A DNA stretch of 64,000 nucleotides from positions 992,001 to 1,056,000 of the forward strand of contig NZ_CP046046.1 of assembly GCF_009676705.1 (NCBI RefSeq), written 5' to 3'. This DNA is from Spiribacter sp. 2438 (GTDB lineage: Bacteria; Pseudomonadota; Gammaproteobacteria; Nitrococcales; Nitrococcaceae). This document shows, in pieces, positions 1 to 64,000 of the stretch. The notes below the pieces were generated by a model that ran no database searches, was not told the DNA's origin, and was given only the letters and a program-made list of their open reading frames with translations. Made by a program: the position numbers and the translations under genes. Positions within the stretch are counted from its first letter, which is position 1; each line of letters starts with the position of its first letter.

Positions 1-1
1 C

Positions 2-625
2 GCCCTCGAGGATAACTACACCACCGCGGGACAGAAGACGGCGCTGTATCTCCAGCAAAGTGGCCTCGCCGATATCGACGATCCGTCCAATCTCACGCCG
101 GGCGAGCTCCGGACGGTGATCGACTTCCTCATCGAGAAAAAACAGGAGGGGCAGTTCCGTCTGCTCTGGTCGAGCTTCGAGCAGGCGGTGCAGCTGCTGG
201 TCAGCAAGGAAGTGCACGTCATGGACTGCTGGGAGCCCATGGTCATCGTGGCCAACCAGCAGGGTGCCAACGTGCGCTACGCGCAGCCCTCGGAGGGCTA
301 TCTGCTGTGGGCTATGGCGGCCTACATCGTCAATAACCCCACCCGCAGCGAAGAGCAGCTGGAGGCGACCTACCAGATGCTCGATTTCATGCTCGGCCCC
401 TGGTACGGCGCGACCATCACGGACATGCGCGGCTACATGACCAACCCGCTGGCCGCCGACTTCGCCCGGGAGAGCGACGCATTCGACCAAGCCACCGCCG
501 AGCGGGTGGCCGCCATCGATGAAGAAGTGAAAGAGAAGTTCGAGTTCGGCGGCACCTGGCAGAACCGCTGGCCGGATGAGGTCGACCTCTATGAGGAAGA
601 GTGGCAGCGGTTCAAGTCGGCCTGA
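2..625 (+). CDS. Polyamine-type ABC transporter substrate-binding protein, 5'-truncated
   Basis: The reading frame is open from base 2 and stops at 625, giving the last 207 residues of a periplasmic solute-binding protein. The start and signal peptide lie outside the window. The aromatic and acidic pattern (WSSFEQAVQLL, DCWEPM, YAQPSEGYLLWAMAAYIV) is like the C-terminal lobe of PotD/spermidine-putrescine type (SBP_bac_8) proteins. Two PotB/PotC-like permeases follow 17 bases downstream and then with a 4-base overlap, so this is the binding component of one importer. The ligand cannot be read from sequence; polyamines, amino-acid derivatives or other cationic compounds are possible. The ATPase must lie upstream of the window. 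Confidence 0.85.
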   Translation, partial: ALEDNYTTAGQKTALYLQQSGLADIDDPSNLTPGELRTVIDFLIEKKQEGQFRLLWSSFEQAVQLLVSKEVHVMDCWEPMVIVANQQGANVRYAQPSEGYLLWAMAAYIVNNPTRSEEQLEATYQMLDFMLGPWYGATITDMRGYMTNPLAADFARESDAFDQATAERVAAIDEEVKEKFEFGGTWQNRWPDEVDLYEEEWQRFKSA

Positions 626-642
626 GGCGGTAGATCCCGCCC

Positions 643-1530
643 ATGCCGAGGCAAGCCGCCAGACCCGTGATTACCCGCCTGCTGCAGCGGGGCCTCTACG
701 GAGCCCCGCTGGCGGCGGTGGCGACCCTCGTGGTGGGGCCACTGGCCGTGATGGTGATGGTCAGTTTCTGGACGCGGACAGGCTTCAGCATGACGCCGGA
801 TTTCAGCCTTGCGGCGTATTCCACCTTTCTGGGCAGCACCCGGCTGGACATCCTCTTCCGCAGTCTTTGGGTGGCCGCCAGCGCTACCCTGATCATGCTG
901 CTCATTGCCTATCCGGCGGCGTTCCTGATTGCCCGTCGCGTGCGCACCGATGCCGTCCGCACGGTGCTTTTCCTGTTTGCGGTGCCCTTTCTGGTCAACT
1001 ATGTGGTTCGCACCTTTGCATGGACGGAGATTCTTGGCCGTTCCGGCTGGGTCAACACAATGCTGCTCAATCTGGGAGTGATCGGGGCACCCCTGGACTG
1101 GCTGCTGTATAGCCAGTTTTCGGTGTATCTGGGGCTCATTACGGCTTACATGCCCTTCATGGTTTTCCCCATCTGGCTCTCCCTGTCCGCCATCGACCCA
1201 CGCCTTGAGCAGGCCAGCTGGATGCTTGGAGAGACCCCCCGGCAGACTTTCTGGCGGATCACCCTGCCGCTGTCCCTGCCCGGGGTTTTCGCCGCCGCCT
1301 TGTTCGGATTCGTGGGAGCGTTTGGTGAATTCGCGATCTCCACGGTATTGGGTGGCACGGGTTATCAGCTGTTGGGCAACTCCGTCATCAGTGCCCTGAA
1401 CGTGATCAATTATCCGCTTGCTGCGGCGATATCCACATTCTCGGTGGGGGTGATGGGCGTGCTGCTGCTGATCTGGTTCAGGGTATTCGACCTGCGACTG
1501 TTTCTTGGCAAGATCATGGGGCGCACATGA
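643..1530 (+). CDS. ABC transporter permease, PotB-like
   Basis: Inner-membrane permease of 295 residues with about six hydrophobic helices and the binding-protein-dependent transport fold. The EAA-type loop that docks the ATPase is visible around residues 183-205 (LEQASWMLGETPRQTFWRI, then LPLSLPGV). It is the first of a heterodimeric pair and its stop overlaps the start of the next permease by four bases (ATGA), which suggests translational coupling. It belongs to the polyamine/opine/2-aminoethylphosphonate permease class; substrate unknown. The upstream solute-binding gene ends 17 bases before the ATG. Confidence 0.88.
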   Translation: MPRQAARPVITRLLQRGLYGAPLAAVATLVVGPLAVMVMVSFWTRTGFSMTPDFSLAAYSTFLGSTRLDILFRSLWVAASATLIMLLIAYPAAFLIARRVRTDAVRTVLFLFAVPFLVNYVVRTFAWTEILGRSGWVNTMLLNLGVIGAPLDWLLYSQFSVYLGLITAYMPFMVFPIWLSLSAIDPRLEQASWMLGETPRQTFWRITLPLSLPGVFAAALFGFVGAFGEFAISTVLGGTGYQLLGNSVISALNVINYPLAAAISTFSVGVMGVLLLIWFRVFDLRLFLGKIMGRT

Positions 1531-2300
1531 CTCGCGGTGTGTGGCTATTCCTGGGCGCAGTCCTCGGTGTGCTCTATCTCCCGCTGATCCCGCCAGTGCT
1601 GGAGTCGTTCCGGGCCGGCGATGGCTTTATCGCGAACTACACCGGTATCGCGGCGAACGCCGTGTTAATGGAGGGCATTCGCAACACCGCCGTGCTCGGG
1701 CTGACCGTCGCGGTGATCACGCCCCTGATCGCGCTTAGCGTCGCCCAGACCCTGCGGGCCTGGGGCCGGGCGCGACTGATCCTGGGATTGATCCTGCTGC
1801 CCCTGTTCGTCCCCGGCGTTTCCATGGGCCTTGCCACCGCGCTGGTCTTTCAGGTGATCGGACTGGAGGCTTCCATGGTCTCAATGGCCCTGGTGCAGAT
1901 CCTTTGGGCCCTGCCATTTGCCACCCTGCTGCTGCTCACGGTCATGGCCGGTTTCGATCGAGCCTATCTGGAGGCGGCCCACATGCTTGGCGCCCACCCG
2001 CTGCGCGCGTTCATTGACATCGAATTGCCGCAGATATGGCCGGGGATTCTTGGAGCCGGGATTTTCTCGCTAATTCTGTCTTTTAACGAAACCATCCGGA
2101 CTTCCATTGTCCAGGGCGGGTCCAACACGGTGCAGACTTATCTCTGGTCGCAATATCAGCAGGTGGGGCTCACGCCACCGCTTTATGCGCTCATGACCCT
2201 GCTGATCGCCCTGACTCTCGTGCTGGTAGGGCTGCTGGCCGTGCTGGACCGACGCCTGCTTGCCCGCCGTCAGATTGACGCGGCGGATCTCGACGCCTGA
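1527..2300 (+). CDS. ABC transporter permease, PotC-like
   Basis: Second inner-membrane permease (257 residues) of the same importer. It has about six hydrophobic helices and an EAA loop near residues 148-170 (YLEAAHMLGAHPLRAFIDIELPQ). The ATG lies inside the stop of the preceding permease (ATGA), so the two are probably translated together. Its 3' end overlaps by 31 bases the 3' end of a convergent MarR-like regulator. That regulator follows a hydantoinase/oxoprolinase gene on the other strand. The importer may therefore bring in a substrate for that enzyme, which is an inference from proximity only. Confidence 0.88.
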   Translation: MTRGVWLFLGAVLGVLYLPLIPPVLESFRAGDGFIANYTGIAANAVLMEGIRNTAVLGLTVAVITPLIALSVAQTLRAWGRARLILGLILLPLFVPGVSMGLATALVFQVIGLEASMVSMALVQILWALPFATLLLLTVMAGFDRAYLEAAHMLGAHPLRAFIDIELPQIWPGILGAGIFSLILSFNETIRTSIVQGGSNTVQTYLWSQYQQVGLTPPLYALMTLLIALTLVLVGLLAVLDRRLLARRQIDAADLDA

Positions 2301-2797
2301 TCATAAACTCCGGATAACGTCCTGAGAATGCGGGCAATTCGGCGAATTTCCGCATAATCCGTACCGGTCATTTCCAGCGACTGCAGCAGACAGGCCCGTC
2401 GAACATCCCGATAAGCCTCGCAGAGGGACGCGCCACTGTCGGTGGTGCTGTAGAAAATCTCCTTGCCAACTTTGCGGCTGTCCAGCAGCTCCAGCTTGAC
2501 CAGTTTCTTCAGTGAATAATTCACCGTGTGGCTGTCCTCCACATTGAGCATGAAGGCCACATCTCCCAACCGTTTTTCCTTGTCGCGGTGGTTGACGTTG
2601 TGCAGAACGAGAATGTCCAGGGGATTGAGATCGGGCTGCCCCGAGGCTCGCATGCAATGGGTCATCCATCGGGAGAAAGCGTTGTAGCTCATGGTGAGTG
2701 CGTACTCGAGCTCACTCAGCTCCCAGCCTTTTTCATCGGAGGCAAGGTGTGCCGAGGAAACGATCGGCGGGGGTTGATCGGACGGTAGATTTTTCAT
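2270..2797 (-). CDS. MarR-like winged-helix transcriptional regulator
   Basis: A 175-residue cytoplasmic protein with a central winged-helix domain of the predicted MarR-family type. Helix-turn-helix-like segments occur around residues 60-115 (NPLDILVLHNV, KRLGDVAFMLN, VNYSLKKLVKLELL), followed by a beta wing and a C-terminal dimerisation helix. It begins 7 bases after the stop of the 5-oxoprolinase-like gene and is very probably cotranscribed with it. It is therefore a good candidate local regulator of the oxoprolinase and perhaps of the convergent ABC importer. Effector and operator are unknown. AGGA lies 11 bases before the ATG. Confidence 0.75.
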   Translation of the reverse strand: MKNLPSDQPPPIVSSAHLASDEKGWELSELEYALTMSYNAFSRWMTHCMRASGQPDLNPLDILVLHNVNHRDKEKRLGDVAFMLNVEDSHTVNYSLKKLVKLELLDSRKVGKEIFYSTTDSGASLCEAYRDVRRACLLQSLEMTGTDYAEIRRIARILRTLSGVYDQASRSAASI

Positions 2798-2804
2798 GTC
2801 GAAT

Positions 2805-5800
2805 TCAATCCTTCAAGTTGGGCGTTCCATAGCCACCCCCGCCCGGCGTTTCGATAACGAATACGTCGCCGGGGGTGAGTCTCACTTCGTCATTGCCATC
2901 CAGCTCGATGCAGGGGCCATTGCTTCGCTCGACGTAATTGCGCCCGGTGCGACCAGGCTCGCCCCCCTCCAGTCCATGGGGCGGGATCCGTCGGTGCGAG
3001 GAGAGAACCGTCGCGGTGGCGGACTCAAGAAAACGCAACCGCCGCCGAATGCCGTCGCCGCCCCGCCATTGACCCTGCCCGCCAGCGCCCTGACGAATGG
3101 CAAACTCTTCCACCCGGACCGGGAAACGGTTTTCCAGCACCTCCGGGTCGGTCATGCGGGTGTTGGTCATATGGCTATGGACTGCACTGGTGCCGTGGAA
3201 GCCCGGACCCGCGCCGGTGCCGCCACCAACCGTTTCATAGTTCTGATAGCTGCCGTTGCCATAGATGAAGTTGTTCATCGTCCCCTGGGAACCCGCCATG
3301 ACGCCCAGCGCCCCATACAGGGCCTCGGCAATCGCCTGACTGACTTCCGTGTTCCCGGAGATCACCGCCGCCGGATAGTTCGGGTTGATCATGGATCCGT
3401 CCGGCGCGTGGATCGAGATCGGCTTCAGGCAGCCCTCATTCATCGGGATATCGGCGCCCACCAGCGTTCGGAACACATAGAGCACCACGGCCCGGCAAAC
3501 CGCGAACGGGGCGTTGTAATTGAAGGGGTCCTGCGGTGATGTACCGCTGAAATCAATGTGTGCGGTCCGCTCGACATGATCCACGGAAATGGACACGGCA
3601 ATGGTCGCGCCACTGTCCAGGGGATAACTGAAGGAACTGTCCTTGAGGACATCCAGAACCCTACGAACACTCTCCTCGGCGTTATTCTGCACGTGACGCA
3701 TGTAGGCCTGAACCACCGCCAGGCCGAATTCCCGGACGATGCGATGGAGCTCGCGCACCCCGGTTTCGTTGGCCGCCACCTGAGCCGCCAGGTCGGCCAT
3801 GTTCTCGCCGATGTTGCGGCAGGGGTAGCGGCCCTGGGACAGCAACTCGCGAGCCTCCGCCTCTCGGAACCGGCCCTGATCCAGCAACAGGAAATTGCGG
3901 ATCAGGACCCCTTCTTCATCAATATGGCGACTGTCCGGCGGGCCCGATCCGGGGGTTTTGCCACCGATGTCCGCGTGATGACCACGGGATGCCGTCAGAA
4001 AGACAATCTCTTCCCCCGCTGCATCGAAAACCGGGGTGATAACGGTCACGTCGGGCAGATGGGTCCCGCCACTATAGGGGTCGTTCATCATGAAGACGTC
4101 CCCCGGGCGGATCTTGCCCGCATTGTCACGCAGGACGCTGCGGACGCTCTCGCTCATGGAACCCAGATGAACCGGCACATGGGGGGCGTTGGCGACCAGA
4201 TCACCATTGGCATCAAAAATGGCGCACGAGAAATCGTAGCGTTCCTTGATGTTCACCGAGTGGGCGGTATTGGCCAGGGTCGATCCCATCTGCTCGGCGA
4301 TGGACATGAAAAGGTTGCTGAACACCTCCAGCATGACCGGATCCACCGCGGTGTCGACGGCACTGGACCGGGGCACTTCACGGACCCGGCGCAGCTCCAG
4401 CGCGCCGTCTGCCAGCTCCCGGGCCTGCCACCCCGCTTCCACCACGGTGGTCCCGGTGGGGTCCGTGATGATGGCCGGGCCCTCCAGCACCACCCCTGGC
4501 TGCAACTGATTGCGCTCCAGCACCGGGACGCTCCGCCATTCCCCGACAGAAAACATTCGCGCCGTTTCCGGCTCCGCTGTGGACGCCGCCACCTCGGTGG
4601 CGACCGAGGGCATTTGACCAATGGAGCCCACCGCCTCGGCGGACACGATTTCGAGCAACCGGTCACGGCCGTTGGGAATGAAGCCGAACCGCTGTTGATG
4701 CGCGGCGTCAAAAGCCGCCTGCATGGTTTCAGGGTCCGAAAAAGGCACGGGGAGAACCTGGTGGGAACCCGCGACCCGCACGTGCGCCGTGCGAATCACC
4801 CGGATGCCGGATTCCGGGATACCCTGTTGGAGAACCTCATCCCGGGCCGAGGCTGCCAAGTCATCAAGCAGCCGTTGCGCCTCCGCCGCCTGACTCACGG
4901 AGCCACCAAACTGGTGTTCGCGCACGGCCCGCACGTCGGCGACTCCCATGCCGAACGCGGACAGTACCCCCGCCAGGGGATGGATGTAGATGGATTGCAT
5001 GCCCAACAGATCGGCCACACCACAGGCATGCTGGCCGCCGGCTCCACCGAAGCAGTTGAGGGTGTATTCCGTGACGTCGTGACCCCGCTGAACCGAGATT
5101 TTCTTGATGGCATTGGCCATGTTCTCCACGGCGATCCGCAGAAAGCCCTCCGCCAGGGCCTCGACGGACATCGGCTCGGCGCCGGTCTCGCGGGCAATTC
5201 GGGCCGACAGGGCTTCGAACCGGGTTCGCGCTGCCGCTACATCAAGCGGTTCGTCACCATTCGGGCCGAACACGTGAGGAAAGCGATCCGGCTGCAGTTT
5301 TCCCAGCACGACATTGCAGTCGGTGACCGCCAGTGGCCCACCGCGGCGATAACTGGCCGGCCCCGGAACGGCGCCGGCACTGTGGGGCCCGACCTGCAGG
5401 CGCCCATGCTCGAATTCCAGCACCGAGCCGCCGCCGGCCGCCACGGTATGGATGCTCATCATGGGCGCGCGCATGCGCACCCCGGCGACTTCGGTTTCCA
5501 GTGAGCGCTCATATTCACCGGCGTAATGGCAGACGTCGGTGGAAGTGCCGCCCATGTCAAACCCGATCAGGCGATCGAAGCCCATGCACTCGGCGGTCCG
5601 AACCATGCCCACCACCCCACCGGCCGGGCCGGAGAGAATGGCATCCTTGCCCTGAAAAAACTCCGCGTCCGTTAGCCCGCCATTGGACTGCATGAACATC
5701 AGGGAGTCACAACCCCCCTGATCAGCGCCCAGGGCATCGCTGACCTCATTGACATAGCGCCGCAGGATCGGCGAGAGGTAAGCGTCCACAACGGTGGTGT

Positions 5801-6431
5801 CACCGCGGCTCACCAGTTTGATCAGGGGACTGGTTTCGTGGCTCAGGGATATCTGACTGAATCCCACCGACCGGGCGAGCTCACCGATGGCCTGTTCATG
5901 GCCCGGATGGCGATAACCATGCATGAGCGCCACGGCGACCGCGCGGAAGCCATGGGCGTAGGCTGCCTTCAGCGCCTCGCGAACCCGATCCTGATCAAGG
6001 CTCTCAATGATTTCCCCGTCGACGCTGACCCGCTCTGGTGCTTCGATTACCCGGTCATAGATGAGATCCGGCAACTTGATGTCCAGATCGAACAGCCTGG
6101 GGCGGTTCTGATAGCCGATCCGCAGCAGATCGCCAAAGCCCCGGGTGATCACCAGCACGGTGGGTTCCCCGCGCCGTTCCAGCAGGGCGTTGGTGGCGAC
6201 GGTCGTCCCCATTTTGACCGCCTCGATCCGACCTTCCGGAATGGGCTCGTGGGCGTCGAGACCCAGCATGTCCCGGACCCCGGCCACGGCGGCATCCCGG
6301 TAACGTTCCGGATTGTCGGATAACAATTTGCGGGAATGCAGCGCGCCATCCGGGGCGCGGGCAACAATATCGGTAAAGGTTCCGCCGCGGTCGATCCAGA
6401 ACTGCCAGGCTGATTTTTCGCCGTGACCCAT
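2805..6431 (-). CDS. Fused hydantoinase A/B family protein (5-oxoprolinase-like, ATP-dependent)
   Basis: A 1208-residue single-chain fusion. The N-terminal half (about 1-690) is HyuA-like, opening with the nucleotide-binding motif DRGGTFTD and carrying [10 protein letters not shown] further on. The C-terminal half (about 700-1208) is HyuB-like, opening with [21 protein letters not shown] and containing GSMSESV and [12 protein letters not shown]. In many bacteria HyuA and HyuB are separate subunits; the fusion resembles eukaryotic OPLAH. The family hydrolyses 5-oxo-L-proline, hydantoins or N-methylhydantoin with ATP, and acetone carboxylases are related. A MarR-like gene follows and a polyamine-type importer converges. 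Substrate uncertain; a ring-opening amidohydrolase is likely. Confidence 0.88.
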
Positions 6432-6570
6432 GAAGCTTGCCCTGTCGAGTGCTTATTTTTATTTCAACATTTGTCAACATATCATCAGCGTCGATACCGA
6501 ACCAACTGCCGCTGAAACAACAGCCTTGCAAGATCATTACGGCGTGGTACCTTCGCCCAAATTGTCAGTC

Positions 6571-6581
6571 TGGTAGGACCA
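6571..6581. promoter_or_regulatory. Candidate GntR/FadR-type operator upstream of lactate genes
   Basis: A perfect palindrome TGGT-AGG-ACCA lies 8 bases before the ribosome-binding site of the L-lactate dehydrogenase gene. TGGTNNNACCA is the core bound by FadR-subfamily GntR regulators such as PdhR and, in relaxed form, LldR. A weak promoter may sit just upstream (TTGCAA at 6526-6531, TACCTT at 6548-6553), so the site would be in the initially transcribed region. No GntR regulator gene is in the window, so the cognate regulator would be encoded elsewhere. Confidence 0.45.
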
Positions 6582-6602
6582 ACGGCGACGGAGGAGAAGA
6601 CA

Positions 6603-7766
6603 GTGCCTGTGATCACCTGCATTGATGACCTCAAAAAGATTTATCGCCGCAAGGTCCCCCGGATGTTCTACGACTACTGCGAAACCGGCAGCTGGTCGGA
6701 GCAGACCTTCCAGGAAAACACCTCGGATTTCGATGACCTGTACTTCCGGCAGCGGGTTGCCGTGGACATGACCAACCGGACGACCCAGAGCACGATGATC
6801 GGCCACGAGGTCGCCATGCCTGTGGCCCTGTCTCCCGTCGGGCTCACCGGAATGCAGCATGCCGATGGCGAGATTCATGCCGCCCAGGCAGCGGAAAAGT
6901 TCGGCGTACCCTTCACCCTCTCAACGCTCTCCATCTGTTCCATTGAGGACGTCGCCGAAAACACCACCCAACCGTTCTGGTTCCAGGTTTACACACTCCG
7001 CGATGACGACTTCATGAAACGGCTCATGGAGCGCGCGCGCGCTGCACAGTGTTCGGCCGTGGTCATCACCCTGGATCTGCAGGTGCAGGGGCAACGGCAC
7101 AAGGATCTGAAAAACGGCCTCAGCGCGCCACCCAAGCTCACGGTCTCCTCTATCGCCGACATGATGACCAAAGTGTCCTGGGGGATCGGCATGCTGGGCA
7201 CAAAACGGCGGACCTTCGGCAATGTCGTCGGTCATGCCAAGGGCGTCACCGACCCGGCGTCCCTGTCATCCTGGACCGCCGAAGCCTTTGATCACGCCCT
7301 GGACTGGGATCGGGTCAAAGAGCTCATGGACATGTGGGGCGGCAAGGTTATCCTCAAAGGCATCATGGACCCGGAGGATGCCATGCGGGCGGCCGATCTC
7401 GGGGCCGACGCCATCGTGGTGTCGAATCACGGCGGCCGCCAGCTGGATGGCGCCCTCAGCGCTATCCGGGCGCTGCCGGCGGTCATTGACGCGGTCGGCG
7501 ACCGCATCGAGGTGTTCTTCGACAGCGGCATCCGCTCCGGACAGGACATCCTCAAAGCCCTCGCCCTGGGCGCGGACGGCGTGATGGTCGGTCGCTCCTG
7601 GGTCTATGGTCTCGGAGCGATGGGGAGCCCTGGCGTCACCAAGGCGCTGGAAGTACTTCACAAAGAACTGGATACCACCATGGCCCTGTGCGGGCATCGG
7701 GACATCAACAGGGTGGACAAGGATATTCTGCTGGTGCCGGAAGATTTCACCGGTCGCTGGGCTTAA
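6603..7766 (+). CDS. lldD: FMN-dependent L-lactate dehydrogenase / alpha-hydroxy-acid dehydrogenase
   Basis: A 387-residue TIM-barrel flavoprotein that oxidises L-lactate (or a close 2-hydroxy acid) to pyruvate and passes electrons to the respiratory chain. The catalytic His276 and substrate-binding Arg279 lie in SNHGGRQLDGA. Lys252 in LKGI and the glycine-rich FMN phosphate segment (FDSGIRSGQD, GADGVMVGR) are present. The start is GTG at 6603, chosen because GGAGG ends 8 bases upstream; a second in-frame GTG follows at 6609. A lactate permease gene comes 39 bases downstream, so the pair is an uptake and oxidation module, probably under the GntR-type site at 6571. Family members using mandelate or glycolate cannot be excluded. 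Confidence 0.9.
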   Translation: MPVITCIDDLKKIYRRKVPRMFYDYCETGSWSEQTFQENTSDFDDLYFRQRVAVDMTNRTTQSTMIGHEVAMPVALSPVGLTGMQHADGEIHAAQAAEKFGVPFTLSTLSICSIEDVAENTTQPFWFQVYTLRDDDFMKRLMERARAAQCSAVVITLDLQVQGQRHKDLKNGLSAPPKLTVSSIADMMTKVSWGIGMLGTKRRTFGNVVGHAKGVTDPASLSSWTAEAFDHALDWDRVKELMDMWGGKVILKGIMDPEDAMRAADLGADAIVVSNHGGRQLDGALSAIRALPAVIDAVGDRIEVFFDSGIRSGQDILKALALGADGVMVGRSWVYGLGAMGSPGVTKALEVLHKELDTTMALCGHRDINRVDKDILLVPEDFTGRWA

Positions 7767-7805
7767 AGAGCAAAACCGTAAAACAACAAGGGATGGAGAG
7801 TGCCT

Positions 7806-9656
7806 ATGAATCTTGGACTCATGGTGATCACGGCCCTGCTGCCGCTGCTCACGGTCGCTATCTTTCTGGTCGGCCTTCGGTGGCCGGCGAAATACGCGAT
7901 GCCGCTGGCCTATATTGTGGCCGTGGTGGTGGCCCTGGGATTCTGGGGCACTGACTTCAACGTGGTGGCCGGTGCGTCAGCCAATGGCGTGGTCACGGCA
8001 CTTAATATTCTGTTTATCGTTTTCGGCGCCATTCTGCTGCTCTACACCCTGCGGGAGAGTGGTGCGATTGCGGTCATCCAGCAGGGGTTCAGTGACATTT
8101 CACCCGACCGTCGGGTGCAGGCCATCATCGTGGCCTGGCTGTTCGGCTCACTGATCGAAGGCGCTTCAGGGTTTGGCACCCCGGCGGCCATCGCCGCGCC
8201 GCTGCTCGTGGCCCTGGGGTTCCCGGCCATGGCCGCGGTTGTCTCGGCCATGATCATTCAATCGACGCCAGTGTCGTTTGGTGCCGTGGGCACGCCCATT
8301 ATCGTCGGCGTCAATGCCGGCCTTGCCGATCAGTCGGTGACCGAGCGAATGGTCGAAGCGGCGGGCATCCCCTACGCGGAATACCTCAATCAGATCGGCA
8401 TGCAGGTCGCGATGGTGCACGCGCTGGTCGGGGTATTTATCCCATTGATCATGGTGGGCATGCTGACCCGCTTTTTCGGCGCCAACCGGTCATTCATGGA
8501 AGGCCTCCGGGCCTGGCCTTTCGCCCTGTTCGCGGGCGTGTCGTTTGTGGTGCCCTACTACGCCGTCGCCGCCCTGCTGGGACCGGAGTTCCCGGCGCTG
8601 CTCGGCGGCCTCATCGGTATCGCCATTGTGGTCACCGCCGCCCGGCGGGGCCTGTTCCTCCCCAAGGACACCTTTCAGTTCGAGGACCGGGAGCACTGGC
8701 AGCCGGAGTGGATCAGCGTTCTGCAGCGGGAGACTCAGACTGAGCGCCCGGCGGACGCCAAGCTGTCACAGTTCCAGGCCTGGCTGCCCTACGTCATCGT
8801 GGCGGTACTGCTGGTCATCACCCGCACGGTGGACCCGGTGGTTGACGCCCTGCGCTCACCAGCAGTGACCATCTCTTTCACCGACATCTTCGGCTCCGGG
8901 ATCAATGCGGCGTCACAGCCACTGTACCTGCCCGGCTTCATCCTCCTGGTCACCTCGGTGATCACCTACTTCCTCCACAAGATGTGGACCCACGGCGATT
9001 ATCGAAACGCGTGGACAACCGCGGGCAAGACCATCATCGCGGCCGGTAGCGCGCTGATCTTTGCGGTGCCCATGGTGCAGGTGTTCATCAACTCGGCGCC
9101 GGGTGGTCTGGACAATGTGGCCGACATACAGGCAGCCATCGCTGACGGCGTTGCTCTCGGGGCGGTGGCACAGGTGGCCAGCATGCCCGAGATGCTGGCT
9201 CTGGGTGTCTCTGCCCTGGCCGGCGAGTTGTGGCCGCTGTTCGCGCCCCTGGTGGGTGGTCTCGGGGCGTTTCTGGCTGGCAGTAATACGGTCAGCAACA
9301 TGATGTTCGCCTATTTCCAGATCTCCACCGCCGAGCAGATCGGCCTCGGCTCCTTCGGAGCTTCCATGGTGGTGGCGCTGCAGGCCGTGGGCGGTGCCGG
9401 TGGCAATATGATCACCGTGCACAACGTGGTGGCCGCTTCGGCGACGGTTGGCCTATTGGGACGAGAGGGCGATGTCATCCGCAAGACGCTTATCCCCATG
9501 ATGTATTACATGGGGGCGGCCGGGTTGCTGGGCATGGCTATTATCAGCGGAGGCGCCAATTTCTGGTACGCGGGGTGGATAGGGTTTGTCGCCCTTTCCC
9601 TGGTGTTCATGCTGGTGAACCGCGGGCGGCACCCGGGGGCACCCGGCGCCGCCTGA
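7806..9656 (+). CDS. lctP: L-lactate permease (LctP family)
   Basis: A 616-residue inner-membrane transporter with at least twelve hydrophobic segments, typical in length and sequence of the LctP/LldP/GlcA family that takes up lactate or glycolate with protons. Characteristic segments include [28 protein letters not shown] and, near the C terminus, [17 protein letters not shown] chose ATG 7806 over the in-frame GTG at 7800: GGAG at 7795-7798 lies 7 bases before the ATG but only 1 base before the GTG. It follows lldD closely and ends just before a strong intrinsic terminator, so the two genes form one transcript. Confidence 0.93.
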
Positions 9657-9685
9657 TCCGCGTCCATTGTCTGTAACCCCAACCA

Positions 9686-9718
9686 CGGGGGCAGTGCTGA
9701 CACTGCCCCCGTTTTTTT
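9686..9718 (+). terminator. Rho-independent terminator of the lldD-lctP operon
   Basis: A perfect 11-bp stem (9686-9696 with 9701-9711) with a four-base loop CTGA, followed by seven T residues at 9712-9718. It lies 29 bases after the lactate permease stop codon. Confidence 0.93.
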
Positions 9719-9804
9719 CTGCAAAACGCTGAACCAGCAGCCCTGCGCCCCGGTCAAAAGGCGTGCTAAATTAATCTTTTCAAGCTCGATATCCGGGAGT
9801 TCCC

Positions 9805-10215
9805 ATGGACCTTCAGCGACTCGTTGACACCTTTGAGTTTCTGGATAACTGGGAAGATCGCTACCGGCTGCTCATTGACCTGGGCCGGGATCTGCCGGAG
9901 TTTCCCGATGACGCACGCATCGAAGCCAACCGGGTTGATGGCTGCACCAGCAACGTCTGGTTAATCACCGACCCGAGCGGCGACAATCCACCACGACTGC
10001 ATTTCAAGGCAGACAGCGATGCATTTATCGTCAAGGGATTGGTCGCCATCCTCATGAAAGCCTATTCAGGCAAAACCCCCGACGAAATAATGGCGCTGGA
10101 CATTGAAGGCCTCTTTGATCAGTTGGGCCTCGCGCAGCAGCTCACCCCCAATCGTCGGGACGGCTTCGTCGCCATGGTCAAAACAATCCGGGGACAGGCG
10201 CAGGCTCTGACCTGA
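9805..10215 (+). CDS. sufE: SufE-type cysteine desulfuration protein
   Basis: A 136-residue cytoplasmic protein of normal SufE length. The family accepts persulfide sulfur from a SufS/CsdA cysteine desulfurase on one cysteine and passes it to iron-sulfur cluster assembly. That residue is Cys47 in NRVDGCTSNVW, matching the family pattern V-x-G-C-x-S-x-V-W. CGGGAG lies at a normal distance before the ATG. It stands apart from any sufBCDS genes in the window; an MFS gene follows after 19 bases and may be cotranscribed. It could be CsdE rather than SufE, which sequence alone does not settle. Confidence 0.9.
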   Translation: MDLQRLVDTFEFLDNWEDRYRLLIDLGRDLPEFPDDARIEANRVDGCTSNVWLITDPSGDNPPRLHFKADSDAFIVKGLVAILMKAYSGKTPDEIMALDIEGLFDQLGLAQQLTPNRRDGFVAMVKTIRGQAQALT

Positions 10216-10234
10216 ATCCGGGCGGAGACGCCCC

Positions 10235-11416
10235 ATGGAAAAGCGATCCACCCTGGCCATTGCGGCACTCGGCGCGGTGGTCATTGCCATTACCTATGGA
10301 TTGGCCCGATTCGTCTTCGGGCTGTTTCTTCCGGGCATTCGTGACGACCTGGGACTGACGGCGGTCCAGGCCGGCTTTGTCGGAGCGATCCCTTTTGCAA
10401 GTTTCATTGCCGGCGTATTGACCGGCCCGAAAATCACCGAGCGCATTGGTCCGCGGGAGGCGGGGCTGCTCACCACTGGCCTCGCCACCCTGGGGCTCCT
10501 CGGTATTGCCGTGTCTCCGGATATTGCCCTGCTCTCGCTGGCCGTTGGCATTTGTGGCATCAGCACCGGGCTTTCCTCCCCCGTCATGGCGGATTCGGTT
10601 CATTCCGGTGTTCCCCCGGAGTTACGGGGTCGAGTCAACGCGATCCATAACGCCGGCACCAGCATCGGCGTGGCCGTTGCGATGCCAGTCTCGGCCTATC
10701 TTCTGGGTAACTGGCGTGGCGCGTATGTCAGCTTTGCCGCACTGGCCGCGGTGGTGGCGATCATCGCTTTTCGGGCGCTGCCGCGCCGTACCGCCACCGC
10801 TGCGGTGACCGTTGGCACCTCTCCCCATCTGCGTGTTTCAACCCGCCAGTGGATCGGTGTTGCGTCACTCAGCCTACTCGCGACCGGAATGGGTGTGGTC
10901 AGCAGCGTCTACTGGATTTTCGGCCCCGACCGGATCGCCGCCCACGGAGCACTCGGCGATGCTACAGCTGGCTGGATGTGGCTGGGTATCGGCATTGCCG
11001 GCCTGCTGGGCAGCGCAGCCGGTGACCTCATGGACAGCATTGGCACGGCAACCACCCATGGCGCGGCGCTGATTCTATTGGCCACCGCGCTGGGCATCCT
11101 CGCGGTGGCTCCGGGATCCATGGAGGCCGTGATGACTTCCGCCGCCCTGTTTGGGATTGCCTACATGTCACTGACGGGGCTTTATCTCGTCCAGGGCATC
11201 CGTTTGCTGGCCAATCGGCCCGCACTCGGCCCGGTGCTGCCCTTCCTCGCGGTTGCCGTGGGGGCGACCATCGGATCGCCGCTGGCCGGAGCCGCCATTG
11301 ATGTCTCGGGTTATGCCCACAGCTTCAATTTTTTTGCCATCGGCGCCGTTGTCCTGGCGCTGCTTGGCGGGGTGATGCGCTCCCTGTATGCGGTTAGCGA
11401 CCCCCAGTGGGATTAG
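10235..11416 (+). CDS. MFS transporter, YbfB/YjiJ-like
   Basis: A 393-residue major facilitator protein with about twelve hydrophobic helices. The N-terminal GLARFVFGLFLPGIRDDLGLT segment is characteristic of the YbfB/YjiJ group, and a cytoplasmic loop (PRRTATAAVT) sits at the midpoint. The substrate is unknown; members are generally treated as exporters of small organic molecules. The gene follows sufE by 19 bases. Its 3' end overlaps by 23 bases the 3' end of the convergent uup gene. Confidence 0.8.
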   Translation: MEKRSTLAIAALGAVVIAITYGLARFVFGLFLPGIRDDLGLTAVQAGFVGAIPFASFIAGVLTGPKITERIGPREAGLLTTGLATLGLLGIAVSPDIALLSLAVGICGISTGLSSPVMADSVHSGVPPELRGRVNAIHNAGTSIGVAVAMPVSAYLLGNWRGAYVSFAALAAVVAIIAFRALPRRTATAAVTVGTSPHLRVSTRQWIGVASLSLLATGMGVVSSVYWIFGPDRIAAHGALGDATAGWMWLGIGIAGLLGSAAGDLMDSIGTATTHGAALILLATALGILAVAPGSMEAVMTSAALFGIAYMSLTGLYLVQGIRLLANRPALGPVLPFLAVAVGATIGSPLAGAAIDVSGYAHSFNFFAIGAVVLALLGGVMRSLYAVSDPQWD

Positions 11417-13307
11417 CTATGGACTCCAATTCCGCCCATCGATCATAAGCGGCTTCCAGTTGTGACTGGCATTGCGTCAAGTATTCGCTGGCCTCACGAA
11501 TGGCCTCCTCGTCCTGTTCGTAGAGTGCCGGGTCGTTGACTCGTGCCTCCGCGTCCGCCGCGGCCGTCTCAAGCTTTTCGATCCGGGCTGGCAGTTCATC
11601 CAGCTCACGGGCCAGTTTGTAGCTGAGCTTGGCGCCCTTGGGGCGCGCCTGCCGCGGGTTGGGCACTGCCGGCGATGCGTCGACCGCGGTTTGCCGGGCC
11701 GCCGACGGGGCCGGCCGATCTCCGGATTGCCGCAGCCAGTCGGAATACCCGCCCACGTACTCCCCGAAATGACCGTCGCCCTCCGGCACCAGCACGCTGG
11801 TCACGACGTTGTCCATGAATGCCCGGTCATGGGAGACCAGGATAAGCGTGCCCTGGTAATCCAGCAGGCGTTCTTCCAGCAGCTCCAGGGTCTCCACGTC
11901 CAGGTCGTTGGTGGGCTCATCCATCACCAGCAGATTGAAAGGCTGTGCAAAAAGACGCGCCAGTACCAGTCGGTTTCTCTCTCCGCCGGATAGCCGGCTG
12001 ATGGGCGCATTGGCTCGATCCGGCGTGAACAGAAAATCCTGCAGATAACCCATGACATGGGGACGACGGCCACCCCCCAACTCGATGAATTCATCGCCAC
12101 CGGCGACGTTGTCCCGGGCACTGCGGGATTCGTCGAGCACCTGCCGGTGCTGATCGAAATAGGCGACCTGCAGATTGGTGCCCAGACGAATACGCCCACT
12201 GTCCGGTGTCAGATCACCGATCAGGAGGCGGACCAGCGTGGTTTTCCCGATGCCGTTGGGGCCGAGAATGCCGACCCGATCTCCACGCAGAATCCGGGTA
12301 CTGAAGTCCTGTACAAGAGTTTTTCCGGGAACGGAGTAATGGATGTCGATGGCTTCGGCCACCAGCCGGCCGGAGCGATCCGCATCCGCCATTTGCAGGC
12401 GCGCCTGCCCCATTTTGGTGCGTCGGGCGGCATGGGCCTCGCGCATCGCCTGCAGGGCCCTCACCCGGCCCTCATTGCGGGTGCGCCTGGCCTTGATGCC
12501 CTGGCGGATCCAGCGCTCCTCCTGGGCCAGCTTCTTGTCGAACCGGGCCCGCTCAAGCGCCTCGGCATTGGCGCGTTCCTCCCGGCGACGAAGGTAATTG
12601 TCGTAATCGCCCGGCCAGCTGGTTAATTGCCCCCGGTCGATCTCGACAATGCGCGTCGCCAGATTGCGCAGGAAAGCCCGGTCATGGGTAACAAAGACCA
12701 CACTTCCAGAAAACTTTTTCAAAAATTGCTCAAGCCACTGAATGGATTCGATGTCCAGGTGGTTAGTGGGCTCGTCCAGCAGCAGCACGTCGGGTTCGCT
12801 GGCAACCGCCTGCGCCAGCAGGACCCGCCGTTTCAATCCGCCGGACAGTGCCTCGAACGCCATCTCGGACGGCAATGAAAAACGCGTCAGGATGGCGGTA
12901 ATCCGCTGATCGAGAACCCACCCATCGGCGGCATCGATTTGCGCATGCAACTGCTCAAGGCGCCGGGGGGAAGCCCCGGCGGCCACCGAGTCCACGGCCT
13001 GATGATATTCGGTCAGCACCTGCCCGAGCTCTCCGGCGCCCCGCGAGACGACATCGAACACCGTACCGGCACAGTCGTCCGGTATGGCCTGCGGCAGCCG
13101 CGCCACCCGGATTCCGTCCCCGATGCGCACCTGGCCGGCATCCGGGTCATGGTTTTTATCTATCAGTGCCAGCAAGGTCGATTTACCAACACCATTGCGG
13201 CCGACAATACAAACGCGCTCATCGCGTTCCAGCGCGAAATTGGCCCCGTCGAGCAAAGGCGGGCCGCCTACAGAAAAGTGAATGTCTTCAAGGGCAAGGA
13301 TTGGCAT
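11394..13307 (-). CDS. uup: ABC-F ATPase Uup
   Basis: A 637-residue soluble protein with two ABC domains and no membrane segments, matching Uup in length and layout. The first Walker A is GRNGVGKST and the second GPNGIGKTT. Signatures are LSGGLKRR and LSGGERNR, and Walker B segments end LLLDEPTNHLD and LVMDEPTNDLD. An arginine-rich interdomain linker (about 240-300) and a charged coiled-coil C-terminal domain (about 560-637) complete it. ABC-F proteins act on ribosomes or, for Uup, on replication and recombination intermediates. It is transcribed from the region shared with the divergent rhodopsin gene. Confidence 0.92.
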   Translation of the reverse strand: MPILALEDIHFSVGGPPLLDGANFALERDERVCIVGRNGVGKSTLLALIDKNHDPDAGQVRIGDGIRVARLPQAIPDDCAGTVFDVVSRGAGELGQVLTEYHQAVDSVAAGASPRRLEQLHAQIDAADGWVLDQRITAILTRFSLPSEMAFEALSGGLKRRVLLAQAVASEPDVLLLDEPTNHLDIESIQWLEQFLKKFSGSVVFVTHDRAFLRNLATRIVEIDRGQLTSWPGDYDNYLRRREERANAEALERARFDKKLAQEERWIRQGIKARRTRNEGRVRALQAMREAHAARRTKMGQARLQMADADRSGRLVAEAIDIHYSVPGKTLVQDFSTRILRGDRVGILGPNGIGKTTLVRLLIGDLTPDSGRIRLGTNLQVAYFDQHRQVLDESRSARDNVAGGDEFIELGGGRRPHVMGYLQDFLFTPDRANAPISRLSGGERNRLVLARLFAQPFNLLVMDEPTNDLDVETLELLEERLLDYQGTLILVSHDRAFMDNVVTSVLVPEGDGHFGEYVGGYSDWLRQSGDRPAPSAARQTAVDASPAVPNPRQARPKGAKLSYKLARELDELPARIEKLETAAADAEARVNDPALYEQDEEAIREASEYLTQCQSQLEAAYDRWAELESIANPTGGR

Positions 13308-13362
13308 GGAACCTCAATCGGTCGTTATAGTGAAACCGTGCAGTGTCCGCGCATTTTAGCTT

Positions 13363-13391
13363 TTGACTTGCACCAAGGCAGGGCGTAATGT
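13363..13391 (+). promoter_or_regulatory. Predicted sigma-70 promoter of the rhodopsin gene
   Basis: TTGACT at 13363-13368 (five of six to the -35 consensus) and TAATGT at 13386-13391 are separated by exactly 17 bases. This would start transcription about 24 bases before the rhodopsin ATG, just upstream of the strong ribosome-binding site GGAGG at 13410-13414. The -10 match is only moderate. Confidence 0.45.
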
Positions 13392-13421
13392 CCGGTGTGA
13401 TTTTACAACGGAGGACGAAGG

Positions 13422-14186
13422 ATGGATCTGACGACACTATCGCTTGGGCAGTATGAATTTATTGCCGGCTCTTTCTCATTCGGTCTGGCTGTTATGGCCG
13501 CCGCAACCCTGTTTCTGTGGTTCTCTCGCAGCCTGGTGGCACCGGGCTACCGGATAGCCGTGACCATCTCCGGTCTGGTCACCGCCATTGCAGCCTACCA
13601 TTACCTGCAGATCATGCTGTCCTGGGATTCGGCGTTCGCCATTGTTGGCGGTTCTCTCGAGACCACGGGCCAGCCTTTCAACCAGGCCTACCGTTATGTG
13701 GACTGGCTGCTCACCGTGCCGCTGCTCCTGATCGAATTGATCCTGGTCATGAAACTGGCCCGGGGCGAGACGATCTCGAAGAGTGTCTGGCTGGGTGGCG
13801 CCGCGGCGCTGATGATCATCCTCGGGTACCCGGGTGAGGTCGCCGAGACCGCCGGTACACGCTTCACCTTCTGGGTGCTGTCGATGATTCCGTTCATCTA
13901 CATCGTCTACCAGCTGGTGGTGGGCCTGAAGGGATCCATCAACAAGCAGCCTGAGAACGTCCGTGGCCTGATCAATGGCGCAGCCATGCTGGTCGTGGTC
14001 TCCTGGCTGTTCTACCCGATCGTCTTCCTGTTCCCGCTGATCGGTTTCACGGGCGGCGCTGCCGTGGTGGCCGTGGAAGTGGGCTACACCGTCGCCGACA
14101 TCGTGGCGAAGGCGGTCTTTGGCATCCTCATCCTCGCGATTGCCATGCGCAAGTCCGAGGCCGAAGGCGCCAACCAGCAGGCCTGA
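13422..14186 (+). CDS. Proton-pumping type I rhodopsin (proteorhodopsin/xanthorhodopsin-like)
   Basis: A seven-helix retinal protein of 254 residues acting as a light-driven proton pump in the inner membrane. Helix C reads RYVDWLLTVPLLLIE: Asp94 is the Schiff-base counterion, Thr98 the partner, Glu105 the internal proton donor (the DTE pump motif) and Leu102 the residue associated with green tuning in proteorhodopsin. His60 matches the counterion-partner histidine. Lys230 in helix G is the retinal lysine. The GYPGE segment after helix D resembles xanthorhodopsin/Gloeobacter rhodopsin. However Trp151 lies where those proteins have the glycine that opens the carotenoid-binding fenestration. GGAGG lies 7 bases before the ATG. 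Carotenoid and retinal genes follow. Confidence 0.96.
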   Translation: MDLTTLSLGQYEFIAGSFSFGLAVMAAATLFLWFSRSLVAPGYRIAVTISGLVTAIAAYHYLQIMLSWDSAFAIVGGSLETTGQPFNQAYRYVDWLLTVPLLLIELILVMKLARGETISKSVWLGGAAALMIILGYPGEVAETAGTRFTFWVLSMIPFIYIVYQLVVGLKGSINKQPENVRGLINGAAMLVVVSWLFYPIVFLFPLIGFTGGAAVVAVEVGYTVADIVAKAVFGILILAIAMRKSEAEGANQQA

Positions 14187-14220
14187 TCGCTTCGCGATCG
14201 GCCCTGCCGAGCCTGAAACA

Positions 14221-14245
14221 CCCGTCGGGGATATTCCCCGGCGGG
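14221..14245 (+). other. Stem-loop between rhodopsin and crtE
   Basis: A 10-bp stem with one G-T pair (14221-14230 with 14236-14245, loop ATATT), preceded by a smaller hairpin just after the rhodopsin stop (GATCGC-TTC-GCGATC). No T run follows, so it is not a classical terminator. It may partly stop transcription or protect the rhodopsin message from 3' decay, giving more opsin than enzyme transcript. Confidence 0.55.
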
Positions 14246-14281
14246 TCGTTCCAACCCTGTTCAGCATTGAGGTGACTTCCA

Positions 14282-15253
14282 TTGGCTACCATGGACATCA
14301 GGACACCTGAGCTTCCAATGGCAGACACCACCCGCGATATATCGGCGGGAGCTGAACCCGTGACGGCGCGACTGGAAGCCGTGGACCAGCAGATGGTCCG
14401 AATCATCCAGTCACTGAATTCCACGCCAGCCCGCGACGCCGCGCTCTATCACCTGAAGACCGGTGGACATCGCATGCGAGCGCGTCTGGCCCTGGCAAGC
14501 ACCGCCGACTGGGATCGCCACGACGATGCGGTCCTGGCAGCTGCCGCTTGCGAATTGCTTCACAACGCTTCCCTTATCCACGACGACATCAGTGATGGTG
14601 ACGGCTACCGACGCGGTCACCCCACCGTCCGTGCCCTCCACGGCGATGATGTCGCGCTCTGCGCCGGCGATCTCATGATGGCGGCCTCGTTCGATACCGC
14701 CTCGCGGCTATCGGACTCCCGGCATGCCTCTGAACTCACCCGCTCCATGGCGCACTGCGCCGCCCGGGTGATTGGGGGCCAGAGCACAGAACTGGCTTTG
14801 GGCAATAAGGCCGGACTTCCCGGTTTTCGTGAATACCTGGACATTACCCGGTCGAAAACAGCGCCGCTCATTGAGGTCGCGATTGGTGCCGGACAGTCGG
14901 CGTCACCTAACACGGTCCGCTCGGTTTCCGAGGGCATTGGGCTGGCCTACCAGATACTCGATGATCTCGACGATCTGACCGGATTCGACAATCCAATGGC
15001 CGAGCAGAGCCGTCTGCACGCCTATCACGCCTGGCGCCATCATCAACTGCGCGGTCCGCAGGCGGTCGCCGTGGATTCGAGTCGAGTGCATGCGCGTTGC
15101 CTGCGGCATGTTCAAGCGGCCCTTGGCCGGGCGGATCATCTCGCCGAGGAGTTCTCCGCGCCCTTACGCGACGGGGTTCGGGAACTGATTCTGCGCTTGC
15201 ATCACAAATCTCAGCGTATTCAACCGTCCAGCCATTCCAGTAACGGGGAATAA
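14282..15253 (+). CDS. crtE: Geranylgeranyl diphosphate synthase
   Basis: A 323-residue trans-polyprenyl diphosphate synthase that makes C20 geranylgeranyl diphosphate for carotenoids. The two aspartate-rich motifs that bind magnesium and substrate are DDISD (101-105) and DDLDD (227-231). GGHRMR (61-66) matches the basic motif for isopentenyl diphosphate. The proposed start is TTG at 14282, because GAGGTGA ends 6 bases upstream; ATG at 14291 or 14318 are alternatives. It is first in the crtE-I-B-Y-blh run, 95 bases after the rhodopsin gene. Confidence 0.9.
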   Translation: MATMDIRTPELPMADTTRDISAGAEPVTARLEAVDQQMVRIIQSLNSTPARDAALYHLKTGGHRMRARLALASTADWDRHDDAVLAAAACELLHNASLIHDDISDGDGYRRGHPTVRALHGDDVALCAGDLMMAASFDTASRLSDSRHASELTRSMAHCAARVIGGQSTELALGNKAGLPGFREYLDITRSKTAPLIEVAIGAGQSASPNTVRSVSEGIGLAYQILDDLDDLTGFDNPMAEQSRLHAYHAWRHHQLRGPQAVAVDSSRVHARCLRHVQAALGRADHLAEEFSAPLRDGVRELILRLHHKSQRIQPSSHSSNGE

Positions 15254-15258
15254 TCGGC

Positions 15259-16731
15259 ATGAAGACCCTGGTCATCGGGGGTGGCTTTGGTGGGATGGCC
15301 GCTGCGTTGCGGCTGAGGGCCAAAGGGCATGCCGTCACGCTGATCGATCGCTGTCCACGGCTGGGCGGCCGCGCGCAGGTCTTTAACCACGGCGGGTATC
15401 GGCATGATGCCGGGCCAACCGTCATCACCGCACCTTTCCTGTTCGCCGAACTGTTCGCACTGTACGGCGAAGAAATCGCTGATCAGGTCACGCTAGCGCC
15501 CCTGGATCCCTGGTATCGGTTCCGTTTCCCGGACAACTCCCATTTCGACTATGGGCCGGGCATCGAGCGCATGGAGGCGGAAATCGCCCGCTTCAACCCG
15601 GACGATGTCGCTGGCTATCACGGGCTGCTGGCGGAATCCCGCGAGCTTTTTGACATCGGCTTCCGTGAACTTGGGGACCAACCATTCCATCGCGTCGGCT
15701 TCATGATTCGACAGATCCCGCGGCTGCTCAGGCTGCGGTTCGATCGCAGCGTCTGGGATATGGTTTCCAGCCATATACAGCATCCTTATCTGCGCCGAGC
15801 ACTGTCTCTGCAGCCCCTGCTGGTGGGTGGTAATCCCTTTGACACCACTTGTATCTACGGGCTGATTCACTACCTGGAGCGGGAGTGGGGCGTATATTTC
15901 GCCATGGGCGGCACGGGGGCGCTGGTGGATGCGCTGGCCAACCTGATGGAGCGCCATGGGGTCGATGTGCAGTCCGGACGCAGCGTCACGTCGATCGCCC
16001 GCTCGGGGCGGAATATCACCGGCGTCACGCTGGATGACGGGCGCCAGATCAGTGCAGACATGTACGTCTCCAATGTCGATCCCATGCATCTGTACGGCGA
16101 GCTGATGCAGCCGGCGCCGATGATCAGCCGGGCCAAACGCGCAGTGGCCCGAACGTCCATGGGCCTGTTCGTCCTGTATTTCGGCACCGATCGGAGTTAT
16201 CCGGACATCGCCCATCACACGATCTGGCTGGGGGAGCGCTACAAGGAACTGCTCCACGATATCTTCAATCGCAAGGTGCTCTCCGACGATTTTTCGTTAT
16301 ACCTGCACCGCCCGACGGCCACCGATCCGAGCTTTGCCCCCGCCGGACACGACAGCTTCTATGTGCTGGCCCCGGTTCCCAACCTCGAGGGGGAGATCGA
16401 CTGGAGCGTGGAAGGCCCGCGGCTGCAGCAGCGCATCATTGAAGCCCTGGAGCAGTCGATCATGCCGGGATTGAGCGCTCACGTGCGAGCGCCTTTCTAC
16501 ATGACTCCCGAAGATTTCCGCAGCGACTATCAGAGCGTCCACGGCAGCGGTTTCAGTGTTGCCCCACTGTTCCGGCAGTCGGCCTGGTTCCGGTTTCACA
16601 ATCGCGCCGAGGGGCTGAACAACCTCTACCTGGTGGGTGCGGGTACGCACCCCGGCGCCGGGCTTCCCGGTGTGGTCTCCAGCGCCCGAGTGCTTGACCG
16701 TCTGGTACCGGACAACAACGAGGCGGCATGA
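15259..16731 (+). CDS. crtI: Phytoene desaturase
   Basis: A 490-residue FAD-dependent desaturase/isomerase of the CrtI type that converts phytoene to lycopene. The N terminus carries the dinucleotide-binding fold (VIGGGFGGMAAALRL) and the following LGGRA motif. The C-terminal FAD segment LYLVGAGTHPGAGLPGV is diagnostic of carotenoid desaturases. Length is normal for CrtI. Its stop overlaps the crtB start by four bases. Related 4,4'-diapophytoene desaturases exist, but the neighbouring C40 genes favour phytoene. Confidence 0.93.
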   Translation: MKTLVIGGGFGGMAAALRLRAKGHAVTLIDRCPRLGGRAQVFNHGGYRHDAGPTVITAPFLFAELFALYGEEIADQVTLAPLDPWYRFRFPDNSHFDYGPGIERMEAEIARFNPDDVAGYHGLLAESRELFDIGFRELGDQPFHRVGFMIRQIPRLLRLRFDRSVWDMVSSHIQHPYLRRALSLQPLLVGGNPFDTTCIYGLIHYLEREWGVYFAMGGTGALVDALANLMERHGVDVQSGRSVTSIARSGRNITGVTLDDGRQISADMYVSNVDPMHLYGELMQPAPMISRAKRAVARTSMGLFVLYFGTDRSYPDIAHHTIWLGERYKELLHDIFNRKVLSDDFSLYLHRPTATDPSFAPAGHDSFYVLAPVPNLEGEIDWSVEGPRLQQRIIEALEQSIMPGLSAHVRAPFYMTPEDFRSDYQSVHGSGFSVAPLFRQSAWFRFHNRAEGLNNLYLVGAGTHPGAGLPGVVSSARVLDRLVPDNNEAA

Positions 16732-17561
16732 CCCCGCGAGAGATCCTCGCCAGGCATGGCAGCAGCTTTCACCTGGCCAGCCGGTTCCTGCGACCCGTGG
16801 ATGCCCGGGATATCGCCATTCTCTACGCCGCATGCCGCCTGATTGACGACCTGGCTGACGAGGAAACCGGGCGGGCTGATGACATCCAGCGACTGCTCGA
16901 CGGGCTCCGTCGCCACAGCCCCGAAGCCATTCCCGTGGAGGGCTTTGCAGAGATGGCGATCCGGCGCCAACTCAACCTCGCGCCGCTGGTCACCCTGACC
17001 GAAAGTGCCTGCCGCGAGGCCCGGGCACCCACCTGTATCGCCAGCGAGGCGGAACTGCTGGACTACTGCTACGCGGTGGCGGGCACCGTCGGCGAAATGA
17101 TGTGCCCCCTCCTCGGCGCCGACCCGCACCGCGGTCGTGATGCCGCCGTGTCCCTGGGTATCGCCATGCAGATGACCAATATCGCCCGGGATGTCCTGGA
17201 GGATGCCCGCCAGGAACGCCGATATCTGCCCGCTGACTGGGTGGACGGGCTCACCCCGGCCGCCATCGCCGCCGCCGAGCCACCCCATCGTCATCACGTC
17301 AGTACAGCAATTCGGCGGCTGGTCGAACTGGGTGAGCAGCACTACCAGCGGGCAGAGTCCGGGTTCGCCCTCATTCCGTTAAGAAACCGTCAGGCCATTC
17401 GTATCGCCACCCGCCTCTACCGGGCCATCGGCCTGCGTGTCGTGGATCAGGACTGTCAGTATTGGCTGGGGCGTGTCTCACTCAGCCATAGCGAGCGAGC
17501 CCGGCTCGCGTTCGGCACACTGGCCGGGTTGATGAGGGAACCGGCCAGGCCTGCGCCGTGA
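16728..17561 (+). CDS. crtB: Phytoene synthase
   Basis: A 277-residue squalene/phytoene synthase that condenses two geranylgeranyl diphosphates head to head. The first aspartate-rich motif is DDLAD at 40-44. The second is in NIARDVLEDA, with Asp155, Glu158 and Asp159. The downstream RRYLP is also typical. It is slightly shorter than many CrtB proteins but has no missing motif. The ATG lies within the crtI stop (ATGA) and the crtY GTG within its own stop (GTGA), so translation is coupled through the operon. Confidence 0.93.
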   Translation: MTPREILARHGSSFHLASRFLRPVDARDIAILYAACRLIDDLADEETGRADDIQRLLDGLRRHSPEAIPVEGFAEMAIRRQLNLAPLVTLTESACREARAPTCIASEAELLDYCYAVAGTVGEMMCPLLGADPHRGRDAAVSLGIAMQMTNIARDVLEDARQERRYLPADWVDGLTPAAIAAAEPPHRHHVSTAIRRLVELGEQHYQRAESGFALIPLRNRQAIRIATRLYRAIGLRVVDQDCQYWLGRVSLSHSERARLAFGTLAGLMREPARPAP

Positions 17562-18685
17562 AACCCTTCGATCTGGCCTTCATCGGCCTGGGGGCCGCCG
17601 CCATGAGCCTCGTCACCCGGCTCGCGGACAGCCGCTATAGCGGCCGTGTCGCCTTGATCGAGCCGGTGCCGGATCCCGGCGATGACCGCACCTGGTGCGG
17701 GTGGCCCATGAACGACCACCCCTTCAGTCATCGAGCCACGCGCCGCTGGAGTCAGTGGGCGGTGAGCAATGCCCGAGACGAGGTGACGGCAGGGAGTCGG
17801 GAAATGCCCTATGAAATGCTTCGCTCCAGCGATGTCCGGTCGGTGGCGATGGCCGCCATCGCCGGCCGCGATGACTGGGTTCTCCTTGCCGGACGCGCCC
17901 TTGCCGATGCCCGGAAAACCGAAGACGGCTGGCGCTTGACCCTGGATGACCAGTCTGAGGTGGAAGCCCTTTGGGTACTGGATGCGCGGCCGCCAAAACT
18001 CAACCTGAGTCGCCCCTGGGTCTGGCAGAGCTTTGTCGGCGCCGAAATCAGTGGCCCCCGGATGGGCGATCCTGACCAGGTTCGGCTGATGGATTTCGTA
18101 GACGACGCACAACCGGTGGCAAGCTTTTTCTATGAATTGCCCATTGACCCCCGCCGTCGACTGATTGAATTCACGCGGTTTACGCCAACCCCCGCCGACC
18201 CCGCCGAGATGCGCGAGCAGGTGGACGGGCTGATCCGTCGCCGGGGCTGGCAGAACGCCCGCGTCATCCGAACTGAACAGAGTCATCTGCCCATGGCACC
18301 GATCCCGGGCTACGACCGCGACCAGTGGGTCCGCATCGGAACCGCCGGTGGCAGCATGCGCCCGGCCACCGGTTACGCGTTCCATGCCATTCAGCATTGG
18401 GCGGACGGCGCGGCTGCCGCGCTGCTGGAGGGTCGCTCGCCGCCAGCCCCGACCCGGCCCGGCTGGCTGGATTGGCTGGACGGGGTGTTCCTTGAATCCC
18501 TCTGGGCGGGCCCGGCCACTGCCAGCGACCAGTTCGTCCAACTGTTCCGACGGGTACCACCGGATGCTCTCAGCCGATTCCTGATGGCCCGGGGCCGTCC
18601 GCTTGATACACTGAAAGTGCTGAATTCATTACCGGTGGCCCCGATGCTGGCGGCCGCCTGGCGTCACACAAGGAGGCGCTCATGA
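17558..18685 (+). CDS. crtY: Lycopene beta-cyclase (CrtY type)
   Basis: A 375-residue flavin-dependent cyclase that closes beta-ionone rings on lycopene to give beta-carotene. The N terminus shows a dinucleotide-binding start (DLAFIGLGAAAMSLVTRL). FYELPID and GTAGGSMRPATGYAF are typical CrtY segments. The start is GTG at 17558, overlapping the crtB stop. The ATG of blh overlaps its own stop. No carotene hydroxylase or ketolase is present in the cluster, so beta-carotene is the expected product. Confidence 0.92.
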   Translation: MKPFDLAFIGLGAAAMSLVTRLADSRYSGRVALIEPVPDPGDDRTWCGWPMNDHPFSHRATRRWSQWAVSNARDEVTAGSREMPYEMLRSSDVRSVAMAAIAGRDDWVLLAGRALADARKTEDGWRLTLDDQSEVEALWVLDARPPKLNLSRPWVWQSFVGAEISGPRMGDPDQVRLMDFVDDAQPVASFFYELPIDPRRRLIEFTRFTPTPADPAEMREQVDGLIRRRGWQNARVIRTEQSHLPMAPIPGYDRDQWVRIGTAGGSMRPATGYAFHAIQHWADGAAAALLEGRSPPAPTRPGWLDWLDGVFLESLWAGPATASDQFVQLFRRVPPDALSRFLMARGRPLDTLKVLNSLPVAPMLAAAWRHTRRRS

Positions 18686-19545
18686 GCGATTCCGCTCGCC
18701 CCCCCGCATTCTGGCTTTTTCCCGTGGGATTGCTGGTTGCCCTGGGTGTATCCGCGCTGCCCGGCCAGTGGCCGCTTTACGCGGTACTGGCCATCAGCAC
18801 CGCCATCCTCGGACTGCCCCATGGCAGCCTCGACACCGCTGTGGCCAAGCGTTATCTGTCCCTGGACAACACCCCCAAACTCCTGAGTTTTTTCGTCGGA
18901 TACATGGCCCTGGGTGCGGTGGTTATCGCTATCTGGTGGCAGGCACCGAATGCCGCACTGGGTGCGTTCCTGCTCTACTCGGCGGTCCACTTTGCCGACG
19001 ATGTGGCCGTGCGCATCGGGCGGCTCGGGGGGATCGGATACGGACTGTGGGTGCTGTCACTGCCCCTGCTGTTCCATCCAGAGCTCGTGATTCCGCTGTT
19101 CAACATGCTGGGTGCCACCCAGAGCGAGCTGATGGTCAGCGTGGCCCCCTGGACCCTGGCGCTGGGTGGCGGATTGCTCAGTATCGGCCTGCTGACCCGC
19201 CCGTCCCGCGCCACCAGCGACTGGCGCGATCCCCTGCTGCTGGTGGCGGGGGCGGCACTGCTGCATCCGCTGGCTTATTTCATCGCTTACTGGTGCTTTC
19301 TGCACAGCCCGCGTCATCTGGAAGTGGCCGCTCGGGATCTGGGGCTTGAGGGCTGGCGCGAGCGCCTGCGAGCCGTGGCGCCGACGACGCTGGCAACCTA
19401 TGCGCTGGCGCTGGCGGCCATTCCGTTCCTGATTGGCCTGCCCACCGACACGGCTCTGATGCGGATTATTTTCATCGGCCTGGCGGCGCTTACCGTGCCG
19501 CACATGATCCTCGAACTCATTGCGAGCCCTCGGCGGAAAATTTGA
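18682..19545 (+). CDS. blh: Beta-carotene 15,15'-dioxygenase, Brp/Blh family
   Basis: A 287-residue integral membrane iron enzyme that cleaves beta-carotene symmetrically into two molecules of retinal, the chromophore of the rhodopsin at the head of the cluster. Conserved histidines likely to bind iron are His47 (GLPHGSLD), His103 (AVHFADD), His208 and His212 (HSPRHLE) and His274 (VPHMILE). Several hydrophobic helices run through the protein. The ATG overlaps the crtY stop (ATGA), so opsin chromophore supply is translationally tied to carotenoid synthesis. Confidence 0.94.
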   Translation: MSDSARPPAFWLFPVGLLVALGVSALPGQWPLYAVLAISTAILGLPHGSLDTAVAKRYLSLDNTPKLLSFFVGYMALGAVVIAIWWQAPNAALGAFLLYSAVHFADDVAVRIGRLGGIGYGLWVLSLPLLFHPELVIPLFNMLGATQSELMVSVAPWTLALGGGLLSIGLLTRPSRATSDWRDPLLLVAGAALLHPLAYFIAYWCFLHSPRHLEVAARDLGLEGWRERLRAVAPTTLATYALALAAIPFLIGLPTDTALMRIIFIGLAALTVPHMILELIASPRRKI

Positions 19546-19592
19546 GAATCCGTTATCATTGTTGGGTTTAACATCGACGGGATGTGATGAGC

Positions 19593-19949
19593 ATGAAGAT
19601 TTCGGTGCTGCAGGCGAAAATTCACCGGGCGACGGTTACCGATGCCAACCTCGAATACGAGGGCAGCATCACCATCGACCGGGATCTGCTGGCAGCCAGT
19701 GGCCTGCTCCCCTGGCAGCAGGTGCATGTTTACAACATCACCAATGGTCACCGCTTCGAGACCTACATCATTGAAGGCCATCCGGGCGGCGGCGACATCA
19801 CCATCAACGGCGCCGCGGCCCATCTGGCCAGCATTGACGATCGGGTCATCATTGCCGCCTATGCCCAGGTCACACCAGAGCAGGCCCGCGACTGGCGGCC
19901 GCGACTGGTCTTTGTTGACGACGCCAACCGCCAGAAAACACTGAGCTAA
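19593..19949 (+). CDS. panD: Aspartate 1-decarboxylase (pyruvoyl enzyme)
   Basis: A small proenzyme that makes beta-alanine from L-aspartate for pantothenate and coenzyme A. It cleaves itself between Gly24 and Ser25 (EYEGS), the serine becoming the pyruvoyl group. Tyr58 and the NGAAAHLAS segment are also conserved. In-frame starts are GTG 19584, ATG 19587 and ATG 19593. I prefer 19593 because it puts the processing serine at position 25 as in E. coli; GGGA lies 10 bases upstream. It follows blh by about 47 bases on the same strand and may be read from the carotenoid transcript or its own promoter. Confidence 0.93.
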   Translation: MKISVLQAKIHRATVTDANLEYEGSITIDRDLLAASGLLPWQQVHVYNITNGHRFETYIIEGHPGGGDITINGAAAHLASIDDRVIIAAYAQVTPEQARDWRPRLVFVDDANRQKTLS

Positions 19950-19963
19950 AGGGGCCCCAGCGT

Positions 19964-20875
19964 ATGCGTGGCCACGTAGGCCTGGCTTCGGCGGGTCTGG
20001 TGGCCACCGCGTCATTCTGGGCGGTCAACGCCATCATCGGTCGGGCCATGGTGGGAGAAATTCCGCCGCTCGGGCTGGCGTTCTGGCGCTGGGTGCTCGC
20101 GTTCTTGATTCTGGCGCCCTTCGGGGTGCCGGCGGTCTACCGGCAATGGTCGGTGGTACGCGCTCGCTGGAAAGCACTGGTGGTGATCGCCACCTTCAGC
20201 GTCGGGCTTTTCAACACGCTTCTCTACATCGCAGCCCAGACTACCACGGCGCTGAATATCGCCATGATGAACGCCACGCTCCCCATCGCCGTGGCCTTTG
20301 GCGCTCATTATGCCCTCCGGGAATATTTAAACCTGCAGCGCTCAATGGGCATTGCCCTGGGCTTCCTGGGGATACTGGTGATCATCACCGAGGCGAGCTT
20401 CACCCGGCTGCTGACGCTACAGTTTGTGCCCGGCGATCTGGTGATGCTCTCGGCGGTGGCGTCGTGGACCCTGTTTTCGGTGGTCATGCGTTGGGCAGCT
20501 ATTCCCCTGACCCCTGTCGCTTTCCTGACGGTACAGATCGCTTTTGGTATTCCGGTCGTCGCCCCGTTCTATATCGGCGAGTCCATGCTGTCCGGCGCTT
20601 ATCTGCCCCGGGTCGAGCATCTGTGGGTATTCGCGGTAGTGGCCATCGGGCCGAGCCTGCTCGCCTATGCATTCTGGAATAACGGTGTCAAAGTCATCGG
20701 AGCCTCTCGTGCGGCGCTGTTTCTGTACCTGATCCCGGTGGTGGCTGCGGTTCTCGGCTACTTACTGCTGGATGAGCGGCTGGCGGTGTTCCACGCCATT
20801 GGCGGCGTGTTGATTCTGCTCGGCCTGACCCTGGCGGTGCGTGAGCAGAATGCGGGATGGAGTGGCCAGCAATAA
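19964..20875 (+). CDS. EamA/DMT-family transporter
   Basis: A 303-residue inner-membrane protein with ten predicted helices in two EamA repeats, a drug/metabolite transporter superfamily layout. The N-terminal AVNAIIGRAMVGEIPPLGLAFWRW and the C-terminal SRAALFLYLIPVVAAVLGYLLLDE are classic EamA segments. The substrate is unknown; relatives export amino acids or other metabolites. It lies 14 bases after panD and 23 bases before a DUF3047 gene on the same strand. Confidence 0.85.
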   Translation: MRGHVGLASAGLVATASFWAVNAIIGRAMVGEIPPLGLAFWRWVLAFLILAPFGVPAVYRQWSVVRARWKALVVIATFSVGLFNTLLYIAAQTTTALNIAMMNATLPIAVAFGAHYALREYLNLQRSMGIALGFLGILVIITEASFTRLLTLQFVPGDLVMLSAVASWTLFSVVMRWAAIPLTPVAFLTVQIAFGIPVVAPFYIGESMLSGAYLPRVEHLWVFAVVAIGPSLLAYAFWNNGVKVIGASRAALFLYLIPVVAAVLGYLLLDERLAVFHAIGGVLILLGLTLAVREQNAGWSGQQ

Positions 20876-20913
20876 GGACCAATACGCGGTTGTGATGGAT
20901 GGTATCGCCCTTC

Positions 20914-21606
20914 ATGATGACGTTCATGAAAGGTCGAATCGCCATGATCGCCGTCATCGGCATCGCCGCCTTTGCAAACTCGCACAGTGGCGCAGATGCA
21001 GAGGAAATTCGCTTCGCTCCCGCTGACATAGAGACTTGGGACCCGCACCGTTTTTCCGGTGAAACCCGTTATCGTTTGATTAATACGGCGGATGGCGAGG
21101 CGGTGGAAGCGGTCTGCGATGACGCCACCGCCTCGGGACTTTTCTACCGGGAGCCCATCGATCTGACCCGGACTCCGGTCATCGAGTGGCGCTGGCGAAT
21201 TCTCGATCCCATCTCCGTCGGCGACCCGATGACCCGGGCCGGCGATGATTACGCCGCCCGACTGTATGCCGTAGACGAGCACAGCGTGCTGCGCTGGCGC
21301 ACCCGCGCATTGAACTATGTCTCCTCAACCCGGGTCGCTGTGGGGGAGGACTGGCCGAATGCGTATGCCAGCCAGGCCCACATGCTGGCGGTGGACGATG
21401 CCGGTGGCGATGAAGACGCGAATGAGGCCGGGTGGCAGGTTCATCGCCGCAATCTGCGCGAGGATTTCCAGCAGTTTCATGACCGCTCTGTCGATCAGAT
21501 TGATGCCATCGCCCTGATGACCGACTGTGATGACACCAACGAACGCGCGGAAGTCCACTACGGCGAGATAAGACTGTTACCGGAGTCAGCCCTGAATGAG
21601 CAATGA
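20914..21606 (+). CDS. DUF3047-like secreted protein
   Basis: About 230 residues with a short positively charged start (MKGR), a hydrophobic stretch (IAMIAVIGIAAFANS) and a likely signal-peptide cleavage near SGADAEE, so probably periplasmic. The mature part resembles DUF3047: a beta-rich domain with FYREPIDL, VIEWRWRI and GDDYAARLYAV. In-frame ATG codons occur at 20899, 20914, 20917 and 20926, with no strong ribosome-binding site to decide. Its end overlaps the disulfide reductase start by 11 bases. No biochemical function is known to me for the family; carbohydrate or ligand binding is only suggested by the fold type. Confidence 0.72.
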   Translation: MMTFMKGRIAMIAVIGIAAFANSHSGADAEEIRFAPADIETWDPHRFSGETRYRLINTADGEAVEAVCDDATASGLFYREPIDLTRTPVIEWRWRILDPISVGDPMTRAGDDYAARLYAVDEHSVLRWRTRALNYVSSTRVAVGEDWPNAYASQAHMLAVDDAGGDEDANEAGWQVHRRNLREDFQQFHDRSVDQIDAIALMTDCDDTNERAEVHYGEIRLLPESALNEQ

Positions 21607-23029
21607 GCATGATCTGGTGATCATCGGTGGCGGCGTCGGCGGGCTGGTCACCGCCAGCGTGGCGGGTCAGCTGGGACTGGATGTGGTGCTCATCGAGCGG
21701 GACAACGCGCTGGGCGGGGACTGTCTCCACCACGGCTGTGTGCCAAGCAAGACGCTGATTCGCAGCGCCAGCATTGCCCACGCCGCGCGCCAGGCTCGCG
21801 ACTTTGGCATTGACGCCGAAGTTGGCCCCACCGACCTGGGCGCCGTCACGGACCGAGTAAGAGCCGTGATTGAACGCATTCAGCATCACGACGACCCGGA
21901 GCGGTTTCGTGGCTACGGCATTGACGTGTTGTTTGGCGAGGCGCAGTTCCGCGACCCGCATACCGTTTCGGTCAAGGGCCGCTCAATCCGCGGCCGCCGA
22001 TTCGTAATTGCCACCGGCTCCCGGCCCGCCATACCGCCCATTGCGGGTCTGGACTCGGTGCCCTACCTCACCAACGAGACGGTGTTCGATCAGCGCGCCC
22101 TGCCCGGCCGTCTGGCGGTCATCGGCGGCGGGCCCATTGGCTGCGAGCTGGCGCAGGCCTTCGCCCGACTCGGCAGTGCCGTCACGCTGATCGAAGCGGG
22201 GGCCGAGCTCCTGCCCCAGGACGACCCCGTGCTGACTCGGCAATTGCGGGAGCATCTGGTGGCGGAGGGCGTAGCAATCCGGCTCAATACCTCCGTGGTG
22301 TCAGCCCGCCCGGAAGGTGATCAGGCCGTCCTCACCCTGCAGGCCGATTCCGGAACGGATGCTGCCGAGGCGCGTTTCGACCGGGTGCTGGTGGCGGCCG
22401 GTCGGCAACCGAACACGGACGGCATCAATCCCGAAGCCGCGGGGCTGGAACGCGACCGGAAAGGCGCGCTGATCGTCGACCGGCGACTGCGTACCAGCCG
22501 GCGCCATATTTATGCGGTGGGGGACTGCACCGGCCCGTTTCCGTTTACCCACATGGCGGAGTATCAAGCCAGCATCATCATCAGCAACGCCATCTTCCGG
22601 TGGCCGCGCCGGGCGGACTATCGGGCCGTGCCCTGGGTGACCTACACCGACCCGGAACTCGCCCACGTGGGCATGACTCGCAAAGCGGCGGAGGAGGCGG
22701 GCATCGACCACCAACTCGTCACCTTCCCCCTGGCCGAGGTGGACCGCGCCATCGCCGAGGGGGCGACCACCGGCGAACTCCGGCTGCTGGTTCGCAAAGG
22801 CCGCATCATCGGGGCCAGCCTGCTGGCACCCCATGCGGGAGAGATCATTCACGAACTGGCGCTGGCCATTGCCGAGAAGGTGCCGCTGCACCGGCTGGCC
22901 GGCCTGGTACACGCCTACCCCACCCTGGCGCAGATCAGCAAACGGGCGGCGGGGTCTTACTATGCCCCGCAACTCTTTTCGTCGCGGACTCGCCGACTCG
23001 TGAAATGGATTCACCGACTGCTTCCGTGA
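21596..23029 (+). CDS. Pyridine nucleotide-disulfide oxidoreductase (mercuric reductase-like)
   Basis: A 477-residue flavoprotein of the dihydrolipoamide/mercuric reductase family. The FAD site is at the N terminus (VIIGGGVGGL) and the redox-active disulfide is Cys43/Cys48 in GGDCLHHGCVPSK. The NAD(P)H-binding site is near 175-182 (VIGGGPIG), and the second FAD segment is YAVGDCTG. The C-terminal dimerisation domain carries the HAYPT histidine. There is no N-terminal heavy-metal domain and no C-terminal vicinal cysteine pair, so mercury reduction is doubtful. It lies in a coupled run with a TVP38 membrane protein and a radical SAM protein; the true electron acceptor is unknown. Confidence 0.85.
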   Translation: MSNEHDLVIIGGGVGGLVTASVAGQLGLDVVLIERDNALGGDCLHHGCVPSKTLIRSASIAHAARQARDFGIDAEVGPTDLGAVTDRVRAVIERIQHHDDPERFRGYGIDVLFGEAQFRDPHTVSVKGRSIRGRRFVIATGSRPAIPPIAGLDSVPYLTNETVFDQRALPGRLAVIGGGPIGCELAQAFARLGSAVTLIEAGAELLPQDDPVLTRQLREHLVAEGVAIRLNTSVVSARPEGDQAVLTLQADSGTDAAEARFDRVLVAAGRQPNTDGINPEAAGLERDRKGALIVDRRLRTSRRHIYAVGDCTGPFPFTHMAEYQASIIISNAIFRWPRRADYRAVPWVTYTDPELAHVGMTRKAAEEAGIDHQLVTFPLAEVDRAIAEGATTGELRLLVRKGRIIGASLLAPHAGEIIHELALAIAEKVPLHRLAGLVHAYPTLAQISKRAAGSYYAPQLFSSRTRRLVKWIHRLLP

Positions 23030-23727
23030 CACAACGCCAGTGGCTGCGCTGGGCCATCCTGGCGGTGGTGCTGGCGCTGATTGCCGGCGGCCTGCTGATC
23101 CGTGACGACATCGACCGCCAGGCGGTGACGGGCTGGCTCGAAGATCTGGGGCCGTGGGCCGGCGTGGCCTTTGTGGGCAGCTATGCCCTGGGGGCGGTGG
23201 CTTTTCTGCCGGGGATGATATTTACCGTGACCGGTGGCGCGCTTTTCGGTCCCCTGTGGGGAACGGTCTATAGCGTACTGGGCGCCAACCTCGGGGCGGC
23301 GCTCGCCTTTCTGGCCGCTCGCCATGGCCTTGCCGACTGGGTTGCCCGCCGCACTGGCCCGCGTCTGGAAAAGCTGCAACAGGGCATCGACGCGGAGGGT
23401 TGGCGGTTTGTCGCGCTGGTGCGGCTGGTGCCGCTGGTCCCCTTCAACCTGCTTAACTACGCCCTTGGTCTGACCCGCGTCCGTTTTCTCACCTATTGCC
23501 TGACTTCGCTGATCGCCATGGCACCGGCGGTGTTCGGCTATGTATGGGTGGGTCACGCCGGGCGTCAGGCAATTGCAGGGGACGGCAATGTATTCCAGAG
23601 TGTGATGATTGCGATCGGGCTCATTGCTGTACTGGCCTTTGTTCCGCGACTGATTCGCAGCGTGCGGGGAAGCATCCCCGGCGAAGGCAATGAACCGAAA
23701 ACCGATTCGGACAAGGAGACACACTGA
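23005..23727 (+). CDS. TVP38/TMEM64 (DedA superfamily) membrane protein
   Basis: An inner-membrane protein of 240 residues from ATG 23005, or 233 from GTG 23026. The GTG overlaps the preceding stop as GTGA, a coupling pattern also seen in this window at crtB-crtY. It has a leading helix (WAILAVVLALIAGGLLI) and the SNARE-associated/DedA core: FLPGMIFTVTGGALFGPLWG and RLVPLVPFNLLNYALGLT with the conserved arginine. Family members handle lipids or are linked to selenite and metal resistance; the direct substrate is not known. It is very often found beside mercuric reductase-like flavoproteins, as here. Confidence 0.83.
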   Translation: MDSPTASVTQRQWLRWAILAVVLALIAGGLLIRDDIDRQAVTGWLEDLGPWAGVAFVGSYALGAVAFLPGMIFTVTGGALFGPLWGTVYSVLGANLGAALAFLAARHGLADWVARRTGPRLEKLQQGIDAEGWRFVALVRLVPLVPFNLLNYALGLTRVRFLTYCLTSLIAMAPAVFGYVWVGHAGRQAIAGDGNVFQSVMIAIGLIAVLAFVPRLIRSVRGSIPGEGNEPKTDSDKETH

Positions 23728-23730
23728 CCC

Positions 23731-24693
23731 ATGAACCAGCCGGCCGCTCAAACCGCTTATTTTCTGGATCCCGTCAAATTCCGCGACCCCGCGGTCACCG
23801 CCGACGGCGAGCCCCGGGCCACCGTGAAACTCAAAAAACTCGAGACCCTGTGGATCAACACCGGGACGCTGTGCAACCTGGAATGCCGCAATTGCTACAT
23901 CGAATCGTCCCCGAGCAATGATCGCCTGGAATACATCCGCCATGACGAGGTGGTGGATTACCTCGACGAGATTCAGGAGCAGGCGCTTGGCACCCACACC
24001 ATCGGCTTCACCGGCGGCGAGCCGTTCCTGAACCCCGAGATGCTCCTCATCCTGCAAACCACTCTGGAGCGCGGCTTTGACGTGCTGCTGCTCACCAATG
24101 CAACCCGGCCCATGATGCGCCCCCGTGTCCGCCGCGGCCTGGAAGCGCTTCGGGATGCCCACGGCGACCAGCTCACCCTGCGGGTGTCTATCGACCACTT
24201 TGATGCAGAATGGCACGAGTACGAGCGGGGCGCCGACACCTTCGAGCCCGTGATTGAGGGACTGCGCTGGCTGACCCACAATGGCTTCAACATCGATATC
24301 GCCGGACGGCTGTTTGCCGGCGATGATGAGCACACCATGCGCAGCGGTTACGCGGCGCTGTTCGGGGAACGGGGGATTCGGTTGGATGCCCGGGCGCCGG
24401 ATAAGCTGGTGCTGTTCCCCGAAATGGACGCCCGCCTGGACGCACCGGAAATCACCACCGCCTGCTGGGACAAGGTGGGCACCCATCCGGATAACATGAT
24501 GTGCTCCAGCTCGAGGATGATCGTCAAGCGCAAAGGCATGGAGCGCCCGAGTGTGATCGCCTGCACCCTGCTGCCCTACGATCAGCGCTTCGAGCTGGGG
24601 CATACCCTCCGCGAGGCGCAACAGACCGTTTCACTGAACCATCCCCATTGTGCGCAGTTCTGCGTGCTGGGCGGTGCGAGTTGCAGCGGCTGA
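23731..24693 (+). CDS. Radical SAM protein of unknown function
   Basis: A 320-residue radical S-adenosylmethionine enzyme. The cluster motif CX3CX2C is at Cys48, Cys52 and Cys55 (CNLECRNC), and the SAM-binding GGE motif is TGGEPF near 95-99. The last 85 residues hold six further cysteines (in ACWDK, MMCSSS, VIACTL, HCAQFC, GASCSG), suggesting auxiliary iron-sulfur clusters of SPASM or twitch type. GGAG lies 12 bases before the ATG. Its stop overlaps the start of the hydrolase-OsmC fusion (TGATG). I do not recognise a characterised subfamily. No small peptide substrate gene is visible beside it. Confidence 0.87.
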   Translation: MNQPAAQTAYFLDPVKFRDPAVTADGEPRATVKLKKLETLWINTGTLCNLECRNCYIESSPSNDRLEYIRHDEVVDYLDEIQEQALGTHTIGFTGGEPFLNPEMLLILQTTLERGFDVLLLTNATRPMMRPRVRRGLEALRDAHGDQLTLRVSIDHFDAEWHEYERGADTFEPVIEGLRWLTHNGFNIDIAGRLFAGDDEHTMRSGYAALFGERGIRLDARAPDKLVLFPEMDARLDAPEITTACWDKVGTHPDNMMCSSSRMIVKRKGMERPSVIACTLLPYDQRFELGHTLREAQQTVSLNHPHCAQFCVLGGASCSG

Positions 24694-25916
24694 TGGGTAT
24701 TCAGAAGATCTCATTCACCGGCCACGATGGCCACACGCTGAACGCCCGGCTGGATCTGCCCGATGGCCCGACCCGGGCGACGGCTCTGTTTGCTCACTGC
24801 TTCACCTGCTCCAAGGACATCCCGGCGGCCCGTCGCATTGCCAGCCGGCTTGCCGCCCAGGGCATTGCCGTTCTGCGGTTTGACTTCACCGGTCTGGGGC
24901 ATTCAGAGGGAGAGTTCGCAAACACCAATTTCACCTCGAATGTCGAGGATCTGCGACTGGCGGCGGCCCATCTGGCCGAAACCGTCTCAGCGCCGCAGCT
25001 GCTGATCGGCCATTCGCTGGGGGGTGCCGCGGTGATCAAGGCGGCGCCGGATCTTGAAGGCGTGCGGGCGGTGGTTACCATCGGCGCCCCGTCTGACCCC
25101 GAGCATGTCTCGAAAAACTTTTCCGACCAGATTGAGACCATCCGGGAGGCCGGAGAGGCCGAGGTGGAGCTGGCCGGCCGCCCGTTCACCATCCGACGCC
25201 AGTTCATCGAGGACATCGCCGGGAGCCGGCTGGATGAGGCCTTAAACCGCCTCAATGCCGCCCTCCTGGTGCTGCACTCACCCCGAGACACCATCGTGGG
25301 GATCGACAACGCGGCGGACCTCTTTCAGGGGGCGAAGCACCCGAAAAGCTTCATCACCCTGGATGACGCCGATCACCTGATCACGCGGGGCGAGGACGCC
25401 GAGTATGCCGCCGACGTGATTGGCGCCTGGGCAACCCGTTATCTGGACCTGGCCGCCGAGGAGCCGCCGGTCAGTGCGCCGGAGGGCACCACCCGAGTAT
25501 CCGAGGTCAGCCCCCGGGGCTTCCGTCAGGATATCAACATTGCCGGTCGCCACATGCTCACCGCCGATGAGCCCGCCAGTATGGGCGGCAGCGACAAGGG
25601 GCCGTCTCCCTACCAGCTGGTGGCCGCCGGCCTGGGTGCCTGCACCAGCATGACCATCCGCATGGTTGCCCGCCGCAAGAACCTGCCTCTGGAGCACGTC
25701 TTCACCGATGTCACTCATAACAAAGAGCACCGCACGGACTGCGAGAGCTGTGGTGAAAGCGGTGCCCATGTCGATGTCTTCCAGCGCCAGATCCATCTGG
25801 CGGGCGACCTCAGCAGTGAGGAGCGCCAGCAACTCCTGGAAATCGCCGACAAGTGTCCAGTGCACCGAACGCTGGAATCCGAGATCATCATTGAGACCCG
25901 TCTAGCGGACGACTAA
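24693..25916 (+). CDS. Bifunctional alpha/beta hydrolase - OsmC family fusion
   Basis: A 407-residue two-domain protein. Residues 1-250 form an alpha/beta hydrolase with nucleophile Ser108 (GHSLGG), candidate acid Asp199 and His228 (DADHLI). Residues 265-407 form an OsmC-type thiol domain with the paired cysteines Cys317 (GLGACTSM) and Cys388 (DKCPVH). OsmC proteins reduce organic or lipoyl hydroperoxides. Extra cysteines are Cys36/Cys39 in the hydrolase and Cys350/Cys353 (DCESC) in the OsmC part. The start overlaps the radical SAM stop (TGATG), giving tight coupling. The fusion family is widespread but its substrate is not established. Confidence 0.88.
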   Translation: MGIQKISFTGHDGHTLNARLDLPDGPTRATALFAHCFTCSKDIPAARRIASRLAAQGIAVLRFDFTGLGHSEGEFANTNFTSNVEDLRLAAAHLAETVSAPQLLIGHSLGGAAVIKAAPDLEGVRAVVTIGAPSDPEHVSKNFSDQIETIREAGEAEVELAGRPFTIRRQFIEDIAGSRLDEALNRLNAALLVLHSPRDTIVGIDNAADLFQGAKHPKSFITLDDADHLITRGEDAEYAADVIGAWATRYLDLAAEEPPVSAPEGTTRVSEVSPRGFRQDINIAGRHMLTADEPASMGGSDKGPSPYQLVAAGLGACTSMTIRMVARRKNLPLEHVFTDVTHNKEHRTDCESCGESGAHVDVFQRQIHLAGDLSSEERQQLLEIADKCPVHRTLESEIIIETRLADD

Positions 25917-25938
25917 CAACGGCAAAGGACCGAAACCC

Positions 25939-27327
25939 TTGCAGGGAATGCCCCTTCCGGCGCTGATTGGCGCTTTGATCCTCCTGGCCGCCGTGAGCGT
26001 GCTGGTCTCACCACGCGTGCGTACCGCCGATGGCTTTTTCCGCGGATCCAGCAACACTGGACAAGCTCCGGATGTTGTCACCCTCACACTTTCTCAGGTC
26101 ACCACCTGGATATTCGCACGATCGCTCCTGAATGCCGGGATCCTTGGTTATTTTTTTGGAATCGCCGGCGCACTGGCCTATACGGCTTACTATGGCTCCT
26201 TTCTAACCGGCTGGCTGATTGTCGATCGGCTTCGCTACCGCCACGGCGTCACCAACATCCAGACCTTCGTGGCCCATCATTTCGGGCGCCTCGGGACCGG
26301 TTGCTTCAATCTGTTGATTTCCATGCGCCTGCTGACCGAGGTGTTCGCCAACCTCCTGGTGGTTGGTATCGTCTTCGGGGCCGCCGGCTCCGTAGGCTAT
26401 AACCTGGCCATTATTACCGTGGCACTGGTGACCCTCGCCTACTCAATGACCGGAGGGTTGCGGGCGTCACTGCGTACCGATCTGTGGCAGATGACGCTGC
26501 TGGGCGTCCTGCTGATCGGACTGACGGCCATGATGTTTGTCCACCCGTTCTTCGAGGCCAGCGCACTGCTGGAGAGTAGCGCCACCAACAGCCCCGGCTG
26601 GATCCTGCTGGTGGTCGCCCTACTCCAGGTCCTCAGCTACCCGATGCACGACCCGGTGATGATGGATCGCGGTTTTCTGGCTGATCGCTCCAGCACCCGG
26701 CAAAGTTTCTTGCACGCTTTCTGGATTTCCAGCCTGTGCATCCTCGCATTCGGCTTCCTCGGGGTTTTCGCCGGACTGCATCGTCAGGGCGAGGAGGAGC
26801 TGATTGCGACGCTGGCACGCCTGCTCGGCACACCGGCGATGCTCCTGCTGGGACTGGCCCTTTTCATTTCAGCGGCCTCCACGCTGGATTCGGCCTTTTC
26901 CAGCGCCTCCAAGCTGGCAGTGGTCGACATGGAGCTTGGGGAGGCCACCGCCCGCAACGGCCGCCTGGCCATGCTCTGCTTCGCCGTGGGCGGATTGTTG
27001 CTGGTGCTGTTTGGCACCGACGACCTGTTTGCTGCGGTGGCCGTCAGTGGGACCGCATCGCTGTTTCTGACCCCCGTCATTATCTTCTGCATTTTTGCCG
27101 AGCGCAGGGTTCGACCCTGGTGTTTCTTCGTAACATTCGCTGCGGCGGTCGGTGGGGCAGCAGCCTACTTTGTCGAAACATCGGGATACAGCCAACTCAT
27201 CGGCAGTATCAGTGGCCTGGAGCACGATTACGCCAAACTGCTCCTCATCACCGTGGTGGTGCTGGTGGTTGGCCTGTCCTCATTTGCCATGGCCCTGCAA
27301 CCGCGCAGCGATAACACCCCATCATGA
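25939..27327 (+). CDS. Sodium:solute symporter family protein
   Basis: A 462-residue inner-membrane protein with about twelve to thirteen helices of the SSS (LeuT-fold) family. Supporting segments are TWIFARSLLNAGILGYFFG, the family-like SMTGGLRASLRTDLWQM and, in the eighth to ninth helix region, FISAASTLDSAFSSASK, where SSS proteins bind sodium. The start is TTG 25939 with AGGA 9 bases upstream; ATG 25948 is an alternative. Its stop overlaps the next gene by four bases (ATGA). Substrate unknown; it would import a solute with sodium, suited to a saline habitat. Confidence 0.85.
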   Translation: MQGMPLPALIGALILLAAVSVLVSPRVRTADGFFRGSSNTGQAPDVVTLTLSQVTTWIFARSLLNAGILGYFFGIAGALAYTAYYGSFLTGWLIVDRLRYRHGVTNIQTFVAHHFGRLGTGCFNLLISMRLLTEVFANLLVVGIVFGAAGSVGYNLAIITVALVTLAYSMTGGLRASLRTDLWQMTLLGVLLIGLTAMMFVHPFFEASALLESSATNSPGWILLVVALLQVLSYPMHDPVMMDRGFLADRSSTRQSFLHAFWISSLCILAFGFLGVFAGLHRQGEEELIATLARLLGTPAMLLLGLALFISAASTLDSAFSSASKLAVVDMELGEATARNGRLAMLCFAVGGLLLVLFGTDDLFAAVAVSGTASLFLTPVIIFCIFAERRVRPWCFFVTFAAAVGGAAAYFVETSGYSQLIGSISGLEHDYAKLLLITVVVLVVGLSSFAMALQPRSDNTPS

Positions 27328-28280
27328 GCAGTGCCATGGGCCGTACCTGCCCTCTGGCTTACCGAACCAGTCCGGATGGGCTCAAAACGGCGCCGGTTCT
27401 GGAGACAGAAACCGCTTACTTCATCGGCGGCCTTTACGGCAACGAGCTGGCACTGGCTCGGATTCTGGAAATGGCCCACGAAGAACGGCAAAAAGGGTTG
27501 CCGGAGCCCTCGTTGGTTTTCAACGGGGACTTCCACTGGCTGAATGCCGAATCCGCCGCCATGCAACGAATCACGGATGCGATTCTTGCCCACCACCCCA
27601 CCGCCGGAAACGTGGAGCTCGAGTTGGCACGCCCTTCCGAGGACGCTGGCTGCGGTTGTGCCTACCCGGCATGGGTGGATGACGCGGTGGTCGAGCGATC
27701 CAATCAGATCATGCAACGGCTGCAAAGCGTCGCGGCCTGCACACCGGGGCTGTCCGACCAACTGCAACGGCTCCCCCTTCAGAGGCGAGTTCAAGTGGGA
27801 GACTGTCGGATCGGCGTGGTCCATGGTGACCCGGAATCAGTGGCAGGCTGGGGACTTGCCCTTGAGCAGATGCCATCACCGGGGTCGATCACGCCCCGTC
27901 TGCAGACCTGGTTCCAATGCGCTCAAGTCGATGTACTGGCCGGCAGCCACACCTGCGTCGCCTATCTGCAGGATTTCTTCGTGGATAGCCAGCGCCGGTT
28001 GGTCATGAACAACGGCGCCGCCGGCATGCCCAATTTCCAGCAGGATCCCCGCGGGCTCATCAGTCGCATCAGTCTTCACCCCTCACCCTTTGAACCCGTG
28101 TATGGCACCCGCCTGGGCGGTGTTTACTGTGATGCGGTGAGCGTGGAGTGGCCAGTCGCCGAATGTCTCGAATGGCTCGCCCGGCTTTGGCCGGCAGGTT
28201 CTCCCGCGGACCGTTCCTACCATTCCCGCTTTCGGGGGGGACCGGCCCATGAACCCTCGCAAGCCGATCGATCACGGTGA
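27324..28280 (+). CDS. Calcineurin-like metallophosphoesterase homologue with degenerate motifs
   Basis: A 318-residue protein aligning along its length with bacterial metallophosphoesterases of the D-x-H-G-N type. However several metal-binding positions are changed. The first motif reads IGGLYGN instead of SDIHGN, losing the Asp and His. The second is NGDFHWL, keeping one Asp, and the third is GNVE instead of GNHD/E. The fourth, VVHGDPES, and the last, AGSHTC, keep a histidine, and NNGAAGMPNF matches the terminal NPGSVGQP. Catalysis is therefore doubtful. The ATG lies within the symporter stop. The C-terminal tail after 285 is arginine-rich and unconserved-looking. Confidence 0.68.
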   Translation: MSSAMGRTCPLAYRTSPDGLKTAPVLETETAYFIGGLYGNELALARILEMAHEERQKGLPEPSLVFNGDFHWLNAESAAMQRITDAILAHHPTAGNVELELARPSEDAGCGCAYPAWVDDAVVERSNQIMQRLQSVAACTPGLSDQLQRLPLQRRVQVGDCRIGVVHGDPESVAGWGLALEQMPSPGSITPRLQTWFQCAQVDVLAGSHTCVAYLQDFFVDSQRRLVMNNGAAGMPNFQQDPRGLISRISLHPSPFEPVYGTRLGGVYCDAVSVEWPVAECLEWLARLWPAGSPADRSYHSRFRGGPAHEPSQADRSR

Positions 28281-28359
28281 AGGGTTCGTCAGGCAGGGGG
28301 GCGCTGACATCCAGCAATTCAGCGGAAACCCAAGCACTCCTCCAGACGTCCAAAGCACC

Positions 28360-29256
28360 ATGCAGATCCGGCGCCTGATTCCTGTTCTCTACGAGACCCC
28401 GGCCATCGCGCTGACCGCGTTGAAACTCTGGGTGAACCACAACCCGCTGGGAAATGCCGCCGCGCTGGCGTTTTACACCCTGTTCTCGGTGGCACCCATC
28501 ATGATCCTGGCGGTTGCCGCCCTGGGACTCATCATCGGCCCCGACGTGGCGGAAACCCGGCTGGTGGCCCAGGTGGAAATGGCCATCGGCGCGGAGGCTG
28601 CGCAGATGCTCAGCCAGATCATCGCCGATGCCCGCATTCAGGAGGCCGGCTGGCTTCCGACTCTGGCGGGTATTGGCGCCATGGTGGTGGGCGCGACCGC
28701 GCTGTTTGCCCAGCTACAGCGGGCTCTGAATGCGCTTTGGGAAGTGCCCCTCCCCCGAGGCAAGCGCCGTGTCGTCCGGCTGCTGATCAACCGGCTGCTG
28801 TCCCTGCTGCTGGTTGGCGCATTCGGGTTGCTGCTACTGGCCTCGGTAATCTCTACCGTCGCCATTCGCGCGCTGGCGCAATTCGCCGGAGAGTGGCTTC
28901 CCTTCGACCTGTCCCTGGCCGCCAAGCTGGAGCCAGTGGCCAGCGTGGCCCTGGTGGCGGTTTTTCTGGCGGCCATCTTTCGGTTTCTGCCCAATGTGGC
29001 CCCGGCCTGGCGTCATGTACTGCCGGCGGCGCTGGTCACCGCCCTGCTCTTCATGCCCGGGCGCGCCCTGATGGCCACCTACATCACGCTGATGGCACCG
29101 GCCTCTGCCTATGGAGCCGCCGGCTCACTAGTGGTCCTGCTGCTGTGGGTCTATGGCTCGGCGCTGATCATTCTCCTGGGAGCCGCCCTCACGAGAGCCC
29201 TCCACGAACACGAAACCGGCGACCACCACCGCGGCCGCCGGGTGCCGGCGCCCTGA
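28360..29256 (+). CDS. YihY/virulence factor BrkB family membrane protein
   Basis: An inner-membrane protein of about 298 residues with six predicted helices. The signature near the first helix is NPLGNAAALAFYTLFSVAPIMI, and the C-terminal helices carry YGAAGSLVVLLLWVYGSALIILLGA. The family was once called ribonuclease BN, but that activity belongs to another protein. I place the start at ATG 28360 because homologues begin about 30 residues before the first helix. A longer frame from ATG 28249, with a GGGGGA upstream, would overlap the preceding gene by 32 bases. Its end is 1 base from the convergent glyoxalase gene. Confidence 0.82.
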   Translation: MQIRRLIPVLYETPAIALTALKLWVNHNPLGNAAALAFYTLFSVAPIMILAVAALGLIIGPDVAETRLVAQVEMAIGAEAAQMLSQIIADARIQEAGWLPTLAGIGAMVVGATALFAQLQRALNALWEVPLPRGKRRVVRLLINRLLSLLLVGAFGLLLLASVISTVAIRALAQFAGEWLPFDLSLAAKLEPVASVALVAVFLAAIFRFLPNVAPAWRHVLPAALVTALLFMPGRALMATYITLMAPASAYGAAGSLVVLLLWVYGSALIILLGAALTRALHEHETGDHHRGRRVPAP

Positions 29257-29257
29257 A

Positions 29258-29794
29258 TCAGCGACCGAGATCCGGCAGACGGGCCGGTTCGATCACCTCG
29301 ATCCAGTAACCATCCGGGTCGCGGATGAAAGCGACATCCGGCAGCTTGCCCTGCTCGGGGCGCTTGATGAACTCGACCTCATTCTCGTCAAACCAGGCCA
29401 CGGCGGCATCCAGATCGGGCACGGCGATGCAGATGTGCCCAAAGCCCTGGGGTTCGGAATTGCCGTCGTGGAACTTCAGCTCCGGGTCATCCTCGCTGCC
29501 CCAGTTATGCGTGAGCTCCAGCAGACCGCGCTGAGAGAATGTCCAGACCGTCCGCTCACCCGCGTCCTCCGGCGGCTCGGCGCCTTCCTGCGGGCATTGC
29601 AGGAAATAGAGCGAAAAATTCAGTTCCTGGAAGTCCAGTCGCCGCAGCACCCGCATGCCCAGCACGCCGGTATAAAACGCCAGCGAGCGCTCCGGGTCCT
29701 TGATTCGCATCATGCTGTGGTTAAGGGTGAAGCCCCGGGTGACCTCGGCGGGCTGGTTGACAACCCCAGGGTGCTGCTCGGTGGTAAATGCCAT
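29258..29794 (-). CDS. gloA: Glyoxalase I (lactoylglutathione lyase)
   Basis: A 178-residue cytoplasmic metalloenzyme that converts the glutathione hemithioacetal of methylglyoxal to S-lactoylglutathione. All four metal ligands are visible: His26 (LNHSMM), Glu93 (LLELTHN), His120 (GFGHICIAV) and Glu166 (YWIEVIEP). The length and the long N-terminal half match the Zn-type, eukaryote-like class. I chose ATG 29794, with GGAG about 10 bases upstream, over a longer frame to 29836 that would run into the upstream terminator T run. It lies just after the terminator of the GMC oxidoreductase gene, so it probably has its own promoter or depends on read-through. Confidence 0.92.
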   Translation of the reverse strand: MAFTTEQHPGVVNQPAEVTRGFTLNHSMMRIKDPERSLAFYTGVLGMRVLRRLDFQELNFSLYFLQCPQEGAEPPEDAGERTVWTFSQRGLLELTHNWGSEDDPELKFHDGNSEPQGFGHICIAVPDLDAAVAWFDENEVEFIKRPEQGKLPDVAFIRDPDGYWIEVIEPARLPDLGR

Positions 29795-29824
29795 GGTTAG
29801 CGATCTCCGGTTGTTGGGATGGCC

Positions 29825-29857
29825 AAAAAAAAACACCGCCCAGCGAACCGGGCGGTG
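29825..29857 (-). terminator. Rho-independent terminator of the GMC oxidoreductase operon
   Basis: On the minus strand, an 8-bp GC-rich stem (29857-29850 with 29841-29834) with an eight-base loop is followed by nine T residues (plus-strand A run 29825-29833). It begins 12 bases after the GMC stop codon. Confidence 0.92.
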
Positions 29858-29869
29858 CTGAGGCTACGA

Positions 29870-31453
29870 TTAGATTGCCCGCTGCGACATCTGCTCTGCA
29901 ATGTACTCAGCCTGACGGATTGCCAGAGCCACGATGGTCAGCGTCGGGTTCTCCGCCGCTCCCGTGGTGAACTGGCTGCCATCCGAGATAAACAGATTGT
30001 CGATGTCGTGGGTCTGTCCGAACGCGTTACACACCCCGTCCCGCGCGTCGGCACTCATGCGACAGGTGCCCATGTTATGGGTAGACGGGTACGGTGGTGT
30101 CCGATAGACGTCCTTCGCCCCCGCGGCCCGATACACGGCCTCGCCCTGCTTGAAGGCGTGGTTGCGCATGGCCCGGTCGTTGGGGTGATCGTCGAAGTGG
30201 ACATTGGCCACCGGCATGCCGTACTGGTCCCTGGCATTGGCGTCCAGCGTAATCCGGTTGCGCTCCTGGGGCATATCCTCACCCACCAGCCACATGCCGG
30301 CCATGTGTGCATACTGGTCCATGGCGGCGGTGAAATCCCGTCCCCAGCCCCCCGGATTGAGGAACGCCGCCATGAACGGCAGGCCGAGCGACAGGGTTTC
30401 CATCTCGTAGCCGCCCACGAAGCCCCGGGACGGATCATTGATGGACTCGTCCTCAATAATGCCGGCCATGGTGGTGCCCTTGTACATGTGCACCGGTTCT
30501 TCGAAGGTCGCGTACACCGACCCGGTCATGTGGCGCATGTAATTGCGCCCCACCTGGCCGGAGGTATTGGCCAAGCCATCCGGGAACAGGTTTGAGGCCG
30601 AGTTCAACAGCATCCGCGGCGACTCGATGGAGTTGCCGGCCACCGCCACGGCCCGGGCCCGCTGACGCTGCTCGTCGCCGTTGGCATCGAAGTACACCAC
30701 CGCATTCACATGACCGGCACTGTCATGCTCAATCCGGGCCACGTGAGCTTCCGGCCGAATTTCCGCCCGGCCCGTAGAAAGGGCCATGGGAATTTCGGTG
30801 TAGAGCGTTGACCACTTCGCACCCGTGGCACAGCCCTGGAAGCAGAAGCCCCGCTGGGCACAGGCCGCCCGGCCGTCCCTGGCAACACTATTAATGGCCA
30901 TGTTGCCGGTATGGCAGCGCTCGTAACCCAGTGCCTTGGCCCCGGCGTGCATGACTTTAAAGTTGTTGTTGCCGGGCAGGCCCGGCCGTCCGCCGGTCCG
31001 GGTTACCCCCATCTTGTCTTCAGCACGGGCGTAATACGGCGCCAGGTCATCATAGCCGATGGGCCAGTCCAGCAGGTTGGCGCCATCCACCTGACCGTAT
31101 TCGGTCCGTACCTTGAACTCATGGGGCTGGAAGCGGAGGCTGGCTCCCGCCCAGTGGGTGGTGCTGCCGCCCACCGCCTTGACGATCCAGGACGGCAGGT
31201 TGGGGAAATCCCGGGCCACCCGCCAGGTGCCAGCCGTGGTGCGGTTGTCCAGCCACGCCAGCTGACCAAAGGAGGCCCACTCATCCGCGAGGAAGTCGCC
31301 CCGCTGATGCAGCTTGCCCGCTTCCAGCATCACCACATCGATGCCCTTGCGGGTCAGCTCGCGAGCCAGGGTCCCGCCGCCGGCGCCGGACCCGATGATC
31401 ACCACCACACTGTCGTCATCCAGGGCGAATGTATTCTGATTGTCGTAACTCAT
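29870..31453 (-). CDS. GMC family oxidoreductase (gluconate 2-dehydrogenase/choline dehydrogenase-like)
   Basis: A 527-residue FAD flavoprotein of the glucose-methanol-choline family. The N-terminal dinucleotide fold is VVIIGSGAGGGTLARELTR. The C-terminal HNMGTCRM segment and GAAENPTLTIVALAIR are typical of large subunits of membrane-bound sugar/gluconate dehydrogenases. It has no signal peptide of its own. The preceding gene encodes the Tat-exported small subunit, with which it probably crosses the membrane. GGAGGAGG lies 7 bases before the ATG and overlaps the small subunit stop. The substrate (sugar acid, polyol or alcohol) is unknown. No cytochrome c subunit gene is adjacent. Confidence 0.88.
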   Translation of the reverse strand: MSYDNQNTFALDDDSVVVIIGSGAGGGTLARELTRKGIDVVMLEAGKLHQRGDFLADEWASFGQLAWLDNRTTAGTWRVARDFPNLPSWIVKAVGGSTTHWAGASLRFQPHEFKVRTEYGQVDGANLLDWPIGYDDLAPYYARAEDKMGVTRTGGRPGLPGNNNFKVMHAGAKALGYERCHTGNMAINSVARDGRAACAQRGFCFQGCATGAKWSTLYTEIPMALSTGRAEIRPEAHVARIEHDSAGHVNAVVYFDANGDEQRQRARAVAVAGNSIESPRMLLNSASNLFPDGLANTSGQVGRNYMRHMTGSVYATFEEPVHMYKGTTMAGIIEDESINDPSRGFVGGYEMETLSLGLPFMAAFLNPGGWGRDFTAAMDQYAHMAGMWLVGEDMPQERNRITLDANARDQYGMPVANVHFDDHPNDRAMRNHAFKQGEAVYRAAGAKDVYRTPPYPSTHNMGTCRMSADARDGVCNAFGQTHDIDNLFISDGSQFTTGAAENPTLTIVALAIRQAEYIAEQMSQRAI

Positions 31454-31470
31454 TGTTCTGCCTCCTCCAC

Positions 31471-32028
31471 TTAGGCGCCAGGAATCGGGCCGCTGTCCAC
31501 CAGTGGCGGTTCGGGCAGCCAGGTCAGGTCATTGAAGCCACGGTAGAGATAGCCCGGATCGCCGAGCTCACCGCCGTAACCGAAGTGCCGGAAGGCCATT
31601 TCGTTGTTATACAGCGACACCACCGCAGTGGAGTGGACGTGGGAGAACAGATCCCCGCCGGCGATGGCGCGGACATGCATGAGCTGGTCTTCTTCGCTAA
31701 GTTCCAGCCAGTTACCGCCAGCGCGGTTATCCAGATGCTCGATGCCGTCCTGCAGGGTCGCCGCGATGGCAGGATCAGCCGCGTTGGCATCCAGATCCTT
31801 CACCACCAGGGCATAGACGGCATCTTCCAGCGTATCGTGGGGGAAGATATGACGCGTCAGGCGCAGCAGCACCTCGCCCTGATGGGCATTGAGGCTCTCC
31901 AGCTCCAGCGACCAGGCGCGGGACGGCGCCAGGATGGCGATGGGCATACTGGTCAAAGCCAGCGTTCCCATCAGTGTTGAGCCACTCCCTTTCAGGAAGC
32001 CTCGACGGCTCAGTTTCTGTTCCAACAT
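31471..32028 (-). CDS. Gluconate 2-dehydrogenase subunit 3 family protein, Tat-exported
   Basis: A 185-residue protein with a twin-arginine signal (LSRRGFLKGSGSTLMGTLAL, about residues 6-25), then a hydrophobic stretch and a probable cleavage near SRAWS. The mature part is the small-subunit (Gluconate_2-dh3) type, with the typical RLTRHIFPHDTLEDAVY and FGYGGELGDPGYLYRGF. It helps fold and export the FAD subunit encoded 17 bases downstream. GAGGAGAG lies 8 bases before the ATG. Confidence 0.86.
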   Translation of the reverse strand: MLEQKLSRRGFLKGSGSTLMGTLALTSMPIAILAPSRAWSLELESLNAHQGEVLLRLTRHIFPHDTLEDAVYALVVKDLDANAADPAIAATLQDGIEHLDNRAGGNWLELSEEDQLMHVRAIAGGDLFSHVHSTAVVSLYNNEMAFRHFGYGGELGDPGYLYRGFNDLTWLPEPPLVDSGPIPGA

Positions 32029-32053
32029 GATGGCACTCTCCTCTCAATGATGG

Positions 32054-32129
32054 GGATCCGATTCGTTGCCGGATCCTGTCATTAACCATAGGAGGGGCCA
32101 TTGCCGGATGGGTAGTAGCGTGGTACTAC
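32054..32129. promoter_or_regulatory. Two inverted repeats in the divergent region before the ribbon-helix-helix gene
   Basis: GGATCCG (32054-32060) and CGGATCC (32070-32076) form a perfect 7-bp inverted repeat with a 9-base gap. GTAGTA (32112-32117) and TACTAC (32124-32129) form a 6-bp repeat with a 6-base gap. Both lie between the GMC-operon start and the divergent ribbon-helix-helix gene, where an autoregulator would bind. TTGCCG at 32101 with TACTAC 17 bases later is a weak promoter candidate overlapping the second repeat. Confidence 0.35.
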
Positions 32130-32176
32130 TTTAAAAAATCATTAACAAACCGTCACAACGGGGAGGAGAGAGGACC

Positions 32177-32464
32177 ATGTGCGAAGTCTATTCATCGACT
32201 CCGAGGAATCTTTACGAGTCCACTACCCGGTCGGTTCGACTGCATGGTTTCGTCACCAGTGTTCGCCTGGAGAACGAGTTCTGGACCATCCTTGAAGAAC
32301 TGAGCGCCAGCCAGGGGCTGTCCGTGCCCCAGTTCATCAGCGAAATTCATGATGAGGTGCTCGCCCGCCAAGGCGAAGTGCACAATCTGGCGTCTTTATT
32401 GAGGGTCTGCTGTGCCCGCTACATCGAACGGCGACAGAATCCGCCATCGGCAGTGGCGATCTAG
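32177..32464 (+). CDS. Ribbon-helix-helix domain protein
   Basis: A 95-residue protein whose central part (about 17-65) is a ribbon-helix-helix domain of the RHH_4 type: TRSVRLHGFVTSVRLENEFW, then ILEELSASQGLSVPQFISEI. The first strand would contact DNA and the helices dimerise. Such proteins are usually small repressors. It is divergent from the GMC oxidoreductase operon and preceded by two inverted repeats, so regulation of that operon or itself is the simplest idea. GGGGAGGAGAGAGG gives a strong ribosome-binding site. The stop is directly against the convergent MaoC-phosphotransacetylase gene. Confidence 0.83.
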   Translation: MCEVYSSTPRNLYESTTRSVRLHGFVTSVRLENEFWTILEELSASQGLSVPQFISEIHDEVLARQGEVHNLASLLRVCCARYIERRQNPPSAVAI

Positions 32465-33910
32465 TCACGCCATGGCCCTGGCCAACTCCGACCGCCCGGA
32501 CTCATCCGCATAATCGAGAAACCGGCGGGCGAGCCCGATCCCCGTGACCCGGGTGGGCACATCGTCTGCCCGGTCACTCATCACCACCGGCACTCTCAGA
32601 CCCATTAACAGGCCGGCGCCCCGAGCATCCGCCAGATGCCCGAGCTGCTTGACCAGCAGACTGGCGGCTTCGAGATCCGGGGCCACCAAAATGTCTGCCC
32701 GCCCCGCCACCTGGGAGTCGATGTGGCGAGCCTGGGCGCTGGCCGCTGAAATTGCGACGTCAAAGGCCATGGGCCCGTCCAGCAGCGCGCCTTTGATCTG
32801 CCCGCGATCCGCCATTTTGCAGACCGCCGCCGCGTCCAGTGTCGACGGCAGGTTCGGGTCAATGGTCTCGGATGAGGACAACAGCGCCACCCGGGGCGTC
32901 TCGATCTCCAGGGCGTGGGCCAGATCAATGGCGTTGCGAACGATGTCGCACTTGTCATAGAGGCTCGGGTGAATATTGATCTGCGGATCCGAGATCAATA
33001 GCGGACGCGGATAGGTGGGAACGTCAAAGGCCATTACGTGACTCGGCACCCGTTCGGTCCGCAACCCGGTCTCCCGGCGCATGACGGCATGCAGCACTTC
33101 ATCCCGGGGCAGTGCTCCCTTGATGATCATCTGAACATCGCCGGAGGCCGCGATTTCTGCCGCGCCCTCGGCCGCGGCATGGCTGTGCTGGGCATTGATG
33201 AGCTCGTAGCCCTCAATGTCCACTTCGGCCTCTTCCGCGGCCTCGCGGATGCGCGCCTGGGGTCCCACCAGGTAGGGCTCGATCAGATTCAACCGGGCAG
33301 CTTCCACCACCGAGCGCAGCGTTTCCGCATTCACCGGGTGAACCACCGCCGCCGTGACCGGCGCCTGATGCTCCCCATTGGCCAGCATTTCGGCCAGTCG
33401 TCCCCGCTCCGCCAGGCGGACACTGGGCATGGGCTTTCGCGGTCGACTGATTTTTTCGGTGGGAGCCAGTACCCGGGCCTCTCCGTCCAGCACCACCGTG
33501 CCGTCCTGGTTCAGGCACTCACAGGTAAAAATGATATGGCCCTTCTCGGGCAGCTTTTCCTTGACCGTGACCGTTACCGAGACCCGGTCACCGAGAGTGA
33601 CTGGTCCTCGAAACCGCAGGGTCTGCCCCAGATAGATGGTGCCGGGACCGGGCAGTTTGGTCCCCAACACCGTGGAGATGAGCGCCCCGCCCCACATACC
33701 GTGGGCAATCAACTCATTGAAGCGACTACTGCGGGCGAAGTCCTCGTCCACATGGGCCGGATTGACGTCGCCGGACATCACGGCGAACAGCTTGATGTCC
33801 TCCATGGTCAGGCGTTTTTCGAGGGTGGCGGTATCCCCTTCGCTGATCTCATCGAAGGTCCGGTTTTCGATGAGCTGAGTATTTCGCGGCATGCCCCGGG
33901 TTACGGTCAT
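32465..33910 (-). CDS. Bifunctional enoyl-CoA hydratase (MaoC) / phosphate acyltransferase
   Basis: A 481-residue fusion. Residues 10-150 are a MaoC-like hot-dog hydratase with the catalytic Asp and His in MSGDVNPAHVDEDFAR. Residues 165-481 are a phosphate acetyl/butyryltransferase domain (KGALPRDEVLHAVMRRETGL, LISDPQINIHPS, GALLDGPMAFDVAIS). The fusion is annotated across proteobacteria as enoyl-CoA hydratase/phosphate acetyltransferase, but its physiological acyl-CoA is uncertain. GGAGG lies 6 bases before the ATG. A FabI-like reductase gene lies 27 bases upstream in the same operon, which suggests a short acyl-chain route. No acetate kinase is adjacent. Confidence 0.88.
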   Translation of the reverse strand: MTVTRGMPRNTQLIENRTFDEISEGDTATLEKRLTMEDIKLFAVMSGDVNPAHVDEDFARSSRFNELIAHGMWGGALISTVLGTKLPGPGTIYLGQTLRFRGPVTLGDRVSVTVTVKEKLPEKGHIIFTCECLNQDGTVVLDGEARVLAPTEKISRPRKPMPSVRLAERGRLAEMLANGEHQAPVTAAVVHPVNAETLRSVVEAARLNLIEPYLVGPQARIREAAEEAEVDIEGYELINAQHSHAAAEGAAEIAASGDVQMIIKGALPRDEVLHAVMRRETGLRTERVPSHVMAFDVPTYPRPLLISDPQINIHPSLYDKCDIVRNAIDLAHALEIETPRVALLSSSETIDPNLPSTLDAAAVCKMADRGQIKGALLDGPMAFDVAISAASAQARHIDSQVAGRADILVAPDLEAASLLVKQLGHLADARGAGLLMGLRVPVVMSDRADDVPTRVTGIGLARRFLDYADESGRSELARAMA

Positions 33911-33937
33911 GACGAACCTCCAGCCGATTGAATGACC

Positions 33938-34726
33938 TCAGCCAATGACATGATCCCCGGCGTCCACATAGTGAACACCAGCGGTGACCCCAGCGCCGGC
34001 GTCCGACACCAGCCAGGCGGCCGTATGCCCGACATCATCGATGCTGGCCAGACGGCGCAATGGCGACCGGGAGGCGGCTTTCTCGGCCAGCTCATCGAAA
34101 TCCTTCAGCCCCGAGGCCGCGCGGGTATGAATTGGACCGGGGGAAACCGCATTCACCCGAACCCCCGCGGGGCCCAGCTCGGCTGCCAGATAACGGGTGA
34201 CACTCTCCAGCGCCGCCTTGACCGGCCCCATCAGGCTGTAATTGGGGATCACCCGATTGGCGCCGTCATAGCTCATGCACAGCAATGAGCCGCCATCACC
34301 CATCAAAGGCTCTGCGGCGCGGGCCAATCTAACAAATGAATGACAGGAGACATCCATGGCCAGGTTGAAACCTTCTATCGAAGAGTCCACCAGGCGTCCA
34401 TGCAGGTCCTCCAGGGGCGCGAAAGCCACGGAATGGACCACGAAATCCACTCGTCCCCAGCGCTCCCGGGCCCGGTCAAACAGGGCCTGGACCGAATCCG
34501 GGTCCTGCACATCACAAAGCCGGAGCTCGGGATCACCGAGGTCCGGCGCCAGTGGCGAAACATGACGCTCGGCCTTTTCCGAGGCGTAGGTGACGATCTG
34601 CTCCGCCCCCAAGGCGTTGAACGCCCGGGCGCAGCCATAAGCAATACTCTGCTGGTTAGCCAGGCCGAGTACGATTCCAACGCGGTTTTTCAGTGAAAAT
34701 GGCGAATCCGTTCCCGGCGCTGCCAT
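33938..34726 (-). CDS. fabI: Enoyl-[acyl-carrier-protein] reductase, FabI type
   Basis: A 262-residue short-chain dehydrogenase/reductase of FabI type that reduces enoyl-ACP with NADH. The cofactor start is GIVLGLANQQSIAYGCARA, in which FabI proteins keep the x-S-I-A-x-G pattern. The catalytic Tyr and Lys are in NYSLMGPVKAALES with the FabI spacing of six residues. NAVSPGPIHTRAASG follows. GGGAG lies 6 bases before the ATG. It shares a transcript with the MaoC-phosphotransacetylase gene, so it may be a specialised second FabI rather than the housekeeping enzyme. Confidence 0.85.
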   Translation of the reverse strand: MAAPGTDSPFSLKNRVGIVLGLANQQSIAYGCARAFNALGAEQIVTYASEKAERHVSPLAPDLGDPELRLCDVQDPDSVQALFDRARERWGRVDFVVHSVAFAPLEDLHGRLVDSSIEGFNLAMDVSCHSFVRLARAAEPLMGDGGSLLCMSYDGANRVIPNYSLMGPVKAALESVTRYLAAELGPAGVRVNAVSPGPIHTRAASGLKDFDELAEKAASRSPLRRLASIDDVGHTAAWLVSDAGAGVTAGVHYVDAGDHVIG

Positions 34727-34802
34727 CTGCGACTCCCGTCTTGCGGTATGTTGCAGTGCACACTAACCAGAAAGCGACAGGTATTGCAACGCAGCAAATC
34801 CC

Positions 34803-36563
34803 TCAGGCGGAAAGCGCGGCGGCCGGCTCCCGAAACTGCAATGCGGCCAGATGGGCGTACAGGGCATCCTGCTCCAGCAGCGCGCCATGGGTGCCCACCG
34901 CCCGCAGCTGTCCGTCCTCCAGCACCGCGATACGGTCGGCGTGCATCACCGTCGCCAGTCGATGGGCAATCACCACACTGGTACGACCCTGCAGCAGCCG
35001 CTCCAGGGCGGACTGTACCTGCCGCTCGCTCTCGGCATCCAGGCTGCTGGTGGCCTCGTCCAGCAACAGCACCGCCGGATCCCGCAGAATCGCTCGGGCG
35101 ATGGCCAGGCGTTGGCGCTGACCCCCCGAGAGCTGCACGCCACCGGGGCCGACCCAGGTGTCAAACCCCTCCGGCAGGGCCGCGACAAAATCCCCGCAAT
35201 TGGCCGCCCGGGCGGCGGCCTCAATCGCCTCATCAGTGGCCTGCGGGTCACCAAACCGGATGTTGCTGCGAACCGTGCCGGTAAATAGCACCGGGGACTG
35301 GGCCACCAACGCCGCCCGGGCGCGGATTTCCGCCGGATCCGCGTCGCGCAGGTCGACACCATCCAGTTGAATGCGGCCGGACTGGGGGTCGGCGAAGCGC
35401 AGCAGCAGCGAAATGAGGGTACTTTTGCCAGCTCCGGATGGCCCCACCAGCGCCAGCGTTTCTCCGCTTCGCACGGTCAGATCCAGGCCCCGCAGTGCCG
35501 GCGCCTCCGGGCGACTGGGATAGGCATAGGTGACTCCCTGCAACCGCAGCTCACCCCGGGGCGGATCCGGCAGGGCAATGGGGACTGCAGGCGGAGCAAT
35601 GGCGGCCTCGGCATCCAGCAGCTCAAACAGTCGTTCCGCGGCCCCAGAAGCCCGGAATACTTCGCCCGCCACCTCCGAGAGCACGCCCACCGCACCGGCC
35701 GCCAACACCGCATAAAAAACAAAGGCGGAAAGCTCACCGGCGCTCATGTCCCCGGCCAGGACCGCATGACCGCCTCGCCAGAGAATCAGCGCGACGCCAG
35801 TGAATGCGAGCAGCAACACCACGGCGTTGAGGCCGGCGCGCTGACGGATACGCCTGACGGCGGTGTGAAACGCCTCTTCAACCCGCACCGAGAAATCCCG
35901 CCGATCCACCGGCTCGTGGACAAATGCCTGAACGGTTTCGATTCCGCCCAGTGCTTCACCGGCATAACTGCCCACGTCGGCGATCCGGTCCTGACTGAGC
36001 CTCGAGAGCCGACGCACTCGCCGGCCGTAGAAAAACATCGGCGCGATCACCACCGGGATCCCAATAATGACCAGAGCCGTCAGCCCGGGGCTGGTGACCA
36101 CCAGCATGATCAGGGCGCCTGCCAGCATCAATGCATTGCGCAGCGCCATCGAGAACGTCGACCCGAGCATGCTCTGCAGTAGCGCGGTGTCGGTGGTCAT
36201 GCGGGATTGAATCTCGCCAACGCCATTGCGGGTGTAGAACTCCGGCTCCAGCGCCAGCAACCGATTGAACACGTCCCGCCGTAGATCTGCGGCAATGCGC
36301 TCGCCAATCCAGGTAATAAAGAAAAACCGCAGGGCGGATGCCGCTGCCAGAATGACCACAACCCCAGTGGTGAGCAGCAGCATGCGATCCAGGGTGCCGG
36401 GCGAGCGGGAGGCAAACCCCTCGTCAATCAGAAGCCGCAGGCCCTGGCCAATAGCCAGCACGCTGCCGGCGGCGACCAGCAATGCCGTGCCAGCCATGAG
36501 GGCCTGCGGCCAATAGGGCTTCAGGTAGCTGGCGAGACGGGCCAGTCCGGAGAGTTTCTGCAT
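34803..36563 (-). CDS. ABC transporter, fused permease/ATPase (MsbA-like exporter)
   Basis: A 586-residue half-transporter. The N-terminal membrane domain has six helices (about 15-305) and the C-terminal ABC domain has Walker A GPSGAGKST, signature LSGGQRQR, Walker B LLLDEATSSLD and the H-loop IAHRLATV. It works as a homodimer to export lipids, peptides or drugs; the best-known relatives are MsbA and LmrA. The ribosome-binding site GGAGG lies only 2 bases before the ATG, unusually close. No msbA partner gene such as lpxK is adjacent, so lipid A flipping is not supported by context. Confidence 0.88.
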   Translation of the reverse strand: MQKLSGLARLASYLKPYWPQALMAGTALLVAAGSVLAIGQGLRLLIDEGFASRSPGTLDRMLLLTTGVVVILAAASALRFFFITWIGERIAADLRRDVFNRLLALEPEFYTRNGVGEIQSRMTTDTALLQSMLGSTFSMALRNALMLAGALIMLVVTSPGLTALVIIGIPVVIAPMFFYGRRVRRLSRLSQDRIADVGSYAGEALGGIETVQAFVHEPVDRRDFSVRVEEAFHTAVRRIRQRAGLNAVVLLLAFTGVALILWRGGHAVLAGDMSAGELSAFVFYAVLAAGAVGVLSEVAGEVFRASGAAERLFELLDAEAAIAPPAVPIALPDPPRGELRLQGVTYAYPSRPEAPALRGLDLTVRSGETLALVGPSGAGKSTLISLLLRFADPQSGRIQLDGVDLRDADPAEIRARAALVAQSPVLFTGTVRSNIRFGDPQATDEAIEAAARAANCGDFVAALPEGFDTWVGPGGVQLSGGQRQRLAIARAILRDPAVLLLDEATSSLDAESERQVQSALERLLQGRTSVVIAHRLATVMHADRIAVLEDGQLRAVGTHGALLEQDALYAHLAALQFREPAAALSA

Positions 36564-36587
36564 GCCCTCCAGAGGGTAACACCGAAC

Positions 36588-36616
36588 GTCTGACGCGCCA
36601 TGCTGGCCCGTCAGAC
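36588..36616 (-). other. Stem-loop between cynS and the ABC exporter gene
   Basis: GTCTGACG (36588-36595) pairs perfectly with CGTCAGAC (36609-36616). After one mismatch, a further 4 bp (36597-36600 with 36604-36607) extends the stem with a three-base loop. It lies 17 bases after the cyanase stop. No T run follows, so it may be a factor-assisted terminator or an RNA-end stabiliser. Confidence 0.5.
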
Positions 36617-36632
36617 TTCCGCGATTCTGTCG

Positions 36633-37076
36633 CTACCAGCGCTTATAAGGCAGGAATTTTCCGTTCATGGTGATCTTGACGCGATCACCCTTCGGATCCT
36701 CTACCTTCTCCACATCCATGGTGAAATCGATTGCGCTCATGATGCCGTCGCCAAACTTCTCCTGAATGACTTCCTTGAGGGTCTCCCCATAGACCATCAC
36801 AATTTCATTCAGGCGGTAGACGAGAGGATCCGACACCATGGTTTCGTACCGCTGCCCCTTGTCCGGGTAGTCGGCAAGGGCTTCCGCTACCCCCGGCTCG
36901 AGGCCCAGAACACCAGCCAGCGCCTTGGCATCCTCCGGTGTCATGCTGTTTTCACCGAGGCAGGCGGAGCAGAGAAAGACCGGGGACAGGCCGGTGCTGT
37001 CTCCCAACTGCTCCCAGCTGACCTTGTTGGCCTTTTTCGCTGACAGAATCTGCTCGCGCATTTCGTCTTTTGTCAT
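36633..37076 (-). CDS. cynS: Cyanase (cyanate hydratase)
   Basis: A 147-residue enzyme that converts cyanate and bicarbonate to ammonia and carbon dioxide and works as a decamer. The catalytic residues Arg88, Glu91 (VYRLNEIVMVYG) and Ser114 (DGIMSAIDF) match E. coli Arg96, Glu99 and Ser122 with a constant offset of 8. The N-terminal helical DNA-binding-like domain and the C-terminal MNGKFLPYKRW are also conserved. GGAG lies 7 bases before the ATG. It is last in an operon with a nitrate/cyanate-type importer, 23 bases after the ATPase gene, so that importer probably carries cyanate. Confidence 0.96.
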   Translation of the reverse strand: MTKDEMREQILSAKKANKVSWEQLGDSTGLSPVFLCSACLGENSMTPEDAKALAGVLGLEPGVAEALADYPDKGQRYETMVSDPLVYRLNEIVMVYGETLKEVIQEKFGDGIMSAIDFTMDVEKVEDPKGDRVKITMNGKFLPYKRW

Positions 37077-37099
37077 TGATAACTCCAGGTCTTTAAGGG

Positions 37100-37906
37100 T
37101 TAGGCGGATAGGCTGAGCTCATGAGAGCGCCGCACAAGAAAGTCCATTAAATGGTTACGAATTTCGTAGTAGCGTGGGTGACGGATGATATTTTCCCGCT
37201 CCCGTGGACGCGGGATATCAACCTTGACCGATTCTGCGATCCGGGCATTCGGGCCATTGGTCATCAAGAGAATGCGGTCCGACAACAGCATGGCTTCATC
37301 CACGTCGTGGGTAATCATGAACACCGTCTGCTGAGACTCGCTCCAGATTCTGATGAGCTCGTCCTGAATAGTGCCGCGGGTCAGCGCATCAAGGGCACCG
37401 AAAGGCTCATCCATGAGCAGCATTTCCGGTTGAATGGCAAACGCACGGGCTATGCCCACCCGCTGCCTCATCCCGCCGGACAGTTCCGCGGGGCGACGGT
37501 GAGCGGCGGATTCCAGCCCTACCAATTCCAGGTACTGGAGGGCATGGTTTCGGACCTTTTGCCGGCTCCAGCCAGGCCAGCGAGCCCGCGTCGCAAACAT
37601 GATATTGCCCAGCGCACTCTTCCATGGCAGCAGACTATGGTTCTGAAAGATGACCCCACGATCGAGGCTTGGCCCCGCCACCTCACGTCCATTCATGAAG
37701 ATATTGCCGGTGCTGGGCGTATCCAGCCCGGCAAGCAGGTTAAGAATCGTCGACTTTCCGCAGCCCGAGTGCCCGATCATGCAGACGAACTCGTTGGTCT
37801 GAAGATCGATATCAACGTCTTCGAATACCGTTAGCGGAGCACCGCCTCGGACACCGGGAAAGGTTTTCGACAGGGTTTCCGTGTAGAGAATAGAACGGGC
37901 TGACAT
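37100..37906 (-). CDS. Nitrate/cyanate-type ABC transporter ATP-binding protein
   Basis: A 268-residue ATPase of the NrtD/CynD/SsuB class. Walker A is GHSGCGKST, the signature is LSGGMRQRVGIARA, Walker B is MLLMDEPFGALD, and the H-loop is MITHDVDEA. It drives the importer formed with the permease gene 6 bases upstream and the binding protein before it. A cyanase gene follows, which favours cyanate as the substrate. Nitrate cannot be excluded, although no nitrate or nitrite reductase is in the window. Confidence 0.9.
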   Translation of the reverse strand: MSARSILYTETLSKTFPGVRGGAPLTVFEDVDIDLQTNEFVCMIGHSGCGKSTILNLLAGLDTPSTGNIFMNGREVAGPSLDRGVIFQNHSLLPWKSALGNIMFATRARWPGWSRQKVRNHALQYLELVGLESAAHRRPAELSGGMRQRVGIARAFAIQPEMLLMDEPFGALDALTRGTIQDELIRIWSESQQTVFMITHDVDEAMLLSDRILLMTNGPNARIAESVKVDIPRPRERENIIRHPRYYEIRNHLMDFLVRRSHELSLSA

Positions 37907-37912
37907 GCCAGG

Positions 37913-38764
37913 TCAGGCTCCTTTATAAGATGCTGCGCGGGTGGCGGATGCGAGAATGGTGTCGAGGACCATGCCGACCAGGCCAATCATCAGAATCGAA
38001 AAGATGACGCTGGTGAGATCCAGGTTATTCCACTCATTCCAGACGTAGTAGCCGATGCCCGTACCGCCGACCAGCATTTCTGCGGCGACAATCACCAGCC
38101 ACGAGATGCCTATGGCAATGCGCATGCCGGTCAGGATCGTCGGCGCGGCAGCTGGCAGAATCACCGAAAATGCCGTCCGTCCGGGGGAGAGCTGCAGCGT
38201 CTTTGCGACGTTACGCAGATCTTGGCTGACACCCGCCACGCCAAACGCCGTGTTGGTGAGAATCGGCCAGACCGAGCAAATAAAGATGACGAATACTGCC
38301 GATGCAATACTGTCCTGAATGATGAACAGCGCCAACGGCATCCACGCCAGCGGCGATATAGGACGCAGTATCTGAATATAGGGATTCAGTGCCTTCTGGA
38401 AGATGGGCGACATCCCGATCAGGAACCCCAAGGGCACGGCGAGGATGACGGCAAATGAATAACCGGCCAGCACCCTCGCGACGGAGTACGCCAACTGGGT
38501 GCCAATACCCTTATCGTTCGGCCCGTTGTCATAGAAAGGATCCGACAGTTCCTGCACTGCCCTGGCAATAACATCCGACGGGGGAGGAATCCCCGCGCCG
38601 GCCGTTTCCGAACCGCCGCCGGTCATCATCTCGTACTCCGAGAGCTCACCCTGGGACCCCGAGTCGGCCACACGGGTGGCCGACTCCCAGAGCCCGAGGG
38701 CAACAATCAATATAATGAGGCCGACGATCAGCGCCTTGATGTTGTCCGATTGGATCAAAGTCAC
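37913..38764 (-). CDS. Nitrate/cyanate-type ABC transporter permease
   Basis: A 283-residue inner-membrane permease of the NrtB/CynB/TauC class with about six helices. The ATPase-docking loop is near residues 190-210 (LRNVAKTLQLSPGRTAFSV, then LPAAAPTI). The GISWLVIVAAEMLVGGTGIGYYVW segment is typical of the nitrate/cyanate/taurine group. A periplasmic loop of about 60 residues separates the first helix from the rest. Its ATG overlaps the binding-protein stop by four bases. Confidence 0.9.
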   Translation of the reverse strand: MTLIQSDNIKALIVGLIILIVALGLWESATRVADSGSQGELSEYEMMTGGGSETAGAGIPPPSDVIARAVQELSDPFYDNGPNDKGIGTQLAYSVARVLAGYSFAVILAVPLGFLIGMSPIFQKALNPYIQILRPISPLAWMPLALFIIQDSIASAVFVIFICSVWPILTNTAFGVAGVSQDLRNVAKTLQLSPGRTAFSVILPAAAPTILTGMRIAIGISWLVIVAAEMLVGGTGIGYYVWNEWNNLDLTSVIFSILMIGLVGMVLDTILASATRAASYKGA

Positions 38765-40161
38765 GATCTCCTGATTGGAAAGCTTTCCACGTATTCCGTT
38801 GGGCGGGACGGGTCAAATTCCTTACCCATGATGAAGTGAGTCCGATAGGTGCGATCCGGGGCTTCATACCCGAGATCATTCATGACCCGGCGACAGTCAG
38901 TGGCCAGGTACACCTGTTCGGCGACCTGGTTGTAGTCAATGTCGCCGTCGATGTAACCCCAGCGCTTCATCTGCGTGAGGATCCAGACCGCCATGGAATG
39001 CCAGGGGAAGGGATCGAAATCGATGCGCTCCGGCACGTCCTGCACGTTGCCGAGCCCATCCGCGAACCGACCGGTAAGCACCTGATTCACCACCGCCTCC
39101 GGCTGGTTCAGATACGCCCTTGGCGAAATAGCCGTGGCAATTTCCGAACGGTTCTCCGGGTTGGAGGCATAATTGGTGGCGTCGACAATGGCCTTGAACA
39201 ATGCACCGAAGGTGTTGGGATGCTCTTGGGCAAACCGCTGCCCGATGGCGAATGCACAGCAAGGATGCCCGTCCCAGAGATCCCGGGTCAGCATGTGGAT
39301 AAAGCCCACACCATCCCAGACCGCCCGCTGATTGAACGGATCCGGTGCCAGATAGCCATCGACGTTACCCGCCCGTAGGTTCGCCACCATTTCCGGTGGA
39401 GGCAGCACCCGAATCTGGATGTCCTGATCCGGATCCAGTCCATGCTCTGCGACGTAATACCGAAGCAGGAAGTTATGCATTGAGTAATCGAACGGCACAG
39501 CGAAGGTCATGCCCTTCCACTGAGATGGGTCCCGCTTGTCCTGATGGTCGTTGTGCAGCGTGATGGCTTGCCCGTTGATGTTTTCAACGGCGGGCATCAG
39601 CCAGGGTTCGGCGGTGGACCCAGCTCCCAGCGTGATAGCCAATGGCATCGGAGTCAGCATGTGCGCAGCGTCATATTCCCCGCTGAGAGACATGTCGCGA
39701 GCCACTGCCCAGCCAGCGGTCTTGATCACCTCGACATTCAGACCGTAGCGCTCATAGAAGCCCAGGGGGTGAGCCATGATGATGGGTGTGGCACAGGTGA
39801 TGGGCACGAAGCCGACACTTAGATCCGCCTTCTCCGGTGGTCCAAGATTGTCCTTCAGCATGGCTTTGGCCGCGTCCAGCGGAAAAACCGAAGCCAGAGC
39901 TGCGGCAAAAGTTCCGCCACCGACCGCCTGCATGAAACGCCGGCGGGACATATCGTTATGGCCAAACATGGCGCGAACCACCGCGCTTTCAATGGCGCGG
40001 TCGACCGTGGCCTCGTAATCCCGCTCTGGAAGGTTCTGCACGGAAGGCTCGCCAGCCGGGTCATGGTGATGCCCATGCTGACAGGTGCTACAGGTGCACC
40101 CAGCGCCGTGCCGCAGGTCAGCGTCCGGATTGAACGGATCGTCAAGAGACTTGTTACTCAT
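38761..40161 (-). CDS. Nitrate/cyanate ABC transporter substrate-binding protein (NrtA/CmpA-like), Tat signal
   Basis: A 466-residue binding protein of the NrtA/CmpA family. The mature domain includes VGFVPITCATPIIMAHPLGFYE and FAVPFDYSMHNFLLRYY. A twin-arginine signal (SRRRFMQAVGGGTFAAALA) starts only near residue 72. Before it lies an unusual hydrophilic leader with a Cys/His cluster (CTCSTCQHGHHH, residues 22-33). GGAG lies 8 bases before the ATG, immediately after a terminator with seven T residues, so expression depends on read-through. It is the first gene of the importer-cyanase operon, downstream of an ANTAR antiterminator gene. Confidence 0.87.
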   Translation of the reverse strand: MSNKSLDDPFNPDADLRHGAGCTCSTCQHGHHHDPAGEPSVQNLPERDYEATVDRAIESAVVRAMFGHNDMSRRRFMQAVGGGTFAAALASVFPLDAAKAMLKDNLGPPEKADLSVGFVPITCATPIIMAHPLGFYERYGLNVEVIKTAGWAVARDMSLSGEYDAAHMLTPMPLAITLGAGSTAEPWLMPAVENINGQAITLHNDHQDKRDPSQWKGMTFAVPFDYSMHNFLLRYYVAEHGLDPDQDIQIRVLPPPEMVANLRAGNVDGYLAPDPFNQRAVWDGVGFIHMLTRDLWDGHPCCAFAIGQRFAQEHPNTFGALFKAIVDATNYASNPENRSEIATAISPRAYLNQPEAVVNQVLTGRFADGLGNVQDVPERIDFDPFPWHSMAVWILTQMKRWGYIDGDIDYNQVAEQVYLATDCRRVMNDLGYEAPDRTYRTHFIMGKEFDPSRPTEYVESFPIRRS

Positions 40162-40175
40162 CGCGGTTTCTCCAC

Positions 40176-40208
40176 AAAAAAACGCCGTCAGCGAATGCTG
40201 ATCGGCGT
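40176..40208 (-). terminator. Intrinsic terminator in the leader of the cyanate/nitrate operon
   Basis: On the minus strand an 11-bp stem with one bulged base (40208-40197 with 40192-40182, loop ATTC) is followed by seven T residues. It ends 14 bases before the start of the binding-protein gene and directly before its ribosome-binding site. A terminator in that position has to be bypassed for the operon to be expressed, as in NasR/NasT-controlled nitrate operons. Confidence 0.88.
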
Positions 40209-40232
40209 CTTTGCCAAAACATCAAATCCCCC

Positions 40233-40292
40233 TGCGCATCACCCCGCCATTAGGTGGCGGCTGAGGACAGCCACCGATGCGCACTAATGGCG
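40233..40292 (-). ncRNA. Structured leader RNA, candidate ANTAR-responsive antitermination element
   Basis: Between the ANTAR gene stop and the terminator the RNA can form several competing helices. TGCGCATC (40233-40240) pairs with GATGCGCA (40276-40283), 8 bp. CGCCATTAG (40245-40253) pairs with CTAATGGCG (40284-40292), 9 bp. Because the order is a, b, a', b', the two are mutually exclusive or form a pseudoknot. A smaller hairpin (CCGCCA 40244-40249 with TGGCGG 40255-40260) and another with a six-base loop (259-262 with 269-272 of 40000) also compete. The textbook A1/G4 hexaloop pair is not evident. Confidence 0.55.
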
Positions 40293-40307
40293 CTGCAAAA
40301 GTTGTGC

Positions 40308-40868
40308 CTAGATGTTCCGAAGGACGATTTCCGCGATATCGAACAAGCGGCGATTATGCTCCATGGCGTTCTTTCTCAACCACTTATGGGCTTCTGCTTC
40401 TCCCATGCCACGCTTTTCCACCAGCAGTGCCTTGGCGCGAGCAATCACCCGTTCCTCCTCCACCTGCTGCCGCGCTGCACCAAGCTGGTTCAGGAGCTCC
40501 TGATTGGCGGAATATTGGGAAACACTCGCCTCGATAATGGCGCCAAGCGTGGGCGGCGATACATGCTCGCGCGCGTAAACACTCAAGCCGAGCTGGGAGA
40601 GAGCCGGTGTCGGTTTTTCGGCGCCGGAGCTGTCCAGAACAATCACGGGCTGTGTGAAAGGGCGCATCCGGTGCGCCGCGTCCTCGATCATGTCGCGCTG
40701 CGCGGATCCCGAATCGATAATCACCACATCCGGCACGTTCCGATCCATGGCGGCGGTGACCGCCACACTGCTGTCGTCGGCGACGATGACTTCGTAGCCC
40801 GCATTCTCGAGTCCGGAAACCATCAGCGAGTCAGACGGTTCGGCGGCTTGAATCACCAGTACGCGCAT
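40308..40868 (-). CDS. ANTAR-domain antitermination response regulator (NasT-like)
   Basis: A 186-residue RNA-binding regulator. The N-terminal receiver-like domain keeps a central aspartate (Asp52 in IIDSGS) but lacks the usual acidic pair near residues 8-9, so it is probably not a phosphorylated switch. A linker helix leads to the C-terminal ANTAR domain (about 130-186; RVIARAKALLVEKRGMGEAEAHKWLRKNAM). In NasT systems the partner NasS, an NrtA-like protein, releases NasT in response to nitrate. No separate NasS gene is present here. The gene lies directly upstream of the leader terminator of the cyanate/nitrate operon. Confidence 0.88.
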   Translation of the reverse strand: MRVLVIQAAEPSDSLMVSGLENAGYEVIVADDSSVAVTAAMDRNVPDVVIIDSGSAQRDMIEDAAHRMRPFTQPVIVLDSSGAEKPTPALSQLGLSVYAREHVSPPTLGAIIEASVSQYSANQELLNQLGAARQQVEEERVIARAKALLVEKRGMGEAEAHKWLRKNAMEHNRRLFDIAEIVLRNI

Positions 40869-41077
40869 GGCCCATCCCTAACTTGCGGGGTGTGACATAG
40901 GTATCTAGCAACATGCATGCCGGTCATTGCGAAATTTAATGCTAACGCGGCGAAGGCCCGCTCCCGCAACCCGGGGGCTTTCAGTACTGGAGTTTTCCTG
41001 AAAGAAGTGCACCAGGATGGCGCAAAAAATCCAGCTGCTGCACCACTCTGAAGGTGCTGCGCGGCGGGAGTTAAAGG

Positions 41078-41971
41078 CTAGAAATTTGCCCAGCTCAACT
41101 GCATTGCCGCCGTGGCCCGCCCGCCGGATCCTTCCAGTAGTTGACGGGGCAGGTCCTGGAGCCGCCGCCCGAGACGGGCCGGTACGCTGATCTGATACCG
41201 ACAGCCACCTTCCTCGGTGGCGGACCAGGCCCCGATATGCGGTGAGCCGGTCGCCGCCAGCATTTCCTGGGTGTTCAACGCATCGCACACCGCGGCCAAC
41301 TCATCCGCGTCGGTAAACGTTCGTGGTAACCGCAACATGTAGTGCAGGCCCCGCCCTGCCGGGGATCGGCTGCCCAACGTTAAGGACACCGTCACTCCTC
41401 GCAGCTCGGGCCCACCCAGCGGCTGTGCCGTCAGCGCGTCCGGGGCCCGCCGCACCACCCGCCAGCGATCCGGCTCGACACCGGCAATGCTCTGCACACC
41501 ATTGCGCCACACCCCGATCCCGGCCCGCTCCAGATGACGGGCCACCGCCCGGGTCTCATCAACCCGGGTCGCTCCGGCCTCGGTCACCGCCAGGCGCACC
41601 AGATCACGGCCGGTGGGGTGCCAGGGCACCTCGCGGTCCACACAGATCCGGCTGCCGATCACCATTTCACGACGTGCCCCCGGCCGTGGCGCCTGGATGG
41701 CCCCCACGGCACTGGCGACATTCAATCGGTGGGAGCGTATGCGCGGCGATGAGGGCATGGCCAGATTGCCCCGCAACTCGGTGCGCACCACCACGCTGTC
41801 AAAGCGCTCGCCGATGTCGTCGCCGATACCGTCCACGGAGGCCGCCTCGACTCGGGTGAGGGTATGGCGGCTGGTGATCTGAAGGCCTTCACCATCGGCC
41901 TCCACCTGCATCTCCGGCTCTCTGGCCAGCAGATCTGCGAGTTCGTCGAACATCATTCCCGACGGTACCAT
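41078..41971 (-). CDS. Hypothetical protein
   Basis: A 297-residue soluble, arginine-rich protein with no signal peptide or membrane helix and no family I recognise. Segments such as RGLHYMLRLPRTFTDADELAAVCDALN and GGCRYQISVPARLG have a beta-alpha look. I place the start at ATG 41971; the frame continues to 42106 but that part is antisense to the divergent sugar dehydrogenase signal peptide. An alternative ATG is at 41956. It is divergent from the PQQ dehydrogenase/Mrp operon with a 33-base gap. The 209 bases between its stop and the ANTAR gene start hold no gene I can support. Confidence 0.6.
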   Translation of the reverse strand: MVPSGMMFDELADLLAREPEMQVEADGEGLQITSRHTLTRVEAASVDGIGDDIGERFDSVVVRTELRGNLAMPSSPRIRSHRLNVASAVGAIQAPRPGARREMVIGSRICVDREVPWHPTGRDLVRLAVTEAGATRVDETRAVARHLERAGIGVWRNGVQSIAGVEPDRWRVVRRAPDALTAQPLGGPELRGVTVSLTLGSRSPAGRGLHYMLRLPRTFTDADELAAVCDALNTQEMLAATGSPHIGAWSATEEGGCRYQISVPARLGRRLQDLPRQLLEGSGGRATAAMQLSWANF

Positions 41972-42004
41972 GCTAAAAAACTCGAGTCCTGCGGGGAAAG
42001 CACC

Positions 42005-43096
42005 ATGATCCAGCGCACTGTCCTGTCCCTGGTAATGACTTTGCTGATGACCGCCGCGGCGATGGCCCAGCCGCGGGTGGAGGTCGCCGTCGACGATCTC
42101 ACCCATCCCTGGGGCATGGCCCTGCTGCCGGAAGGCGATCTGCTGGTGACCGAACGCCCCGGCCGCCTGCTGCAGCTGAACCCGGACACCGGCGAGCGCC
42201 GGGTCATTGGCAACTCACCGGCGGTGGTGGCGCGGGGCCAGGGGGGACTGCTGGACATTGCCCTGCACCCACAATTCGAAGACAACCGCTGGGTCTACCT
42301 GACCTGGGCGGGAGCCTGCGAGTCCGGCAGCGCCACCCACCTGGGCCGTGGGAAGCTCGGCGACGGCGAGCTGACGGACTTCGAGACCCTGCTGGTGGCC
42401 GAGCCCTGTGTCTCCAGCGGTCGGCATTTCGGCTCGCGGCTTGTTTTTGACCGGGACGGCCACCTTTACATGACCACCGGCGATCGGGGTCAGCGGGATC
42501 GCTCCCAGGACCCCCACGACCTCAACGGTGCCGTGCTGCGACTTCACGATGACGGCAGCATTCCAGCAGACAATCCTTTCGCCGACGGCGCGGCGGGGCA
42601 TCCCGCCATCTACAGCTTCGGTCACCGCAATCCCCAGGGGGCGACTTTGCATCCGGTCACCGGTGCGGTATGGATCCACGAGCATGGCCCGCGGGGCGGC
42701 GATGAAATCAATCTCCCCGCCTCGGGGGAGAACTTCGGCTGGCCGCTAATGACCCATGGGCGCGAATACCATGGCCCCGAAATCGGCCCGGACACCCTGC
42801 CCGGCATGGTGGATCCGATCCATCACTGGACGCCATCCATCGCCCCGTCCGGCATGTTGTTCTACACCGGTGATGCGTTCCCCCACTGGCAGGGGCATCT
42901 GTTGGTGGGCGCTCTGGTCCAGACCCATCTGGCCCGACTTGAACTGGACGGTACAACGGTTGTCACCGAAGACAGATTGCTGGAAGACCGTGGCCGTCGA
43001 ATCCGGGCGGTGGAGCAGGGTCCCGACGGGGCGATCCTGCTGCTGACGGATCATGCCGATGGTGAACTGCTGCGACTGACACCGAGGGACCACTGA
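42005..43096 (+). CDS. PQQ-dependent soluble aldose sugar dehydrogenase (YliI-like)
   Basis: A 363-residue secreted protein. The signal peptide is MIQRTVLSLVMTLLMTAAAMAQ with cleavage after about residue 21. The mature part is a six-bladed GSDH-type beta-propeller (HPWGMALLPEGDLLVTERPGRL, HPQFEDNRWVYLTW, GDRGQRDRSQDPHDLNG, FGHRNPQG, IHEHGPRGGDEIN). Family members oxidise aldoses with PQQ in the periplasm. GGGGA lies 7 bases before the ATG, and an upstream extension of the frame is rejected for that reason. Its stop overlaps the first antiporter gene (TGATG), which is odd because the functions differ. Confidence 0.9.
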   Translation: MIQRTVLSLVMTLLMTAAAMAQPRVEVAVDDLTHPWGMALLPEGDLLVTERPGRLLQLNPDTGERRVIGNSPAVVARGQGGLLDIALHPQFEDNRWVYLTWAGACESGSATHLGRGKLGDGELTDFETLLVAEPCVSSGRHFGSRLVFDRDGHLYMTTGDRGQRDRSQDPHDLNGAVLRLHDDGSIPADNPFADGAAGHPAIYSFGHRNPQGATLHPVTGAVWIHEHGPRGGDEINLPASGENFGWPLMTHGREYHGPEIGPDTLPGMVDPIHHWTPSIAPSGMLFYTGDAFPHWQGHLLVGALVQTHLARLELDGTTVVTEDRLLEDRGRRIRAVEQGPDGAILLLTDHADGELLRLTPRDH

Positions 43097-43566
43097 TGCC
43101 ACTGCGAAACGCCATCATGCTGCGAGGTGGACTATTGGCCGGACTGTGGCTGGTATTGTCCGATTTCGCCCTCTCCGGGCTGATCATCGGCATGCCGGCG
43201 GTGGCCGCCGCCACCGCCCTAAGTCTGCGCCTGTTGCCGGCAGCATCGGGCCGGCGCCCCTGGCGCGGAGTGCCCCTGCTCCCCCGGTTTGTCTGGCGTT
43301 CCCTGCTGGGCGGGCTGGATGTCGCCCGTCGGGCGCTGGACCCGCGCCTGCCCCTGTCACCCGGGTGGCGAACCCTCCCCCGGACCCTGTCGCCGGGCGG
43401 CGGTTTTCTGATTGGCACCCAACACAGCCTGATGCCCGGCACCCTGGTGGCGGGCACTCGGCGGGGTCAGTATCTGGTGCATCTCCTGGATGACCGTCAG
43501 CCCATCGCCGCCCCACTGCGAGAGGAGGAAGACCGGCTTTCGCGGGCCCTGGAAAAGCCGTCGTGA
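43096..43566 (+). CDS. mnhE: Mrp-type Na+/H+ antiporter subunit E
   Basis: A 156-residue inner-membrane protein of the MnhE/MrpE family, with N-terminal helices and the conserved cytoplasmic part VWRSLLGGLDVARRALDP, then GTQHSLMPGTLVAGTRRGQYLVHLLD. It is an essential small subunit of the multisubunit antiporter that expels Na+ (or K+) in exchange for protons. The ATG overlaps the stop of the sugar dehydrogenase gene (TGATG), and its own stop overlaps the next subunit. Confidence 0.9.
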   Translation: MPLRNAIMLRGGLLAGLWLVLSDFALSGLIIGMPAVAAATALSLRLLPAASGRRPWRGVPLLPRFVWRSLLGGLDVARRALDPRLPLSPGWRTLPRTLSPGGGFLIGTQHSLMPGTLVAGTRRGQYLVHLLDDRQPIAAPLREEEDRLSRALEKPS

Positions 43567-43856
43567 TGGCCGATTGGCTGCTGCTCATGGCCACCGGCCT
43601 ACTGGCCACCATCGCGGTGGCGTTGTGGCGAATTGCCCGGGGGCCGGAACGGGCCGACCGCATGATGTCGGCCCAGCTCATCGGCACCGGTGGCATCGCC
43701 ATCATTCTGCTGCTGGCGGTGGCCGGAGAGGACTGGGCCATGCTGGATGTGGCGATTGTGCTGGCACTGCTGGCGGCGGTGTCCATCATCGCCTTCGCCA
43801 AAAGCGTCCGTCGCGTCGGCACCGGCGATCCGGAGGACGACGATCACCATGATTGA
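43566..43856 (+). CDS. mnhF: Mrp-type Na+/H+ antiporter subunit F
   Basis: A 96-residue protein with three helices of MnhF/MrpF type (LATIAVALWRIARGPERADRMMSAQLIGTGGIAIILLLA). ATG 43566 overlaps the mnhE stop by one base (TGATG); a GTG at 43563 is also in frame. The stop overlaps the mnhG start by 8 bases. Confidence 0.9.
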   Translation: MADWLLLMATGLLATIAVALWRIARGPERADRMMSAQLIGTGGIAIILLLAVAGEDWAMLDVAIVLALLAAVSIIAFAKSVRRVGTGDPEDDDHHD

Positions 43857-44124
43857 CGGTCTGACCATCCTGTTGACCGCCCTGGGCCTGGGTTTCTTTG
43901 CCGTCGGCAGTCTCGGGCTGGTGCGCTTTCCCGACACCGCCAGCCGCCTCCATGCCCTGACCAAGGCGGACAATCTCGGCCTCGGGCTGGTGGCCCTGGG
44001 CGTCGCCTTGCAGGCCCCCGGCGTGGTGGAGGTGATCAAGCTCGTGCTGGTCTGGGCCCTGGCTCTTTTCTCGGCGGGGGTGGCGGCGCAGCTGATCGGC
44101 CGGGTGGCCGCGAGGCGCCCGTGA
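43849..44124 (+). CDS. mnhG: Mrp-type Na+/H+ antiporter subunit G
   Basis: A 91-residue three-helix protein of MnhG/MrpG type. The diagnostic segment GSLGLVRFPDTASRLHALTKADNLG follows the first helix. ATG 43849 lies inside mnhF. The frame is open further upstream but that part is a shadow of mnhF. The stop overlaps the next GTG start (GTGA). Confidence 0.9.
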   Translation: MIDGLTILLTALGLGFFAVGSLGLVRFPDTASRLHALTKADNLGLGLVALGVALQAPGVVEVIKLVLVWALALFSAGVAAQLIGRVAARRP

Positions 44125-45053
44125 GCCTCGCCTTCAACACACTGCTGTCACTGATCATCGTGGCGGTGGCCGCCGCCGCCATTCTGGGTCGGCAGGCCTT
44201 CATGGCCGTGGTGTTCTTCATTGCCTATGGACTGCTGATTGCGCTGGCCTGGCTGCGCCTCGAAGCCACCAATGTAGCGCTGGCCGAGGCCGCCATCGGC
44301 GCCGGATTGACCGGCATTCTGCTGCTGGTGGCCTGGACCCGGCTGCGCGCCCTGGAAGCACCGGCGCCCTCTCCGCCCCACCGCCTGCTGCAGGTCCTGG
44401 CCGGGGCAGGTGCCGGGGCTGTGACCCTGGGATTGCTGGCAGCAATCAGCCAGCTGCCGGCGGTACCCGGTCTCCAGCGCGACGTGGCCGAGCACCTGCC
44501 GGTCACCGGCACCGACAATCCGGTGACCGCGGTGCTGCTGAATTTCCGAACCTGGGACACCCTGCTTGAGACGCTGGTGCTCCTGGCGGCGCTGGTGGGC
44601 GCCTGGACACTGACCCGGGATGAGGACTGGCCGGGCCGGGCCGGCCGGCGTCACCGGGTGCTGCCGGACGGGGTGCTGGCCCAGTTCGGTCGCGTGCTAC
44701 CCCCGGTGGCGCTGGTGGTGGGCGCTTATCTGGTCTGGGTCGGCGGCTATCAGCCCGGCGGCGCGTTTCAGGGGGGCACGGTGCTGGCCGCTGCCTGGAT
44801 CGTGGCGGTGATGACCGGACACCTTCCCGCCCCGCGGGTGGATGACCGCTGGATGCGCATGGCGGTGCTGATCGGGCCCACGTTTTTCCTGCTGGTGGGA
44901 CTGGCCGGACTGGTTGTCGGTGCCTTTCTCTACATCCCGCCAGGGTTTGCCAAGCCAGTCCTGATGGCCATCGAGGCCACTCTGGCGGTGGCCATTGCGG
45001 CAACGCTGGCCATGCTGGTCTTTGGTGCCCCGGAGCAGGGGGAATCGTCATGA
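44121..45053 (+). CDS. Mrp-type antiporter subunit B with fused DUF4040/MbhD-like domain
   Basis: A 310-residue membrane protein joining two modules. The N-terminal 75 residues (LIIVAVAAAAILGRQAFMAVVFF, then LEATNVALAEAAIGAGLTGILLL) match the DUF4040/MbhD module, which is part of the C terminus of MrpA in standard systems. The C-terminal 140 residues (LPPVALVVGAYLVWVGGYQPGGAFQGGTVLAAA) are MnhB. Between them, around NPVTAVLLNFRTWDTLLETLVLLAALVGA, is the MbhE-like helix pair also found in MrpA tails. So the MrpA tail has been moved onto MrpB here. GTG start within the mnhG stop. Confidence 0.86.
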   Translation: MSLAFNTLLSLIIVAVAAAAILGRQAFMAVVFFIAYGLLIALAWLRLEATNVALAEAAIGAGLTGILLLVAWTRLRALEAPAPSPPHRLLQVLAGAGAGAVTLGLLAAISQLPAVPGLQRDVAEHLPVTGTDNPVTAVLLNFRTWDTLLETLVLLAALVGAWTLTRDEDWPGRAGRRHRVLPDGVLAQFGRVLPPVALVVGAYLVWVGGYQPGGAFQGGTVLAAAWIVAVMTGHLPAPRVDDRWMRMAVLIGPTFFLLVGLAGLVVGAFLYIPPGFAKPVLMAIEATLAVAIAATLAMLVFGAPEQGESS

Positions 45054-45340
45054 CCGCCACCGAGTGGCTACCCTTTACGGTCTGTGCCGCCGCGCTCATT
45101 GGCCTGGGCCTCTACGGGCTGGTGACCCAGCCGTTATTACTACGCCGGGTGATCGCCTTTAATGTGATCGGATCCGGCATCTTTCTGCTGTTCGGAGCGC
45201 TGTCCGGCAGCGAAAGCGCCGGTACCGACTCGGTGCCCCAGGCCATGATCATCACCGGCATCGTGGTGGCCCTGTCCGCCACGGCCCTTGCCCTGGCGCT
45301 GGTAGTCGCCCATGCCCGGGAGGGCGGTCGCGACCCATGA
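45050..45340 (+). CDS. mnhC: Mrp-type Na+/H+ antiporter subunit C (NuoK-like)
   Basis: A 96-residue protein with three helices, homologous to NuoK of complex I (LIGLGLYGLVTQPLLLRRVIAFNVIGSGIFLLFGAL). The PQAMIITGIVVALSATALALAL helix is diagnostic of MnhC. The ATG overlaps the preceding stop, and the next ATG overlaps its own. Confidence 0.92.
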   Translation: MTATEWLPFTVCAAALIGLGLYGLVTQPLLLRRVIAFNVIGSGIFLLFGALSGSESAGTDSVPQAMIITGIVVALSATALALALVVAHAREGGRDP

Positions 45341-46809
45341 GCCTGCCGATCACTGCTCTGGTTCTGTGCCTGACGCTGCCACTGCTGGGTGCCATCGCCA
45401 CGGTGGCCGCGCCGCGCCATGCCACGCCACTGGTCACCAGCGTCGCCGGGCTGATGGTGGCCGTGACCATAGGCCTGACGAGCCATGTTGCGATCCATGG
45501 GCCGGTGGTGGTTGCCCTTGGCGAGTGGGCACCGCCGCTGGGGATACAGATCATGGCGGATGGGCCGGCGGTGCTGTTCCTGCTGGTCAACGCACTGGTC
45601 ATGGCGGCCGTGGTGCTGTTCTCGCTGGCGCCCATCGGACAACCGGGACCCCGCAGCCGGCTGGCCCAGACCTTCTGGCCGCTTCTGTTGCTGCTATGGG
45701 GGGCGCTCAACGCCATATTTGTCTCCCGGGATCTGTTCAATCTCTATGTGGGGCTCGAGCTGGCCAGTCTGGCGGCGGTGGCGCTGGTGGCCATCGAACG
45801 AAAGCGCGACACCCTCAATGCGGCACTGCGCTATCTACTGTTCGCCCTGACCGGCTCGCTGCTCTATCTGCTGGGCGTGGTCCTGATCTACGCCGGTCAT
45901 GGGACTCTGGACATCACTCTGCTGGCCGGCGAATTGGGCATGCACCCCACGGATGCGCTGGCCATCGGGGCGATGACCGCCGGCCTGGCTGCCAAAACCG
46001 CGCTGTTCCCCTTTCACGTCTGGCTGCCACCCGCCCATGCCGGCGCGCCCGCCCCCGCCAGCGCGGTATTGTCGGCGCTGGTGCCCAAGGCCTCGCTCTA
46101 TATCGCGCTCCGCCTGTGGCTTGAGGCCGCGCCGGGGGCCGGTGATGCGATCGCCGTCAATGTCCTGGGCTGGCTCGGCGCTCTGGCCGTTGTCCATGGC
46201 TCGATCATGGCCCTTCGCCAGGAGCGCCTGAAACTGGTCATCGCCTACTCCACGGTGGCCCAGATCGGCTACCTGTTCCTCGTGTTTCCCCTGGCGCTGG
46301 GCGCCGCGGGCGCCGCCGGGAGCGGTGTGGCGGACAGTGCCTGGAATGGCACCCTGTTTCAGGCACTGTCCCATGCCCTGGCCAAAGCCGCGCTGTTCCT
46401 CTGCGCGGGGTTGATCCTCGAAGCCGCCGGCCATGACCGCATTGCTCGACTGGCGGGCGTCGCCCAGGCCCTGCCGGTCACCCTGTTCGCCTTCGGCCTG
46501 GCGGCCATCACACTCATGGGCCTGCCCCCCAGTGGCGGCTTCATGGCCAAGTACCTGCTGGTGACCGCCTCGCTGGAGGGCGGTGTGCCGGGCTGGGGGC
46601 TGATAGTGCTGGCCGGCGGTCTGCTGGCCGCGGCCTATCTCTATCGCCCCATGGCCTCGGCCTTTCGGCACCCGGATCAGGAGTCCGCCGCCCCCTTCAC
46701 AACGGTGGCGGCCTGGCGGCAGGCAATCCCGCTGGGGCTGGCTATCGCCTCCCTCGCCCTCGGCATCCTGCCCGCTGTCCCCCATGAGTTGATGGGAGGC
46801 ATGCCATGA
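45337..46809 (+). CDS. Mrp-type antiporter large subunit 1 (MnhD/NuoN-like)
   Basis: A 490-residue membrane protein of about fourteen helices from the proton-conducting antiporter family shared with NuoL/M/N. The TM5 glutamate is present (LYVGLELASLAAVAL). The TM7 lysine (AAKTALFPFHVWLPPAHAGAPAPASAVLS) and the TM8 lysine (VPKASLYIALR) are also present, as needed for proton movement. It is the first of three such large subunits in tandem, each overlapping the next by four bases. Confidence 0.9.
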   Translation: MSLPITALVLCLTLPLLGAIATVAAPRHATPLVTSVAGLMVAVTIGLTSHVAIHGPVVVALGEWAPPLGIQIMADGPAVLFLLVNALVMAAVVLFSLAPIGQPGPRSRLAQTFWPLLLLLWGALNAIFVSRDLFNLYVGLELASLAAVALVAIERKRDTLNAALRYLLFALTGSLLYLLGVVLIYAGHGTLDITLLAGELGMHPTDALAIGAMTAGLAAKTALFPFHVWLPPAHAGAPAPASAVLSALVPKASLYIALRLWLEAAPGAGDAIAVNVLGWLGALAVVHGSIMALRQERLKLVIAYSTVAQIGYLFLVFPLALGAAGAAGSGVADSAWNGTLFQALSHALAKAALFLCAGLILEAAGHDRIARLAGVAQALPVTLFAFGLAAITLMGLPPSGGFMAKYLLVTASLEGGVPGWGLIVLAGGLLAAAYLYRPMASAFRHPDQESAAPFTTVAAWRQAIPLGLAIASLALGILPAVPHELMGGMP

Positions 46810-48269
46810 CCGACTGGCTGCCCCCGCTGATTCTTGCCACATCGCTGCTGCCGGCGGTGGCGACCTTTTTTCTGCATCAGGAAAGCCACGTCTGGCGCAA
46901 TACGCTCAACCTCGGCGGAGCGTTGCTCAAGGTCGGGCTGGTGGTGTTCATGCTGGTGGAAGTGGCCGGGGGCACCCTGCATGAAACCCGCATCGACCTG
47001 GTACCGGGGGTGTTCCTGCTGTTGAGGGTGGACGCCCTGTCGCTGCTGTTTCTGACCCTTTCTGCCGTGCTGTGGTTGCTCACCACGGTTTACGCCATCG
47101 CCTATTTCGACCATAAACCCAACCTCTCCCGGTTCTTCGGTTTTTTCAGTCTGTGCGTTTTCGCCACCACCGGCATTGCCCTGTCGGGTTCACTGCTCAC
47201 CTTTTTCATTTTCTACGAGCTACTCACCCTGAGCACCTGGCCGCTGGTGGTCCACAAACAGAACGCCGCCTCCATGCGCGCGGGGGTGTCCTACCTGCTG
47301 TATTCCCTGCCGGGCAGCGTGGCGTTGCTGTTCGCCATCCTCTGGCTGGAATCCGCGGCCGGGCCAGTGGAGTTTGCCAACGGCGCCGATTTTGCCGATC
47401 TGGATTCGGCCAGCCAGCGGTGGCTCTTCCTGCTGTTCGCCGGAGGACTGGCGGTCAAAGCGGCCATGGTGCCGCTTCATCGATGGCTACCCGCCGCCAT
47501 GGCCGCCCCGGCGCCGGTGAGTGCGCTGTTGCATGCCGTGGCGGTGGTGAAGGCCGGCGCCTTCGGGTTTGTCCGCGTCATCCACGATGTATTCGGCATT
47601 GAGCGGGTTACCGACCTGGGACTGGGCATACCGCTGGCCATGCTCGCCTCAGTGACCATTCTGTATGGCTCGATTCAGGCGCTGCGCCAGACCGGGATCA
47701 AGCGCCGACTGGCCTACTCCACGGTCAGTCAGGTCTCCTACATCGTCCTGGGTGCCGCCCTCGTCGGCCCCCTGGCGCTCATCGGCGGGCTGGCTCACCT
47801 GGTTCACCAGGGCCTGATGAAAATCACTCTGTTCTTCTGCGCCGGCATATACGACGAGCGGGCCGGCATCCATGAGATCGCGGAACTGAACGGCATTGGC
47901 GCCCGCATGCCGTGGACCTCGGTGTGTTTCTCGCTGGGGGCGCTGGGCATGATCGGCCTGCCGCCCATGGCCGGCTTCGTCACCAAGATCTACCTGGGCC
48001 TGGGGGCCATGGAGTCGGGGGCCCCCTGGGTGGTGGCTGTGCTGGCCGGCTCAACGCTCTTGAACGCAGCGTATTTCCTGCCGCTGCTCTACCGCATCTG
48101 GTTTACCCCGCCACCGGACGGCGAGCGCCCCGGTGAGCGCCCCCTGGGCATCGTGGTCCCGGCGGTGATTACCGGCCTGGGCGCCATCGCCGCCGGGCTC
48201 CTCGCCGGTGCGGATTTCAGTCCGCTGGGCTGGGCCACACTAATCGTCGAGAGGCATTACCAACCATGA
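46806..48269 (+). CDS. Mrp-type antiporter large subunit 2 (MnhD/NuoM-like)
   Basis: A 487-residue, roughly fourteen-helix protein of the same family. The TM5 glutamate (FFIFYELLTLSTWPLVVHKQ), the TM7 lysine (VKAAMVPLHRWLPAAMAAPAPVSALLHAV) and a lysine in the next helix (VVKAGAFGFVR) are all present, so it looks competent for ion translocation. PVSALLHAVAVVKAG is the family signature. It overlaps both neighbours by four bases. Confidence 0.9.
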   Translation: MTDWLPPLILATSLLPAVATFFLHQESHVWRNTLNLGGALLKVGLVVFMLVEVAGGTLHETRIDLVPGVFLLLRVDALSLLFLTLSAVLWLLTTVYAIAYFDHKPNLSRFFGFFSLCVFATTGIALSGSLLTFFIFYELLTLSTWPLVVHKQNAASMRAGVSYLLYSLPGSVALLFAILWLESAAGPVEFANGADFADLDSASQRWLFLLFAGGLAVKAAMVPLHRWLPAAMAAPAPVSALLHAVAVVKAGAFGFVRVIHDVFGIERVTDLGLGIPLAMLASVTILYGSIQALRQTGIKRRLAYSTVSQVSYIVLGAALVGPLALIGGLAHLVHQGLMKITLFFCAGIYDERAGIHEIAELNGIGARMPWTSVCFSLGALGMIGLPPMAGFVTKIYLGLGAMESGAPWVVAVLAGSTLLNAAYFLPLLYRIWFTPPPDGERPGERPLGIVVPAVITGLGAIAAGLLAGADFSPLGWATLIVERHYQP

Positions 48270-49987
48270 TGGACTGGGTGCAAGGACCGTTGATGCCGTT
48301 CCTGGCGCTGGCCTGGCCATTGCTGATGGCGGGCCTGATGGTGCTGCCGCCGCTGCGCGATCGGGCCCTGATGCTCCTGCCGCTGGCGCCGCTGCCCGGG
48401 CTGATGCTGGCCCTGATGCCACTGACGGATACCGCCACCGAAGTGCCCATTCTGCTGCTGGGCGTGCGACTGGAAACCGATCCCACGGCACTGGCGCTGC
48501 TGGGCATGACCGCCGCCCTATGGCTGGCCGCCGGTCTGTACGCCGTGGCCTACATGAAAGCCCCCCGTAAACCGGCCATCTTCAGCGGATTCTGGTGCCT
48601 GACCCTCACCGGCAACCTGGGCGTCTTCCTCGCCGCCGATGCCGTGACGTTCTACGTGGCATTTGCGGCGGTCTCGCTGGCGGCCTATTTCCTGGTGGTG
48701 CATGACGGCACCGCCGAAGCGCTTCGCGCCTCGAGGATCTACATCATCATGGCGGTACTCGGCGAGGCGATGCTGCTGATCGGCTTCGTGCTGATGATGG
48801 CCCAGGCCGAGACGCTGCTGATTGCGGAGATGCGGCACGGCCTGACCGACCCGATGCTCGGCAACGGGCAACGCCAACTGATTGTGGCCCTGCTCATTGC
48901 CGGATTCGGCATCAAAGCCGGCCTCATGCCCCTCCATCTATGGCTGCCCCTGGCCCACCCGGCGGCCCCCACCGCGGCCTCGGCGGTGCTTTCCGGGGCC
49001 ATCGTCAAAGCCGGCCTCATCGGGTTGATCCGGTTTCTGCCCGAAGGCGATGCAATCACCGGCCCCGTCCTGTTGGCGCTGGGGCTGGCCGGCGCTTACG
49101 CGGCGGTGATCCTCGGGGTGCTGCAGTCACGCATCAAGGCGGTGCTGGCCTACTCCACCGTCAGCCAGATGAGCTTGATGCTGGCGGTGGTGGGGGCCGG
49201 GCTCGCCGTCGCCGGTGGCTCGGGGCCAGAGATTGCGGGCTATTACGGCGTTCATCACGGATTCGCCAAAGGCGCACTGTTTCTGGCCGTGGGCTGGATC
49301 CCGCTGCTCGGCGGCGCCGCCCGTTGGGCCGCTTTGGCGTTGGTGGCTGTCCTGTGCGCCTCGGTGGCCGGGTGGCCGCTGACCGGCGGCGCCCTGGCCA
49401 AGGCCGCGATCAAACCGGCATTCCCGGCGCCGCTGGTGATGGCGGTGACCGCGACGGGCATCACCACCACGCTGCTTCTGGTGCGCTACCTGTACCTGCT
49501 GGCCCGGTCACCGGCAAAATCCGCAGCGGGCCTTGGCGCGCGGACCATGGGCCTGACGGTCATGGGTACCGGATTCGCCGCGCTGGTCGTCCCCTGGGCG
49601 CTTTGGGGTGTCCATGATCCCCGCGGTCCCGCTTATTTGATGCAGCCAGATACCCTGATGGCGGGTGCATGGCCGGTGACCGTGGGGCTGGTACTGGCCG
49701 GCCTGGTCGGGTGGCAGCAGAACCGGCTCGAACAAAGGCCGAGGGTGCCAGAAGGAGACCTCATCGTCCCGCTGGAGCGCACGATTGGGACGCTCATGTC
49801 GGGGATATCCGGACTTGCGGAGACGATCATCGGGCGAAACCGGCCCGCATCGGACACGGCGGCTGAGCCGCTGCAACCCGCCCGACAGGCCGCTCAGGCG
49901 CTGGAGACACAGGTCCAGCGCTGGCCCATGGCCGGCGTCATCCTGGTCGGGTTAATGGCAGGGCTGGCCTGGCTAGTCCTGCGGTGA
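48266..49987 (+). CDS. Mrp-type antiporter large subunit 3 (NuoL/MnhA-like, TM5 glutamate missing)
   Basis: A 573-residue membrane protein of the NuoL/M/N-type family. The TM7 lysine region (GIKAGLMPLHLWLPLAHPAAPTAASAVLSGAIVKAG) is intact. At the TM5 position, where the two preceding subunits have Glu (YELLTL, LELASL), this protein has alanine (TFYVAFAAVSLAAYF, Ala134). The C-terminal 110 residues add amphipathic and charged segments and a final helix (MAGVILVGLMAGLAWLVL), as in long MrpA/NuoL chains. It closes the operon and its 3' end overlaps the convergent sulfatase-like gene by 15 bases. Confidence 0.85.
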   Translation: MMDWVQGPLMPFLALAWPLLMAGLMVLPPLRDRALMLLPLAPLPGLMLALMPLTDTATEVPILLLGVRLETDPTALALLGMTAALWLAAGLYAVAYMKAPRKPAIFSGFWCLTLTGNLGVFLAADAVTFYVAFAAVSLAAYFLVVHDGTAEALRASRIYIIMAVLGEAMLLIGFVLMMAQAETLLIAEMRHGLTDPMLGNGQRQLIVALLIAGFGIKAGLMPLHLWLPLAHPAAPTAASAVLSGAIVKAGLIGLIRFLPEGDAITGPVLLALGLAGAYAAVILGVLQSRIKAVLAYSTVSQMSLMLAVVGAGLAVAGGSGPEIAGYYGVHHGFAKGALFLAVGWIPLLGGAARWAALALVAVLCASVAGWPLTGGALAKAAIKPAFPAPLVMAVTATGITTTLLLVRYLYLLARSPAKSAAGLGARTMGLTVMGTGFAALVVPWALWGVHDPRGPAYLMQPDTLMAGAWPVTVGLVLAGLVGWQQNRLEQRPRVPEGDLIVPLERTIGTLMSGISGLAETIIGRNRPASDTAAEPLQPARQAAQALETQVQRWPMAGVILVGLMAGLAWLVLR

Positions 49988-51601
49988 GCGCTCCGAGATC
50001 CTGAGCGCCTCGAACTGCGACGAGAGCTTGCGCAGGAGAATATCCCGGAGGTTGTCCATGCGGCGGGCCGGAGTATCCGCCGAGGGGATCATGCCTTCCT
50101 GCCAATCCAGATCCTCGAAGCGATCCACCAGATCCGCCGGGCCGATGACGTGGATGGGCACATCATAGCCGTCGACTCCCGCCACAAACCTGGCGGGTTC
50201 ATGGTCCCCGAGGACGATCATCAGGGGCGGATCCCCGGCCTGATGCTCGGCCCAGCTGCCCACCACCTGCAGGCTGTAATCCACCGCCTGGCGAAATTGA
50301 TCCCGAATCCGGTCCTCGTCCTGCCAGACCACTTCCGGCGCATCTCCGGAAGCGGCGGCTTCTTCAAACACCTCGCCCGCCCCCATGGATTCCCAATCCA
50401 CCAGTTCCGGCACCGGGACCCAGGGGGCATGAGAAGAAATCAGGGCGATTTGCGCCATCAAGGGGGGGCGGTCGTCACGGCCCTGCTCCAGACGCTCAAA
50501 GGCCTTCAGCGTGAACTGGTCCGGCATGGTCACCCAGTTGAACGGCGGCCCCTCATAGCCCAGATCCGGGGCGTTGTAGATGGCATCAAAGTTGAAGGCT
50601 TCGCCCTCCGGCCAGCCCATGACATGGGCCGGCTTGATTGCCACGGTGCGGAACCCGGCGTCGTTGCCATAGTGGTAGAGGGTGCGACGACCACTGTTGA
50701 TCATGGCCCGGTAGCGGGGCTGGTTATGCAGCCACAGGCCAGTGGCCACCGATCCATGGGCGAGCCAGCTCTGCCCGCCCACCATGGGTGCGGTGGCCCA
50801 GCCCGAACGCATGGCAAGCCCTTCGCCGTCGAGGCGCTCCTGAATGGCCTTCAGGGTTTGGGTGTGAGTGGGAATGTAGAGGGGGTTCTCGAAGCTTGAA
50901 CGCCCGTAGCTTTCGATATAGACGATCACCAGGTCCCGGCCGTCCAGTGCATCGAAAAACGGCCCGCGCCCGAGCATCGGGTCCCGCAGTGCCGCCTCCC
51001 GAAACTCCTGCATATCCCGATAGGTGGCGGCCATCTGATGACTGCGATCCACCGCCACCCGGGCGGCAAACGCTTCACCCGGCACCGAGGCCGGTTTGCG
51101 GTGGTTGATATCCGCCACCACCAGCGCCACCGCCGGTACCAGCACCAGGGCCGCCACCCCACGGCCCGCGAGCCCCACCGGCAGCCGGGCCCAGACCCCG
51201 CTGCCCCACCAGAGCAGGCCCATCAGAACCAGCAGTGCCAGCACCCCACCCACAGCCGCCAGCACCGCCAGGGGCAGCCCGACGCTGCCCACCAGCAGGT
51301 TCCAGACCGCCGGCGCGAAATGCAGATCGGCCACCAGGTTGAAATGCCGGTTGTAGGCAATGAACGTGCCGACGTCAGCGAGGCGCAGCAAAACCACCGC
51401 CACCAGCGAAAACACCAGACCCAGTCGCATCAGCAGGCTCAGTCCGGGCAACCCGGTAAACACCAGCAACGCCAACAAAGCCGGGAGCTCCAGGGGCCAG
51501 GCCGCCAGTGCCCCCGGGTGGAACATGGTGGGATGGTTGGGCAGCACCAACACCAGAAAAAACACCAGGGCCGACAGGCCCAGGGCGCCGATTGTTCTCA
51601 T
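49973..51601 (-). CDS. Membrane-bound sulfatase-like / phosphoglycerol transferase family protein
   Basis: A 542-residue protein with about five N-terminal helices (residues 5-170) and a large periplasmic alkaline-phosphatase-superfamily domain resembling LTA synthase, EptA and OpgB relatives. The metal-site segments VYIESYGRSSFEN, the putative nucleophile region GGQSWLAHGSVATGLWL and the late VLGDHEPARF are visible. Such enzymes move phosphoglycerol or phosphoethanolamine groups or hydrolyse sulfate or phosphate esters at the cell surface. The substrate is unknown. The ATG overlaps the P-type ATPase stop by four bases. Confidence 0.83.
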   Translation of the reverse strand: MRTIGALGLSALVFFLVLVLPNHPTMFHPGALAAWPLELPALLALLVFTGLPGLSLLMRLGLVFSLVAVVLLRLADVGTFIAYNRHFNLVADLHFAPAVWNLLVGSVGLPLAVLAAVGGVLALLVLMGLLWWGSGVWARLPVGLAGRGVAALVLVPAVALVVADINHRKPASVPGEAFAARVAVDRSHQMAATYRDMQEFREAALRDPMLGRGPFFDALDGRDLVIVYIESYGRSSFENPLYIPTHTQTLKAIQERLDGEGLAMRSGWATAPMVGGQSWLAHGSVATGLWLHNQPRYRAMINSGRRTLYHYGNDAGFRTVAIKPAHVMGWPEGEAFNFDAIYNAPDLGYEGPPFNWVTMPDQFTLKAFERLEQGRDDRPPLMAQIALISSHAPWVPVPELVDWESMGAGEVFEEAAASGDAPEVVWQDEDRIRDQFRQAVDYSLQVVGSWAEHQAGDPPLMIVLGDHEPARFVAGVDGYDVPIHVIGPADLVDRFEDLDWQEGMIPSADTPARRMDNLRDILLRKLSSQFEALRISERSPQD

Positions 51602-54324
51602 GCCATGCGCTCCTGATGCCGCCTCATTAAGAGTCGCACCAGCTTTTCAAGTTCAACCACCACGAATACGGCTGCACCAAAGGCCATGATCCGCAGCCAG
51701 TCTCCAGGGCCGATGGGGGCGGTGCCGAACAGCGCATTGGCCCAGGGAGCGTAGGTAAAGGCCAGCTGCAACACGGCCAGAATGCCGATGGCAATCCACA
51801 TGGCCGACGAGCGGAACACCGCAAAGCCCACCAGCACCGGCTCGTGAATCAGGCGCAGGGTCAGGAGATAGAACGCCTGGCCCGCGACCAAGGTATTGAT
51901 GGCCACCGTCCGCGCCACCTCCTGGGGGACCTGGGCCACCGTTTCCATCCAGACGAAGTGCCCGAAGGTACCAATCCACAACAGGATTGCCACAAAAGGA
52001 ATGCGCCAGAGCAGAAAGCCGGACAGCAGCGGCGCGTTGGGATCCCGGGGTGCGCGGTCCATGACCCCGGGCTCGCTCTTTTCAAAGGCCAGCGCCATGG
52101 CCAGGGTCACGCTGGTCACCATGTTCACCCACAGCACCTGAACCGGGGTCAGCGGCAGTGTCAGGCCCATGAGAATGGCCATCATGATGGTCAGAGACTG
52201 CCCGGCGTTAGTGGGCAGCATGTGCAGAATGGCCTTGCGGATGTTGTCGTAAACCGTCCGCCCCTCTTCGACGGCGTGAGCGATGGAGGCGAAGTTGTCG
52301 TCCGCCAGCACCATTTCCGAGGCCTCCTTGGCCGCCTCCGTGCCCTTGTTGCCCATGGCGACACCCACATCGGCGCGTTTTAACGCCGGGGCGTCATTCA
52401 CGCCGTCACCGGTCATGGCCACCACCCGACCGCCGGCCTGAAGCGCCCGGACCAGTCGCAGCTTGTGCTCCGGGGTCGTCCGCGCGAAGACATCGCACTG
52501 CAGCGCGGCTTCCCGCAGGGCTTCATCATCCATTTCATCAATCTCGTGGCCGGCCATGGCATGGCGGCTTTCCGAGCGGACAATGCCGAGCTGTTGGGCG
52601 ACCGCATAGGCGGTGGCCAGGTGGTCGCCGGTAATCATCTTGACTTGCACCCGGGCGCTGGCACAGTCCGCCACCGCGGCGATGGCCTCATCCCGGGGCG
52701 GGTCGATAATGCCCAGCAGGGCCACCAGCTCAAAGCCGCCGGATTCGATGTCCCCATAATCCAGCTGATGAACGTCGTGGGTCGTCGCCCGGCGCGCCAG
52801 CGCCAGGATCCGCTGCCCTCGCCCGGCGATGGTTTCCATGACCTCCAGCCAGTCGGCTTTTCGAAGAGGCTCAGGTCCCCGGACCGTGGCGTGGGTGTGG
52901 CAAAGGTCGAGGATCCGCTCCGGCGCGCCCTTGAGGTAGACCACCCCGTGGCCCGCGTGGTCGTGATGCAGCGTGGCCATGTACTTGTGGTCGGACTCGA
53001 AGGGGATCACATCCACCCGAGGGCTTTCCCGCTGGATCTGCTCGGACTCGAGACCAGCCTTGAGCGCCAGCGTCAGCAAGGCGCCCTCGGTGGGATTGCC
53101 CTCCAGCGTCCAGTCGCCGTCACGGTGATGAAGCATGGAGTCATTGCAGAGCAGTGCGCCCCGCAGGGCCTCGCCCAGCACCGCTTCATCACGGGGCTCG
53201 ATGACCTGCTGATCCCGCAGGAATGCACCTTCCGGTGCGTAGCCGACGCCCTCCACATCCACCAGGTCCCTGGCCATGGCCACGGTCTGCACGGTCATTT
53301 CGTTGCGGGTCAGGGTGCCGGTCTTGTCCGAGCAGATCACCGACACCGATCCCAGGGTCTCCACCCCGGGGAGCCGACGGATGATCGCGTTGCGTCGCGC
53401 CATTTTTTGAACGCCCACGGCCAGGGCAATGGTCATGATCGCCGGCAGGCCCTCAGGGATGGTGGACACCGCCAGACTGGCCGCCGCCAGGAACATCTCA
53501 TCGAGGGGGTAGCTGCGAACCCAGTAACCAAACGCGAAGGTGAGTGCGGAAATGCCGATTATGATGACCGCCAGCCAGCGCCCGAACTGCTCCATCTGGC
53601 GCACCAGCGGTGTCTCGAGCCCCTCCACCTCGGTGAGCATCCCCGAGATGCGCCCGAGCTGCGTGTCCTCACCGGTGGCCACCACCACCCCGGTGCCCCG
53701 CCCGAAGGTCACCAGAGTCCCGGAATAGGCCATGCCGATACGATCCCCCAGATCCGCCTCGGCGGATACCGGGTCCAGGGATTTTTCCACCGGCACCGAC
53801 TCGCCGGTGAGCACCGCCTCCTCGATCTGGAGGTTTTTGATGTCAATTAGGCGCAAGTCCGCCGGCACCTTGTCCCCGGGCTGCAGCGCTACCAAGTCCC
53901 CCGGAACGATTTCATCGGCCGGGATTTCATGGCGTCGCCCCTCACGGATCACCATGGCGCTCGGCGACAGCATCTGCCGAATGGCATCCAGCGCCTTCTC
54001 GGCGCGACCTTCCTGGACGAAACCGATGAGGGTATTGATGAGCACCACCGCGATGATCACGCCGGTGTCCACCCAATGCCCCAGCAGCGCCGTGCCCACC
54101 GCGGCTGCAATCAGGATATAAATCAGGATGTTATGGAGATGCTTCAGAAACCGCTTGAGCGGTCCGGCTTTGGCGGGTGGGCGAAGGCGATTGGGGCCGT
54201 GGCGCTCGCGCCGCTCCTCCACCTCGGCGGCATCGAGACCCCCGGAGCGGGTCCTCAGCGCCTCAACGACGGCTTCGGAGTCTCTGGCATGCCAATCTTC
54301 GCTCACCGTGGCGGCCTCCATCAC
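51598..54324 (-). CDS. P2-type cation-transporting P-type ATPase
   Basis: A 908-residue ion pump with the phosphorylated Asp333 (DKTGTLT), actuator TGES (173-176), hinge TGDGVNDAPA and the M4 motif PEGLP (290-294) of the P2 group. Against SERCA-type calcium pumps, M5 reads TNAGQS (Asn706, Gln709) where SERCA has SNxGEV, and M6 reads NMVTS (Asn734, Thr737, Ser738) where SERCA has NLVTD. Two acidic calcium ligands are thus replaced. It may move another cation, such as Na+ or K+, or calcium with altered stoichiometry. It is translated just before a sulfatase-like gene with a four-base overlap. Confidence 0.88.
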   Translation of the reverse strand: MMEAATVSEDWHARDSEAVVEALRTRSGGLDAAEVEERRERHGPNRLRPPAKAGPLKRFLKHLHNILIYILIAAAVGTALLGHWVDTGVIIAVVLINTLIGFVQEGRAEKALDAIRQMLSPSAMVIREGRRHEIPADEIVPGDLVALQPGDKVPADLRLIDIKNLQIEEAVLTGESVPVEKSLDPVSAEADLGDRIGMAYSGTLVTFGRGTGVVVATGEDTQLGRISGMLTEVEGLETPLVRQMEQFGRWLAVIIIGISALTFAFGYWVRSYPLDEMFLAAASLAVSTIPEGLPAIMTIALAVGVQKMARRNAIIRRLPGVETLGSVSVICSDKTGTLTRNEMTVQTVAMARDLVDVEGVGYAPEGAFLRDQQVIEPRDEAVLGEALRGALLCNDSMLHHRDGDWTLEGNPTEGALLTLALKAGLESEQIQRESPRVDVIPFESDHKYMATLHHDHAGHGVVYLKGAPERILDLCHTHATVRGPEPLRKADWLEVMETIAGRGQRILALARRATTHDVHQLDYGDIESGGFELVALLGIIDPPRDEAIAAVADCASARVQVKMITGDHLATAYAVAQQLGIVRSESRHAMAGHEIDEMDDEALREAALQCDVFARTTPEHKLRLVRALQAGGRVVAMTGDGVNDAPALKRADVGVAMGNKGTEAAKEASEMVLADDNFASIAHAVEEGRTVYDNIRKAILHMLPTNAGQSLTIMMAILMGLTLPLTPVQVLWVNMVTSVTLAMALAFEKSEPGVMDRAPRDPNAPLLSGFLLWRIPFVAILLWIGTFGHFVWMETVAQVPQEVARTVAINTLVAGQAFYLLTLRLIHEPVLVGFAVFRSSAMWIAIGILAVLQLAFTYAPWANALFGTAPIGPGDWLRIMAFGAAVFVVVELEKLVRLLMRRHQERMA

Positions 54325-54412
54325 TCACCTACCTCAGGGCTTTTAGACTGCCACAGATGCATTGTGCGCCGCACCCAATGGGCCGGCGCCGCACAGGGGG
54401 CGGACGTATGGG

Positions 54413-54793
54413 TTAGCGGGCTTTCCAGCCGGCCCGGATCAGCATCGCCCAGGAGACCATCAACAAGGTGCCGCCCACCGGGGTGACGTAGGTGATCGCC
54501 ATGGCGTCCAGCGCCACCGCGAGGTAAATGCTGATGCTGAACAGCACCGTCCCCACGAACATTACCCAGGCCGCGGCTCGCAGCCGACGTGCCGTCTCGA
54601 CGGCCAACGGCGCTGCCAGCCCCAGAGCCAAGGCCAGCAGGGCCACGGCATGCACCTGGTTATAGCGAACCGCCGTCATCAGATACCGGAAATACTCCGG
54701 GTCCACGTTTGGGCGGAAGGCGTGCTCGGAGATGGCCCCGAAGGCCACGGACAACAAACCAAGGGCGGCGGCGAGCATCAACAGGACTGGCAT
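54413..54793 (-). CDS. DUF423 (YgdD-like) membrane protein
   Basis: A 126-residue protein with four predicted helices of the DUF423 family. It opens with LAAALGLLSVAFGAISEHAF and has YNQVHAVALLALAL, typical of YgdD; PVGGTLLMVSWAMLI follows near the end. Function unknown. It stands alone between the P-type ATPase and the YaiI gene, in the same direction as both. Confidence 0.87.
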   Translation of the reverse strand: MPVLLMLAAALGLLSVAFGAISEHAFRPNVDPEYFRYLMTAVRYNQVHAVALLALALGLAAPLAVETARRLRAAAWVMFVGTVLFSISIYLAVALDAMAITYVTPVGGTLLMVSWAMLIRAGWKAR

Positions 54794-54858
54794 GATTAAA
54801 AACCCGGGCTAGGAGAAGTGGCCATGATTCTATCGCAGACCGGGATCCCAGGCAGTGC

Positions 54859-55329
54859 TCAATGGGCGAGATAGCGGTCCAGCGCATCGGCGAACCGCTT
54901 GCGGTCCGCAGCGGTCATGCTGGCCGGGCCGCCGGTGTGGATGCCACTGCTCCGCAGTGTCTCCATGAAATCCCGCATTTGCAGGCGTGCGCGGATGTTC
55001 TCGCGGGTCTGCTCCTCGCCCCGTGGTGTCAGCACCGCCGCCCCCTTGTCGATGACGTCCGACGCCAGCGGAATATCGCTGGTGATCACCAGATCCCCCG
55101 GACTGACCCGGCGAACGATCTCGTCATCCGCCACGTCGAAACCGGCCCCGACCTGGACGCTGTCAATCAACGGCGACGGCGGGGTGCGCAGCGGCTGATT
55201 GGCGATGAGCGTCAATCGCGCCCGCACCCGCTCGGCCGCCCGGAAAAGAATCTCCCGAATGGCCACGGGACAGGCGTCGGCGTCCACCCAAAGGTGCACC
55301 GAATGGCGGATGGCATCTGGCGGACTCAT
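54859..55329 (-). CDS. YaiI/YqxD family protein (DUF188)
   Basis: A 156-residue protein of the UPF0178 family. The hallmark is [23 protein letters not shown] at the N terminus, then ANQPLRTP and [11 protein letters not shown]. The aspartates suggest a PIN/NYN-like nuclease fold, but no activity has been shown to my knowledge. I place the start at ATG 55329, which gives the usual family length; the frame runs on to 55368. No good ribosome-binding site decides between them. It is divergent from the histidine phosphatase gene. Confidence 0.88.
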
Positions 55330-55412
55330 TGCCGGTACGGTACCAGAACCGCGCTTTGCACCACGCACCCCGGATTGCAGGCCCCGGAGCCAGCCGCTAA
55401 TCTCGCCGCTCT

Positions 55413-56108
55413 ATGCGCTTGTTATTGATTCGCCATGCCCAGACCGTCGCCAATCACGAAGGGCGTTGGCAGGGTCACACCGACTACCCTCTCAGTGATC
55501 TTGGTCATCAGCAGGCCCGGCATCTCGCCAGAGCCCTGGCCCAGACGTTTGAGCGAGACGGCCTCACCCCGACGGTGCTCTACAGCTCGCCGCTGGGACG
55601 AGCCCAGGCCACCGCTGGCGTGATCAGCGCAGCACTGTCCCGGCCGATCACCACATTCCCGGAGCTCAGTGAATATGACGTGGGCGTGTTCTCGGCCCGC
55701 ACCTGGAGCGAGCTGCAAAGCGAGCATCCGGATGCAGTCCGGGATTTTGCCGCCAATCGCGACTGGAATGCGGTGCCCGAGGCTGAAACCCTTCAATCCC
55801 GTGGGCAACGCGCCGCCAAGGTCATCGAATATCTGCTGGCCAATCACGGCGATGAGGACACCGTCATCGGCGTCACCCATGGCGGCTTCATGCAGTATCT
55901 ACTGGCGGCGGTGTTGGGGACGCGTCGGGTCTGGGGCGTGCGCCCAGAGAACACCTCGGTGTTCGAGTTCGAGCTGACCCGGACCGCTCATGGCGAGACC
56001 ACGGATTCGCCGGAAGGGCTGAGCACCTATCGATGCCGCATCCTGCGGTTTAACGACACCACCCATCTGGATGGGCTGGCGGAACCCAACGGCGGTGACG
56101 CGGATTAG
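55413..56108 (+). CDS. Histidine phosphatase family protein
   Basis: A 231-residue protein of the phosphoglycerate mutase-like superfamily. The catalytic RHAQT motif (Arg7, His8) opens the protein and the second histidine is in GVTHGGF. The acidic LSEYDVG is consistent with a broad phosphatase rather than a cofactor-dependent mutase. Substrate unknown. An alpha/beta hydrolase gene follows after 27 bases on the same strand. Confidence 0.88.
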   Translation: MRLLLIRHAQTVANHEGRWQGHTDYPLSDLGHQQARHLARALAQTFERDGLTPTVLYSSPLGRAQATAGVISAALSRPITTFPELSEYDVGVFSARTWSELQSEHPDAVRDFAANRDWNAVPEAETLQSRGQRAAKVIEYLLANHGDEDTVIGVTHGGFMQYLLAAVLGTRRVWGVRPENTSVFEFELTRTAHGETTDSPEGLSTYRCRILRFNDTTHLDGLAEPNGGDAD

Positions 56109-56135
56109 GCACACCGGCGATCAGGGAGCCATCTA

Positions 56136-56984
56136 ATGATGACAATCCTGCGCGTCCTGGCGGTTATCGGGCTGGTATACATCGCCTTCGTTACCCTGCT
56201 GTACGTATTCCAGGAGCGGCTGCTCTATCTGCCCCACATCGGGGGGCGCGACATCGTCACCACGCCAGCGGCCGCCGGGCTGGACTATGAGGAAGTCAAT
56301 CTCCGGGCCCAGGACGGGGTTGCGCTGCACGGCTGGTATGTGCCCGTGACCGACCCGCGGGCGACCCTGCTCTTTTTCCATGGCAATGCCGGCAATATCT
56401 CGCACCGGATGGATTCCATCGAGATTTTCCACCGCCTCGGGCTGTCCGTCCTGATCATTGACTATCGGGGTTACGGCCAGAGCGAGGGCAGCCCCTCGGA
56501 GTCCGGGACCGAGAAAGACGCCCGGGCGGCCTGGCGATGGCTGATTGAAGAGGCAGGGCAGGCGCCCACAGACATCGTGCTGTTCGGACGATCCCTGGGA
56601 GCCGCCGTGGCCGCGGAGCTGGCCGGCGAGGTGGATCCGGCGGCGGTCATACTCGAGTCCCCCTTCCGCTCGGTGCCCGCCATCGCCGGCGACGTCTACC
56701 CCTTCATTCCCGCCCGGCAGCTCGCCCGATTGGCCTACAATACCGAGCAGGCCGTGCGGCACGTCGACGCGCCGATCCTCGTGATTCACAGCCGGGATGA
56801 TGAAATCATTCCCTTCAGCCACGGGCTTGCCGTCCACGATGCCGCCGAGGCGCCAAAACAGATGCTGCCAATCCGTGGCGGCCACAACACCGGATTCCTC
56901 GAGAGCGGAGAAATTTACACCCAGGGCATTGATGAATTTCTCCACGGGGCGATTCCGTCTGACCTTTCGGATGAATCGGAGTGA
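56136..56984 (+). CDS. Alpha/beta hydrolase, BEM46/ABHD13-like, membrane-anchored
   Basis: A 282-residue protein with an N-terminal membrane anchor (ILRVLAVIGLVYIAFVTLLYVF) followed by an alpha/beta hydrolase domain. The oxyanion segment is FFHGNAGN and the nucleophile serine is in GRSLGAA. The acid is in HSRDDEIIPF and the final histidine in GGHNTGF. This set is typical of the BEM46/ABHD13 group; the substrate is not known. GGGAG lies 7 bases before the ATG. Confidence 0.87.
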   Translation: MMTILRVLAVIGLVYIAFVTLLYVFQERLLYLPHIGGRDIVTTPAAAGLDYEEVNLRAQDGVALHGWYVPVTDPRATLLFFHGNAGNISHRMDSIEIFHRLGLSVLIIDYRGYGQSEGSPSESGTEKDARAAWRWLIEEAGQAPTDIVLFGRSLGAAVAAELAGEVDPAAVILESPFRSVPAIAGDVYPFIPARQLARLAYNTEQAVRHVDAPILVIHSRDDEIIPFSHGLAVHDAAEAPKQMLPIRGGHNTGFLESGEIYTQGIDEFLHGAIPSDLSDESE

Positions 56985-56993
56985 TCCAGCGCC

Positions 56994-58328
56994 TCAGGCG
57001 TCCTCCGGGTCCCGCCAACCCTCGGCGACCTCGCCACCGCGGGTTTCGTTGACCGGGATAACCGCGATCAGCGCCAACACGAACAGTGCAATGCAGAACA
57101 GAATGCCGTCCGCCAGACCCAGCCAGGCCTGAATCAGCCCCAGCCCCAGAATCCCGAACACCGCGGCCAGCCGGCCGGCCAACCCCCAGAACCCGAAGAA
57201 TTCCGCCGCCTTGCCCGGGGGCGTCAGCATGCCGACCAGGGCGCGACCGGCGGACTGGCTGGAGCCAAGACTGAGGCCGGCCAGGCAGCCGGCAAACAGA
57301 AAGACGTACTGTGCTTCCCAGGTGACGCCGAACAGGGTCTGCGCCAGCGTCGTCAGCGCCGGCGTCTGCCAGATGGCCACAATGGCGCTGATCCACAGCG
57401 ACAGGGTGATGATGTAAGTCACCTTGGCGCCGATATGGCTCTGAATCCAGCCAAAGCCAATCGCTCCGATGGCTGCCGTGATCTGCACCACAACAAACAT
57501 GATGGCGCGCACATGTTCCTCCCAGCCAATCACCTGGGAGCCATAGATGAACGAAAAACTGATAATGATGGAAATGCCGGACATGGCGAAGAAGATCGAG
57601 ATCAGCATGATGCTGAGATCCCGGAATCGGCTCACCTCCCGCAGTGTGACCCGCAGCCGGCCCACGCCCGCCTTAATCATGCTCTGCCCCGGGGGCAATG
57701 CGCGCCGCCGGCCGCGTTCGCGCAGGAACATGAACGTCGGGATCGCCGCCAGCAGGAAAAACACCGCGGCAAACGGCCCCACCCAGCGGATGCGGTCATA
57801 ATTCTCGGCGCTGACTCCACCCAGAAAGAACAACGTGAAGGCCGTGGCCATCAGGCCACCGATATACCCCAGCGCCCAACCCATGCCGGAGATCCAGCCC
57901 ATGGCCGAGCGGGGCCCCAGATCCGGCAGAAAACTGGCGATGAAGTTCTCGCCCATGGCATAGGCGAAGTTGGAGATGATAATCAGAATAATGGCTGGAA
58001 TGATCCATCCAGGCTCGATGAAATACAGCAGTCCGGTCGCCGTGATGGTGAGCAGATAGCTGCCGAAGAGAAACTGCTTGCGGCGGGCGGAGTAGTCCAT
58101 GGCGGCGCCAAACACCGGCCCGCTGAGCACAACCAGCAGGTTGCTGATGGCCAGCGCCAAGCTCCAGAGGAAGTTGCCAAGGCGGTAGTCGGGCCCGTCA
58201 CCGACGATCACCCGGGTGAACAGGTCACCGAAGACCACCGTAATGATCAGCAGGGTGTAGGCCTGGTTGGCGAAGTCGAACATCGCCCAGCCGAAAATTT
58301 CGCGCTTCGGCGCCAGTGGCCGGCTCAT
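56994..58328 (-). CDS. MFS transporter, UMF1/Atg22-like
   Basis: A 444-residue transporter with about twelve helices. The N-terminal FGWAMFDFANQAYTLLI is the hallmark of the UMF1/Atg22-like family, and SFLPDLGPRSAMGWISGMGWALGYIGGL follows helix 4. Yeast Atg22 exports amino acids from the vacuole; bacterial members are mostly uncharacterised. GGAG lies 8 bases before the ATG. It shares a strand with the DmdA/GcvT-like gene upstream of it, 150 bases away, so it might carry a related metabolite. Confidence 0.87.
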   Translation of the reverse strand: MSRPLAPKREIFGWAMFDFANQAYTLLIITVVFGDLFTRVIVGDGPDYRLGNFLWSLALAISNLLVVLSGPVFGAAMDYSARRKQFLFGSYLLTITATGLLYFIEPGWIIPAIILIIISNFAYAMGENFIASFLPDLGPRSAMGWISGMGWALGYIGGLMATAFTLFFLGGVSAENYDRIRWVGPFAAVFFLLAAIPTFMFLRERGRRRALPPGQSMIKAGVGRLRVTLREVSRFRDLSIMLISIFFAMSGISIIISFSFIYGSQVIGWEEHVRAIMFVVVQITAAIGAIGFGWIQSHIGAKVTYIITLSLWISAIVAIWQTPALTTLAQTLFGVTWEAQYVFLFAGCLAGLSLGSSQSAGRALVGMLTPPGKAAEFFGFWGLAGRLAAVFGILGLGLIQAWLGLADGILFCIALFVLALIAVIPVNETRGGEVAEGWRDPEDA

Positions 58329-58478
58329 GATTCATTCTCCCCGTGCAGGCCCTGCCAGTTCGGTGACCAGAGACCATGGTACAAACGCCATGGTTGCCGC
58401 ACTGTCCCAGCCTCCGCTGGGTCTGATCAAGGGAGAAGAGTCGGGCTTCCGGGGCCATGACCCCGGAAGCGGGGCCTC

Positions 58479-59825
58479 CTAATCGGCGTAATCCAGTCCC
58501 CGAGTGCTTGCCACTTCCCGCGCGTTGGGATTCACCGACGGCCGGAACGGCACACTGACGACCTGGGCCGCCACTTTGTTGGAGGGCAGACCCTGGGTGT
58601 ACTCATCCGGCAACCACACTTCATGGGCCGTCCCCACTGCGGTTTTCTCTACCGGCACCCAGGCCAGAGCAATATTGGTCTCAAGTTCTGGAGAATACCA
58701 GGGCGAGGTGACATAACCCCATGCCTCGTCGGCTCCCGGTTCGGCCACCAGCCAGAAGTCCGGTGCATAGTCTGTGACCGCCAACCCGCCGAAAGTCAGA
58801 CCCACCATTTTCAAACGGAACGGGGGGTCCCCCGCCTCGATGGCATCCCGCTGCGACTCCAGGGCCTGTTTTCCAATGTAAACAGCCGACTTGTTCCGGG
58901 GTACCTGATAAGCCAGGTTGCATTGGAACGGCGAGGTTTCCATATCGATGTCCTGCCCCCAGGACAGAATGCCCGCCGCAATTCGGCGATGGTGTGCCGG
59001 GGCAATGACCATGAGGTTATGCCGTTCACCGGCGGCAAGCACCGCATTCCACATGGCCTCGGCATGCAACGTGGCGTCCCGCAGGTAAATTTCATACCCC
59101 TTCTCGCCGGTAAAACCGGTCTGGGAAATGATGACGTCGTGGCCGGCCACCTGCCCGCTCATGAGTCCGTAATACGGTATCCCGCGAACCTCCTCGCCGA
59201 AGAGGTCCGCCATCAGCGCCTCGGACTTCGGACCCTGGATCTGCACCGGGGCGACATCGATTTCGCCAATGCTCACGTTAAAACGCTGGCTGACATTGAC
59301 GCCCCGCAGCCAGAGTTCAAGATCACTGTCGGAGAGGGAGAACCAGAATTCATCTGCGCTGATCCGAAGTAATACCGGGTCATTCAGAATCCCACCGTCC
59401 TCATTGCAGAGAATCACGTACTTGCCGTGCATGGGCTTGATCCGGGTGGCATCCCGAGTGATGACATAATTGACGAACGCCTCGGCATCAGGGCCTTTGA
59501 CCTGAATCTGCCGCTCGACGGCAACATTCCACATGGTGACGTGATTGACCAGCGCGTCGTACTCCACCATCGCCCCGCCATCCTCGGGGCGCACATAGCC
59601 CCTCGGGTGGTACATGCGGTTATAGACCGTGGCTCGCCAGCAGCCCGCCTGGTGGGCGAGATGCCAGTAGGGCGACTTTCGAACCCGAGTTGAAATCAGC
59701 ATTTCCACCGGCGTGCGACCGGACTGACGAAGATTGATCGGCACTCGTCGGTCGGACTGATCAACGCCGCTGATCTGTCCCACTGAGCTGTTGTTGACGC
59801 CGTCGTATTGATGCCTGCTGCTCAT
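58479..59825 (-). CDS. Aminomethyltransferase-fold demethylase (GcvT/DmdA-like, tetrahydrofolate-dependent)
   Basis: A 448-residue protein of the GcvT fold, where members transfer a methyl or methylene group to tetrahydrofolate. Several stretches resemble DMSP demethylase DmdA, such as MWNVAVERQIQVKGPDA, the NEDGGILNDPVLLRIS region and FWFSLSDSD, and the FTGEKGYEIYL segment is common to GcvT proteins. It is about 80 residues longer than DmdA, at both ends. I chose ATG 59825 because GGAG lies 8 bases upstream. It is divergent from etfBA and a dimethylglycine dehydrogenase-like gene, so its substrate may be an N- or S-methyl compound; assignment as DmdA is not safe. Confidence 0.8.
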   Translation of the reverse strand: MSSRHQYDGVNNSSVGQISGVDQSDRRVPINLRQSGRTPVEMLISTRVRKSPYWHLAHQAGCWRATVYNRMYHPRGYVRPEDGGAMVEYDALVNHVTMWNVAVERQIQVKGPDAEAFVNYVITRDATRIKPMHGKYVILCNEDGGILNDPVLLRISADEFWFSLSDSDLELWLRGVNVSQRFNVSIGEIDVAPVQIQGPKSEALMADLFGEEVRGIPYYGLMSGQVAGHDVIISQTGFTGEKGYEIYLRDATLHAEAMWNAVLAAGERHNLMVIAPAHHRRIAAGILSWGQDIDMETSPFQCNLAYQVPRNKSAVYIGKQALESQRDAIEAGDPPFRLKMVGLTFGGLAVTDYAPDFWLVAEPGADEAWGYVTSPWYSPELETNIALAWVPVEKTAVGTAHEVWLPDEYTQGLPSNKVAAQVVSVPFRPSVNPNAREVASTRGLDYAD

Positions 59826-60045
59826 GATCATCTCTCCCGAATTGTGGGGTCATTTCACCGCGAACAGCCCGGATCGTGCCCCGGTTTCAGCGCGACGATT
59901 TTTCCACCTGCGACTTCGGCAATTCCCTGCCCACCGTCTCCGAATCACCCGTGACGCTGGCGTGCAAGGCGCAGTCGCATACAGGCCAGTTGCGCTGGCC
60001 GCGGGACGGTTAGTCTCGATTCGACGGCTCTCGGGAGGTCTCACC

Positions 60046-60798
60046 ATGAAAGTACTGGTCGGCGTAAAGCGGGTGGTGGACGCCTACGTCAAGATTCGGG
60101 TTCGCAGCGATGGACAGGGAGTGGAGACGGCGAACACCAAAATGTCCATGAACCCATTTGACGAGATCGCCACGGAGGCGGCGGTGCGCCTGCTGGAATC
60201 CGCCATCGTGGATGAAGTGCTGGCGGTGAGCGTCGGCCCGGACAGTGTCCAGGAACAACTGCGAACCTGCCTGGCCATGGGCGCCAACCGCGCCCTCCAG
60301 GTCAGTGCCGAACCCGACCTTGAGCCTCTGGTAATCGCCCGGGCGCTGCAGGCGGTCTGCCAGCGTGAGTCGCCGGATCTGGTGCTGCTGGGTAAGCAGG
60401 CCATTGATGACGACTGCAACCAGACCGGGCAAATGCTGGCAGCCCTGCAAGGCTGGGCCCAGGCCACCTCGGTCTCCGGGCTTGAGGTCAGGCAGGATCA
60501 CGTCCGGGCCACCCGCGAGATAGACACAGGGCTCGAGCAACTGCGGTTGACACTCCCCGCGGTGATCAGCGTCGACCTCCGCCTCAACGATCCGCGCTAT
60601 CCGAGATTGCCCGACATCATGAAGGCGAAGCGCGCCGCTCTGGAAACCCTCACGCTGGAATCATTGGGAGTGGATCCCACCCCCAGGCTGGAGACCCTGG
60701 AGGTGACTGAACCGCCAAGTCGAGAACCCGGGGTCCGCGTGGCGACGGTGGCGGAACTGGTGGATCGCTTGCGCAACGAAGCAGGAGTCATCCCGTGA
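60046..60798 (+). CDS. etfB: Electron transfer flavoprotein beta subunit
   Basis: A 250-residue cytoplasmic protein that binds AMP and partners EtfA. The N terminus MKVLVGVKRVVD and the MNPFDEIATEAAVRL segment are typical, as are GKQAIDDDCNQTGQMLA and LPDIMKAKR. The frame is open upstream to 59824, but GGGAGG lies 7 bases before ATG 60046, which also matches homologue starts. Its stop overlaps etfA by four bases. It takes electrons from a flavin dehydrogenase, most likely the gene downstream of etfA. Confidence 0.94.
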   Translation: MKVLVGVKRVVDAYVKIRVRSDGQGVETANTKMSMNPFDEIATEAAVRLLESAIVDEVLAVSVGPDSVQEQLRTCLAMGANRALQVSAEPDLEPLVIARALQAVCQRESPDLVLLGKQAIDDDCNQTGQMLAALQGWAQATSVSGLEVRQDHVRATREIDTGLEQLRLTLPAVISVDLRLNDPRYPRLPDIMKAKRAALETLTLESLGVDPTPRLETLEVTEPPSREPGVRVATVAELVDRLRNEAGVIP

Positions 60799-61757
60799 CA
60801 GTTCTTATCTTTGGGAACCACGACGGCGACCAACTCACCCCGGCAAGCCGCTCAGCGATTGCATGTGGCCTTCAGCTGGCGGACCGCGTGGACGTTTTGC
60901 TCATGGGTTCTGAGTGCCAGTCCGTCGCCAACGAGACCGCCTCGCTGGATGGCGTGGCGCGGGTGCTGGTGGCCCAGGCAGAGCATCTGTCGGAGCCTCT
61001 CGCCGAGAACATGGCGCCGGTGATTCAGGGTCAGGCGTCGGAATATACCTGGGTGCTGGCGGCGGCCGACAGCGCAGGAAAAAATGTCATGCCCCGCGTG
61101 GCGGCCGCACTGGGCGTCCAACAGATTTCCGACATTGTCGCCGTGATTGATGGGGAGACTTTCGTGCGTCCCATCTATGCGGGCAATGCCCTCGCCCGGG
61201 TTCGAACCCGCGATGCTCAACGGGTTATCACCGTTCGCTCCACCGCCTTCGCGCCGGTGGCGTCCGGCGATCAGATAGCGCCCATCGAGTTCGTTGAGGC
61301 TGCCGGAGATTCCGGCCTGGTTGAACATCACGGCTACCGACTCAGTGGCGGTGACGGCCCGGATCTGGGCAGCGCGGATATTGTTGTATCCGGTGGTCGT
61401 GGCGTTGGATCCGCCGAGAATTTTGCCCTGATCAACCGGTTGGCGAAACGACTGAACGCCGCCGTGGGCGCCAGCCGGGCGGCGGTGGATGCGGGCTACG
61501 TCCCCAACGATCATCAGGTGGGTCAGACCGGTCGAGTGGTCGCACCCGCCCTATATCTCGCCGTGGGCATCTCCGGCGCCATTCAGCACCTGGCCGGCAT
61601 GAAGGAGTCCCGGGTGATCGCCGCCATCAACAGCGATCCGGAAGCGCCGATTTTCGAAATTGCTGACTACGGTTTGGTCCAAGATCTGATGAGTGCCCTT
61701 GAGGAACTTGAGCACACGCTGGCGGAGACGCCGTCACCCCTGGGCAAAAGCGCCTGA
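60795..61757 (+). CDS. etfA: Electron transfer flavoprotein alpha subunit
   Basis: A 320-residue FAD-binding subunit. The C-terminal FAD domain shows SGGRGVGSAENF, GASRAAVDAGY, QVGQTGRVVAPALYLAVGISGA and the adjacent QHLAGM, all diagnostic. It passes electrons from a dehydrogenase to ETF-quinone oxidoreductase. It overlaps etfB and lies 17 bases before a dimethylglycine/sarcosine dehydrogenase-like gene. This dedicated ETF pair outside the usual fatty acid oxidation context argues for a specialised demethylase. Confidence 0.95.
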   Translation: MTVLIFGNHDGDQLTPASRSAIACGLQLADRVDVLLMGSECQSVANETASLDGVARVLVAQAEHLSEPLAENMAPVIQGQASEYTWVLAAADSAGKNVMPRVAAALGVQQISDIVAVIDGETFVRPIYAGNALARVRTRDAQRVITVRSTAFAPVASGDQIAPIEFVEAAGDSGLVEHHGYRLSGGDGPDLGSADIVVSGGRGVGSAENFALINRLAKRLNAAVGASRAAVDAGYVPNDHQVGQTGRVVAPALYLAVGISGAIQHLAGMKESRVIAAINSDPEAPIFEIADYGLVQDLMSALEELEHTLAETPSPLGKSA

Positions 61758-61774
61758 ACGCCGGGAGTATCGTC

Positions 61775-64000
61775 ATGGCAGAGTTTCCAGCCCGTGCCAA
61801 CGTGGTCATCATCGGCCTGGGCGGTATCGTCGGATCCTCTGTGGCCCACCACCTCATCGAGCGGGGTTGGCGCAATATCGTCGGGATCGATAAGAGCGCC
61901 ATTCCCACCGACATTGGCTCAACCTCCCATGCATCGGACTTCTGCTACGCCACGGCGCATGACCCGATGACCTGCTACACCACCCTTTACAGTATCGACT
62001 TCTTCGCGCGTCGAGGCCGCTATGAAAAGATCGGTGGCCTGGAGGTCGCGCGAATCGACGATGATGAGCGCATGGCGGAACTCCGGCGCAAAGTGAGCTC
62101 AGGGCGCGCATTTGGCACTCGGGCCCAAATGATCAGCGCCGCCGAGGCCAAGGCGCGGTTCCCACTGCTGGAGGAGGACTGCATCCAGGGAGCCCTGTGG
62201 GATCCCGATGCCGGTCTGGTCAAGCCGCGCTCTCAGGTGGTCTCGGGGGAGCTGGTGGACGAGGCGGTGGCCACTGGCGAACTGCAGGCCTGGCCGAACA
62301 CCAGTTGCACCGGACTACAAGTTCAGGACGGACGAATTCGGGGGGTGGAGACCTCCCGCGGCCCGATTTCGGCGGACCATGTGGTGGTCTGCGCCGGGCT
62401 CTGGGGCCGATTGATTGCGAACATGGCGGGGGAAGACCTCCCCATCATGCCGGTGGATCATCCACTGACTTACTTCGGGCCGTATGACGCCTTCGCCGGC
62501 ACCGGCAAGGATATCGGTTATCCACTGCTCCGGGACCAGGGGAACTCGGCCTATCTGCGGGACACCGGCGATCCGGTGACCACGGAAGGGGGCCAGATCG
62601 AGTGGGGCTATTACGAAGAGCGCGCGCCACGACTGGTGCACCCCAGAGACATCCTGGAGAAGGAAGAAGCCCGGCTGTCGCCCTCCCAGCGTGATCTGGA
62701 CATGGAGGACATCATCGGTCCGCTGGAGCGCGCCATCGAGTTGACACCCATCTTGGCGGAGCTGGGATACGACGACAAGCGCTCGTTCAATGGGCTTTTG
62801 CAGGTGACCGCCGATGGTGGTCCGTCCATTGGCGAATCGGCGGACGTCCGTGGGCTCTGGTACGCCGAATCGGTCTGGGTCAAAGATGGACCCGGCACCG
62901 GAAAAGTGCTGGCCGACTGGATGACCGACGGCCTCACCGAACGCGACCACCACAGCATTGATGTGGCGCGTCACTATCCCTTCCAGCGAACCGAGTCCTA
63001 CATCGCGGAGCGCTGCTACGAGACCGCATTCAAGATCTATAACCCGCCGGTTCATAATCGGGAACCCTACACGGCGGCCCGCAACCTCCGGCAGAGCCCG
63101 TTCTATGAGCGAGAGCGCGATCTCGGCGCTCATTTCATGGAAGCGGCCGGTTGGGAGCGGGCTCATGGCTATGCCAGTAATGAGCCGCTCCTGGAAATTT
63201 ATGGCGACCGCATTCCGGTCCGGGAAAACGAGTGGGACAACCGCCATTTCTGGCGCGTTTCCAACGCCGAGCAACTCAAGCTGTCCGATGACGTGGGCAT
63301 GATCAATCTGTCCCACTTCTGCGTTATCGAGGTGAAGGGCTCGGATGCCGAGGCATTGATGGAATACGCCTGTGTGGCGCGCGTCGGCGGTGAGACGCCG
63401 GTGGGCAAGGGCATCTACACGCATTTTCTCGACCACGCGGGCGGTGTCGCGGCGGACCTCACGGTGCTGCGCCTTGGCTCCGACCATTACCGCATTGTCG
63501 ACGGCGGAGACACGGGGCATCGCGACCTGGTATGGCTTCGCCGACTGGCGGAATCCCGGAACGCCAAGGTGGCCATTGAGGATCGCACCGAAGATTTCGG
63601 CTGCCTGGGCGTATGGGGCCCCAATGCCCGTCAGCGCTTACAGTCCCTGGTGACTGATCCGTCCCGCCTTGAACCCGATGCCTTCCCTTTCGCCAGTTTT
63701 CAGGAACTCACCGTTGCGGGTATTTCAGTGCTGGCCTTTCGCATCTCCTATGTTGGCGAGCAGGGGTGGGAACTCCACTTCGCATATGACGACGGGCTGG
63801 CTCTCTGGGACGCGCTGTATTCCGCCAGCATCACCCCGGTGGGCATTGAAACCTACGCCAATAGCCGCCGGCTTGAAAAAAGCCTGCGGTTGCAGAATGC
63901 GGATTTATTGACCGAGTACAACCTGCTTGAAGCGGGGCTGGCCCGCCCTCGGGTCAAGCCCTGTGACTTTCACGGGCGTGACGCCTATCTCGCCCAGCGG
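61775..64000 (+). CDS. Dimethylglycine/sarcosine dehydrogenase-like flavoprotein, 3'-truncated
   Basis: An open frame of 742 codons running off the window. Residues 1-390 form a DAO-type FAD domain (VVIIGLGGIVGSSVAHHL). His52 in GSTSHAS sits where dimethylglycine oxidases attach FAD covalently. Residues from about 430 form the folate-binding and GcvT-like C-terminal domains, which capture released formaldehyde as methylene-tetrahydrofolate. GGGAG lies 7 bases before the ATG. The adjacent etfBA suggests that electrons go to ETF rather than oxygen. The likely substrate is an N-methylated amino acid such as dimethylglycine or sarcosine, but a different methylated compound is possible. Confidence 0.87.
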   Translation, partial: MAEFPARANVVIIGLGGIVGSSVAHHLIERGWRNIVGIDKSAIPTDIGSTSHASDFCYATAHDPMTCYTTLYSIDFFARRGRYEKIGGLEVARIDDDERMAELRRKVSSGRAFGTRAQMISAAEAKARFPLLEEDCIQGALWDPDAGLVKPRSQVVSGELVDEAVATGELQAWPNTSCTGLQVQDGRIRGVETSRGPISADHVVVCAGLWGRLIANMAGEDLPIMPVDHPLTYFGPYDAFAGTGKDIGYPLLRDQGNSAYLRDTGDPVTTEGGQIEWGYYEERAPRLVHPRDILEKEEARLSPSQRDLDMEDIIGPLERAIELTPILAELGYDDKRSFNGLLQVTADGGPSIGESADVRGLWYAESVWVKDGPGTGKVLADWMTDGLTERDHHSIDVARHYPFQRTESYIAERCYETAFKIYNPPVHNREPYTAARNLRQSPFYERERDLGAHFMEAAGWERAHGYASNEPLLEIYGDRIPVRENEWDNRHFWRVSNAEQLKLSDDVGMINLSHFCVIEVKGSDAEALMEYACVARVGGETPVGKGIYTHFLDHAGGVAADLTVLRLGSDHYRIVDGGDTGHRDLVWLRRLAESRNAKVAIEDRTEDFGCLGVWGPNARQRLQSLVTDPSRLEPDAFPFASFQELTVAGISVLAFRISYVGEQGWELHFAYDDGLALWDALYSASITPVGIETYANSRRLEKSLRLQNADLLTEYNLLEAGLARPRVKPCDFHGRDAYLAQR

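Follow-up and report, generated by a model that had tools for sequence, protein, structure and literature searches.

The stretch of Spiribacter sp. 2438 DNA analysed here (64 kb, referred to as the window) is part of a 1.9 Mb genome in one contig and carries an ANTAR gene, a leader and the operon cynABDS in succession on the minus strand:

40308 to 40868, minus strand: gene for a NasT-like ANTAR protein of 186 aa (PF03861, 57.6 bits against a cut-off of 27.3)
40307 to 40162, minus strand: leader of 146 nt between the ANTAR gene and cynA
40161 to 36633, minus strand: cynABDS operon, downstream of the ANTAR gene and leader
38761 to 40161, minus strand: cynA, 466 aa, Tat-type substrate-binding protein of the NrtA/CmpA family (PF13379, 298 bits)
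37913 to 38764, minus strand: cynB, permease, NtrB-type (TIGR01183, 222.9 bits, above cut-off)
37100 to 37906, minus strand: cynD, ATPase, NtrC/D-type (TIGR01184, 315 bits, above cut-off)
36633 to 37076, minus strand: cynS, cyanase (TIGR00673, 161 bits against the NCBIfam cynS cut-off of 113)

A preliminary description of this DNA had recognised an ANTAR/NasT-like gene followed by a 146-base leader and, downstream, an importer and cyanase operon. Both claims are borne out, the first by the open reading frame at 40868-40308 and the leader at 40307-40162, and the second by the profile scores of the NrtA-like protein, permease, ATPase and cyanase. Orthologs of the cynA product (about 56-72% identity) lie beside permease and ATPase genes and several of them also beside a cyanase gene. 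The cyanase matches 1dw9 and other solved cyanases, and its residues R88, E91 and S114 are spaced like the catalytic triad of the E. coli enzyme (R96, E99 and S122). The assignment as cynABDS was made on finding a cyanase with these Arg, Glu and Ser residues adjoining an NrtA-type ABC transporter orthologous to that of known cyn operons. At the N-terminus of CynA (window 40161-39900) a Cys/His-rich stretch, CTCSTCQHGHHH, precedes the twin-arginine signal, and most CynA orthologs (loci L048-L063 and L132-L153) have CSCGxH or CxCxxC at the matching place. This odd extension could serve in metal binding or could delay export.

The leader contains the following elements:

40176 to 40209, minus strand: intrinsic terminator, an 11-bp stem (40209-40183) with one bulged A, an AUUC loop and U7 (40182-40176)
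40202 to 40217, minus strand: P2, the putative antiterminator hairpin, UUGGC[AAAGAC]GCCGA, found by the A1/G4 scan and the dual-hairpin scan
40243 to 40254, minus strand: P1 hairpin, CCU[AAUGGC]GGG, found by the A1/G4 hexaloop scan and covariance-model alignment
40233 to 40283, minus strand: three-way junction predicted in the minimum-free-energy fold of the leader, from one sequence and without a covariation test

The terminator, GACGCCGAUCAGC-AUUC-GCUGACGGCGU, has a folding energy of -20.4 kcal/mol in isolation and its U7 tract lies 14 nt from the cynA ATG (40161), so that the strong terminator with an 11-bp stem and seven T residues described earlier at 14 bases before the importer gene is found exactly as claimed. 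The fold of the whole leader has a z score of -3.7 against shuffles, none of 200 of which reached equal stability. In a simple terminator scan the leader terminator was scored via its inner 5-bp stem only. A scan against Rfam returned no matching leader family, and a sub-threshold match to PhrS within the permease gene was regarded as due to chance.

The targets of ANTAR proteins consist of two small hairpins with A1 and G4 in a hexaloop, the second of which overlaps a terminator (PMC3369931). When the leader was scanned for A1/G4 hexaloops on stems of at least 3 bp, exactly two hairpins, P1 and P2, were found, and a dual-hairpin scan of both strands of the 64 kb gave this leader as its sole match. 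The 3' half of P2 (40206-40202) falls within the 5' arm of the terminator (40209-40197) and the two structures would therefore be mutually exclusive. With the terminator kept fixed and the upstream part of the leader shuffled in 20,000 trials, 0.34% of shuffles gave a P2 with 5 or more bp over the terminator arm and 0.03% gave such a hairpin together with a P1. P1 is weak, having either 3 bp including a G-U pair or, in an alternative ACCU/GGGU pairing, a heptaloop (AAUGGCG), and it barely qualifies as part of a dual hairpin. ANTAR antitermination had previously been proposed here from the gene order and terminator, the recognition element (P1 and P2) being inferred and not pointed out; it is located in this analysis, and the dual A1/G4 motif, the position of P2 over the terminator and the agreement with loops in relatives all argue for that proposal.

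NasT-like genes of other gammaproteobacteria are often followed by a leader of like build, with dual hairpins and a terminator that reuses the P2 arm, as in GCGAACC[AAUGGC]GGUUCGC ... GGAC[AAAGGC]GUCC. The loops AAUGGC and AAAGRC recur among these NasT leaders, several of which lie directly 3' of nasT and 5' of nrtA or narK-type genes. The P1 loop is identical in the leaders L024, L033 and L039, and a U-G closing pair is also seen in L122. A covariance model (R1) was built from 17 NasT leaders of relatives with the window left out; the pair counts of this training set are inflated because the leaders had been chosen by their hairpins. The best match in the window is the leader itself (40258-40201, 16.9 bits, E 0.067, rank 1 in 64 kb). 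This is a modest score, and across the genome the model lacks specificity: four matches elsewhere, all in coding sequence with no terminator seen, score higher, and a regulon acting in trans was rejected for these sites. The match is therefore to be read as support and not proof, the motif being small and a few coding-region matches scoring above it.

Two pairs of promoter-like sites precede the ANTAR gene and the leader:

41008 to 41024, plus strand: NtrC-like site TGCACCAGGATGGCGCA, one mismatch, about 100 bp upstream of the first sigma-54 site
40907 to 40923, minus strand: sigma-54 -24/-12-like promoter CCGGCATGCATGTTGCT, 5' of the ANTAR gene, GG-N10-GC, one mismatch
40476 to 40492, plus strand: NtrC-like site TGCACCAAGCTGGTTCA, inside the ANTAR gene, one mismatch, about 175 bp upstream of the leader promoter
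40294 to 40310, minus strand: sigma-54 -24/-12-like promoter TAGGCACAACTTTTGCA, at the start of the leader and overlapping the ANTAR stop codon, GG-N10-GC, one mismatch

The two NtrC-like sites are the only ones with at most one mismatch to TGCACCA-N3-TGGTGCA in the 64 kb (expected 0.027), this consensus having been applied after one site had caught attention and the second having come out of the scan. Matches to the sigma-54-like sequence with at most two mismatches are fewer across the window than expected by chance (7 against 17.6) and the promoter argument therefore rests on the pairing of NtrC-like and sigma-54-like sites, of which there are two cases in the window, both at this locus, and none in 150 simulated windows. 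The genome encodes a bona fide NtrC (716 bits against a cut-off of 559), and no sigma-70 promoter was found near the leader. In relatives, 13 of 19 NasT leaders have a sigma-54-like site (at most two mismatches) at 31-90 nt ahead of P1, and a sigma-54-like site precedes cynA in 20 of 38 sampled orthologs. The placing of the sigma-54/NtrC sites as in NasT leaders, and the first rank given to the leader by a model trained without the window, lend further weight to the earlier suggestion of ANTAR antitermination as a probable mode of control.

The sigma-54-like site of the leader predicts a transcription start at about 40283. A start there would place the 8-bp stem UGCGCAUC/GAUGCGCA (predicted at 40283-40276 and 40240-40233) at the 5' end of the RNA, closing a junction that presents P1; in the minimum-free-energy fold this junction encloses P1 and an 8-bp hairpin (40275-40256). 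The linker between P1 and P2 is 25 nt, longer than in most NasT leaders, linkers of this order being seen also in L033 (29 nt) and L096 (24 nt), and 8 nt of it are predicted to pair with the 5' end of the RNA in closing the junction. Linker length is variable in the general definition of ANTAR targets, with 5-12 nt in E. faecalis eut (Ramesh et al. 2012). A pairing of CGCCAUUAG with CUAAUGGCG across the leader was dropped since its 5' arm precedes the predicted start near 40283 and lies in the promoter region.

Profile searches, on which the genome-wide statements made here are based, identify one ANTAR gene in the genome. Its ANTAR domain is fairly conserved, with a median identity to NasT proteins of 37% (against 49% among NasTs) and the core motifs RAK..L and E..A...LRK.AM present. 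The receiver domain is strongly diverged (23% median identity to NasTs against 44% among them), and the NasT receiver motifs PDRDTLE, GVSAYVVDGL and VAIARF are largely replaced. No NIT domain was found in the protein. The earlier remark that no NasS gene lies nearby is correct and can be extended, by profile search, to the whole genome. Of the three NMT1_2 proteins encoded, one is CynA, the second is a further Tat-type binding protein that has ABC genes of its own, and the third has SsuABC-like neighbours; none could be recognised as a cytoplasmic NasS standing alone, and no NirB scores over cut-off in the genome. The second of these, an NrtA-family protein encoded with a permease and an ATPase at about 1084.3-1087.3 kb of the genome (L171, 4345-7249), also has a Cys/His N-terminus and has acyl-CoA-dehydrogenase-like and rubredoxin-linked oxidoreductase genes as neighbours. 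It has been shown that nitrate frees NasT from cytoplasmic NasS (PMC3795266). In Spiribacter the signal might enter through the receiver-like domain itself, through another partner or through CynA prior to export, or there may be no ligand.

The cyn block and its regulator were most likely gained by horizontal transfer. This is suggested by the lack of a cynA ortholog in all 13 genus-mates, by a G+C content that is about 0.56-0.60 over the block and about 0.64-0.70 on either side of it, and by the arrangement in G014, the genus-mate whose exporter is most similar (82%), where the ABC exporter and sugar-dehydrogenase genes are direct neighbours and no cyn block separates them. The same 13 genus-mates have no ANTAR relative beyond marginal matches. 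Orthologs of the exporter (window 36563-34803) in three of the genus-mates (G009, G013 and G015, loci L180, L181 and L183) have one in-frame stop each and are perhaps decaying copies or carry sequencing errors. Near the island, at window 43096-48269, translations were read of genes that resemble an Mrp-type Na+/H+ antiporter operon.

In the roughly 1.5 kb upstream of 38 cynA orthologs from class and phylum samples no ANTAR/NasT gene turned up, and many of these orthologs have instead a divergent gene for a PAS/sigma-54 activator of the CynF type. No CynF gene adjoins the Spiribacter operon, and the genome's NtrC-family activators match CynF in the C-terminal AAA+ part only and not over its full length. 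No ortholog of the ANTAR-cyn arrangement was found among the sampled genus, family, class and phylum genomes, and for this reason the leader is without covariation support; scans of genome contigs and viruses using single proteins also returned no such arrangement. In plasmid searches the ANTAR relatives reached at best about 30% identity; cynA orthologs were found, the best two with a divergent activator gene.

The leaders of NasS-NasT nitrate systems are alike in having an ANTAR gene, dual A1/G4 hairpins (AAUGGC and AAAGRC) with P2 over the terminator, a sigma-54-like promoter ahead and an NrtA-type ABC operon after; unlike them, the Spiribacter module has cynABDS as its target, no NasS that could be found and a receiver domain only 23% identical. 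The nasF operon of Klebsiella oxytoca is initiated by sigma-54 and NtrC. Its NasR-nasF leader likewise has dual hairpins and is controlled by an ANTAR antiterminator (PMC3369931, PMC3795266). NasR differs in having a NIT nitrate-sensing domain, where the Spiribacter protein has a receiver-like domain.

Among cyanate systems, the cyanobacterial cynABDS, which also joins a cyanase with an ABC transporter, is controlled at initiation by NtcA. The E. coli cynR-cynTSX system shares the cyanase and, according to PMC6627978, is controlled at initiation by the LysR-type CynR. Leader attenuation is described for neither in the literature passages compared. The preliminary description named CynR and NtcA as known cyn regulators, but its list was incomplete, as cynABDS of Pseudomonas pseudoalcaligenes CECT5344 is run by CynF, a divergent sigma-54 activator that is essential for it (PMC6627978). 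The cynFABDS of this organism resembles the Spiribacter operon in structural genes, gene order, sigma-54-like promoter and role in nitrogen use (PMC6627978), and differs in that an ANTAR gene and an attenuator leader here replace the divergent CynF.

We consider it probable (about 0.83) that cynABDS is subject to NtrC/sigma-54 initiation combined with ANTAR antitermination, by a nas-type module on a horizontally acquired block. Under nitrogen limitation, NtrC and sigma-54 would initiate transcription at two places, ahead of the ANTAR gene and where the leader begins, and by default RNA polymerase would halt at the leader terminator. Active ANTAR protein would bind both A/G hexaloops, in P1 and P2; bound P2 would stay folded, the terminator would be blocked and cynABDS transcribed. 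The nas-type module would in this way stand in place of the sigma-54 activator CynF of relatives. The hairpins, the terminator overlap, the promoter-like sites, the single ANTAR gene and the gene order can be read directly from the DNA, and from these we infer binding of the ANTAR protein to the leader RNA, read-through upon binding and a cyanate or cyanate-derived signal. At the level of sequence there is good support for control of a cyanate operon by ANTAR antitermination together with NtrC/sigma-54 initiation.

How the protein might be switched is a more tentative matter. It is conceivable, if doubtful, that it is a stand-alone NasT descendant which has lost NasS, whose diverged receiver-like domain senses cyanate (or the breakdown-linked carbamate or bicarbonate) and which would thus be a one-component, RNA-binding cyanate sensor working with NtrC. 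An unlikely alternative of similar standing is that no ligand is sensed and that the ANTAR protein, made from its NtrC/sigma-54 promoter when nitrogen is limiting, is active as made, the pair forming a feed-forward delay. The missing sensor gene next to the ANTAR gene, the NtrC/sigma-54 module that this gene has of its own and the divergence of the receiver domain would all fit, whereas the well-studied ANTAR systems NasR, NasT, AmiR and EutV are signal-gated (PMC3369931, PMC3795266). It seems distinctly improbable that the module still responds to nitrate or nitrite as NasT does, with the cyanate genes forming part of a nitrate response: the protein is closest to NasT-type proteins and nitrate/nitrite transporters of Pseudomonas may import cyanate (PMC6627978), but NasS was not found among the three NMT1_2 proteins of the genome, no NirB scores over cut-off there and the NasT receiver-domain motifs are lost. 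Least probable is that the terminator, which is strong and sits in an intergenic gap behind a weak P1, just ends the ANTAR transcript while cynABDS is expressed independently of any ANTAR switch, through a promoter of its own or leaky read-through, since the 14 nt between U7 and ATG leave no room for a downstream cyn promoter, the sigma-54-like site of the leader is upstream of the terminator, chance would rarely place an A1/G4 P2 over the terminator arm and NasT leaders have the same layout.

ANTAR antitermination of cynABDS under NtrC/sigma-54 would represent a known mechanism with a new target, the cyanate operon, and an altered input domain, a view that the sequence comparisons support well. 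It appears that a device known from the control of nitrate genes has here been transferred to a new nutrient, cyanate, used as nitrogen source. A search of open papers found none containing both 'ANTAR' and 'cyanase', and the main text of a broad ANTAR survey names ammonium, urea, nitrate, nitrite, nitrogenase and amino-acid synthase genes and no cyanate genes. If this reading is true, cyanate joins the nutrients under ANTAR control, the operon is controlled at the RNA level where relatives use the DNA-binding activator CynF, and the genome, compact and with a single ANTAR protein that has a single evident target, offers a clean case in which to study ANTAR switching without NasS. As a separate observation, a strong P2-like hairpin, GCGGCGGAC[AACGGC]GUCCGCCGU, scoring 18.2 bits with the covariance model, lies 58 nt upstream of a cynA ortholog in another genome (G705, locus L140), with neither a U tract nor an adjacent ANTAR gene, and may represent an ANTAR site that affects translation or may have arisen by chance.
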